DNA of 44,023 nucleotides. Origin: Planctomycetaceae bacterium. Its GTDB lineage: Bacteria > Planctomycetota > Planctomycetia > Pirellulales > Pirellulaceae. Shown piece by piece: positions 1-44,023 of the stretch. The notes below the pieces were generated by a model, which saw nothing but the letters and a program-made list of their open reading frames with translations, ran no database searches and had not been told where the DNA came from. The position numbers were made by a program, and so were the translations under genes. Each line of letters starts with the position of its first letter. The stretch's first letter is position 1. Location of the stretch: positions 1 through 44,023 of the forward strand of contig SKZY01000152.1 of NCBI GenBank assembly GCA_007127095.1. Reading direction: 5' to 3'.

Positions 1-1573
1 ACAGCAGAATCGCGACAGCCGACGATCCGATGATGATCGGCCCTTTTCGGTTCCGCCGTGTGCGGCGCGGTTTGCTCCGTCCGGTGGCGGCGGTCGGTGA
101 ATCGGAAACGGCCACTGTCGGAGTCGCCGGGGCGATGTTCGGCCCGGCAGCGGGACGCTCCGAAGGCTGACTCCCTAATCGACTGGGACGCAGGTCGGGT
201 GGGGGCAGCGGTGATCGCGTCGGTGATTGCGGGGTTACCTTCGGCTTCGCAGCGGCAGCCGGGGCGGCTCCGGCTGCCGACTTTGGCTCAGCCACCGACT
301 TCACGGCTGCCCGAGGCTTCGTCTCGATCGTCGGTTTTCTCTCAACCTTCGGTTTCGTCTCAACCTTCGGTTTTGCTTGGACCTTCGGCGTCGGCGCAGC
401 GGCTGGAACCTCGCTGGTGGACTCGGCGGGTGGTTGGCGAGTTGGGGGTGGCGGGGTTGCGGCGACATCCGGTTGAGCGGCGACTTCGGTATCGGCAACC
501 GCGCCGGGAGCGGTCGGCGGATCGTTGAGGATAGTCGCTACGGTGGCGAGTGCCTTCAGCCAATGGTCGACGTCGGGGAAGCGGGCTGTGGGGTCGGCAG
601 CCATTGCCGCGGCGAGGATTCTTGGCAGCGGAGCCCCTGCGGGTCCGGCGGCGAGCGCCGCGGCAATCTCAGCGGGCGGCGCGCCGGCTTGAGGAGTTTC
701 GCCGGTGAATGCGAAGGCGAGTGTCGCGGCGAGTGCAAAGATGTCAGATTGGACGGTAGCTTGCGACCGGCCGGCAAGCCATTCGGGGGCAGCGAACGTG
801 GCGGCTTGGCCGTCGTCGTCGAACCAGTCGAACGGCGGCGTCGGATTGCCGGGAAAGATCGGCGGGCCACCGCCGCAGCGGAGCAGATAGACCGAGCCTT
901 CATTACCGATCCAAACGCGTCCGGGCCGGATTCCGCCATGAGGTAAGGATGCTTCATGGAGTCCCCTCAGGGCGTTGCCGAGCAGTTCACCGAGTGAGAG
1001 CACGGCGGAGGGTGTCAGCCTTCCGGTACGGGCGACGAATCGATCGAGCGTCTCGCCAGCGGGCAATGCTGAGACGGCCCAGCCGCGCCAGGGGCGATCG
1101 ACATTTGCCGCTTCGACGACAGGCTGCTGCTCATCGCTGCGACCGGACGGTGGCCGCGCTTCGACCATGCTCAGCGGCTGAAGCCCATCGACCGAGACGG
1201 CGGTGTGGGGCAGCAACCAGGCGGGGTCGACGTGGGCTGGCGAACCGGTCGCTGCGGTACAGGGATAGATCAGGGCCGCGGAGCCGCTGGGTAGGTGGCG
1301 ACCGCGATACCAACGGCTCAGTGGCGGTTGTTCGCAGCGGTCGAGGATCAGGTAGTCGCCCAGCCGCAGTTCGCCACCGCGTCGGGCGAAAATCTGTTTG
1401 GCTTGGAACTTGGTCAGGACTTGACGGGCGATCAACGACTTGGCGACAGCGACGACATCGGCAGGACCTTCGGTCTGCGAATCGGCTTTGGCGCGGAGCC
1501 GATTGGCGGTGTCCGGATCGATCAATCCGAGATCGATCAACGATTGCCAAAACTCATCTGCCGCTACAGCCAT
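1..1573 (-). CDS. Membrane-anchored pseudokinase, partial (C-terminus off the left edge)
   Basis: The frame is open from an ATG at 1573 to the window edge (524 codons, no stop). Residues 1-75 resemble the helical module that precedes planctomycete Ser/Thr kinases (LIDLGLIDP, then LTKFQAKQIF and LGDYLIL). Residues 75-345 follow a protein kinase fold but lack the chemistry: there is no glycine-rich loop, no VAIK lysine, HRDxKPxN is HGGIRPGR (212-219), and DFG has become CGGG. APE (FAAPEW, about 262-264), the SDIFALA helix and DPTARF are kept. Residues 350-505 are an Ala/Pro/Lys-rich linker with PKVETK-type repeats, then a basic TRRNRKG and the start of a membrane helix (PIIIGSSAVAILL) at the edge. 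I infer a non-catalytic scaffold or sensor. GAGGA nine bases upstream supports the start. It follows purC by 68 bases on the same strand. Confidence 0.85.
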   Translation of the reverse strand, partial: MAVAADEFWQSLIDLGLIDPDTANRLRAKADSQTEGPADVVAVAKSLIARQVLTKFQAKQIFARRGGELRLGDYLILDRCEQPPLSRWYRGRHLPSGSAALIYPCTAATGSPAHVDPAWLLPHTAVSVDGLQPLSMVEARPPSGRSDEQQPVVEAANVDRPWRGWAVSALPAGETLDRFVARTGRLTPSAVLSLGELLGNALRGLHEASLPHGGIRPGRVWIGNEGSVYLLRCGGGPPIFPGNPTPPFDWFDDDGQAATFAAPEWLAGRSQATVQSDIFALAATLAFAFTGETPQAGAPPAEIAAALAAGPAGAPLPRILAAAMAADPTARFPDVDHWLKALATVATILNDPPTAPGAVADTEVAAQPDVAATPPPPTRQPPAESTSEVPAAAPTPKVQAKPKVETKPKVERKPTIETKPRAAVKSVAEPKSAAGAAPAAAAKPKVTPQSPTRSPLPPPDLRPSRLGSQPSERPAAGPNIAPATPTVAVSDSPTAATGRSKPRRTRRNRKGPIIIGSSAVAILL

Positions 1574-1582
1574 CAGGTCGCT

Positions 1583-1587
1583 TCCTC
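1583..1587 (-). promoter_or_regulatory. Ribosome binding site of the pseudokinase gene
   Basis: On the minus strand GAGGA lies nine bases before the ATG at 1573. It is one of the clearer Shine-Dalgarno sites in a window where many genes lack one, and it fixes the start of the pseudokinase. Confidence 0.55.
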
Positions 1588-1641
1588 GGGGTCAAATCGA
1601 TCGTCACGGGGGTTGCCCCGATCAGTCCTCGACGTGAGCCG

Positions 1642-2556
1642 TCAGTCCTCGACGCGAACCGAAGGGACGGGGTTACCGGCGAGCAACTGATATGCTTCAA
1701 GGTACTTCTCACGGGTCCGCAAGACCACATCGACCGGCAGGGGCGGTGGCTGGCTGGCTCGATCCCAGCCGCTATCGAGCAGCCATTCGCGGACGAACTG
1801 TTTATCGAATGAAGGTTGGGGATGTCCGGGTGAATATTGGCTGGCGGGCCAGAACCGCGAACTGTCGGGCGTCAGGACCTCGTCGATCAGGATCAGTTCG
1901 CCGTCGGCGAACCCGAATTCGAACTTGGTATCGGCGATCAGGATGCCTTGTCGTTCGGCGTGGGCCGACGCCTGGGCGAAGATATTGAGGCTGACATCGC
2001 GGAGCTGCGTCGCCAATGAACCGCCGATGTCGTCTGCCATCCGTTGCCAGGTCACGTTTTCGTCGTGTCCTGTTTCGGCCTTGGTCGCCGGAGTGAAGAT
2101 CGGTTCGGGGAGCCGATCGCACTGGGTCAATCCTGGCGGCAGTTTAATCCCACAAACCTCGCCGCAATCGCGATATTCGGCCAATCCGCTCCCTTCCAGA
2201 TAGCCGCGGACGACGCACTCATAAGGGATTACCTCGGCCTTGCGAACCAGCATCGACCTACCGGCCAAGGGGGCGGGATCGATGAAATCGGGCAACACGC
2301 CGGCCGGGACCTCGGAGCCGAGCCAATGGTTTCGGATCCCGGTCAGACGGGAAAACCAAAACTCGCTGGTCGCGGTCAGCACACGCCCCTTGTCGGGAAT
2401 CCCGGAGGGGAGGATGTAGTCGAACGCACTGATCCGATCGGTACTGACGATCAGGAAGTGTTCGCCCAAGTCGTAAACGTCACGTACTTTGCCACTGTGG
2501 CGGGGCAGCGGCAGATTGGTACGTAGCAGAGCCCCGCCGGAATCGAAGTGGAACAT
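1642..2556 (-). CDS. purC: Phosphoribosylaminoimidazole-succinocarboxamide synthase (SAICAR synthetase)
   Basis: This cytosolic enzyme of de novo purine synthesis joins aspartate to CAIR using ATP. The N-terminus carries the family signature HSGKVRDVYDLG followed by VSTDRISAFDYILPSGIPDKG. The middle has VRKAEVIPYECVVRGYLEGSG, broken here as two adjoining motifs (VIPYECVVRGYL and EGSGLAEY), and the C-terminal half has LIADTKFEFG and LIDEVLTPDSSRFW, all typical of PurC. The frame is open to a GTG at 2613, but the ATG at 2556 gives 304 residues, close to the usual length of the long PurC type, so I prefer it; neither start has a good ribosome site. No other purine gene is nearby. The pseudokinase gene follows on the same strand. 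Confidence 0.95.
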   Translation of the reverse strand: MFHFDSGGALLRTNLPLPRHSGKVRDVYDLGEHFLIVSTDRISAFDYILPSGIPDKGRVLTATSEFWFSRLTGIRNHWLGSEVPAGVLPDFIDPAPLAGRSMLVRKAEVIPYECVVRGYLEGSGLAEYRDCGEVCGIKLPPGLTQCDRLPEPIFTPATKAETGHDENVTWQRMADDIGGSLATQLRDVSLNIFAQASAHAERQGILIADTKFEFGFADGELILIDEVLTPDSSRFWPASQYSPGHPQPSFDKQFVREWLLDSGWDRASQPPPLPVDVVLRTREKYLEAYQLLAGNPVPSVRVED

Positions 2557-2702
2557 GGCAGACCGACTGGCATGGAAGAAAGGGATGGGGCTACGACGGT
2601 CATGTCGCATCACAGGTCGTTTGACGCTACCATCTTGCCAAGTTTTCCGAAACTCGTAACCCGATCGGGCTTGCGAGTCTTTCCCCGTTTTCGCGACGAC
2701 GC

Positions 2703-2718
2703 GATCGACCGGTCGATC
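2703..2718. repeat. Perfect 16-bp palindrome upstream of the GH10-like gene
   Basis: GATCGACC is followed at once by its reverse complement GGTCGATC, ending 15 bases before the ATG at 2734 in the divergent region between purC and the GH10-like gene. It could be an operator. GATCG words are very common in this sequence, which weakens the case. Confidence 0.4.
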
Positions 2719-2733
2719 CCGGCTTAATCATTC

Positions 2734-4218
2734 ATGGGTCAGTTTCTTTTCGACGTCGACGATTCGCAGCGGCCTCTGTTGTCGCATTCGCTATGGCCAG
2801 CCGCTTATTTGTCGGGGATCGAAGGGGTCCCTTGGCACACTCAAGCACGGGTCGACGGTGGACGGTTGATCGTCCGCCGCGACATCGACGAATCGGGTAA
2901 GTTAATTCTACCGGTCCCGCTCACCGGGCACGGTATCTCCTCGGTGGCTACCTGTTCGCTGCGGCCGCGGGCGGAGCCGTACCCGCTGACGCTCGAGTTA
3001 GCCCGCGGATCGCTCTACAACATCCGGACTCAGGCCGATATTTGGCGTCGAGCCGGACTGAGTCTCGACGAGCGTTTTGAATCGATGCTCGATGAGGCGA
3101 CTTCGCGGTTCCTCGATGCCAGCGGCCGCGAGTTGGGGCCGCGTCTGGCGGATGATTCGGTAGCCGCTTTGGGGCTGTTGGAGCAAGCGGCAGATCAACT
3201 GAGCGACCAGTACGCGTCGCAATCGATCGCGTTTCGTAAGCAGCGCGAGTCAAGACTCGGCACTTTGGTCGGCGCCACCTTATCCCCCGGCGGCGCGATC
3301 CCGACCCATCCCGGGGAATTTGTCGAAGCGTTCAACACCGCCTCGATTCGGCTCTCTTGGGGGGACATCGAAACCGATGCCGGACGACTCGACTTTGACA
3401 CCGCCGATGCGGCGATCGATTGGGCGGTGGCCCAGGGGGTGCGAGTCATTGGTGGCCCGCTGCTCGATTTTCACGAAAAGGTGTTGCCGCATTGGGTCTA
3501 TCTGCTGGAGGGCCAATTTCACGCCTTCCTCGACGCGATCAACCACTTCGCCGAACAGGTCGTTAAACGTTACAAGGGACGGGTCCAGATCTGGAACCCG
3601 GCATCGGGGCTGAACACCCCTGGTCCGATCCGGTTAACCGAAGAAGAAGTGATGCAGGTGGCGACGACGCTGACCCAGACGATCCGTCGCCAAGACCCAC
3701 AGACCCCGGTGATCTTCAGTTTCGATCAGCCGCACGGGGAGTACTTGGCGCATCATCGCGACGGCATCTCGCCGCTCCATTTCGCAGATACTTTGGCCCG
3801 CTGTGGGCTCGGGCTGGCCGGCTTGGGACTCGAGCTCCGACTCGGTTACACCGGATTGGGGACGATTCCTAGGAACACGTTGGCGATCGGCCAAATGCTC
3901 GATCGCTGGGCCACACTCGGCTTGCCGTTGATGCTGCAATTGGCGATACCGGCCGACAATGCTCCCGACCCGTTGGCTAGCCGGCCGAGCGACATCATCG
4001 CCGCCGGGGATGATCAAGTGGGAGCCGTTCGGCAAATGAAAATGGCCAGCTCGATACTCAGGATCGCGCTGGCCAAACCGTTCGTGCATGCCGTTGTCTG
4101 GGAAGGTTGGGACGATACCGTCCCACATGTCCTGCCCCACGCGGGGCTTTGGGAAGCGGGCGGCTCTCGCCCGCTGTTACCCTATTTCACCCGCATTCGC
4201 CGTGAACTGCTGAACTAG
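2734..4218 (+). CDS. Glycoside hydrolase family 10-like protein, probably catalytically inactive
   Basis: This 494-residue protein has an N-terminal domain of about 170 residues with no signal peptide, then a barrel from about residue 190 to the end that matches the GH10 xylanase pattern: AFNTASIRLSWGDIE, the FDTADAAIDWAVAQGVRV stretch, a GGPLLDFHEKVLPHWV-type strand, and VHAVVWEGWDD near the end. The segment that should hold the acid/base glutamate (W-D-V-V-N-E in xylanases) reads W-N-P-A-S-G (287-292), and the nucleophile strand (I-T-E-L-D) reads M-L-Q-L-A (400-404). By this alignment both glutamates are lost (Gly292, Gln402). That reading is by eye. I infer a carbohydrate-binding or structural role, or a different chemistry. 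It converges on the cysteine-rich gene, sharing CTAG at the stops. Confidence 0.75.
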   Translation: MGQFLFDVDDSQRPLLSHSLWPAAYLSGIEGVPWHTQARVDGGRLIVRRDIDESGKLILPVPLTGHGISSVATCSLRPRAEPYPLTLELARGSLYNIRTQADIWRRAGLSLDERFESMLDEATSRFLDASGRELGPRLADDSVAALGLLEQAADQLSDQYASQSIAFRKQRESRLGTLVGATLSPGGAIPTHPGEFVEAFNTASIRLSWGDIETDAGRLDFDTADAAIDWAVAQGVRVIGGPLLDFHEKVLPHWVYLLEGQFHAFLDAINHFAEQVVKRYKGRVQIWNPASGLNTPGPIRLTEEEVMQVATTLTQTIRRQDPQTPVIFSFDQPHGEYLAHHRDGISPLHFADTLARCGLGLAGLGLELRLGYTGLGTIPRNTLAIGQMLDRWATLGLPLMLQLAIPADNAPDPLASRPSDIIAAGDDQVGAVRQMKMASSILRIALAKPFVHAVVWEGWDDTVPHVLPHAGLWEAGGSRPLLPYFTRIRRELLN

Positions 4219-4565
4219 CGAACGATCACGCGACCGTGCTTGGTGATCACCACGTCGACGCAGTAGCCACAGCAGGGCCACTTGTAGGTCAGGATCTTGC
4301 GGCCGAAGATCCCCGACCGAGTCCCGGCCAGGCAGGGTGCTTCGCAAGCGCATTCGGCCGGGACGCAGACCTGAACCTCATAGGTGCAGCAGGTGCAGGG
4401 GTCTTGCACACAGATGGTCACGTTGACCGGCGGGGCCGGCTTGACGCAGCAGACCGGTTCCGGGGCACAGCAGCTGGCGCCATGATGTCCGGCTTGGGCC
4501 GGCGCGGCGATCGCCATCACGGCGAATACGAACGCGGCGGCGATCATTACTTGAAACTTCTTCAT
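4215..4565 (-). CDS. Small exported cysteine-rich protein, unknown function
   Basis: The 116-residue product begins with a textbook Sec signal peptide (MKKF, a hydrophobic core, cleavage after AQA at about residue 25). The mature part of roughly 90 residues holds 15 cysteines, many in pairs: SCC, VCC, CTCC, a CAC motif and PCCGYC near the end. The C-terminus is basic and hydrophobic (VVITKHGRVIVR). This pattern suggests a disulfide-rich or metal-binding cell-envelope protein, possibly part of the proteinaceous planctomycete wall, but no family is recognised with certainty. GAGAGGAA lies seven bases before the ATG. The stop overlaps that of the convergent GH10-like gene by four bases. Confidence 0.85.
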   Translation of the reverse strand: MKKFQVMIAAAFVFAVMAIAAPAQAGHHGASCCAPEPVCCVKPAPPVNVTICVQDPCTCCTYEVQVCVPAECACEAPCLAGTRSGIFGRKILTYKWPCCGYCVDVVITKHGRVIVR

Positions 4566-4572
4566 AACTCGG

Positions 4573-4580
4573 TTCCTCTC
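4573..4580 (-). promoter_or_regulatory. Strong ribosome binding site of the cysteine-rich protein gene
   Basis: The minus strand reads GAGAGGAA seven bases ahead of the ATG at 4565, stronger than at most genes here. This fits a highly expressed small envelope protein. Confidence 0.55.
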
Positions 4581-4792
4581 TTAACACTCGAACAGATACG
4601 GGAAACACTCGGAGCCGCATCACGATGCAACCCTACTTAACCTAGCTAGCTTCGCGATCCCACAAAGTCAGCCAGGCGGGCCGCATTTTAACAACATCGC
4701 CGGAGAACGGAGGGGTACATCCGGAATTTTCGTTTCCACCGGTCCCGCTTCCCCGCCTATCTCATCGCAGCCTCGGTTTCTAAACTTGCGGC

Positions 4793-6889
4793 ATGAGCAA
4801 CCCCATCCAACCCGCTGAAGCTTCCCCGGTCGCTGCCGGATCGCCGTCTGCCGGTCGCCGGCTGCTGGTCACCAGCGCGCTGCCGTACGCCAACGGCCCG
4901 ATCCACATCGGCCACCTTGTCGAGTACATCCAGACCGACATCTGGGTGCGTTTTCAGAAGCTCCGTGGCAATCGCTGCGTCTATGTTTGCGCCGACGATA
5001 CCCATGGAACCGCGATCATGATTCGGGCTCGCAACGAGGGGCGTAGCGAGGAAGAGCTGATCACCCAGATGAGTGGGGCTCATCAGGCCGATTTTGCCGG
5101 ATTCGAGATCGAGTTCGATCACTACGGCAGTACCCACAGTGAAGAGAATCGACAGCTATGTCATGAATTTTGGCAGTCGATGCGGGCCGCCGATCTGATC
5201 AGCGAACGGGGCATTTCGCAGCTTTTCGACCCTGAAGCCGAGACCTTTTTGGCCGATCGGTTCGTCCGTGGCACCTGTCCCAAGTGCGGTAGCCTCAATC
5301 AGCCGGGCGATAATTGCGGCGTCTGCGGGGCGACGTACAGTCCGATCGACCTGATCGACCCCAAGAGCACACTCAGCGGTAGCACCCCGCTCGTCCGCGA
5401 GGCGACGCACCTGTTTGTCCGGCTCGAACGGTTGCACGATTTTCTCAGCGAGTGGATCGAATCGAGCGGAGCGTTGCAGAGCGAGACCGCGAACTACCTG
5501 AAGGGCCATTTCTTGGCCAACGAGTTGCGGGATTGGGATGTCAGCCGGCCCGCCCCCTACTTCGGTTTCGAAATCCCCGATGCCCCGGGCCATTACTGGT
5601 ATGTCTGGTTCGATGCCCCGATCGGTTATATCGCCAGCACACAACAGTGGTGCCAACGCAGTGGTGAGCGGTTGGACGATTGGTGGCGGTCGGCGGATTG
5701 CGAAGTCCATCATTTCATCGGCAAGGACATCACCTACTTTCACACCTTGTTTTGGCCGGGGATGCTCAAGACCGCCGGTTACAGCCTGCCGACGAAGGTT
5801 CACATTCACGGTTTCCTGAATGTGGGTGGTGAAAAGATGAGCAAATCGACCGGGACGTTGGTGGCGGCCGAGACCTATCTGAAGTTTGCCGACCCCTCGT
5901 TTTTGCGATACTTCTACGCAACCAAGCTGAGTTCGAAGGTCGAGGACCTCGATCTGGGTTTGGAGGAGTTCACCGACAAGATCAACAGCGATTTGATCGG
6001 CAAGGTGGTCAACCTGGCCAGCCGCGTCGGCAAGTTCGCCAGTGGGACCGGTTTAGCGACGCGATATCCCGACGACGGTGGACTGTTCGCCGCCGCCGCC
6101 GCGGCCGGTGAGGAGATCGCCGAGGCTTACGAGGCTTGTGATTTTTCGCGGGCGATGCGTCGGATCATGGAGTTGGCGGACGCCGCCAACCCGTTTGTGG
6201 AGCATGCCCGACCGTGGGAAATGAAGAAGGATCCCGCTCGGGTCGACGAATTGCGTGACGTGTGTACCGTGGCGCTGAACCTTTTCCGGCAATTGGCGAT
6301 CTACCTTGCACCGGTATTGCCCAAATTGGCGCGGCAGTGTGGCGAACTGCTCGGCGACCCCATCGTCGCTTGGAACCAGAGCCAGAGGCCGCTGTTGGGT
6401 TCGGCCGTTCAACCTTTTCGGCGGATGATGGACCGCATTCAAATCGAGGACTTGCAGAAGATGATCGAAGAGAGTCGTAGTGAGGAGCCGGCGGTTGCCG
6501 TTGGAGACGCGTCGCGATGGACCGATTCGGACCAGCCGCTACGTGACGAGCCGCTGGCGGCGGAAATCGGGATCGATGATTTCGCCAAGGTCGACCTGCG
6601 AATCGCCCGCGTGGTCGCTGCCGAGCAGGTGCCCGAAGCGAATAAGTTGCTCAAGTTGACACTCAGTCTCGGCGGCGACGAGCGTCGGCAGGTGTTCGCC
6701 GGAATCAAGGCGGCTTATCAACCCGAGGAACTGGTCGGACGGCTGGTGGTGATGGTCGCTAATCTGGCCCCACGAAAGATGCGGTTCGGGCTCAGTGAAG
6801 GGATGGTCACCGCCGCCGGCCCCGGTGGCGCTGAAGTCTTTTTGTTGGGCGTGGACGAGGGTGGCAAGCCGGGGCAGCGCGTCCACTGA
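4793..6889 (+). CDS. metG: Methionyl-tRNA synthetase with C-terminal tRNA-binding domain
   Basis: This 698-residue cytosolic enzyme charges tRNA-Met. The class I signature HIGH is at residues 38-41 ([11 protein letters not shown]) and KMSKS at 348-352. A four-cysteine zinc knuckle (C162-P-K-C165 and C175-G-V-C178) places it with the zinc-containing E. coli-type MetRS. The helical anticodon domain follows, and from about residue 590 an EMAPII/Trbp111-like OB-fold ([28 protein letters not shown]) that promotes dimerisation and tRNA binding. The length fits this class. The ATG at 4793 has no clear ribosome site; the first 20 residues are poorly conserved. A 13-bp tandem duplication covers the stop codon, and a terminator hairpin lies 130 bases downstream. 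Confidence 0.97.
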
Positions 6890-6902
6890 ACGCGTCCACT
6901 GA
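6878..6902 (+). repeat. Tandem 13-bp duplication spanning the metG stop codon
   Basis: CGCGTCCACTGA occurs at 6878-6889 and again at 6891-6902, one base apart, so the last codons and the TGA of metG are duplicated just after the gene. It looks like a recent slippage or tandem duplication with no effect on the protein. Confidence 0.75.
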
Positions 6903-7022
6903 GCGGGGGCGGCGACGGTTCGGCCGGCGATTCGACCGCCACGAGACGGCGAAATTTCTTGACGGTCTTTACACACGCTCGGTTGGCCGCGACAATTCGA
7001 CCTACTAGAAATCGATCTGTGG

Positions 7023-7069
7023 ACCTTTCCTTGGCTGCTCACGAGGCCGAGGGAAGGTTTATTTTTTTT
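7023..7069 (+). terminator. Rho-independent terminator between metG and greA
   Basis: Arms ACCTTTCCTTGGC (7023-7035) and GCCGAGGGAAGGT (7046-7058) form a 13-bp stem with two G-U wobbles and a 10-base loop. It is followed directly by TTTATTTTTTTT (7058-7069). This is the best intrinsic terminator in the window. It can end the metG transcript, but it lies only 41 bases before the greA start, so it could also act in the greA leader. Confidence 0.85.
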
Positions 7070-7074
7070 GGCCA

Positions 7075-7086
7075 GACGCTAGCGTC
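7075..7086. repeat. Perfect 12-bp palindrome upstream of greA
   Basis: GACGCTAGCGTC is its own reverse complement. It sits between the terminator hairpin and the greA start codon, 24 bases before the ATG. It may be an operator or part of the leader structure. A related GCTAGC core recurs near 41163-41201. Confidence 0.45.
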
Positions 7087-7110
7087 GAATCGAGTTGGTA
7101 AGGTGGTGAG

Positions 7111-7587
7111 ATGAACGAGTCAGTCCCGATGACGCGTGAGGGTTTCGATCGCCTCAAGGCTGAGGTCCAGCGACTCGAAACGGAGGAGCTGCCGCTGATT
7201 ACCCAGCGGTTGGCAGACGCACGTGCCGAAGGCGATCTCAAGGAGAACGCCGAGTATCACGCCCAACGTGAGAACCAAGGCATGCTGATGGCCAAAATCA
7301 ACCAGATCAAGACCAAGTTGGCCAACGCTCAGATCATCGATACCTCGGCGTTGCCCAAGGATACGGTCGCGTTCGGAGCGAGCGTGAAGGTCAAAGACCT
7401 CGAGTTTGGCGATGAAGAGACCTTTACGCTGGTCGGGGCGGGTGATGAGGATTATCAAACCGGCAGGATCCTGTTGGCCAGTCCGATCGGGCAAGGGTTG
7501 TTGGGTAAGCGGGTCGGTGAGATCGCCGAAGTGCATGCCCCGGCAGGCTTGTTGAAGTTCGAAGTCCTCGAAATCTCGTTCCAGTAA
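7111..7587 (+). CDS. greA: Transcription elongation factor GreA
   Basis: GreA enters the RNA polymerase secondary channel and stimulates cleavage of backtracked RNA. The 158-residue length is standard. The N-terminal coiled coil carries the acidic tip [15 protein letters not shown] with Asp42 and Glu45, the residues that hold the catalytic magnesium in the family, and the C-terminal domain has the usual [14 protein letters not shown] motif. The start is supported by AAGGTGGTG just before the ATG. A terminator-like hairpin and a 12-bp palindrome lie directly upstream, leaving little room for a separate promoter. A one-TM protein gene follows after 12 bases and is probably co-transcribed. Confidence 0.96.
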
Positions 7588-7599
7588 CGCGCGACCTCG

Positions 7600-8337
7600 A
7601 TGGCAGACCAGTTCGCAAACGATTCGGTCGCTGATTCGAGCAGCGATCCCGCGTTACCGCCCGATCGATCCCCGACTGAGCAAGACGAACCGCAGGGCCC
7701 AGGCTGTCTGCCGGGCGTGTTGGCCGCGACGCTGTTGATGGGCGTTGTCTGTTTCATCTTGTTCGCGGTTTCCGCCTGGTTGATTTTTCAAAAACGCGGT
7801 GATCTCGCTTCGCGAACGCTTCGTGGAACCGTGATTCCCGAGCTTGAGCAGAGTCGTCTGGGGCCGGAAGAGAAACGGTTGGTGATCGACCAATTGACGA
7901 CTTTGGCGGCCGATCTGGAAGCCGGCCGTTACGAGAATTGGCAGGCCGGCGGGATCATGCAGCGGTTGATCAATTCTCCGATGATGCGGTGGGGCGATCT
8001 GCTGGCCGTCGCCGCCTGGGCAGAGGCGAACTTGCCCGAACCGGAGCGTGCCGAAGCCAGCAAGCAGATTTCGAGATTCTTCCGAGCCGCGGAGCTTGAT
8101 CGTGCGGTCGCCCGCGATCTGCACGACATTTTGGCACCGGTGGCGACGGGCGAAAGTACGACCGGATTCGTCCAACTTCGCTCCGATCTGACAGTCGAAG
8201 CGGTTGCGGAGGTGGTTAAGCGATCCCGTTTGGTCGCCGATCGAGCGGCCGTGCCTGACCAAAATTTTCCGGCGGTCTCGCTAGCGGAAGTCGTTCGCCG
8301 GCAGATCGAGATCGGCGGCCGCGACGGCGCGACTTGA
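7600..8337 (+). CDS. Single-pass membrane protein, unknown function
   Basis: The 245-residue protein has an acidic, Ser/Asp-rich N-terminus (residues 1-40), one membrane helix at about 43-66 (GVLAATLLMGVVCFILFAVS) and a mostly helical C-terminal region of about 175 residues that contains no cysteine. The helix and the charged flanks suggest a type II orientation with the large domain outside the cytoplasm, but this is not certain. I recognise no domain. It begins 12 bases after greA, so it is likely in the greA transcript. Confidence 0.8.
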   Translation: MADQFANDSVADSSSDPALPPDRSPTEQDEPQGPGCLPGVLAATLLMGVVCFILFAVSAWLIFQKRGDLASRTLRGTVIPELEQSRLGPEEKRLVIDQLTTLAADLEAGRYENWQAGGIMQRLINSPMMRWGDLLAVAAWAEANLPEPERAEASKQISRFFRAAELDRAVARDLHDILAPVATGESTTGFVQLRSDLTVEAVAEVVKRSRLVADRAAVPDQNFPAVSLAEVVRRQIEIGGRDGAT

Positions 8338-8387
8338 CGACACCGAAAAGTGATTAGGAAATTCATCTCTCGCGAGGATTCGCATCG

Positions 8388-9962
8388 GTGTTAAACAGGT
8401 CACCCAATCGGACCAAAAAAGTGACCATCGTCGGTGCCGGGCCGGGTGGCCTCGCCGCGGCGATGCAGCTGGCCCACGCCGGACTCGACGTCACTCTGTT
8501 GGAAAGCCGTTCGGTCGTCGGCGGCCGGACGTCAGCGATCGAGACCGAGCGATTTCGATTCGATTGCGGGCCGACCTTCTTCCTCTACCCGAGGGTGCTA
8601 GAAGAGATCTTTCGGTCGGTCGGTTATGAACTCCGCGACGAGGTCCCGATGCGGCGGTTGGACCCGCAGTACCGGCTGACGTTCGCCGGCGGTGGTCAGC
8701 TCGACTGCACGCCCGACATGGACGAGATGGATCGTCAGATCGCGGCTTTCTCGCCCGCAGATGTCGGCAAGCTCCGCCGCTACATGGATGACAATCGCGT
8801 CAAGCTGGCGAAGTTTCGTCCGATTTTGGAACGCCCCTTTTCGTCGATCTTTGACCTCGCCCGGCCTTCGTTGCTGGGCGCCGCGCGACACGTCCACCCG
8901 CTGCGTTCGTTGGGTGACGAGCTGTCACGCTACTTCACCGATCCGCGATTGGTGATCGCGTTCGCTTTTCAGAGTAAGTATCTCGGGATGTCGCCGTTCC
9001 AGTGTCCGAGTCTGTTCAGCATCCTAGCGTTCCTCGAATACGAGTACGGCGTCTACCATCCGATCGGCGGTTGCAGCCGGGTCAGCGAGCGGATGGCCGA
9101 AATCGCTCGTGACCTCGGTGTTGACGTGCGGCTGAATGAGCCGGTGAAGGGATTGCGGATGAATGGGCGTCGTGTCGTCGGTGTGGAGACCGACCAAGCG
9201 ACCTACGACTGCGATGCGATGGTCGTGAATGCCGATTTCGGCGAAGCGATGAAGCGACTCGTCCCCGACCGGTTGAGGAAGCGGTGGAGCGATCGCCGAT
9301 TGGCCGAAAAGCGTTATTCCTGCAGCACCTACATGCTGTATTTGGGGATCGAAGGACGCTATGACGATCTGCCCCACCACAACATTCACATCTGTTCGGA
9401 CTATGCCAAGAACTTGTCGGAGATCGAGACCGAGCATGTATTGAGCGACGATCCGTCGTTCTACGTCCAAAACGCGTCTGTCACCGACGACACGCTTGCC
9501 CCTCCGGGGCACAGCACGCTGTACGTCTTAGTTCCGGTCAGTCATCAACACGAAAATATCGATTGGAAACGTCATTCCGATCCGTTTCGCGAGCGGACGC
9601 TCGACGCGCTCGCCCAAATCGGGTTGCACGATGTCCGGAACCGGATCCGGGTCGAACATCGGATTACCCCGGACGACTGGAACGGTCGCTATCGGATCTA
9701 TCGCGGCGCGACCTTCAACCTGGCCCACAACCTCGGGCAGATGCTTCATCGCCGACCGCGGAACCGGTTTGAGGAACTGGACGGAGTCTACCTGGTCGGT
9801 GGTGGGACGCATCCCGGTAGCGGCTTACCGGTGATCTATGAATCGAGTCGGATTTCGAGTCGGCTGCTGCTGCAGGACCTCGGGGTAGCGACGGAGTTCA
9901 TCGACGGAGCGGCATTGCCGTTGGGGACGGCGCCGCCACTGGTCGCCACCGCTGGCCCCTGA
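8388..9962 (+). CDS. Phytoene desaturase/carotenoid isomerase-family FAD oxidoreductase (CrtI-like)
   Basis: The 524-residue protein starts with an FAD-binding Rossmann motif (VTIVGAGPGGLAAAMQLAHAG, residues about 12-32, G-x-G-x-x-G) ending in an acidic residue that contacts the adenosine ribose. Near the C-terminus it has YLVGGGTHPGSGLPVIYES, the CrtI family signature. Such enzymes desaturate or isomerise phytoene-type C30/C40 carotenoid precursors at the membrane. The exact substrate cannot be told from sequence, and no phytoene synthase, cyclase or ketolase gene is nearby, so it is an orphan here. The start is GTG at 8388, 50 bases after the preceding gene, with the Rossmann fold beginning at once. 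Confidence 0.88.
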   Translation: MLNRSPNRTKKVTIVGAGPGGLAAAMQLAHAGLDVTLLESRSVVGGRTSAIETERFRFDCGPTFFLYPRVLEEIFRSVGYELRDEVPMRRLDPQYRLTFAGGGQLDCTPDMDEMDRQIAAFSPADVGKLRRYMDDNRVKLAKFRPILERPFSSIFDLARPSLLGAARHVHPLRSLGDELSRYFTDPRLVIAFAFQSKYLGMSPFQCPSLFSILAFLEYEYGVYHPIGGCSRVSERMAEIARDLGVDVRLNEPVKGLRMNGRRVVGVETDQATYDCDAMVVNADFGEAMKRLVPDRLRKRWSDRRLAEKRYSCSTYMLYLGIEGRYDDLPHHNIHICSDYAKNLSEIETEHVLSDDPSFYVQNASVTDDTLAPPGHSTLYVLVPVSHQHENIDWKRHSDPFRERTLDALAQIGLHDVRNRIRVEHRITPDDWNGRYRIYRGATFNLAHNLGQMLHRRPRNRFEELDGVYLVGGGTHPGSGLPVIYESSRISSRLLLQDLGVATEFIDGAALPLGTAPPLVATAGP

Positions 9963-10007
9963 ACGGGTCGCAAAGGCGATTAAGCCGAAAGACACGTCAG
10001 GGGGTGC

Positions 10008-12071
10008 TTATGGCGTGCGCGGGTTGCGGTAGTAATAGAGCCGCCCGTCTTCGGCTCCGGCGAGGAAGTCGGGGATGCCGTCGCCGTTGAAATCGCAGAC
10101 GGTCGGACTGGTCGAGTGTCCTTGGATCGATTGTTCGACGATCGGTCCGACGTCGCGAAAGGTCCACCGCCCGTCGGCGGCTTCGGTTTGGATGAGCAGA
10201 TTGGCGTTGGCGGAATTGGCCATCAGGTCGAGTTTTCCGTCGCCGTCCCAGTCGGCTAACCAGAGCTTACGGCGGCCGCTCGCCCCGGCGGTGCCGCGAT
10301 TGAGCTGTAGCGGCCCGGGCGTGGGATCGACGATCGTATGTCGGCCGTCGGTGACCGACAGGTTGTCGCCATAGAAGACCCGCTCGGGTGGTAGCAGGGT
10401 CAGCTCATCGCCCCGTCGTTGGCGGCGGAGCAGCGTCAGGTAGCCTTCGTGGTCGAGGACGACCAAATCGGTCAGCCCGTTGCCGGTCCAATCGAGTGCT
10501 AGCGGCGTGGTCCGCCACTGAGTCACCAACTCGCCCGCTTGCGGCTGCCACCAGGTCCACGCGGGCTTGGGAGGACCGGCCGGCCAATCGACCTTGATCG
10601 GTTCGGCCGCGGCGAGCCGTGGCTCGGTTCGAGTACCGACATTCTTCAGCCAGCTGACGCGGCCCCAGATCCCGTTGACGATCAAATCGGGTAGTCCGTC
10701 ATGATCCCAATCGGCGACACTCAAACAGCTGTAGCCCCATTTCGCCTCGGCCGGGCCTTGAATGCTACCGTTCTGGCCGGCCATGATGCGGAACGGTTGG
10801 CCGTCGACTTCGAGTCGTACCGGTGCGGCCCAGCGGGGGAATTCGACGCCGGGGCCACTGAGGTTTTCGAAGTACTCGATGTAGCCAGCTGTGTTGCCAC
10901 AGAGGATATCGAGGTCGCCGTCACCGTCCCAGTCATAGACGGCCGGTGTCGCCAAAGCGCCGCATTTCAGCGTATCGGCTTGCTGCTGGAAGTAGCGTGG
11001 CGGCAAGAAAATGGGGGTTCGGTCGGCGGTCAGCCGACCGGTGTTCTCGATCAACGCGACACGGCCGTCCTCGTCGCCGACGACCAGATCGATATCGCCG
11101 TCACGATCCCAGTCGATCGCGATCGGGACGATCATTTGCAGGTCCATCGTCAGCGGCAGCCCGTCCGCGGTCTGCAATCGTCGGCCGGCGGCGTAACGGG
11201 GCTCGGTTCGTGTCCCCACGTTTTCGAAATAGGTGAAGCCGTCAAGAAATTCGCCGCAGAGCAGATCGAGGTCACCATCACCATCAAAGTCGGCGAAGTT
11301 GGGTGACGGACAACCGTAGACGTCGATGATCTCGCCAGCGGCCTCCAGCTTGACCGGGTCAGCGTAGTTGGGTTCCGCGGTGGTTCCGAGGTTACGGAAC
11401 AAAAAGACGTAGCCACGGAGTGGGCCGTTGGTCCAATTGCCCTCATCGTCATAAGCGTCGTCCCAACCGTAGTAGCTCCAATCTTCCAGACCGACCACCA
11501 GATCGACCGCCCCATCGCCGTCGAAGTCGACGTAACGCCATTGGTTGTGGCGGACCTTGGGGCCACGAGGTTGTTGACCCGAGGGGGAGTAAAAATTGGG
11601 TGGGATCGGCAACTCGACCCGCCGGGTCAACCCGGAACGGGTGAAGTCGGGATACTCAAATCCGGGGCTGAGGACCCGCAGTTCTCCGTCGACATAGCTC
11701 GGCATCACATAGTGGGTCGCATGACTGAGTCGTTGCGGCGACTTGAAAACGGGGAAGCGGTTTTCCGCGGTATCGCCGTCGACGTTTTCGAAGAACCAAA
11801 TGCCGTTGGACGGTTTATCGGGACAGCTGACGATCAAGTCATAATCGCCGTCACCGTCGACGTCCCAGACGATCGGCCAAGCCCATAGGCCGACACCGAG
11901 GTCGACGGTCAATCCCGGATGGTTGAATGGCAGTCGGACCAACTCCTCGCCGCGCGCGACGCGGGTGAATCCCGACAGACCCCCAAACAGCCCGAGCAGT
12001 CCGAACAGCCGGAGAAGGATTCCGGTAGCAATGACCGTTCGGGTGGATGGCTTGGGGGGTGGGTAAAGCAC
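10008..12071 (-). CDS. Exported FG-GAP/VCBS repeat protein
   Basis: The 687-residue protein has an N-terminal signal peptide (hydrophobic ILLRLFGLLGLFGGL, cleavage probably after the alanine of RVARG) and about nine calcium-binding FG-GAP motifs of the type D-x-D-G-D-x-x-D-L, for example VDVDGDGDYDLIV-like near residue 70, DFDGDGAVDLVVG, DFDGDGDLDLLCG, DWDRDGDIDLVVG, DWDGDGDLDILCG, DWDHDGLPDLIV, DWDGDGKLDLMA and DFNGDGIPDFLAG. This predicts a surface or periplasmic beta-propeller. The start is a GTG only four bases after the stop of the DapA-like gene, so translation is probably linked. Ligand unknown. No sulfatase or polysaccharide enzyme is next to it. Confidence 0.88.
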   Translation of the reverse strand: MLYPPPKPSTRTVIATGILLRLFGLLGLFGGLSGFTRVARGEELVRLPFNHPGLTVDLGVGLWAWPIVWDVDGDGDYDLIVSCPDKPSNGIWFFENVDGDTAENRFPVFKSPQRLSHATHYVMPSYVDGELRVLSPGFEYPDFTRSGLTRRVELPIPPNFYSPSGQQPRGPKVRHNQWRYVDFDGDGAVDLVVGLEDWSYYGWDDAYDDEGNWTNGPLRGYVFLFRNLGTTAEPNYADPVKLEAAGEIIDVYGCPSPNFADFDGDGDLDLLCGEFLDGFTYFENVGTRTEPRYAAGRRLQTADGLPLTMDLQMIVPIAIDWDRDGDIDLVVGDEDGRVALIENTGRLTADRTPIFLPPRYFQQQADTLKCGALATPAVYDWDGDGDLDILCGNTAGYIEYFENLSGPGVEFPRWAAPVRLEVDGQPFRIMAGQNGSIQGPAEAKWGYSCLSVADWDHDGLPDLIVNGIWGRVSWLKNVGTRTEPRLAAAEPIKVDWPAGPPKPAWTWWQPQAGELVTQWRTTPLALDWTGNGLTDLVVLDHEGYLTLLRRQRRGDELTLLPPERVFYGDNLSVTDGRHTIVDPTPGPLQLNRGTAGASGRRKLWLADWDGDGKLDLMANSANANLLIQTEAADGRWTFRDVGPIVEQSIQGHSTSPTVCDFNGDGIPDFLAGAEDGRLYYYRNPRTP

Positions 12072-12075
12072 GTGT

Positions 12076-13011
12076 TCAATCCTGGTCGAGGTTCAAGTCG
12101 GGAAAGAAATCTGCCAATATTCGGGCCACTTCGCGGCGCTCTGGGTGACGAAATCGGTGGAACGGTTCGGCCATGAAATCGTCACAGATGCCGACCAGTG
12201 ACAAACCGCATTTGGTCGCCTTGATGTGCCTCGACGCGTACTTACCGATTTCATAGATCCGTTGCAGTGAAACGATCTGTGACTGCAACGAGTCGCCGCG
12301 AGTCGTGTCACCGCGGCCAAACGCTTCGAAACGCTCAACAAACAACCGCGGCAACAGGTTCGCCCCGCCGGAAACGCCACCGTCCCCGCCGAGCGATAAC
12401 GAATCGGCCAACAACGCTTCGGGACCGATCATGATCGACCAGTCGGGGCGAAGCGATTTGAGACCGACCAGACGGGAGTAGTAGTCCAGATCACCGCTGC
12501 TGTCTTTGACACCGATGATTCGCTCGAGTCGTGCCAGCCTTTCGATCGTTTCGATATCGAACCAGACCTTCGTCAGGCTCGGCATGTTGTAGAGCACCAG
12601 TGGCAGCGGCAGCAGCTCGCAGAGATGTTCCACATAGCCGATCAGTTCGGTCTGGCCCGCCGGGAAGTAGTAGGGGGTGGAAAGCACCACGGCATCGGCA
12701 CCCGCTGATTCGGCGGCGTTGGCGATCCGCAACGACTCGACGAATGCGGTGTCGGTGATGCCGACCAGTACCGGGACCCTTCCCCCGACCTGCTGACAAA
12801 CGCGGTCGATCAGTTCGCGACGAAGCCGGTAGCCGAGGCTCGGGGCCTCGCCGGTCGTCCCCAGAATGAACAGGCCATGAACGCCGCCAGCGATCACGTG
12901 TTCGACCAGACGCGTCAGACCGTCCTTATCGAGTTCGTCACGTCCCCGCAGCGGTGTGACGAGCGGAGGAATGACTCCTCGATAGCGGGGGCAAGCGTCG
13001 GATGGAGGCAT
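12076..13011 (-). CDS. Dihydrodipicolinate synthase family aldolase/lyase (DapA-like)
   Basis: A TIM-barrel enzyme of the DapA/N-acetylneuraminate lyase family, forming a Schiff base with a keto acid. Seen: [14 protein letters not shown] (substrate carboxylate loop), YNMPS with the catalytic tyrosine, and GVKDSSGD with the Schiff-base lysine. From the ATG at 13011 it has 311 residues, a normal length. An in-frame TTG at 13089 would overlap the preceding stop by four bases and add 26 unlike-family residues, so I prefer 13011. True DapA is possible, but the joint operon with two exported proteins suggests a catabolic keto-acid or sugar-acid aldolase. FG-GAP gene follows after four bases. Confidence 0.85.
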
Positions 13012-13085
13012 CGTAGGTAGCGTCTGATGGGGCGGCCGTGAAGTTCGCCGAGAGGATGGGGGGTGACGGAAATCCTCGATCCGGA

Positions 13086-14984
13086 TCAACGGATCGCGAT
13101 CGAAATCCAGCCGTCGCGGGAATCGATCAACGTGGGGGAGTAGGACTTACCGCGGAGCGAAGCGATCTGCACCGTATCGAGCATCACGATCGGTCGGTCG
13201 AGCAGCTTTGCGGGGAAGCGGTCGGCGAACAGCTTTTGGATCGAAGTCCGGATCGCCACCTGCTGGACACTCAATCGCCGCGTCCCTGGGAAATCGACCG
13301 CTACATCGCCGCGACGGACCAGCACCACCGCGCCGTCGGACCGGCGTTCCGGCAGATAGGTAGCGGTGATTTCGACCGCTCGGCGGAGTTCGCGATCTCC
13401 CTGACTGAACCGATTGCCACGAATCCCGATGCGGACTGTTTGCTCACGGAGTTCACAGATAATCGGCCGCACGTTGGAGAAGTCGATTTCGAATCGATCC
13501 TGATCGGTTGTGCGTCCGGTTACCGGCAGCCCGATATCGCCGATCAACCGATCGATCTCGGCGCTGGTGACCGTACGGCCAGCAACGATCCTCGAGGCGA
13601 CATTATCGACCATCGATTCGTGCAGCTGGATTGCGGCGTCGAAGCGAAAGTCTTTGTCGGTCCGCATGCCGGTATCCGCCAAATCGGGTGGCGGGATCGA
13701 TGCGGCGAGTTGGCAGCCACTGGTTTGGGCTACCTCGACCACGACTCGCGAAGTGGTGGAAGAAAAGTTTCGCTGCGGCGGGTCGACATTCAGTCGGGCT
13801 AATTTGACCCCTGATCGTTGTTTGAAAGTCGTCAACCGCGAAGCCAATTCGGCGGCGTTGATCGCCTCGGAGGTCTGAGCCGCGAACTCCTGCGAGACCT
13901 GGTCGCGAAATCGTTCACCGGCGATCCGTTCTGCCTTCGGTTTACGCTGTGCGATCTGCTTGCGAGCGATCCGGCGGACGAGCTTCAGCGGATGTTGGAT
14001 CGACGTGATCGTGCTGGACACCGAGCCCGAGGTCGACGGTGGCGATAGCACGACGCCTGCTTCGTCGAACCGGACGGTCCGGACCGACTCGGCTTTCCCG
14101 TAGCCGACCGTCGGCAGCCTGACCGGTCCGTTGTAGCCGACCGTTTGGCTGTGAAACTCGCCGTTCAAAATCAGTTCGATTCGGACGTGTTGATCGTCGG
14201 GAATCAGTCTGCCGGACACCTTGCCGGTCATCTGTCCGGTCCCGACCACGCGGGTTCCGAGAATGCAGTCGCAGATCGTTCGCGAGCGATCGACATCGCG
14301 TTGGATCGCCTGAGAGATCGCGTCTGCGTCGATCGTTACCACGGCATTAGCGTAAGAAAAACGCTCGCGAACCGCCGTAACCAGCTCGGTCGCTTGGCCG
14401 GATTGGTCGAGGAAATCGAGTAACAAGCCCAGGGCGGCGGCATCATCGGGCGTCGGCACCGGTTTCCATTGCCGCAACCGTCGGGTCAATGCGTCGAGTG
14501 TCTGCTCGACCATGCGGATCGCGTTATCGGCGTTTGCAAACCTGGCGGAATCGGCCAATCGTTCGGCATCGCGTCGCAGTGCCGTCATCACCGGCAATTC
14601 CAGCCCTTCGCGATCACCGATCAAACGGTGCTGAACCCGGCGGGCGAGTTCGGTGACCTCGTCTGACGAGGCGTCTGACTCGATCGCTTTGACGAGTCGA
14701 TCCGAGCCGATGTAACGGACCCATGCGGCAAGATTTTCGGGAGTCGTCTTGGGGGCTAAGTAAGCGGTAACGGCTGCTGATGAAGCGACGACATCAGCCG
14801 CCGCCGTCTCGATCGATGGCAGCGGGCGATCCCCGATCGAACCACGCGTCGACTCGGCCAATTCGACCAATTCAGCGATCGGAGCGGTGGTCAATTGGCC
14901 GGCACAATCGTTCGACCATCCGATGCAGATTGCGGCCAACAGGACGACGCAAAGCATTGTGCGGGAGAAAAGCCGAGTGGGCAT
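13086..14984 (-). CDS. Exported protein of unknown function (632 residues)
   Basis: The product starts with a Sec signal peptide ([10 protein letters not shown] then a hydrophobic core, cleavage probably after DCAG or GQL around residue 29). The N-terminal third is helical; from about residue 240 there are repeated beta-type segments ([43 protein letters not shown]) suggesting a two-lobed envelope protein. There is no membrane helix after the signal. I recognise no family beyond a planctomycete-type exported protein. It is first of a minus-strand group with the DapA-like and FG-GAP genes, spaced 74 and 4 bases, so I infer an operon. Confidence 0.8.
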
Positions 14985-15109
14985 CTGCGAACTTTCGGCG
15001 GGAGGGCGGATTCGAGATCGCCCATTGTAATACCGAAGTCCGCCGCCGCGAGAACCCGTGCGTCAACGGTGGTATCGTCAGCCACGTTGGCACCACCATC
15101 CGGGTCGCA

Positions 15110-15610
15110 TTACTGACCCGGTGGCAGCGCCGGCAGATCGATCTCCGCCGGCAGATCGATCTCGGGCGCCAGATCGATCGAACGTTCGCCCGGGGCCAGT
15201 GGTTCGGTCAGCCGCGGCATCGCCGGACCGGTCCTGACTACCGGCTCGGGCGTCATCGTCCGGGGGCGGGCGCCTTCTCCCAGCACTTCCCACGGCTTGG
15301 GATAGTAGAACCGGGTTTCCATCCGTGGGGCGTGATTGGCGTAATAGCCTCGCTGATAACTTTGTTGCCAAGCCATCGCTTCCCGCGTTGCTGGCGCGAA
15401 CGTGTAGGCCAACCGTCCGGTCAGGTACGACGGACGGTTGTACTTGGCAGCGTGGGACCGCGGCAGCCGATTACCTAGCGGCGGGATCACGTCGATGTTG
15501 GGCCTCGCCGGTACTGCCCTCCAGTTCGGGAATTGGGCGGTAGCGGTCCGCGTGTCGAACGCCAATCCGAGCAGTCCGATCGCGAGCATGGTCATCGTGA
15601 GTTTTGGCAT
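15110..15610 (-). CDS. Small secreted protein with Pro-rich EIDLPA repeats
   Basis: This 166-residue protein has a signal peptide (MPKLTMTMLAIGLLGLAF, cleavage probably after TATAQ-A region, residue about 25). The mature part is rich in Pro, Arg and Tyr (GNRLPRSHAAKYNRPSYL, QQSYQRGYYANH). It ends with SIDLAP-EIDLPA-EIDLPA, a six-residue repeat encoded by 16-bp direct repeats. There is no recognised domain; it may be a wall-associated protein. It is 125 bases upstream of the 632-residue gene on the same strand. Confidence 0.7.
   Translation of the reverse strand: MPKLTMTMLAIGLLGLAFDTRTATAQFPNWRAVPARPNIDVIPPLGNRLPRSHAAKYNRPSYLTGRLAYTFAPATREAMAWQQSYQRGYYANHAPRMETRFYYPKPWEVLGEGARPRTMTPEPVVRTGPAMPRLTEPLAPGERSIDLAPEIDLPAEIDLPALPPGQ
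15130..15180. repeat. Short in-frame direct repeats encoding EIDLPA
   Basis: CCGGCAGATCGATCTC occurs at 15130-15145 and 15148-15163 (18-bp period), with a degenerate third copy to about 15180. The period is six codons, so the repeat changes only the number of EIDLPA units in the secreted protein. Confidence 0.7.
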
Positions 15611-15741
15611 CGTGAGTCCATCCTTGGAAAAAAGTGCCGACGATGGTTGGTTTATCGGGTGTCGATCGACGGTCTGCCGAGCCCCGTCGTACCAGATCCA
15701 CTCGTCTTTTGCGTCACAGCCCTACGGACCATTACAACCGT

Positions 15742-16212
15742 TCAGGTTTGCCGATCGGCAAGCCGTTTCAAGATCGCCGGGACAGCCGCTTCGATCATAT
15801 CCAAAACCTGTTCAAACCCGTCGGGGCCGCCGTAGTAGGGGTCGGGGACGTCACGAGGCCAGGAAGAATCGAGGAAATCGCTCAGCAGCACGATGTGATC
15901 GGTTTCCGCGGCGGCGAGCCGTCGGAGGTCTTGGAGATTTTCGCGGTCCATTGCGATCACGTAATCGAATCGTCCGGGACGCAGGTCGTCGGCGGTGACC
16001 TGGCGGGCGCGGCTGTCGAATCGGTATCCGCGGGCTTCGCCGGCTGCCCGCATGCGGGGGTCGGCGCGGTGGCCGACATGCGCGGCGATCGTTCCGGCCG
16101 AATCGACTTGGACATCCACCCCCAACGTCGCGATCGATCGGTTGAGCACCGCCTCGCCGGTGGGCGACCGACAGATATTGCCGAGGCAAACGAAGAGTAC
16201 CTGTTGGGACAT
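15742..16212 (-). CDS. Low-molecular-weight protein tyrosine phosphatase
   Basis: The 156-residue protein has the active-site loop C9-L-G-N-I-C-R15-S (C-X5-R-S) at the very N-terminus and the general acid motif D124-P-Y-Y, the diagnostic features of cytosolic LMW phosphatases, which dephosphorylate phosphotyrosine (or, in some relatives, phosphoarginine). The frame stays open upstream to 16644, but that part only mirrors acpS in another frame; the ATG at 16212 gives exactly the family length. It starts 32 bases after acpS and is probably the last gene of trpS-acpS-phosphatase. No tyrosine kinase is adjacent. Confidence 0.93.
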   Translation of the reverse strand: MSQQVLFVCLGNICRSPTGEAVLNRSIATLGVDVQVDSAGTIAAHVGHRADPRMRAAGEARGYRFDSRARQVTADDLRPGRFDYVIAMDRENLQDLRRLAAAETDHIVLLSDFLDSSWPRDVPDPYYGGPDGFEQVLDMIEAAVPAILKRLADRQT

Positions 16213-16244
16213 CGAGCGATTTCTTGGCGATTGTTTGGGAATGC

Positions 16245-16631
16245 TTACGGGATGGCGCTGAATGCGATCGCGAATCCGGTGGCGTGGGTCCGACAACTTC
16301 CCAGGCTGACCGTGACCTGTTCGATCGAGCACTGCGCCGCCCAACTGGCGGCTCGGGCGGTCAGTCGAACCCGAGGCCGATTGGCGTTGTCGAGCCAGAT
16401 CGCGATCTGATTCCAGCGGATACCGTGGGGGCGACCGGCCAGCGCTTTGACGACCGCCTCCTTCGCGGCCCAGCGGGCGGCGTAGTGTTGAGTCGACGAT
16501 ACCCGGCCGTTGCAGTAATCGACTTCCTCGGGCGTGTAGACCCGCTCGAGGAACAGTTCCCCGTGGCGTTCGATCATCTTGGCGATGCGGACGCATTCGA
16601 TGATCTCGGTCCCGATCCCGAAAACGTTCAT
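16245..16631 (-). CDS. acpS: Holo-[acyl-carrier-protein] synthase
   Basis: AcpS moves 4'-phosphopantetheine from CoA to a serine on acyl carrier protein, starting fatty acid synthesis. The 128-residue length fits. Seen: [12 protein letters not shown] at the N-terminus and [12 protein letters not shown] with Glu58 and Lys62. The magnesium ligand that is usually aspartate in GTDIVE is glutamate (Glu9) here, a conservative change that I believe also occurs in relatives. Its ATG overlaps the TGA of trpS in ATGA (16628-16631), so translation is coupled. Confidence 0.93.
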
Positions 16632-17593
16632 AAGCCGACGCCACAGGCCGATTTCGCTCGGGCGAGTACGGTGGAAGCGATTTCGCGGGCCCGTCCGGCG
16701 CCGGCAGTCAGCACCTGCTGGACGTAATCTTGATTCGCTTCGAGGTCCCGTCGCTTGGCCCGCGCCGCGGCGAAATAGGCTTCGCTGGCATCGGCCACCG
16801 CCTTCTTGACCGCTCCGTAGCCGAACCCGCCGCGGCGATACATCGCGGCCATCGCGTCGACCTGATCACGGTCGGCGAACAGCCGATAGAGTTGGTAAAG
16901 GTGGTCGGACTCGGGCTCCTTGGCGTCTTCCATCGCCCGACTATCGGTGACAATCCGCATGATCTGCTTGCGGATCGCTTTCTCGTCGCCGAACAGCGGC
17001 AACGTATTGTCATAGCTTTTACTCATCTTTTGGCCATCGGTACCCGGCACCTTGGCACCGTGTTCGAGCGTCTTCGCCTTCGGCAGGACGAAGGTCTCAC
17101 CGAACTGATGGTTGAACGTCCCGGCGATATCGCGACAAACCTCGATGTGTTGGACTTGGTCTTGGCCGACCGGAACCAATTGTGAATCGTAGGCCAGAAT
17201 ATCGGCTGCCATCAGCACGGGGTAGGTGAACAGCCCCGCATCGGCGGTCAGCCCTTTGGCTTTTTTTTCCTTGTAGGCGTGACAGCGTTCGAGCAGCCCC
17301 ATCGGGGTACCGGTCATCAACAGCCAGGTCAATTCCGATACTTCTGGGACTGCGGATTGGACGAACAGTGTCGCCTTGGTGGGGTCCAAGCCGAGTGCGA
17401 GCAGGTCGAGTGCTGCGTCGAATGTGTTTTGGCGGAGCTGTTGTGGGTCACGGATGGTGGTCAAGGCGTGCAGGTCGGCGATGAAGTAGAACCCTTCGTG
17501 GGTCTGCTGCAGTTGGATGTACTGAGCGATCGCGCCGAAGAAATTACCCCAATGGGGACGGCCGGTGGGCTGGATACCCGAGAGGACTCGCAT
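16628..17593 (-). CDS. trpS: Tryptophanyl-tRNA synthetase
   Basis: This 321-residue class I synthetase charges tRNA-Trp. It begins [20 protein letters not shown], with the HIGH-equivalent at GRPHWGN (11-17), and has KMSKS at 189-193. Specificity and dimer regions such as [17 protein letters not shown] and [19 protein letters not shown] are typical. The frame is open to 17800, but the extra 69 residues do not look like TrpS; the ATG at 17593 matches the family N-terminus. It heads a three-gene unit, overlapping acpS by ATGA. An inverted repeat lies about 50 bases upstream of the start. Confidence 0.95.
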
Positions 17594-17643
17594 GAGAAAA
17601 AATCGGTTGAGATCGGAGGATGGGGCCGGAATCGCCGCCGTCG

Positions 17644-17673
17644 TTCGCCCCGAGAACCGCGGGAACGGGCGAA
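17644..17673 (-). other. Inverted repeat in the leader of trpS
   Basis: TTCGCCC (17644-17650) and GGGCGAA (17667-17673) form a perfect 7-bp stem with a 16-base loop, 50 bases before the trpS ATG. There is no T run and no leader peptide rich in Trp, so a classic attenuator is not supported. Confidence 0.3.
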
Positions 17674-17868
17674 GTCCACACAGTTTTGTCGGAAAGATCG
17701 GTCGCGAACACTCCTGATTATCGATGTTGAAGCGTTTTTTGTACCACTCGGCCGATGTTTTCAGTGGTTGATGTCCGCTTTGAGAACTAAAATCGATCAT
17801 TCGGTCTGGGAAATCGTCGTCCGATCCGAACGTCTCGTTTCACTCCTTGTCTCCCGCACGTCGCTCGC

Positions 17869-19458
17869 ATGACCCCCATTACGATGATCCGTAGTCTCGC
17901 ACTCGCCGGCCTCGTGACCTGCTTCGCGAGCCCTCAACCCGCCACAGCTGTCGGTGATCTGTTGTCACCGGCGGAAGCCGAATCGTTAGGCCTGGCCGAA
18001 GTCTGGCACCGTCAGGTCGGCTCGATCGGTGGCGGCCGGGCGATCGTCGACCTGCGACTGTGGGTCAACAAAAGTGTCCAACTCGAATACATCGAGGTTT
18101 TTCAAAAGGACGCCGAAAAATCGGCGGGTGTGCTGCAGCGGATTCCGACCCACCAAAAGGATCTGCAAGGGAAGCCGCTGGGGAAGGCCGAAGCCGAACG
18201 GTTGGCCAAGCTCAGTGTGATCAAGTTGAAACGTCGTGGCATCGAAGCTGACATCCGTTCGGTGATGGTCGATCAAGTCCGATTGCACGTCTTGACGGCT
18301 GACGGTTTGGTCGCGACCTACGATGCCGAGACCGGCGAACAACTCTGGTCGATGCGGATCGGAAAGCCTCGTTTGGTCTACGGCTTGATGGGGATTAACG
18401 ACCGCTTTGTCACGGTGCTCAATGGCACCACGGTCTATCGCGTGACCGCGATGGAAAGCGAAGTGGTCGACCCCGCCGGCTTCACCGTCACGCTGCCCGC
18501 GGGGCGACCTTTGCCACCGATTCGGCCCGACGGGCTGGCGATTCACGGTGTGGTCAATTCCGGGTTTCACGCGATCATCCCGACGTCGCAGGGAGGCATC
18601 GAAAGTCATCTGCTCGAGGGGATTACGATCGAGCCCGGGTACGAGCGGTTCAACGGCAGGCCGTTGGCGCAACCGGTGACGTTTCCCAACTCCAATACGG
18701 TCATGTGGTCGACCGATCGCGGATTCGTTTATGCGATCGAAAGTGGCGAAACCCCGATCGGTCGGTTTCGGTTGCCGATCGATGGCAACGCTGAAGGGGG
18801 GCTGACCGCGGCGAGTGATGACCGTTTTTTCTTCGGCTCGACCGGCGGTCGGGTCTATGCTGTCAAGGCGTCCGAGTCGGGTGAGGTGCTCTGGAACCGC
18901 AGTGTCGGCGAACCATTTTACCAGGCCCCTTACGTTTCCGATGAACGGGTGATGATCAGCAGCGCTTATGGCCACCTGTTTTGCCTCGATGCCGAATCGG
19001 GTGAGGCGGTGTGGCGACAGCCGACCCCCGACGTCGATCAGGTCTTTGCCCATGTCGGGCCCCATTTGATCGGTCGTGACCGTGAACATCACTTGATGGT
19101 CGTCGATGCCGAGACGGGTGAAGTGCGACGTCGGATGCGGCGGCTGTTCGTCGAGAATGTGATCGTCAATATGGATACCGATCGTGCCTATCTGGTCGGC
19201 AATGGAGGTATGGTCCAGTGTCTGCGACCGTTCGACACCGAACTGCCTCGATTTCGACGGGAAATCGAACCACTTCCCGAAGTACCGGATGACGAGGAAC
19301 AGGTCGAGCAGGCGGACGCTGCACCGGCTGCCCCGCGTGGCCAACCCGATCCGTTTGGCGGCGATGCCGATGCGGATCCGGCCGTCGACCCGTTCGGTGG
19401 CGATGATCCATTCGGTGGTGACGATCCGTTCGGCGGTAGCGACCCGTTCGGAAATTGA
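17869..19458 (+). CDS. Exported PQQ-like beta-propeller protein with DPFGG tail
   Basis: The 529-residue protein has a signal peptide (MIRSLALAGLVTCFA, cleavage after ATA-V around residue 28). The body shows PQQ-like propeller blades: DGLVATYDAETGEQLWSMR, DRGFVYAIESGETPIG, GGRVYAVKASESGEVLWNR, GHLFCLDAESGEAVWRQ and HLMVVDAETGEVRRRM. Such propellers in this context are structural or binding modules rather than quinoprotein dehydrogenases, since no dehydrogenase motifs are seen. The last 50 residues are acidic and Pro/Gly-rich with four to five DPFGG units ending DPFGN, a tail seen in planctomycete exported proteins. Start at 17869; a second ATG at 17884 is also possible. It converges on the 916-residue gene. 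Confidence 0.85.
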   Translation: MTPITMIRSLALAGLVTCFASPQPATAVGDLLSPAEAESLGLAEVWHRQVGSIGGGRAIVDLRLWVNKSVQLEYIEVFQKDAEKSAGVLQRIPTHQKDLQGKPLGKAEAERLAKLSVIKLKRRGIEADIRSVMVDQVRLHVLTADGLVATYDAETGEQLWSMRIGKPRLVYGLMGINDRFVTVLNGTTVYRVTAMESEVVDPAGFTVTLPAGRPLPPIRPDGLAIHGVVNSGFHAIIPTSQGGIESHLLEGITIEPGYERFNGRPLAQPVTFPNSNTVMWSTDRGFVYAIESGETPIGRFRLPIDGNAEGGLTAASDDRFFFGSTGGRVYAVKASESGEVLWNRSVGEPFYQAPYVSDERVMISSAYGHLFCLDAESGEAVWRQPTPDVDQVFAHVGPHLIGRDREHHLMVVDAETGEVRRRMRRLFVENVIVNMDTDRAYLVGNGGMVQCLRPFDTELPRFRREIEPLPEVPDDEEQVEQADAAPAAPRGQPDPFGGDADADPAVDPFGGDDPFGGDDPFGGSDPFGN

Positions 19459-19494
19459 TCCGCTTGCCGCGGCACCGCCTTGGATCGACACCGG

Positions 19495-22245
19495 TCAGTC
19501 GGCGGATCGGGGCCCGATCAGTTCGACTCGTGCCCGCGTCGGTTGCAGCGCCGGGTGGTCGGGTGAGTCGAGTGGCGGCGGAAACAATTCCAATGGTTCG
19601 CTCGTTTGCTTTGCGAAAGCATGGAATCGCAGCGTTGACCCCGGGGAAAACGTGGCTCGCCATCGGAGCTTGTAAATACCCGGCTCGAAATCGATCTCGT
19701 ATCGCTGACCGGTGCCGAGGTCGGTGGCGTCCGAGACCGGAAGCCGCTGGCCGTCGATTTCCAGCGACGGTTCGTCGCCGTGATCGCCCGAGGCGACCTC
19801 GAAGGCGGCCGTTTGCAAAGTATCGATCGTCAGCTGCCCGATGAACTCGAGCGAGACGGGCTGGCCGCTCGACAAGTCGACCTGTGACACCGCTCCGCCG
19901 GCAGAGACCAACTGGGTGATCACGTCGGCATTGATCGTCAATCCGGGTTGGTAGCGGACGAGGATTCCGACGTCGCGTTCGGCTACACGAATCCGCCCAA
20001 GCATGGCGGGGGTGTTGTTCTTGATGTCGACCAAGTTGCGGCCACCAGCAGCCGTGACGGGAGGGTCGCCAGCCGCCGCAGCGGGCAGATTGGCGACCGC
20101 GTGAACGACGGTTTCCCGGTGGTGCGGTTCTAGCGGTAACGTGGCGTCCGGAAAGTCGCGGGCGATCGCTTCCGCTCGGCGTCGTGTTTCCAATGCGGCG
20201 GTCGCCGATGCCGCCGGATGGTCGGCGGCGGCGCGGAGCAACTCGACGACGTGCGCGGCGTAGGAATCGGCGACCCAGCCAGGCATCTTTTTCGCTTCGC
20301 CGAGGTAGCCATCGGCCAAAGTCGCTGCTTCATCGGGCGACACCGGTCCGACCGAAAGCAGTTCGATGCCGGCCAACCGGGTCAGTTTGGGCGTTGAGCT
20401 GGCTGCCAGGTAGGGTAAGGCTTGATGCCAATCTCGCCTGACCAGGGCGTAATAGCGACCGACCATACCCGCTTCATCGGCCGTAAGTTGTTCGCTCGGC
20501 TTTCCTTCGGAGCGTTCCAAGACATCGGCATATCGGTGGCAGATGGCCAAAGCGTCTCGCCATCGTTTGGCCACCGATTGCAGGTCATTCGTACGAATCC
20601 GGTTGGCCGTTTCACGCAGCAGGGTGGCCAGGTCGTCGGCCAGGTCGAGGTCACCGGTGGAGAGTGAAAACCGCATCCTCCGTTGAACCCAATCGGCCCA
20701 GGCGGTGATGTCGGACGACGAGTCGAGATCATCGGCAATCCAGCGGGCGACTCGTCGTACCGCATCACCGGGAGTGATCTCAAAATCGTCGACCAGTCGG
20801 TTGATCGAATCGGCGGCCGCGGCTTGATCACCCAGCAGAACGGCGGCTCGCCCCGCCAGTAAACGGGCCACGAAATGCTCGGACGAGCCGGCGACTACCG
20901 TGTCAGCGAAATCGTTGTACTGGTCTGCTGACGGGTGCAGCGAGATTCCCACCAAGTCGTCTTCGGACATCGCGCGGATTCGACGTTCCACCTGCAACCG
21001 TGCCGATACCAGCTGCGAATCGGGCGGGACCGTCGGTCGCGGCAGTCCCGCCGGGGCAGCGGGGGTAATCGCATTAGCGGGGGCAATCGCGTTGGCGGGA
21101 AACGCGGGTGTCGCGGGCGACGTTGGGGCGAGCGCAAGTGGCGTCGCGTCGGTGGGCGTTGAGTCGATCGGCGGCACCAGCACGATCGGGTCGGCTGAAA
21201 TACGGTCCGTTGGCCTGCCCGGCCAAACCGGTAAAGGCAAGCCAGGTGCGGTTAAGCCTTGCAACTCCAACGCCGCGAGCGTGTCTGCACGAGACGGTTC
21301 AAGGACTTCTTGGTCGTCTCCTGCGACTAACCGATCGGCTGCCGGTGGCACGATCGCCGGTTCGAGTTCCAGAGCGGAAGCCGGGACCACTTCGCCGGTA
21401 TCGGCGATGCGAAGTTCGCCCGTGTCTAACGGAGTCGTAGCGCCGCTGTACTGAGGCATTGTTTCGCCCCTTGGATTCGCGCCTGTGGCAGCCAATTTCG
21501 AACTCTCGGGCGATGGTCCGGCCATCTCGACCACGGGCGGCGGGCCATTCCAGTGGCGCAGCCTGACGGTCATCCGCCAGGTCAGTACCAGCATCAACGA
21601 CGCGATCAACAAGGTCGAGGCGATCAGCGACAACATCGAACTGCGGGCGATGTGACGACGGAACCCGCGAGCCGCGCGGCGATTGAGCGGTTCGGCGGTC
21701 AGGTCAAGCGGGCTGAGCAGTTCTTGCCACAGCGGCGATTGACCGGCATCGGAAAAGCGTTCGTTGAGCGATGCCTGTGACTCGAGCAGTCCTGTGGCGG
21801 CGGTGTCGGGACGGGGCGACGGTCGATCGCCCGAACCGACGACCGATTCGGCGATCTCCCACAACGCCGACTCCCCGGCCGGCACCGACGCCGCTTCGAC
21901 CGCGTCATCGCGAAGGGCGAAAGCGGCACCTCCGCCGCGGGAGGACAGTTGTGCCAGGCTGACCGCCTCGTCGACCAATTGCGGATGGATCCGCCCGAGC
22001 ATCACCCGGATCGCGGGATCCTCGCGACGTCGCGGGTCGAGCACCCGATAGCCGCTGATCAAAACGTCGGACAACAACCGCATCACATCGCCGTCGGGAT
22101 CGGTCCGATGCAACAACACCAAGGGGTGAGCCGCCCGGTAGACCGCTCGCCGGATCACCTGCGGCCGAAACTCCATGCGACGGATCCCCAACCGCTGGAA
22201 ATCGAGCGGAAGTGGTGGGGAAAGCTCGGTGGTGGAAAATGCCAT
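19495..22245 (-). CDS. Large single-pass membrane protein, unknown function
   Basis: From the ATG at 22245 (MAFSTTEL) the protein has 916 residues; an in-frame start at 22290 is less likely. Residues 1-195 are a soluble, probably cytosolic region (FQRLGIRRMEFRPQVIRRAVY; later SSRGGGAAFALRD). One membrane helix lies at about 202-223 (SLIASTLLIASLMLVLTW), followed by a basic stretch, a Pro/Ala-rich linker of about 180 residues, a helical region rich in Ala and Asp, and a C-terminal beta-rich domain (VGILVRYQPGL, VSLEFIGQLTID, YKLRWRATFSPGS). This architecture fits a planctomycete transmembrane protein with a large outer domain. I recognise no family. Hyi-like gene is 56 bases upstream on the same strand. 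Confidence 0.8.
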   Translation of the reverse strand: MAFSTTELSPPLPLDFQRLGIRRMEFRPQVIRRAVYRAAHPLVLLHRTDPDGDVMRLLSDVLISGYRVLDPRRREDPAIRVMLGRIHPQLVDEAVSLAQLSSRGGGAAFALRDDAVEAASVPAGESALWEIAESVVGSGDRPSPRPDTAATGLLESQASLNERFSDAGQSPLWQELLSPLDLTAEPLNRRAARGFRRHIARSSMLSLIASTLLIASLMLVLTWRMTVRLRHWNGPPPVVEMAGPSPESSKLAATGANPRGETMPQYSGATTPLDTGELRIADTGEVVPASALELEPAIVPPAADRLVAGDDQEVLEPSRADTLAALELQGLTAPGLPLPVWPGRPTDRISADPIVLVPPIDSTPTDATPLALAPTSPATPAFPANAIAPANAITPAAPAGLPRPTVPPDSQLVSARLQVERRIRAMSEDDLVGISLHPSADQYNDFADTVVAGSSEHFVARLLAGRAAVLLGDQAAAADSINRLVDDFEITPGDAVRRVARWIADDLDSSSDITAWADWVQRRMRFSLSTGDLDLADDLATLLRETANRIRTNDLQSVAKRWRDALAICHRYADVLERSEGKPSEQLTADEAGMVGRYYALVRRDWHQALPYLAASSTPKLTRLAGIELLSVGPVSPDEAATLADGYLGEAKKMPGWVADSYAAHVVELLRAAADHPAASATAALETRRRAEAIARDFPDATLPLEPHHRETVVHAVANLPAAAAGDPPVTAAGGRNLVDIKNNTPAMLGRIRVAERDVGILVRYQPGLTINADVITQLVSAGGAVSQVDLSSGQPVSLEFIGQLTIDTLQTAAFEVASGDHGDEPSLEIDGQRLPVSDATDLGTGQRYEIDFEPGIYKLRWRATFSPGSTLRFHAFAKQTSEPLELFPPPLDSPDHPALQPTRARVELIGPRSAD

Positions 22246-22301
22246 AGTCGCTCGTCGCTTCGTAAATCCGTTCAATCGGTCCCGATCCATCGGCCCACTA
22301 A

Positions 22302-23216
22302 TCAGACGTCACAGACGCCGACTGCATGGGCTAAAGCCGCCAGTGGGTCGTCCCAGGTGGGGATGAACTCCTGGGCGATGTAACCCCGGTAGCCGGTCTG
22401 AAGGATCGCCTCGATCACCGGGGGATAGTTGATTTCTTGGGTGTCGTCCAGTTCACCGCGGCCGGGATTACCCGCGGTATGGTAGTGCCCCACAAGCGGA
22501 TGGTAATGGCGGATATTGCGGATCAAATCGCCGTGCATGATCTGGACGTGGTAGATATCGAACAGCAAACGGAAACGCTCCGAGTCGATCTCGCGCACCA
22601 GGTCGGCGCAGCGTTCCAAGTCGTCACCCCAATAGCCGGGATGCCCCTTCATCGGGTGGGAATCATCACGGCTGTTGAGATGTTCCAAGACCAGCGTGAT
22701 CCCGTGCTGTTCGGCGTAGGGAACGACCCGTTTCCAGCACCGCAGGCAATTCCTGCGGGCTGCGTCATCGCTGATGCCGGCCCGCGACATGCCTGTGAAG
22801 GTGATCACGCTGGGAGCCCCGACTTGGACGGCCAGGTCGATCGAATCGCGTAGTTTCTGCTCGACCATCGCATGATGCTCAGGATCGAGCGGCCCCTGTT
22901 GAAAACCGTGGCTGCTGACCAACGAGATTTTCAAGCCGAGTTCGGTGATCGCGGGATAGGCCGTGGCCGGAACCCCTTCGATCGCTTCCAATCCGATCCG
23001 TTTAGCATGTCCCGCCAGCGTCACCGGATCGAACATGTCGAAACACCACCCCATCACCGATTGTCGGACGCGACCGTTGACGACCACCGACCGCTCGGAT
23101 TCGACGCCGGGACCGTCTGCCTTGTCGGGTTTCGTCCCATCGCCGCCGACCGCCGTCGATGCCCACAGCACCGATGACGCCACTGTCGCTCGCTTACAAA
23201 AATCGCGTCTGAGCAT
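22302..23216 (-). CDS. Tat-exported sugar isomerase/hydroxypyruvate isomerase-like TIM barrel
   Basis: The 304-residue protein begins MLRRDFCKRATVASS, a twin-arginine signal, so it is probably exported folded with its metal. The rest is an AP endonuclease 2/xylose isomerase-like barrel of the hydroxypyruvate isomerase type: VITFTGMSR, LVLEHLNSRDD (metal-binding Glu), LLFDIYHVQIMHGDL (Asp and His), VGHYHTAGNPGR and YIAQEFIPTWDD (C-terminal Glu). These are the conserved metal ligands of the family. The true substrate is unknown; such exported barrels are common in planctomycetes. A GAGG-rich stretch (GAGGAGAGGG) precedes the ATG. It is upstream of, and probably co-transcribed with, the large membrane protein gene. 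Confidence 0.88.
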   Translation of the reverse strand: MLRRDFCKRATVASSVLWASTAVGGDGTKPDKADGPGVESERSVVVNGRVRQSVMGWCFDMFDPVTLAGHAKRIGLEAIEGVPATAYPAITELGLKISLVSSHGFQQGPLDPEHHAMVEQKLRDSIDLAVQVGAPSVITFTGMSRAGISDDAARRNCLRCWKRVVPYAEQHGITLVLEHLNSRDDSHPMKGHPGYWGDDLERCADLVREIDSERFRLLFDIYHVQIMHGDLIRNIRHYHPLVGHYHTAGNPGRGELDDTQEINYPPVIEAILQTGYRGYIAQEFIPTWDDPLAALAHAVGVCDV

Positions 23217-23579
23217 CGCCTCGCCCTCTCCTCGGTAACCGGTATCGACCCGCCTGTCATCGCCACCCGCTGAATCATGGTTCGACGTCCATCATAAGGC
23301 GCCGGTTCGCCGGTCGCACGCCGAAACGGCTTTTCGGGGCGCAGCTTGACCTCATTTGGCTGTTGATGGCGAACTCGTGTCCCTTATGGACGGTCAATTC
23401 GCGTTGGCAGGCAGCCGCAGTACTCTGGCCTGCGGCCCGCGATCACGCCTCCCTGCGCGCCTCCCTGGGGCGAGCGGCGGCGAGTGATTACACTTCGACG
23501 GGAAACCCCGCTGTGATTTCAGGCCGAGCGGGTTACCGCCGACTGCATTCGACCAGATTCTGTCATCGACGGATCGCTG
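23217..23579. other. Intergenic region between the Hyi-like gene and mrp operon
   Basis: This 363-base divergent spacer must hold promoters for both sides. I see no convincing -35/-10 pair. It contains a 10-bp direct repeat CGCCTCCCTG (23446-23455 and 23458-23467) with 12-bp period. An open plus-strand frame across it lacks any protein-like feature. No RNA gene is seen. Confidence 0.5.
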
Positions 23580-26441
23580 ATGAGCCTCGCATTGATCGTT
23601 CTGCTGCCGTTCCTCGGCGCCGTCCTGCCGGCGCTGATGATCCGTTCGGGCCGAGACGCTTGTGCGATCGCGACCGGTTCGATCAACACGCTGGCTTTGG
23701 CGTTGCTGCTGACGAACGTCCCGGCTGTGCTGCGTGGTGAGACGGTACGAGCCGATTGGCCGTGGATTTCGCGGCTCGGGCTTGACATTCAGTTCATGGT
23801 CGACGGGCTCGGCCTGTTGTTCGCTGGCATGATTTTGGCGATCGGTCTGCTGGTCGTCATCTACGCTCGGTTTTATCTATCGCCCCGCGATTCGATGGGT
23901 AATTTCTTCGCGTATCTATTGCTCTTTCAAGGGGCGATGACAGGGATCGTGCTGTCGAACAACGTCCTGTTGCTATTGATCTTCTGGGAAATGACGAGTT
24001 TGGCGTCGTTCCTGCTGATCGGTTTTTGGGGGCACACGGCGGCCGGCCGCCAGGGCGCTCGGATGGCGTTGACCGTGACCGGGTGTGGCGGGTTGTCGTT
24101 GATCGGTGGGATGTTGCTGATCGGTCAAATCGTCGGGTCCTACGAACTCACCGAGATCCTCGGCAGTGGCGACGTCGTCCGAGAATCGCCGTATTACGGA
24201 TGGGTCTTGGTCTTGGTGTTGATCGGCTGCTTTACCAAGAGTGCCCAGTTCCCGTTCCATTTTTGGTTACCGCATGCGATGGCGGCGCCGACTCCGGTCT
24301 CGGCTTATCTCCATTCCGCGACGATGGTCAAGGCGGGCATCTTTTTGCTGGCCCGTTTGTGGCCGATCTTATCGGGGACCGATGCCTGGTTTTTGATCGT
24401 GACCACGACCGGCCTGGTGACGATGCTCGGCGGCGCGGCGATCGCGTTGTTCAAAGACGATTTAAAGGCTTTGTTGGCCTATTCGACGGTCAGCCATCTC
24501 GGTTTGATGACGATGCTGCTCGGTTTCTCGACACCGTTGGCGGTGGTCGCTTGCATGCTGCACGTGATCAATCATGCCGCTTTCAAAGCGGCCTTATTTC
24601 TCAACACCGGGATCATCGACCACGAGACGGGGACGCGTGACATCAGCCGTCTCGGGGGCCTGTGGCGACTGATGCCGGGGACCGCGCTGGTGGCGACGGT
24701 AGCGGCGGCATCGATGGCTGGGTTGCCGCCTTTGGGCGGTTTTCTGTCGAAGGAGATGATGCTGGAGGAGGCTGCGCATACGAAGTTGTTCGGGCTGGCC
24801 GGCCTCTTGCCTGCGGTGGCGACGCTGGCGGCGATCTTTTCGTTCGCTTATTCCTTGCGGTATGTCGTGCATACTTTTGGAGGCCGCCAACGGGACGACT
24901 ACGCCCGTCCGCCGCACGACCCCGGTTTCGGGTTGTGGCTGTCGCCGGCGTTGTTGGCTTCGCTCGCCGTCTTGATCGGGTTGTTTCCTGAGACGATCAG
25001 CGGCCCGGTGGTACGATTTTCGAGTCGATCGGTGCTCGGCGCGGAACCGCCCGAGTTTCACCTTTCGCTCTGGCACGGTGTGACGCCGGCATTGTGGATG
25101 TCAGCGATCGCGGTCGGGGTCGGCTGTTTCGCGATTTTGGTTTATGGTCTGGTTGACCGGGGTTGGCGGTGGTTGCCACACCCCGAGGCGAAGCGGGCAT
25201 TCGACGCAACGGTCGCCGGTTTGACGGGAGCGTCGCGGCGTCTTTCCGACGGACTGCACAACGGTTCGCTACAGCGATATCTGTTCGTGATGATCTCGAC
25301 AGCCTGGCTGGTCGGAGCGGTCTCGTTTTTCGGCCATACCTTGGATGCTGGCACGCGGCCGACGTTGCCGGTCAATCCGGTGATCCTGGTCGGTTGGCTG
25401 TTGTTGATCGGGGCGTGTGTGCTGGTCGTCGTGTTGCAGCACGAACGCTTGCTCGCCTTGATCTTGGTGAACGTCATCGGGCTGATCGCTTCGATGTTTT
25501 TTATCTACTTTTCGGCGCCCGACCTGGCGTTGACGCAGATCTCGGTCGAGGTTGTCACGTTGATCCTGATGTTGCTGGCGCTCTATTTTCTGCCCAAGCA
25601 GACACTCCTCGAGATCACGCGTCGGGCCCAGGTTCGCAACGGGATTTTGGCGGTGTTGGTCGGGATCGGTGCGGGTGGCCTGACCTGGGCGACGACGACG
25701 CGAGATTTCACCTCGTTGTCGCAGTATTACTGGGATCAAGCGTTGCCGGGCAGTGGCGGCGCGAACGTGGTCAACGTGATTTTGGTCGACTTTCGCGGGT
25801 TTGATACGTTCGGTGAGATCATGGTATTGGGGATCTCGGCCCTGATCATTTTCGCGCTGCTAAACGGCATGACACGCGGACCGTTGGCGGTGAAACTGGC
25901 GGCCTGGAATTCGGGTGAACGGTATTCGCCCAACCGACACCCGTTGGTGATGGTTGTCGTCACGCGGTTGATGCTACCGCTCTCGCTGATGGTCGCGGCG
26001 TTCATATTCTTTCGAGGGCACAACCTGCCCGGCGGCGGTTTCATCGCCGCCCTGGTCGTCTCGATCGCCTTGGTGATGCAATACATGGCCAGCGGCTTCG
26101 GTTGGGCGGCTAAACAGGTCCGCTTCGACTACCACGCCTTGATCGGTGGCGGGGCATTGATCGCGGGTGCCACCGGGATTTCGGCGATGGTCTTGGGGTT
26201 GCCGTTCTTGACCAGTGGATTCGAACACTTTCACCTGCCGATCGTCGGTGAGTTCGAACTTTCCAGCGCATTGGCATTCGACTTGGGGGTCTTCTTGACC
26301 GTGATCGGTGGTGTGATGTTGGCGTTAGCTCAACTTTCCTTCCTCGGTGACAGCACGACCCGTGAAGCGGTCAACGAGGAGCCGATGGATTACAACCCGG
26401 CCGCCCCGATGGGCAATCGTTGGCGGAAAAGAAAGGGATAA
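23580..26441 (+). CDS. mrpA: Mrp sodium/proton antiporter subunits A and B, fused
   Basis: The 953-residue membrane protein forms the proton-translocating core of the Mrp multisubunit Na+/H+ antiporter. The first 500 residues are NuoL-like: FWEMTSLASFLLIGFW with Glu137, FTKSAQFPFHFWLPHAM with Lys220 and LHSATMVKAGIF with Lys251, the expected proton-path residues. The MrpA C-terminal extension follows (about 570-770, e.g. APDLALTQISVEVVTLILM). From about residue 780 to 930 lies an MrpB domain (TRLMLPLSLMVAAFIFF, FRGHNLPGGGFIAAL). The A-B fusion is known in proteobacterial Pha/Sha-type systems. It starts the operon; mrpC begins five bases after the stop. Confidence 0.95.
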   Translation: MSLALIVLLPFLGAVLPALMIRSGRDACAIATGSINTLALALLLTNVPAVLRGETVRADWPWISRLGLDIQFMVDGLGLLFAGMILAIGLLVVIYARFYLSPRDSMGNFFAYLLLFQGAMTGIVLSNNVLLLLIFWEMTSLASFLLIGFWGHTAAGRQGARMALTVTGCGGLSLIGGMLLIGQIVGSYELTEILGSGDVVRESPYYGWVLVLVLIGCFTKSAQFPFHFWLPHAMAAPTPVSAYLHSATMVKAGIFLLARLWPILSGTDAWFLIVTTTGLVTMLGGAAIALFKDDLKALLAYSTVSHLGLMTMLLGFSTPLAVVACMLHVINHAAFKAALFLNTGIIDHETGTRDISRLGGLWRLMPGTALVATVAAASMAGLPPLGGFLSKEMMLEEAAHTKLFGLAGLLPAVATLAAIFSFAYSLRYVVHTFGGRQRDDYARPPHDPGFGLWLSPALLASLAVLIGLFPETISGPVVRFSSRSVLGAEPPEFHLSLWHGVTPALWMSAIAVGVGCFAILVYGLVDRGWRWLPHPEAKRAFDATVAGLTGASRRLSDGLHNGSLQRYLFVMISTAWLVGAVSFFGHTLDAGTRPTLPVNPVILVGWLLLIGACVLVVVLQHERLLALILVNVIGLIASMFFIYFSAPDLALTQISVEVVTLILMLLALYFLPKQTLLEITRRAQVRNGILAVLVGIGAGGLTWATTTRDFTSLSQYYWDQALPGSGGANVVNVILVDFRGFDTFGEIMVLGISALIIFALLNGMTRGPLAVKLAAWNSGERYSPNRHPLVMVVVTRLMLPLSLMVAAFIFFRGHNLPGGGFIAALVVSIALVMQYMASGFGWAAKQVRFDYHALIGGGALIAGATGISAMVLGLPFLTSGFEHFHLPIVGEFELSSALAFDLGVFLTVIGGVMLALAQLSFLGDSTTREAVNEEPMDYNPAAPMGNRWRKRKG

Positions 26442-26446
26442 ATCGA

Positions 26447-26800
26447 ATGGAATGGTTGGTGGCGACCGCGGTCGCGGCGATGACTTCGGCAGGGATCTAT
26501 TTGACACTTTCGGCACGGACCTTCACGGTCGTCATCGGGCTGACGTTGTTGACGTACGCGACCAACCTGTTCCTGTTCACGACCGGTCGTTTGACGATCA
26601 ACCAGCCCGATATCATCAGCGATCCGCTGGCGCCCCATGCCGACCCGATCCCGCAAGCGTTGGTGTTGACGGCGATCGTGATTTCTTTCGGGGTTACCGC
26701 TCTGATCTTGGCGATGGCTGTCCGCGGCTATTTCGAAAGTGACGGCGATCATGTTGACCTGCTCGGGCCCGAAGAAACGGTGGCGCGGGGTCGCAAATGA
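26447..26800 (+). CDS. mrpC: Mrp antiporter subunit C
   Basis: This 117-residue protein with three membrane helices is a NuoK homologue of the Mrp antiporter. Seen: ATAVAAMTSAGIYLTLSA, then FTVVIGLTLLTYATNLFLFT, and DPIPQALVLTAIVISFGVTA, the characteristic NuoK-like DPxxQALVLTAIVI motif. The ATG at 26447 gives the usual length; a TTG further upstream inside mrpA is less likely. The stop overlaps the mrpD start as ATGA (26797-26800). Confidence 0.95.
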   Translation: MEWLVATAVAAMTSAGIYLTLSARTFTVVIGLTLLTYATNLFLFTTGRLTINQPDIISDPLAPHADPIPQALVLTAIVISFGVTALILAMAVRGYFESDGDHVDLLGPEETVARGRK

Positions 26801-28320
26801 ATCATTGGTTGATCCTGCCGATCTTGATCCCGGCGACGGTCGCACCGTTGTTAGCGTTAGCGGTTCGTAACGATATCGTATTGGCCCGCATTTTTTCGGT
26901 CGGATCGACCGTCCTGTTGGCCGTGATCGGAATGCTCCAGTTGGGTATGGCTGCCGACGGGACGACCCGCACATACGCCTTGGGCAATTGGCCGGCACCG
27001 TTCGGGATCGTCCTGGTACTCGACCGCCTGTCAGCGATCATGTTGGTGTTGACCGCGGTCCTCGGGTTGCTGGTGCTGCTTTATGCGATCAACGGTTGTG
27101 ACCGCCGCGGCGAGCATTTTCATCCACTGTTCCAGTTTCAACTGATGGGGCTCAACGGCGCCTTTCTGACCGGAGACCTGTTCAACCTGTTCGTCTTTTT
27201 TGAAGTTTTGTTGATCGCCTCCTACGGGTTGATGGTTCATGGAGGCGGTGCGGCCCGGATCCGAGCGGGGATTCAGTACGTGGTCGTCAACCTGGTCGGT
27301 TCCAGCATTTTCCTGCTCTCACTGGGGCTGATTTATGGTGTGACGGGAACGCTCAACATGGCTGACCTGGCGGTCAAGGTTCCCGAGGTTTTGCCCGGCG
27401 ATTCGGCGCTGCTGTACTGTGGCGCCGCCTTGTTATTGGTGGTCTTCGGGATCAAATCGGCACTCGTCCCGTTGCAGTTTTGGCTGCCGGGGACCTACGC
27501 GAACACCTCGGGGCCGGTCGCAGCGTTGTTTTCGATCATGACCAAGGTCGGGGCGTACGCGATCATCCGTGTCTACACCTTGGCATTCGGTGAATCGGCC
27601 GAGGATGGGGCGTGGTTCGCCAGTGGCGGGTTGATGGCCGCAGCTGCGGCGACGTTGGCGGTGGGGATGATCGGCGTGGTTGCCGCCCGCAGTCTGAGTC
27701 AACAGGCGAGTTTCGCGGCGCTCGCGTCGATGGGAACCCTGATGATCGCGATCGCCGGCTTCACGCCGTCGACCGAATCGGCGGCGCTCTACTACCTGGT
27801 CCATTCGACATTGGCGATCGCGGCGTTGTTTTTGTTGATCGACGCGGTCGTGATCCGCCGCGCGGGATTCGGCGACGCACTCACGACCGCCCCGCCCTTC
27901 GCCAGCCTCGGATTGATCGGCGGCCTGTTTTTTGTCACCGTGATCGCTGTGCTCGGTCTGCCGCCGTTGTCGGGTTTCGTCGGCAAATTGCTGGTCCTCG
28001 ACGCGACCGTCGGGCTCTCGGGTTGGCCACTGATCTGGGGGCTGATCCTGGTCACGACGCTGCTCGGGTTGATCGGATTTGCCAGTAGTGGAAGTCGGCT
28101 GTTTTGGAAGAGCGGGTCGCTTCCCGGGCGACTCGAACCGGTCTCCGCGGTTCCGCTCGCGTTACCGATGGTCGCGGTCGGTAGCCTATTGGCGTTGCTG
28201 ATTCTGTTGACCGGCTTTTCCGGGCCGGTAACCGCCTATTTCGATGCGACGGCCGAGCAGTTGTTCGACTCGCAACAGTATGTCGAAGCGGTTTTGGGTG
28301 AATCGAGGGGGGAGCAATGA
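26797..28320 (+). CDS. mrpD: Mrp antiporter subunit D
   Basis: The 507-residue membrane protein is the second NuoM/N-like proton-channel subunit of the Mrp complex. It keeps Glu136 (FFEVLLIASYGLM), Lys220 (GIKSALVPLQFWLPGTYA) and Lys250 (IMTKVGAYAIIRVY), the charged residues required in the family, and the APTP-like region reads NTSGPVAAL. About 14 helices are expected. Both ends overlap neighbours by ATGA, with mrpC at 26797 and mrpE at 28317, so translation is tightly coupled for subunit stoichiometry. Confidence 0.96.
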   Translation: MNHWLILPILIPATVAPLLALAVRNDIVLARIFSVGSTVLLAVIGMLQLGMAADGTTRTYALGNWPAPFGIVLVLDRLSAIMLVLTAVLGLLVLLYAINGCDRRGEHFHPLFQFQLMGLNGAFLTGDLFNLFVFFEVLLIASYGLMVHGGGAARIRAGIQYVVVNLVGSSIFLLSLGLIYGVTGTLNMADLAVKVPEVLPGDSALLYCGAALLLVVFGIKSALVPLQFWLPGTYANTSGPVAALFSIMTKVGAYAIIRVYTLAFGESAEDGAWFASGGLMAAAAATLAVGMIGVVAARSLSQQASFAALASMGTLMIAIAGFTPSTESAALYYLVHSTLAIAALFLLIDAVVIRRAGFGDALTTAPPFASLGLIGGLFFVTVIAVLGLPPLSGFVGKLLVLDATVGLSGWPLIWGLILVTTLLGLIGFASSGSRLFWKSGSLPGRLEPVSAVPLALPMVAVGSLLALLILLTGFSGPVTAYFDATAEQLFDSQQYVEAVLGESRGEQ

Positions 28321-28901
28321 TGGACGATCATGAACCGTCGGTGGACGATCGGTCGGATTCGACCGCGGGGGCGCCGTCCAGGGAAGTCGAGCCGCTCCAG
28401 CGACGGGGATTCCTGGAACGCTGGCTGCCGCACCCCTGGTTGTCGGCGGTACTGATCCTGCTGTGGATGGCACTGTTAAACAGTTTCACAGCCGGAGGGT
28501 TGGTTGTCGGAATCGTGTTGGGGATTTTGATCCCGATCTACACGTCGAACTTTTGGCCGGAACGGCCGATGATCCGTTCGCCATTTCGGGCGGTGGGGTT
28601 CCTGCTGATCGTTGTCTTTGACGTCGTCGTCGCGAACATCCAAGTCGCCTACCTGATCCTGTTCAGACGACCCGATCAATTGCGGAGTCGTTGGATCGCG
28701 GTGCCGCTCGATCTGACCAGTCCTGAGGCGATCACGGTGTTGACCGGAACGATCACCTTGACGCCGGGGACGGTGGCCAGCGACCTGTCGGCCGACGGTC
28801 GGACGCTGCTGGTGCATTGTTTGGATGTCGACAACGAAGCCGCCTTGGTACGTCAGATCAAGGAACGCTACGAACGCCGAATCAAGACGATATTCCCATG
28901 A
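28317..28901 (+). CDS. mrpE: Mrp antiporter subunit E
   Basis: The 194-residue protein has a charged, probably cytosolic N-terminus of about 40 residues, two to three membrane helices (AVLILLWMALLNSFTAGG, VVGIVLGILIPIYT, VGFLLIVVFDVVVANIQVA) and a C-terminal domain with the MrpE-typical ITLTPGTVASDLS motif and LLVHCLDV. The N-terminal extension is longer than in the usual 160-residue MrpE. Overlaps by ATGA with mrpD upstream and mrpF downstream. Confidence 0.94.
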   Translation: MMDDHEPSVDDRSDSTAGAPSREVEPLQRRGFLERWLPHPWLSAVLILLWMALLNSFTAGGLVVGIVLGILIPIYTSNFWPERPMIRSPFRAVGFLLIVVFDVVVANIQVAYLILFRRPDQLRSRWIAVPLDLTSPEAITVLTGTITLTPGTVASDLSADGRTLLVHCLDVDNEAALVRQIKERYERRIKTIFP

Positions 28902-29167
28902 TCGACCTGGCCCTCGCGTTCGGCTTTATCGCCGTATCGCTCGCGTTGCTGATGAACCTCTGGCGGGCCGCTGTCGGGCCGACGGTGATGGATCGTGTTT
29001 TGGCGATCGACACGATGGTCGTCAACACGATCGCCCTGATCATCCTGTACGGCGTCCAGGAGAGCACGACGATCTATTTCGAGTCGGCGTTGTTGTTGGC
29101 GATGTTCAGTTTTATCTCAACCGTCGCCTACTGCCGTTTCATACTCCGTGGCGACGTGATCGAGTGA
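28898..29167 (+). CDS. mrpF: Mrp antiporter subunit F
   Basis: The 89-residue protein has three helices and the MrpF signature GPTVMDRVLAIDTMVVNTIAL, followed by FESALLLAMFSFISTVAYCRF. The length is standard. The ATG at 28898 overlaps the mrpE stop in ATGA. mrpG starts nine bases after the stop. Confidence 0.95.
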   Translation: MIDLALAFGFIAVSLALLMNLWRAAVGPTVMDRVLAIDTMVVNTIALIILYGVQESTTIYFESALLLAMFSFISTVAYCRFILRGDVIE

Positions 29168-29176
29168 GTTTCGACG

Positions 29177-29596
29177 ATGGATGAGCCGATGAATCGATAC
29201 ATCGAAATCTTGATCGCCTTTCATATCATCGTCGGGGCGGTGTTCGTCTTTGTCGGTTCGTTCGGGCTGATCAAGTTGCCCGACCTGATGAGTCGTTTGC
29301 ACGGCCCTTCCAAAGCGACGACGCTCGGCGTCGGCGGTTGCCTGATCGCTTCGATGATCCATTTCGGGTCTCTCGAAGGACGGTTATCGATCCAAGAATT
29401 GCTGATCACTTTTTTCTTGTTCATCACCGCTCCGGTCACCGCGCATTTCGTCGCCAAAGCCTACTTGCATACCGAGGCCGATCCCGAGTCCGATCTACCG
29501 CCGCCACAGGGCCGTTACGGCTGGAGCACGTTTGTCGCTTTCAAGGCGACCGTCGAACAAGACGATCAACCGGCCGACGACGAAAACGAAGTCTAG
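29177..29596 (+). CDS. mrpG: Mrp antiporter subunit G
   Basis: The 139-residue membrane protein completes the Mrp complex. Helices lie at about 10-30 (IAFHIIVGAVFVFVGSFGLI), 50-65 and 75-95, with the family motif KLPDLMSRLHGPSKATTLG. The C-terminal 45 residues are a hydrophilic, acidic tail (TEADPESD, DDQPADDENEV) beyond the usual core. A second ATG at residue 5 is an alternative start. It is the last gene of the mrp operon; its stop shares CTAG with the convergent gene. Confidence 0.94.
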   Translation: MDEPMNRYIEILIAFHIIVGAVFVFVGSFGLIKLPDLMSRLHGPSKATTLGVGGCLIASMIHFGSLEGRLSIQELLITFFLFITAPVTAHFVAKAYLHTEADPESDLPPPQGRYGWSTFVAFKATVEQDDQPADDENEV

Positions 29597-30321
29597 ACCT
29601 GCCGCATGCTCAATACCGCCTGCCCCTTTTCGTGCGGCAGGTAGATATCGAGTCGGTCGGTCGAAAACGATCGAAGTTTCGCGCCATGTTCCCATAACCG
29701 AAAATAGTGGGCGAACGGATCGGACTGGTCATCCACGGCGGCGTAGATCGGCCACAGCAGATAATCACGTAACGCCCAATCGCAGGCAGCGAAGTAATAA
29801 GCTGGGCCGAGCAACTGCGAAAGTTCGTCCTCACTCGCGATCGATGGGCTCCATTCGCCCGCTTCTCGCTTCAACAACCGGTACAAGGGAACGGTCTTCA
29901 GGTCGGACTTCGACTGCTTGGGGGCGAGTCCCTCGAGTACCCTCACTTCGGGCAACGGGTCGAGTATTTCACGCACATCATCGTTGCCGGAACGATTCGC
30001 CAAGTCCGCGAGGGCAGTGAGCCAACGATTCGCCGCTTCGGCCGCTTCGTCGGGATCGAGTCTGGGAGGATTGCGGACGAGGAAGTACGCATCTTGGCCG
30101 CCACCGGGACGTCTCGAGTCACCCGCCACGGCGTAGAGTCGGGCCAATCGAGCGGCCAGCTCCGTACCCATCGGCAAGTCGTCGAACAGTCCGCTTAAAC
30201 CAGTCCCGTCCGGGCGAAACCGCTGAAGTACCCCGATCAAGGCTTCGCCATCGATCGGTTGGTCATCAGCCCAACCCAGCAGTACGCGAAAGCGGTCGAT
30301 CAACAGGTCTGCGTAAGCCAC
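29593..30321 (-). CDS. Protein of unknown function, 242 residues
   Basis: No family is recognised. The protein is soluble, with no signal or membrane helix, and helical in appearance; it contains RRPGGGQDAYFLV, AAEAANRWLTALADL, LLGPAYYFAACDWALRDYLLWPIY and ends with DIYLPHEKGQAVLSMRQV. I chose the GTG at 30321 (VAYADLLIDRF), which has AAGG eight bases upstream; the open frame continues to 30411 but that part (rich in Lys, Cys and Arg from a T-rich tract) looks non-coding. The tandem gene upstream ends 175 bases away. Confidence 0.65.
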   Translation of the reverse strand: MAYADLLIDRFRVLLGWADDQPIDGEALIGVLQRFRPDGTGLSGLFDDLPMGTELAARLARLYAVAGDSRRPGGGQDAYFLVRNPPRLDPDEAAEAANRWLTALADLANRSGNDDVREILDPLPEVRVLEGLAPKQSKSDLKTVPLYRLLKREAGEWSPSIASEDELSQLLGPAYYFAACDWALRDYLLWPIYAAVDDQSDPFAHYFRLWEHGAKLRSFSTDRLDIYLPHEKGQAVLSMRQV

Positions 30322-30470
30322 AAAAACGCCTTGGGAGTAAGTAAGGATCGAGCGGAAACGGAGTGCCTGACACTTTTTTTCCCGCTCAGTATTCAGCGAT
30401 CCGCAACGCATACACCCTGCGAATCACGTTTCGAGGAATCAAGCCAAGTCTAGCAATGTTTTCCTGCCGA

Positions 30471-30489
30471 CGGTTTAACCGCTAAACCG
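30471..30489 (-). terminator. Stem-loop after the VWA/GATase-like gene
   Basis: CGGTTTA (30471-30477) and TAAACCG (30483-30489) make a perfect 7-bp stem with a five-base loop, beginning eight bases past the stop of the 780-residue gene on the minus strand. There is no clear T tract, so it may be a weak terminator or an mRNA 3' end. Confidence 0.4.
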
Positions 30490-30496
30490 AAGCGGC

Positions 30497-32839
30497 TCAA
30501 ACCAGCCCCCAGCGGCGACGGCAAACCCACTCGGCGGTCAACAGCCCGATCACCCCGATCAACAGTGGCCAAGCCGTCAACGGGCCGTCGCCGAGGCGGT
30601 ATTTTTTGACGATCGGCGATGCCGAACTCCGCCGCAATTCACCGATGCGAGCGATCAATTCGTCGATTTGCGACGGCAAAAAAGTGGCTCCACCCGAAGC
30701 AGCGGTCTGCGCCGATAGCTGATTCAGATAAGTGACGTCGGCAAACGGAGTCGCTAATTCGTCATCATCGTCGAGCACTTGAAACGATTTTTCGACCGGC
30801 GGTTCCCCCTCGGGCTGCCGGACCCTCAATCGGTACAGCCCCGCCGCCAACGTGGGTAACGTTCCTGATTGAGATGTCTGGCCGGTTGTCGGATCGGTCT
30901 CGGTGATGTCGGCGATGACTTCGACGAGGTTACCATCGGATCCGATGATTTCGGGGGCCTGATCGTCGCCGACGGCAGCGGTGGGTCCGGTCACTTGCCA
31001 ACCGACCACGTCTCCCGAAACGAAACGACGTCGATCGAGTTCGATGCGGATTTCGGCGTCGTCATCATCGCGTCCGATGGCCCACAGCATCAATTGTCGC
31101 CAAAACCGGCGATGAGCCGAATCGTCGCCGCGACGCCACCACCGCCAAGTACTGTCGAGAGCCGATGAAACGACTCGCCCCGAACCGTATTCGCCAATCA
31201 CCAACAGCGGTTCCGACTCGGCGGTTTCTAGCAACACGCTGACCCCCGGGGCGACGCGGGGTGGCCCCAGTCGATTCGCCCCGACCAGAGGCGGTAATTC
31301 GTCCCAGGCCGCTTGCTGGGCACCCGCTGCCGAATCGTTGACGCCCAGTGTCGTGATCGGGTGCGGGACGGTCAGCCTGGGTGCGATATCGCCTTCGAGT
31401 TGTGAGTTGGCTCCGTCTGGTCGCCGCCCGAGCTGCACCGGCAGCACATCGGCCAACGGCGATCTTCCGTACCCGCCGTCGTCGTAGGCTGACAAACCGC
31501 CGAGCGTGATCAAACCGCTGCCCGCTTCGACGGCAGCCGCCAACCGCTCCCATTGCCGATCGCCGATCGCCTCGGCGGGCAGGTCACCGATGATGTAGAT
31601 GTCGAAACGCCCCGGATCAAAAACGTCGCCCAGGTCGAGCGGCCACGAGCTGGCCGTCGCTTCGGAGATCCAACGATAGGTCAGTTCCAGGTCGGGAAAT
31701 CGCCGCAGCGCGAGACGGATAAACCTCTGCTCCGGCCGCGGTTGTCCCTCGAGATAAAGAATGCGTCCGCCACCTTCGCGGACATCCAAAAAGGAGAACC
31801 GCGAATTATTGCTCAGCAACGTTTCACCCGCTTGCGGTTCGACCTCAACCTCCAGCTGATACGAACCGGGTTGATCGATCGTCAACGGAATCGACATCGC
31901 GATCGCGTCACTGGTCCGTGAGGGAGTCTGGCGTCGACTGGCAACTTCACGACGGCCTTGGGGGTCACTTTCGTCGGTCAGCCAGAGTCGAATCGGCAAC
32001 TCGATACCGTCCAAAGCCTGCGCGCGAACGACGAATTCGACGGCGAACTGATTGCCGGCAAACACATTGAAGGTCTCCGGCAATTCGGCGATCTCGACGT
32101 CGCGGACTTGGGCGGCGTCACCGGGTGGGCCGATCGGGACAGTCCACAACGGAACGTCGAGTGCCGCCAGCGAGCGGGCGACGTTTTGCGGATCGCCGGT
32201 TTGTGCCCCGCCACCGGTCGCCCGCCCGGTCGCCGTCCCAGGTACCGCCGCGGTGCCGCTCGTCGCGCCATCCCCGGCCGCCCGACGTGGCGGGTTATGG
32301 ACCCCGTCTCCCATCAGCACGACCCCAGCGAGTGGTTGTCCGGCGGCGGTACGCAGCGCCGCGGCCAGCGCAGCGGCAAGATCGGTCGCCGAACCGTCCG
32401 GCGGCACATCCTCGCTCAGCGCGTCGAGATCCGACGGATACCACTGGGTCGCTTCGTCGGCATACCCCAGCACGGTCAGATCGAGCGAATCGTCGAGCCC
32501 GCTCAACGAAGGGGCGAGCGATTTCCAAAGAGCTAACTGAGTCGCCCATCGTGAGCGGCTGTCATCGTCTCCCAATGTCATACTTCGCGAGCGGTCTAAC
32601 AACACGGCCAGCGTCGCCCGACTCGGCTCGGAGTCGGTACTCAGCACGGTCGGTCGCAGGACCGCCAATAGCAGCAATCCGGCCGCGATCACTCGCAATA
32701 TGGTCAACGTTCGTCGCCGCCGAACATCAAGCTCGCCACCATGGACCCGAACCGTCAGTGGCAGTCCGATCAGCAGGACGGTCAACGCCAGCAGCAGCGG
32801 CCAAGACGCGAAGATCGGTTCGAAGGCGAAATGGGTCAT
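30497..32839 (-). CDS. Membrane protein with VWA-like and glutamine-amidotransferase-like domains
   Basis: From the ATG at 32839 the protein has 780 residues. Two N-terminal helices (PLLLALTVLLIGLPL and RVIAAGLLLLAVLRP) precede a VWA-like domain with the metal site D82-R-S-R-S86 (LLDRSRSM), SATDLAAAL and LMGDGVHN. A class I glutamine amidotransferase-like domain without an obvious catalytic triad follows around residue 450 (GGLSAYDDGGYGRSPLADVLP). A C-terminal helix (WPLLIGVIGLLTAEW) ends in a basic tail. Such proteins in Planctomycetes and Bacteroidetes sit with BatA proteins; their job is unknown, perhaps envelope stress or complex assembly. The start overlaps the stop of the BatA-like gene by ATGA, so they are co-translated. 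Confidence 0.85.
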   Translation of the reverse strand: MTHFAFEPIFASWPLLLALTVLLIGLPLTVRVHGGELDVRRRRTLTILRVIAAGLLLLAVLRPTVLSTDSEPSRATLAVLLDRSRSMTLGDDDSRSRWATQLALWKSLAPSLSGLDDSLDLTVLGYADEATQWYPSDLDALSEDVPPDGSATDLAAALAAALRTAAGQPLAGVVLMGDGVHNPPRRAAGDGATSGTAAVPGTATGRATGGGAQTGDPQNVARSLAALDVPLWTVPIGPPGDAAQVRDVEIAELPETFNVFAGNQFAVEFVVRAQALDGIELPIRLWLTDESDPQGRREVASRRQTPSRTSDAIAMSIPLTIDQPGSYQLEVEVEPQAGETLLSNNSRFSFLDVREGGGRILYLEGQPRPEQRFIRLALRRFPDLELTYRWISEATASSWPLDLGDVFDPGRFDIYIIGDLPAEAIGDRQWERLAAAVEAGSGLITLGGLSAYDDGGYGRSPLADVLPVQLGRRPDGANSQLEGDIAPRLTVPHPITTLGVNDSAAGAQQAAWDELPPLVGANRLGPPRVAPGVSVLLETAESEPLLVIGEYGSGRVVSSALDSTWRWWRRGDDSAHRRFWRQLMLWAIGRDDDDAEIRIELDRRRFVSGDVVGWQVTGPTAAVGDDQAPEIIGSDGNLVEVIADITETDPTTGQTSQSGTLPTLAAGLYRLRVRQPEGEPPVEKSFQVLDDDDELATPFADVTYLNQLSAQTAASGGATFLPSQIDELIARIGELRRSSASPIVKKYRLGDGPLTAWPLLIGVIGLLTAEWVCRRRWGLV

Positions 32840-35373
32840 GCCGCCATCCGGGCCGGTCGCGGTTCCGCTTGCCGCCGCTGAGTCCGATAGAACCGATTGG
32901 CTAGCAGATGTTCGCAGGTCCAAGCGGCGATCAAGATCAACAACAACCAATCGTAGAGTGGCCGAGTCGGCTCGCCACGTCCTTCCGCTTGACGGATTTC
33001 GTCTCGGTTTCGCACCAGGTCGTAGTGGTCCGGTCCCAGCCAGCCAGCGAGGCGATCGGGATCGAGCCGCCGCAGTACGGTCTGATCAGCATCCAAATTG
33101 ACGCTGAATCCGGTCGCCACCCCTTCGCCGCGCAGCCAATAAGTTCCCGGCCAATCGACATTGCCGATCGAGACCCGATCGCTGCTCGCACGCAGAGGGA
33201 CCACCGGCCCCCGGGGAGGAAACATCTGCAGCGGCGCGTCTTGTTCGGCCTCCACGACGATGCTCGGCAGGTCGCGGATCGACAGGTTTTGAGCCCCACG
33301 CTGCTGGTCGATCAGCGACTGCACCATTTGCCGGATCAGCAGAAACGCTGGCCAGGCGTCGGCGCCGGTGAACAGTTCGTTCCAGCCTCGCGCCGGCCCG
33401 GCCAATGCCGGCAACGGTGTGGTCAGGATCAATTGCGAATCGCCGCGGGCGACCAGCGCCGGGTGGTCGGTCCCCGCATAGCGAATCACCACAACATCGT
33501 CGCTCGGATCGGCGCCAACGGTCGCACGCGGTCCTCGTCCGAGTTGCCAATATTGCTGGACCCGAAAAGCGTTCCAAGGAACCGTACCGGCGACTTCGGT
33601 CAGCGCCCGCACCGACGGGTGACCGGGCCGGACCACTTCCAAAAAAGTCCCCGGTTCGGGAACTCGCCAACGTCTCACCAAATCGTCCGTGAAAATCGCC
33701 GGCAAAGTCGTATTCGAATCACGGTCGGCCGTTGCCGCGGACCCACGAGCTGGCAGCCTGGAATCACGAATGTCCAGCCCGGCTTCGACGGTCGGCCCCA
33801 ACAGTGTGACGACCTTGCCGCCGTCGGAGAGGTAAGCCTGCAGGTCGGAGACAACGGCCGGTGTCGGCGATGCCGGGTCGATCAAGACGATCAAGTCGTA
33901 CTCGCGATAAGCTTCACGCCGAGTCGGCAGCCATTCGGAAATCTCGATCCGATATTCCGATAACGGGTCATCGATCGCCAGTGGCGCGGTCAAGGCTCGT
34001 CCGATCACACGGGCCGAATCGTCGTCCGCGGCGACCACCAGAACCGACGAAGGAGGCGATACTTGGAGCGTAAAAAATCGTTGGTCATCGTCGGCCAGTT
34101 CGTCGTCACCGACCAGTCGCAGCACGCCGTGGTGTGTCCCGGTCTCCAGTGGCGGGACGGACAGCTGAATGCGGGAAGCGGTCGCTCCGAGCGTGACCGT
34201 CGTGCGATCGACGCTGCGGAGTGGTGGCAATACGGTCTCGGAGTCGCGGATCACTGGCAAGCCGACCGCCCGCTCGTCCGCCGTGTCATACATGCGCAAT
34301 TCGACGGTCACCGCGCGAGACGCCTCGTCACCGGCCTCCAACGGTCGCCCTTCGGTGGAGATCACCGTCGAGACGGCGGTAGGGGTCAACCGCGGCGGCG
34401 TGGCATCGGCGATCGTCAGCGGGCCGAGGCGCCGATTACCCGTCGGTTCCGAGCCGACATCCAATATTTGCAGCCGCAGCGGCGGTTCTTGGGCCAACAG
34501 CGGAACGAGCGATCCGCCCCCCCACGACTCCTCGGCGAACGACCGTTCGGTCAGGTCGGAGATGACCATCACGACGCGACGCGGCAGATCGCTCGAGCGG
34601 ACCAGACGAATCGCCGCTTCGACCCGTTCGGCTAATGGCCGCGTCTGCGCCAGCGGCTCGGACCGTTCGACCTGCCTCAGGGCGCTGGCGGCATCGACCG
34701 CGAAGGCTGCCGGCCGCGGCGATCGGTCGAGGATCGCGATCCGACTGTCCGACGGAAATCGGCCCACCATCCAGCCCGCATGCTCGCGGATCCGGTCGAT
34801 CACACGCCCCGACTCGGTATCGGGCATCCCGCCGGCTTCCCCTGCCGCGTTCACGCCGTCAACGATCGGAGCGACGCGGCCTGATCGGATCGAATTGTCT
34901 AACACGATCGCCAGCGCCACCGGCGACTCGTCGCCCAACATCACTTCGGGGCCAGCGGTCGCCGAAGCCGCCGCTGTGACGCTCGCCGCCACCAACGCCG
35001 ACACCGCCGCTACGGCCAATCCGTATCGCAGGCCGGCTGATAATCGCCGGGCCGCCGCAACCGTCGCCAAGACCAGTAGGACCGTGGCCAAAATGCCGAG
35101 CAACGCCACCGCCAACCAGCGATTCGACATCGCGGTTTCGACCAACGGCCTCGATAAAGCCAACGCCAAAGCTGCCACCGCCAAGATTCGCAGCGCCATC
35201 AACCACCATCGCTGGACCCGTAGCCGACTACGACTCGATTCCAACTGTGGCTTGAGGAACCGGGTGGCCGGAAAGACGACCCGCTGCGGTTTGCGACGCG
35301 ACATCAAATGCACCGCGATCGGGATCGCGGCGGCGAGCAGTCCGGCTAGGAGCGAGGCGTTGAGAAAGGTCAT
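32836..35373 (-). CDS. BatA-like membrane protein with degenerate VWA domain
   Basis: From the ATG at 35373 (845 residues) the N-terminus is a BatA double-helix region: MTFLNASLLAGLLAAAIPIAVHLMSRRKP, split here as LLAGLLAAAIPIAVHLM and SRRKPQRVVFPATRFL, then WWLMALRILAVAALALALSRP, followed by two more helices (VALLGILATVLLVLATVAA and AVAAVSALVAASVTAAA). The VWA region near residue 155 reads LDNSIRS, so the D-x-S-x-S metal site is imperfect. The large outer part includes VTVELRMYD, ARGDSQLILTTPLP and GVATGFSVNLDADQT. A final helix (WLLLILIAAWTCEHLLANR) precedes a basic tail. Gene is first of a two-gene unit, with an ATGA overlap to the next, and is divergent from a Ser/Thr kinase. Confidence 0.85.
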   Translation of the reverse strand: MTFLNASLLAGLLAAAIPIAVHLMSRRKPQRVVFPATRFLKPQLESSRSRLRVQRWWLMALRILAVAALALALSRPLVETAMSNRWLAVALLGILATVLLVLATVAAARRLSAGLRYGLAVAAVSALVAASVTAAASATAGPEVMLGDESPVALAIVLDNSIRSGRVAPIVDGVNAAGEAGGMPDTESGRVIDRIREHAGWMVGRFPSDSRIAILDRSPRPAAFAVDAASALRQVERSEPLAQTRPLAERVEAAIRLVRSSDLPRRVVMVISDLTERSFAEESWGGGSLVPLLAQEPPLRLQILDVGSEPTGNRRLGPLTIADATPPRLTPTAVSTVISTEGRPLEAGDEASRAVTVELRMYDTADERAVGLPVIRDSETVLPPLRSVDRTTVTLGATASRIQLSVPPLETGTHHGVLRLVGDDELADDDQRFFTLQVSPPSSVLVVAADDDSARVIGRALTAPLAIDDPLSEYRIEISEWLPTRREAYREYDLIVLIDPASPTPAVVSDLQAYLSDGGKVVTLLGPTVEAGLDIRDSRLPARGSAATADRDSNTTLPAIFTDDLVRRWRVPEPGTFLEVVRPGHPSVRALTEVAGTVPWNAFRVQQYWQLGRGPRATVGADPSDDVVVIRYAGTDHPALVARGDSQLILTTPLPALAGPARGWNELFTGADAWPAFLLIRQMVQSLIDQQRGAQNLSIRDLPSIVVEAEQDAPLQMFPPRGPVVPLRASSDRVSIGNVDWPGTYWLRGEGVATGFSVNLDADQTVLRRLDPDRLAGWLGPDHYDLVRNRDEIRQAEGRGEPTRPLYDWLLLILIAAWTCEHLLANRFYRTQRRQAEPRPARMAA

Positions 35374-35677
35374 GCGGAAGAATCGGCGAATTCCCCGGCG
35401 ACCGTTCGCCGACGCTACGAGGCCACGGCGGGAGACGGCTGGGGCAAGCTCGAACATGGGAACCGGTGGCGGGATCGACGATCGCACGTCTCCGGGACTG
35501 GGTCCAGGTTAGTTTTTTCCCGCTGGGTTGCCAATCACGCGGCATCGCCTCGCCGTTCCATCTCGCCGCCACGTTCGCCGCCGCCACGTTCCGCGCCGCC
35601 AGGCCATCGGATATCATCGATCGCTCGGATTCTTTTGAATCATCTCCGATCTCCACGCTGAAGTTGATTGCTGACCG
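35374..35677. other. Divergent intergenic region between BatA-like and kinase genes
   Basis: The 304-base spacer should hold promoters for both directions. It contains a 13-bp direct repeat CGCCGCCACGTTC at 35564-35576 and 35579-35591 (15-bp period). I see no clear promoter pair and no RNA gene. Confidence 0.5.
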
Positions 35678-36661
35678 ATGGAACCTGCCATCATCCTCTC
35701 GGGTACCGACCCCGACCTGCCACGGAATCCGCCGGTTGGCCATAAACGGTATTCCAACGTTCGCGAGATGGCCCGCGGGGCGACCGCTCAACTGCGGAGC
35801 GCCTTCGATACCGTGATCGGCCGGACCGTGGCGATCAAGTCGCTGCTGCCCGAACAATTTCGCAACCAGGTCGAACGCCGCCGACTGCTTCGCGAGGCCC
35901 GTGTCACGGCCCAATTGCAGCACCCTGGCACCGTTCCGGTCTATGACATCGGTGACGACGATTTTTGGGGCGTCTACTTCACGATGAAGCGGATTTCGGG
36001 CGAAAACCTATTCGAAGCGCTGAAACGGATCGCCCGCAAGGACGAGCCGACCACCGCGGCCTATCCGCTGTCTCGTCGACTGGAAATCGTCGCCGATACC
36101 TGTCAGGCACTCGCTTATGCCCACGCCCGTGGCGTGATTCACCGCGACGTCAAACCCGAAAACATTTGGGTCGGTAATTTCGGTGAAGTCGTACTGCTCG
36201 ATTGGGGAGTCGCCAAGGTTTGGGGCCATCCCGATGACAACGAGCCGATCAGCCGTAGTTCCTTGGCCAGCAAAACATCGGCAGCCGATGAGAGCCAACT
36301 ACAGACCTTGACCGGCCACGGACAACGTCCGGGAACGCCGCTCTACATGTCGCCCGAGCAGATCGACGGTATGCGGGGGATCGACGAACGGACCGACATT
36401 TTCAGCGTCGGCGTCGTGCTCTACGAAGCGTTGGCGATCCGCGAACCGTTTCGTGGCAGAACGATCGACGAGACGTTCGACAACATCAAACGCGGCGACG
36501 TTCCGCCACCGAGTGAACTTACCCCCAACGCCGGGATCACCGCCGAGATGGATGCCGTCGTCATGAAGGCGCTCCGCAAACGTCCCGGCGATCGCTATCA
36601 GACGATGCGAGATCTGATCCATGAGCTGAAAACGCTCGCTCGCACCGCCGACACGAATTGA
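35678..36661 (+). CDS. Serine/threonine protein kinase, soluble
   Basis: The 327-residue protein is almost only a Hanks-type kinase domain. VAIK (51-54, Lys54), Glu73, catalytic HRD (155-157), Lys159, Asn162, DWG (175-177; the family DFG, Trp being common in planctomycetes), SPE (225-227) and SVGVVLYEAL are present, so it should be active. The glycine loop is weak: ARGATAQLRSAF replaces GxGxxGxVY. There is an insert of about 30 residues in the activation segment. There is no membrane helix, so it acts in the cytosol. It is divergent from the BatA-like pair and 30 bases upstream of asnB. Confidence 0.93.
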   Translation: MEPAIILSGTDPDLPRNPPVGHKRYSNVREMARGATAQLRSAFDTVIGRTVAIKSLLPEQFRNQVERRRLLREARVTAQLQHPGTVPVYDIGDDDFWGVYFTMKRISGENLFEALKRIARKDEPTTAAYPLSRRLEIVADTCQALAYAHARGVIHRDVKPENIWVGNFGEVVLLDWGVAKVWGHPDDNEPISRSSLASKTSAADESQLQTLTGHGQRPGTPLYMSPEQIDGMRGIDERTDIFSVGVVLYEALAIREPFRGRTIDETFDNIKRGDVPPPSELTPNAGITAEMDAVVMKALRKRPGDRYQTMRDLIHELKTLARTADTN

Positions 36662-36691
36662 TTCACCTCCGGAAAACTCGCTGACGACCTG

Positions 36692-38614
36692 ATGTGTGGC
36701 ATTACCGGAGCCTTGTGGAGCGATCCCGCCGCGGCAATTGACGTCGCCACGCTCGGTCGGATGACCGACGCGATCCGTCACCGTGGCCCCGACGATTCGC
36801 ACAGCCATATCGAACTTGACTGCCGTGACGGCGAAGGCCGCTCCGCCAGCGTCGCGATGGGGTTTCGCCGTCTGAGCATCATCGATCTCGGCGGCGCCCG
36901 CCAACCGATGACCAACGAAGACGGTTCGATCTGGTTGGTCTTCAATGGCGAAGTCTATAACTTCCGCGAACTCCGGCAGCGACTCGAAGGGGCCGGACAC
37001 CGCTTCGCCAGCGACGGCGACGGCGAGACGATCCTGCACCTCTATGAGGACCTCGGCACCGACTGTTTTTCGCAGCTCAACGGGATGTTCGCGGTCGCGA
37101 TCTGGGACCGTCGCCGCAATCGTCTCGTCCTCGCCCGCGATCGGATCGGCAAAAAACCGCTCTATTTCGCGGTCCAAAAAGACCGGTTGCTGTTTGCCAG
37201 CGAATTGAAATGTTTCGCCGAGGTGCCGGGCTTTCGCCCCGAGATCGACCCGGCCGCGATCGATCAATACCTGACCTACCAATACATCCCACACCCGGGA
37301 ACGATCTGGAAAGACGTACAAAAGCTGCCGCCGGGCCATTTCGCGACCTTTCGCGACGGCGACTTGAAAGTCGCCAGGTATTGGGATTTCGACCCGGCCC
37401 GTGAAGTCGCGATCTCGCATGACGAAGCGGTCTCACAGGTCCGCGAACTGCTCGAAGATTCGGTCCGCGTCCGCTTGCAAAGCGACGTACCGTTGGGCGC
37501 GTTCCTCTCCGGCGGCATCGATTCGTCGTTGATCGTCGCCTTGGCCCAGCGCCAGAGCAGTCGGCCGATCCGCACATTCAGCATCGGTTTTCCCGACAAG
37601 GAGTTCGACGAAACCGGGTACGCCGCGGAGGTCGCCAAGTTCGTCGGCACCGATCATACCCGCTTCGAAGTCACGCCCGACGGCGTCGCGATCATCGACA
37701 AGCTCGCCTGGCACTACGACGAACCGTTCGGCGACTCATCCGCCGTCCCGACCTGGTACCTGTCGGAATTGACCCGCGGTGAAGTCACCGTAGCCCTCTC
37801 GGGTGACGGCGGTGATGAACTGTTCGCCGGCTATGAGCGATACCGCGCGCTCTGGCTGAGCCGCTTGATCCAAAAAACCCTACCGCTGCACCGCGTCCCC
37901 GGCATTTCGCTCGTCCAGCGACTGCCCGACTCGTCACGGCAACGCTCGCTGATCCGCCGCGGCAAACGGTTCCTCGAAGCCTTCGGTCAGCCGCCCGCAC
38001 GGCGTTATCTCTCCTGGCTACAGATCTTTCCCGAATCGCTCCGGGCTGGCCTTTACAACGAAGATTTTGTCAGCCGATTGCCCGACGACGACCCGTTCGA
38101 TTTCCTTGACCGAGCCTGGCAGCGGTCGGGCGATCGCGACGTGGTCAGCAAGGCCTCGTTGGCCGATTTGGAAACCTACTTGCCATGCGATTTGATGACC
38201 AAAGTCGATATCGCCTCGATGGCCCATGGGTTGGAAGTCCGGGCCCCGATGCTCGATTACCGACTCGTCGAGCTCGCCGCATCACTGCCGGTCAAGTACA
38301 AGTTTCGCGGCCGCCGCGGCAAATTGATCCTCCGTGACGCCTTCGAAGACTTACTGCCGCCGAGCGTCTGGACCCGGCGCAAGATGGGCTTTGGAGTCCC
38401 CATCGCAGGCTGGTTCCGAGGCCAACTCAAACCGATGGTCCATGACCTGTTGCTGGCCCCCGACGCCGCGATCAATCAGTTTTTCCAGCCAACCGCAGTA
38501 GCCCGCTTGGTCAGCGAACACGAAACGATGCGGCACAACCACTGTTACCGCCTCTGGAACCTCCTGATGCTCGAAAAATGGCTACGCACCTGGGATCGCC
38601 CCAGACCATCGTGA
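36692..38614 (+). CDS. asnB: Asparagine synthase (glutamine-hydrolysing)
   Basis: The 640-residue enzyme moves glutamine nitrogen onto aspartate (or a related carboxyl substrate) with ATP. It begins MCGITGALW with the nucleophile Cys2 of the class II glutaminase domain, which continues through RHRGPDDS and VFNGEVYNF. The synthetase domain has the PP-loop SGGIDSS at 273-279 and SGDGGDELFAGYERY. The C-terminus has MVHDLLLAPDAAINQFF-type family sequence. This length is that of the AsnB long type, which in some bacteria acts on envelope or secondary-metabolite substrates, so the substrate is not certain. Probably in one transcript with the kinase. Confidence 0.93.
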   Translation: MCGITGALWSDPAAAIDVATLGRMTDAIRHRGPDDSHSHIELDCRDGEGRSASVAMGFRRLSIIDLGGARQPMTNEDGSIWLVFNGEVYNFRELRQRLEGAGHRFASDGDGETILHLYEDLGTDCFSQLNGMFAVAIWDRRRNRLVLARDRIGKKPLYFAVQKDRLLFASELKCFAEVPGFRPEIDPAAIDQYLTYQYIPHPGTIWKDVQKLPPGHFATFRDGDLKVARYWDFDPAREVAISHDEAVSQVRELLEDSVRVRLQSDVPLGAFLSGGIDSSLIVALAQRQSSRPIRTFSIGFPDKEFDETGYAAEVAKFVGTDHTRFEVTPDGVAIIDKLAWHYDEPFGDSSAVPTWYLSELTRGEVTVALSGDGGDELFAGYERYRALWLSRLIQKTLPLHRVPGISLVQRLPDSSRQRSLIRRGKRFLEAFGQPPARRYLSWLQIFPESLRAGLYNEDFVSRLPDDDPFDFLDRAWQRSGDRDVVSKASLADLETYLPCDLMTKVDIASMAHGLEVRAPMLDYRLVELAASLPVKYKFRGRRGKLILRDAFEDLLPPSVWTRRKMGFGVPIAGWFRGQLKPMVHDLLLAPDAAINQFFQPTAVARLVSEHETMRHNHCYRLWNLLMLEKWLRTWDRPRPS

Positions 38615-38711
38615 AAGCGATCCGACCCAACCTGCTTCCGAAGCCCACGCTCGCTTGTCGACCAACCCGCCGCACAGCGACTTGGGATCTCTTGGCGAAC
38701 GGGTCGCTCTG

Positions 38712-39113
38712 CTAATCCTGCGGTGCAATTCCCTGCGGCATAGCTCCCTGCGGCACAGAGCCTTGCGGCGCTGCTCCCTGCGGCATGGACCCCTGTGGCA
38801 TGGAACCCGGCGGCATGGAACCTTGTGGCGAACCACCGCCTGGCATCGCCTGCGGCGATTGACCGCCCTGCGGCGGCATCCCCTGTGGCATTCTTTGCGA
38901 AGCCGGTGGTGCCGATCCGTATTGTGGTGCCGATCCGAATTGTGGCGACGACTGGATTTGCGGTGACGTTTGGTGTTGGAGTGCCTGTGTCGTGCCGGGG
39001 GAGGTTGTCGCCGGTCCGAAAGGTTGCCCACGGTTGCCGTAGCAACCGCTCGACACGGCAGTCACCGCGCCGGTCGCCACCAAAATGATCGAACCTGAAA
39101 TCGAAAAACGCAT
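38712..39113 (-). CDS. MPQG-repeat exported protein, probably lipoprotein
   Basis: From the ATG at 39113 the protein has 133 residues: MRFSISGSIILVATGAVTAVSSGC, a signal peptide ending in a possible lipobox (SSGC), then a Gln/Ser/Pro-rich part (SPQIQSSP, FGSAPQYGSAP) and a tail of about 60 residues made from repeated QGSMPQGAAP-like units. The repeat is low-complexity and probably disordered. I prefer this ATG because GAGGA is five bases upstream; an ATG at 39128 has no ribosome site. It has no known domain and could be a cell-surface linker. Confidence 0.7.
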   Translation of the reverse strand: MRFSISGSIILVATGAVTAVSSGCYGNRGQPFGPATTSPGTTQALQHQTSPQIQSSPQFGSAPQYGSAPPASQRMPQGMPPQGGQSPQAMPGGGSPQGSMPPGSMPQGSMPQGAAPQGSVPQGAMPQGIAPQD

Positions 39114-39117
39114 CCGA

Positions 39118-39123
39118 ATCCTC
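39118..39123 (-). promoter_or_regulatory. Ribosome binding site that decides the start of the MPQG protein
   Basis: GAGGAT on the minus strand lies before the ATG at 39113, with five bases between GAGGA and the start. It lies inside the coding stretch that would exist if translation began at 39128, so it favours the shorter form. Confidence 0.55.
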
Positions 39124-39128
39124 TTCAT

Positions 39129-39441
39129 CTACGGGGGGTGAAATCCATTTCCTGGTCTCCCCCCTAAAGGACACCCAGCACCCGTCGCAACCGCGAATCT
39201 TGCTACGAATCCCGAACGATTTGGCGACCAAAATCGGTATTCGCCCCGATCACAACGAAATTTTCTCGCTGTCGCTCGGCCGCCCTCGCTCGGCACAAAA
39301 AAATCAAGAAATGATGAGGGAATTCCTCCCCGCACCAGGTGCTGTGGCTGGCGACCTGCGATGACCCGTCGGGCGACAAGCATGGACACACCTACCGCGT
39401 TGTTCGTGCGATGACAGGCGGATGCCACTGCCAGACGTCAG
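39129..39441. other. Intergenic region with a G6/C6 inverted repeat
   Basis: The 313-base stretch separates the MPQG protein from the WD40-like gene on the same strand. GGGGGG at 39133-39138 and CCCCCC at 39159-39164 can pair across 20 bases, immediately upstream of the first ATG on the minus strand (39128). Open minus-strand frames across the rest lack protein-like features. No RNA gene is seen. Confidence 0.45.
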
Positions 39442-40677
39442 CTAGGTGTCGGGTGCGTCGGCGTCCGGGCCTCCGAACCGATGACGCCAAAGTTCGAATC
39501 CGCTGACCGCCTGATGAGGTGTTGTGGTTGAATCGAGTGTGACGAGAGCATTCTCGGAGGCAGTTTCTAACTGCCAGATTGCGATTTGCCCCGAATCGCT
39601 CCAGAAAGACAAGCGATCGTTCGCGATGAACTCGATCCCGATGATTTCCCCGATCCGCGGCACCAACGTGGCGACCTGATTACCACTCGCCAGCTCGTGG
39701 ATCTCGATCAGGTTCCTTCGGCTTCCTTGCCGGTCGTAGTCGCGCCGGATCGACGCCAACCAACGACCGCCGGGATCGGACGTGATCGAAATCTGCCGCG
39801 TCGTATCGGACGGCAAACGCCAGACCGGCAAACCGTCAGTCAGGCGGATCGCGGCGACGGCACCATTTCCGGCGGCGACCGCAATCCCGGAGTTGACCGA
39901 ATAAGCCAGCCCCTGAGCGGCAATCGGGAGGGGATAATGACGCAGCGGGACGCCAGAGTCGATGTCGAACACATGCAAATCTTGTTGCTGCGTCAGTCCG
40001 AAGGTTTGAGAGTCTTCGGCAACGATCAAGCAGGGCATGAAGTCGGTAGGGAAGGGACGGCGGAAGCGAAGTGCCCGCTGCGGAAGTGACCAGCCGTAGA
40101 TCGCCTCGCCGGTCGTGGCCAACAACGTTTTTCCGTCCGGGCTCCAGCGAATCCGAGTGACCCAGGCTTGATCCGGTGGATTCAACCAACCGATCGATCT
40201 GGAGGGCGAACGGAGATCGATCAGCCCGACACCGCCATCGCGAGCCCCGATCGCTAGCCATTCACCTGTGGGAGAAACGGCAGCTTGATGGATCGCCTGA
40301 CCGGCGGTATCGATTTTTCGCGAATGATTGGGGTCCGACAATTCGTGCCAGTGCAGCACCGAAACCAGACCGTCGCCGACGCCGCCGCTGACTTCATCCA
40401 TCAGGCGTGTAAAGCCGCGCTGCCCTGTGGCGTCCCACCCCGATTGGACGATGACTCCGTGGCGGACCGGGACCGCTGGGGTCCCGTCAGGCCGAGTCAA
40501 ACCGAGTGCCGCCCACTGCGCCACGCCCATCATCGCGATCAGACTGGACGTCGCAATGAACAACCTGGGGACGCGGAGCAGGATCTCGCGTACCGATGAT
40601 GACAACGACCGAGGGGCAGCCGGGGAGTAACGGTCGCCTTGCGTCTGGGGAGCGTTTCCAGTTTGAGCATTCATCAT
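39442..40677 (-). CDS. Membrane-anchored WD40-like propeller protein
   Basis: From the ATG at 40677 the protein has 411 residues (frame open to 41094, but only this part is protein-like). It has a short hydrophilic N-terminus, one helix at about 37-58 (LFIATSSLIAMMGVAQWAALG) and WD40-like strands: AAVSPTGEWLAIGARDGGVGLID, VTRIRWSPDGKTLLATTGEAIYGW, LHVFDIDSGVPLRHYPLP, ISITSDPGGRWLASI and IGIEFIANDRLSFWSDSGQIAIW. I infer a type II membrane protein with the propeller outside the cytoplasm. Partner unknown. It is followed on the minus strand after about 330 bases by the MPQG protein. Confidence 0.8.
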   Translation of the reverse strand: MMNAQTGNAPQTQGDRYSPAAPRSLSSSVREILLRVPRLFIATSSLIAMMGVAQWAALGLTRPDGTPAVPVRHGVIVQSGWDATGQRGFTRLMDEVSGGVGDGLVSVLHWHELSDPNHSRKIDTAGQAIHQAAVSPTGEWLAIGARDGGVGLIDLRSPSRSIGWLNPPDQAWVTRIRWSPDGKTLLATTGEAIYGWSLPQRALRFRRPFPTDFMPCLIVAEDSQTFGLTQQQDLHVFDIDSGVPLRHYPLPIAAQGLAYSVNSGIAVAAGNGAVAAIRLTDGLPVWRLPSDTTRQISITSDPGGRWLASIRRDYDRQGSRRNLIEIHELASGNQVATLVPRIGEIIGIEFIANDRLSFWSDSGQIAIWQLETASENALVTLDSTTTPHQAVSGFELWRHRFGGPDADAPDT

Positions 40678-40712
40678 CGTTGTCGCAGGGGTGGGAGCGA
40701 TTGATGACCGCG

Positions 40713-41336
40713 TCAATTCGTGTAGAGATAGGTCAACAAGCCGGCTTGGAAAAATGCGACCGGCAAGGCGACGGCAAACCCGACTCGCCGTGAATGTTCG
40801 AACAGACTCCACAACACGGCACAGACCAGCGAGGTGCCGAGCAACTTCGTGACGACAAACAGCGAAACGGAACCGGCGTTGCAGCGGATCAACCAACATC
40901 CGATCGGATTCTGCTCCATCTCCAGAATCACATCCCGATTGACCGCGACCAATGCCGCGTCGTGAACCGAAACGGCTGCGATGAACAAAACCAACAGAGC
41001 AAATGGAATCAATCGCTGCAGCGAAACGATTCGCCACGAAGACGATCGGATCGGCGACGATCGGATCGGCCAAAGAATGAACCGGTGCAGCCAATCGCCA
41101 GTCGACCTGGCGTCGGTAACCGGGCCGCGACCGGGTAACGCGGCGCTGTCGCCAACTCCCCAGCTAGCGGAAGCCCATCGCGGAAGGACGTTACCGCTAG
41201 CGACCGGCAAGCCCCAAGCGGGCAAGCCACGGGTCGATAGATCTTGGGCCAAAGCCCGCAACGTCAATTCGGAAGCGTTGAAAGGGCACGCAGGCGATTC
41301 GGCAGAAACGCCACCAACAATTTGTGATCGATTCAC
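40713..41336 (-). CDS. Small membrane protein with an unusual N-terminal part
   Basis: The C-terminal 110 residues have three helices: LIPFALLVLFIAAVSVHDA, LFVVTKLLGTSLVCAVLWSLF and VGFAVALPVAFFQAGLLTYL, with MEQNPIGCWLIRCNAGS between, resembling planctomycete membrane proteins I cannot name. The N-terminal 90 residues (from the GTG at 41336, SD AAGGAG ten bases upstream) are Gly/Ser/Arg-rich and are encoded by GCTAGC inverted repeats and a 15-bp tandem duplication, so they look like repeat DNA. The real start may be further in, near the LIPFALL segment. The WD40-like gene begins 35 bases downstream. Confidence 0.55.
   Translation of the reverse strand: MNRSQIVGGVSAESPACPFNASELTLRALAQDLSTRGLPAWGLPVASGNVLPRWASASWGVGDSAALPGRGPVTDARSTGDWLHRFILWPIRSSPIRSSSWRIVSLQRLIPFALLVLFIAAVSVHDAALVAVNRDVILEMEQNPIGCWLIRCNAGSVSLFVVTKLLGTSLVCAVLWSLFEHSRRVGFAVALPVAFFQAGLLTYLYTN
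41041..41070. repeat. Perfect 15-bp tandem duplication
   Basis: GACGATCGGATCGGC occurs twice in tandem at 41041-41055 and 41056-41070. On the minus strand it encodes the repeated PIRSS-PIRSS of the small membrane protein. Confidence 0.8.
41163..41228. repeat. REP-like inverted and direct repeats
   Basis: GCTAGCGG (41163-41170) and CCGCTAGC (41194-41201) are perfect 8-bp arms with a 23-base loop, followed by GGCAAGCC direct repeats at 41206-41213 and 41221-41228 (15-bp period). This resembles a dispersed intergenic repeat rather than coding DNA, though it lies in an open frame. Confidence 0.4.
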
Positions 41337-41346
41337 CTTGATTCCA

Positions 41347-41352
41347 CTCCTT
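41347..41352 (-). promoter_or_regulatory. Candidate ribosome binding site AAGGAG
   Basis: AAGGAG on the minus strand is ten bases before the GTG at 41336, and is the main reason for placing the small membrane protein start there. The spacing is slightly long. Confidence 0.35.
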
Positions 41353-41357
41353 GTCAA

Positions 41358-44023
<2,666 letters not shown>

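Follow-up and report, generated by a model that had tools for sequence, protein, structure and literature searches.

The gene at the left end of the DNA analysed here encodes a membrane-anchored protein with a kinase fold from which the catalytic motifs have been lost, and it is practically certain that this protein is not a canonical kinase. Together with its relatives it appears to make up an old, newly recognised pseudokinase family that is confined to the phylum. Its members carry the dead kinase at the head of an envelope protein, and this cytoplasmic head seems to be exchangeable.

Gene, contig join and protein architecture

The window, i.e., the whole stretch of 44,023 nucleotides that was analysed, is an entire contig (C429) of a Planctomycetaceae genome assembled into 475 contigs and 95.6% complete. 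An ORF of 524 amino acids is found at positions 2-1573 on the minus strand. It is open at the window edge, and since the window is the whole contig, the edge truncating the gene is the contig end. A DNA search with the pseudokinase gene gave a 38-nt match at the end of another contig of the same genome, C454. Window positions 1-38 match C454 positions 4823-4860 with one mismatch, and the joined frame is open and encodes 1069 amino acids, the join resting on this short overlap (38 nt). The joined protein aligns with its genus relatives through the join point. A profile made from the outer region of the relatives placed the single copy of this genome on C454 as well. As the overlap is in frame and the only outer-region copy is on C454, the genome appears to contain one such gene, divided by an assembly gap. 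The features are as follows, in window coordinates:

2-1573, minus strand: first 524 codons of the pseudokinase/envelope protein gene; the remainder is on C454 (L145:3186-4859, minus strand)
1376-1573, minus strand: N-terminal helical module, residues 1-66, with the LTxFQA motif; Q57 is invariant in 46 rows
518-1375, minus strand: pseudokinase domain, residues 67-352, from the family profile, the AF2 model and fold matches
1316-1333, minus strand: degenerate glycine loop, residues 81-86, with E, P and S at the three Gly positions, by alignment
1265-1267, minus strand: Y103 at the β3 Lys position, by alignment
911-940, minus strand: HGGIRPGRVW, residues 212-221, replacing HRDxKxxN, by alignment; the family signature is HGxIRPxxVW
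872-880, minus strand: RCG, residues 232-234, replacing DFG, by alignment
782-790, minus strand: APE, residues 262-264; the Glu is kept in 66 of 66 rows
38-517, minus strand: Pro/Ala/Lys/Arg-rich linker, residues 353-512, fast-evolving and basic ahead of the membrane
2-37, minus strand: beginning of the only membrane helix (residues 513-531), which the contig end interrupts

The order in the 1069-residue protein is a helical module, the pseudokinase, a Pro/Ala/Lys linker, one membrane helix and an extracytoplasmic region of about 490 residues. The linker contains 34 Pro, 30 Ala, 13 Lys and 13 Arg among its 160 residues, and the helix reaches a maximum Kyte-Doolittle hydropathy of 2.89. The LTxFQA module recurs in L122, a kinase of this genome that looks active. 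The preliminary description of this DNA had proposed a membrane-anchored pseudokinase of planctomycete kinase architecture, in which a basic Ala/Pro/Lys linker leads to a membrane helix at the window edge. Both the N-terminal module shared with L122 and the linker and helix just described are in agreement with this, and the extension of the left flank that it had called for has supplied the outer domain.

Directly downstream of the completed gene, C454 encodes a PhoD-like phosphatase with TPR repeats (L145:1272-3095, minus strand). A second kinase-domain protein is encoded in the window itself, on C429, at 35678-36661 (plus strand), next to an asparagine synthase gene. It has a β3 Lys, HRDVKPEN, DWG and a poor glycine loop (ARGATAQL), and from these motifs it looks active. 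Two long hydrophobic ORFs at 23580-28320 (plus strand), which we take by resemblance to encode Na+/H+ antiporter (Mrp) subunits, show an excess of T over A (AT skew about -0.3) that is probably due to membrane-protein codons. Elsewhere in the genome (G000:C17:1408-3027) two kinase domains are found in one 1264-residue frame. No RNA families were found in the window.

Kinase fold and catalytic motifs

Alone, the window protein matches Pfam Pkinase below the threshold (16.9 bits, cut-off 31.7), but the family profile matches PknB at 9.8e-41, and Pkinase is matched at E ≤ 0.01 by all 46 aligned members. An AF2 model was made of window residues 1-358 with 45 relatives (the input alignment comprised 45 of the 59 pseudokinase loci and the window), and has a pLDDT of 90.8 and a pTM of 0.88. 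Its best Foldseek matches are the mycobacterial kinases PknA and PknB (E 1.2e-12), and comparison with PknB (5u94) gives a Z of 23.6 for 237 aligned residues at 3.2 Å. With an APE Glu in 66 and an αF Asp in 60 of the 66 aligned family members, this is the fold of a Hanks-type kinase.

The motifs were placed by aligning the sequence to 12 kinases of the genome that bear HRD, not by structure. In this alignment the window protein has E81, P83 and S86 at the glycine positions, Y103 at the position of the β3 Lys (P104 if the alignment slips by one), H212-G-G214 at the HRD position, R219 at that of the catalytic-loop Asn and R232-C-G234 at the DFG position, while APE (262-264) and the αF Asp277 are kept. 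The HMMER alignment of the family profile with PknB likewise puts an Arg in place of the DFG Asp. At the β3 Lys it places the family-consensus Arg, which MAFFT places one residue later, in 27 of 66 rows. The β3 Lys, the HRD Asp, the DFG Asp and the glycine loop of an active Ser/Thr kinase are all absent, and a kinase fold whose catalytic motifs are missing in a conserved manner is the mark of a bacterial pseudokinase.

The motif census covers 66 proteins; L092, L093 and L030 (frames below 900 aa) are omitted, and L016-L018, which are the same proteins as L028, L027 and L029, are counted once per pair. All three glycines are found in none of the 66 rows, the DFG Asp in none, and the β3 Lys in one (L038, the sole row with a Lys within one residue of that column). 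The HRD Asp is present in 12 rows, the catalytic-loop Asn in 13 and both together in eight. In 53 rows Lys, HRD Asp and DFG Asp are all missing, and no row has all three. An Asp is found one residue after the DFG position in 41 rows, and a Gly follows the His of the HRD position in 56, giving HGG in the window protein and HGA and other variants in its relatives. The 12 control kinases from this genome all have the Lys, the HRD Asp, the Asn and the DFG Asp, and nine of them have all three glycines. Judged from the aligned sequences, the losses of the Lys, the glycine loop and DFG are family-wide, and that of the HRD Asp is lineage-dependent, with the window's genus among the most degenerate members. 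The preliminary description had stated that the fold and the APE motif were kept while the other motifs were gone, and all of this is borne out, by the family-profile and fold matches and by the alignment with planctomycete kinases that it had proposed. Losses private to this one sequence, which had been named beforehand as grounds for giving up the idea, are not what was found.

Eight deep members (L025, L062, L065, L066, L071, L072, L075, and L024) have the HRD Asp and the Asn, without the β3 Lys and the DFG Asp, and are from their sequences candidates for residual nucleotide binding. Because of these 8 of 66, and because 27 of 66 have an Arg next to the β3 column, some relatives might bind nucleotide. 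A different kinase-like protein (L023:1999-4698, minus strand), excluded from the family alignments, has HGD for HRD, LGL for DFG and a leucine-rich-repeat-like C-terminus, and is possibly another pseudokinase line.

Between two sister species (G004 and G001; one pair, Nei-Gojobori) the pseudokinase domain has a dN of 0.057 and a dS of 0.93, i.e., a dN/dS of about 0.06 for this single pair. The corresponding dN and dS values are 0.034 and 0.60 for the N-terminal module and 0.029 and 1.01 for the outer region. Within the genus (four proteins) identity is 44-61% for module and domain, 20-35% for the linker and 70-75% for the STN-like end. By these measures purifying selection on the pseudokinase domain is strong, and the dead kinase is being kept. 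Simple truncation or recent decay of the gene was considered and is ruled out by the C454 join, the family-wide conservation and the dN/dS.

Outer region, exchange of heads and gene neighbourhood

The 490-residue outer region was modelled with AF2 for the genus relative L027 (pLDDT 91.2, pTM 0.69), using an alignment of 44 of the 49 outer regions found by motif in 80 loci. Foldseek gave no match to this model at E ≤ 0.001, so the likeness of its first domain to TP0453 rests on a second aligner. With this aligner, residues 22-330 match TP0453 (3k8j) with a Z of 10.9 over 228 aligned residues at 4.9 Å. Together with three other TP0453 entries the range is Z 9.5-10.9, and the next-ranked matches for the same residues have Z ≤ 4.5. 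The identity to TP0453 is 10-12%. TP0453 reportedly inserts into membranes by means of amphipathic helices, as Luthra is said to have described in 2011. Residues 355-473 match chain Ad of the Legionella Dot/Icm structure 7mud (Z 7.6, 87 aligned residues, 3.3 Å), which we take to be DotD with its secretin-N0-like fold, and also match the phage tail proteins 3cdd and 2z6b. At the sequence level, no PDB entry matched the outer region at E ≤ 1 and no NCBIfam family covering it was found; Pfam STN is matched at E ≤ 0.05 by two of 44 members, L027 not being one of them.

A contig scan with the single 524-aa sequence found no relatives, and one with alignment A1 found 163, of which 80 were kept. They include Rhodopirellula baltica, Rubripirellula, Stieleria, Roseimaritima, Lacipirellula, Aeoliella, and Adhaeretor. 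Searched for by itself, the pseudokinase part turned up in 11 of 60 genomes (E ≤ 1e-15), counting the genome of the window. For the outer region, the order gives matches in 210 of 296 genomes (161 of the 206 good ones), the class in 160 of 297 and a phylum-wide draw, at E ≤ 1e-5, in 20 of 294, mostly with one match per genome. In family f17 of the order it is absent from nearly all the genomes listed.

What precedes the outer region differs between lineages. Among 91 proteins 66 have the pseudokinase, one more has it interrupted by an N in the contig sequence, 16 have a short or no recognised head, five have a Zn ribbon (CxxC..CxxC) and three are cut. The five Zn-ribbon rows belong without exception to family f21 of the same class, which is taken here to be the Planctomycetales; a further f21 locus, L162, has an outer-region match by search that is concealed by an antisense ORF and is hence not among the five. 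A quick IQ-TREE tree of the outer region was made with 89 of the 91 rows, leaving out L085 and L093 (cut by contig ends), and the Zn-ribbon rows were used to root it. A single clade of 15 (SH-aLRT 97), which contains the Lacipirellulaceae, takes in all headless rows except L086, whose headlessness may be a frame or assembly problem. Each type of head clusters on the tree, with four label changes for four groups against about 21 when labels are shuffled. The head thus seems to follow lineage: a Zn ribbon in the Planctomycetales, a dead kinase in most Pirellulales and none in the clade containing the Lacipirellulaceae. In view of the low support for the deepest branchings, a single gain of the pseudokinase and two losses are taken as likely.

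In 31 of 80 loci the downstream gene on the same strand encodes a protein with a Zn ribbon, a membrane helix and an STN-like domain, referred to here as the partner. Among these loci, 17 are pseudokinase-headed, 12 headless and two cut. Pfam recognises a Zn ribbon in 16 of the 21 partner proteins of alignment A4 and STN in 12 of them, and the STN-like end of the window family matches the STN of the partner by hhalign with an E of 3.2e-6 (106 columns, probability 88). The partner profile has matches in 98 of 98 relatives, a figure that overstates orthology since the profile also matches other STN proteins and some of the matches cover the STN region alone. Six f21 loci were inspected, and a partner-like gene adjoins in three by profile (L160, L162, and L163) and in a fourth by eye (L159). 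Members of the window's genus and of the Rhodopirellula clade have the partner elsewhere; the copy in the genome of the window is at G000:C370:18032-19357, cut by a contig end. A gene for a large exported-looking protein (L164:1015-3633) adjoins this copy. It was considered as a conserved neighbour and discarded, being found at none of 10 other partner loci, and Pfam gives it no name.

Upstream, divergently transcribed neighbours are glgA (32 of 80 loci), galT (30), GH57 (21) and glutamate dehydrogenase (22). A conserved divergent glycogen cluster of glgA, galT and GH57 is found upstream in the Rhodopirellula-type clade (L031-L068). These neighbours were rejected as a clue to function; as they are divergent and vary by clade, they are read as conserved gene order. 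The other named conserved neighbours in the 80 loci are a methyltransferase and histidinol dehydrogenase. A purC-like gene lies upstream in the window and, by eye, also in the G001 and G004 loci.

Possible role and comparison with known systems

Since the head is dead across the order, is under purifying selection and can be replaced by a Zn ribbon or by nothing, it is read here as an adaptor or scaffold. The favoured view, to which we give about even weight, is that it is a non-catalytic scaffold or adaptor, comparable to EssB/YukC, on an envelope machine that is conserved. The protein would then be a single-pass inner-membrane component of a conserved planctomycete envelope module. By the positive-inside rule the pseudokinase would be in the cytoplasm, where it would perform no phosphotransfer and would bind other proteins, anchoring the module or setting its position and perhaps making it a dimer. 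The outer part would reach the periplasm. There the TP0453-like domain could engage the membrane or lipid, and the STN-like domain could dock on the partner or on another secretin-like ring. It is further proposed, tentatively and with the balance tipping somewhat against it, that the two single-pass proteins with their homologous STN-like ends form an undescribed inner-to-outer-membrane complex, one of them having a TP0453-like lipid-contacting domain and an interchangeable head for which a kinase fold was recruited in place of a zinc-binding adaptor. If this is true, the family would serve as a ready-made experiment in nature on the non-catalytic contribution of a pseudokinase, since sister groups with a dead kinase, without a head and with a Zn ribbon on a conserved outer machine can be compared.

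The protein might instead be a signal receptor, its outer domain sensing lipid or envelope stress and its pseudokinase being a phospho-regulated docking switch, as when MviN recruits FhaA. The topology is sensor-like, the outer fold has a weak match to RseB (Z 3.9), and MviN, as presented in the available text of PMC12599244, is a precedent. A long fast-evolving linker and a single membrane helix offer no obvious path for a signal, however, and the outer region is kept in headless relatives, so that we regard this reading as possible but rather unlikely. The preliminary description had suggested a scaffold or an allosteric partner for an active kinase. The first fits the family-wide catalytic loss in a fold that is kept, while the second finds no support in the gene context: no kinase is a conserved neighbour in the 80 loci, the conserved neighbour is the Zn-ribbon/STN protein, and sister groups have a Zn ribbon in place of the head or have lost it. 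Kinase folds in general are known to dimerise in this way, and the genome has 33 kinase-domain matches, at least one of them (L122) with the same N-terminal module. Heterodimerisation with an active Ser/Thr kinase of the own genome is nevertheless judged improbable.

That the domain still binds nucleotide and uses it for a different transfer reaction, in the way of SelO and SidJ, is very unlikely. While 8 of 66 rows have both HRD Asp and Asn, and the Asp one past the DFG position is found in 41, the window protein has Gly214, Arg219, Arg232 and Cys233 instead, and the 53 rows without Lys, HRD Asp and DFG Asp argue against it. A kinase decaying on its way to loss is harder still to believe in. 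The head has disappeared from one 15-row clade and perhaps a second time in L086, and the window's genus is without residues that deeper members retain; the dN/dS of about 0.06 is, however, far from the neutral expectation near 1, module and domain are better conserved in the genus than the linker, and the family occurs across the order.

The adaptor reading may be set beside several known proteins. By the second aligner the first outer domain may share the fold of the lipoprotein TP0453; in the window protein it is joined to an STN-like domain and anchored via a helix in the inner membrane. The last outer domain may likewise be related to secretin N-terminal/STN domains, from its fold match and its profile match to the STN of the partner; the window family lacks a secretin barrel, and Pfam sees STN in two of 44 members. 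In L122 the same N-terminal LTxxQA module stands ahead of a kinase domain that, unlike that of the window protein, has kept most of the glycine loop, the β3 Lys, HRD and a DMG motif. In MviN the pseudokinase head follows a lipid-flippase membrane region. As described in the text available to us, MviN (mycobacteria, ActPs3) is likewise a pseudokinase in a membrane protein that acts as a scaffold and not as an enzyme (PMC12599244). The window protein by comparison has one helix after the head, and its catalytic residues are replaced by other letters.

Seven bacterial pseudokinase families have been described, ActPs1-3, GLW, CP1, DYD, and DLHK (O'Boyle et al., 2025; PMC12599244), and in the available text they have, like the window protein, a PknB-related fold with the catalytic motifs lost. 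GLW pseudokinases also have a C-terminal membrane helix, but in these the GLW motif replaces HRD, while the window protein has HGG. In the same text 'planctomyc' has no occurrence, and none of the seven families is described there from planctomycetes. The literature searches, which lay outside the atlas of 42 families of kinases that PMC12599244 cites, gave no account of this planctomycete pseudokinase family. With the present proteins, the short list of bacterial pseudokinases gains a family confined to one phylum. They also draw attention to an envelope protein that is common, is usually encoded once per genome and is almost missed by Pfam, in a phylum with a little-understood cell envelope.

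The nearest characterised analogue, and the membrane pseudokinase that has been studied best, is EssB/YukC, which belongs to type VIIb secretion in Firmicutes. It is described as a non-catalytic hub that contacts all components of the secretion system and does not bind ATP (PMC9600267; PMC12599244). Like the window protein, it has a pseudokinase in the cytoplasm, in which every catalytic motif is degraded, followed by one membrane helix and an extracellular part; for the window protein the helix is from hydropathy and the topology is predicted. The window family differs in its 160-residue Pro/Ala linker, its outer pair of TP0453-like and STN-like domains and its phylum. Type VII loci contain an EssC-like ATPase and small WXG100 proteins; no type VII genes were recognised among the named conserved neighbours in the 80 loci, where ORFs of at least 90 aa were called. 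By both context and outer domain, the window protein is not a member of the EssB/YukC system. Its head would rather act as an adaptor particular to its lineage, set on an outer machine that is conserved, with a function comparable to that of the EssB/YukC pseudokinase.
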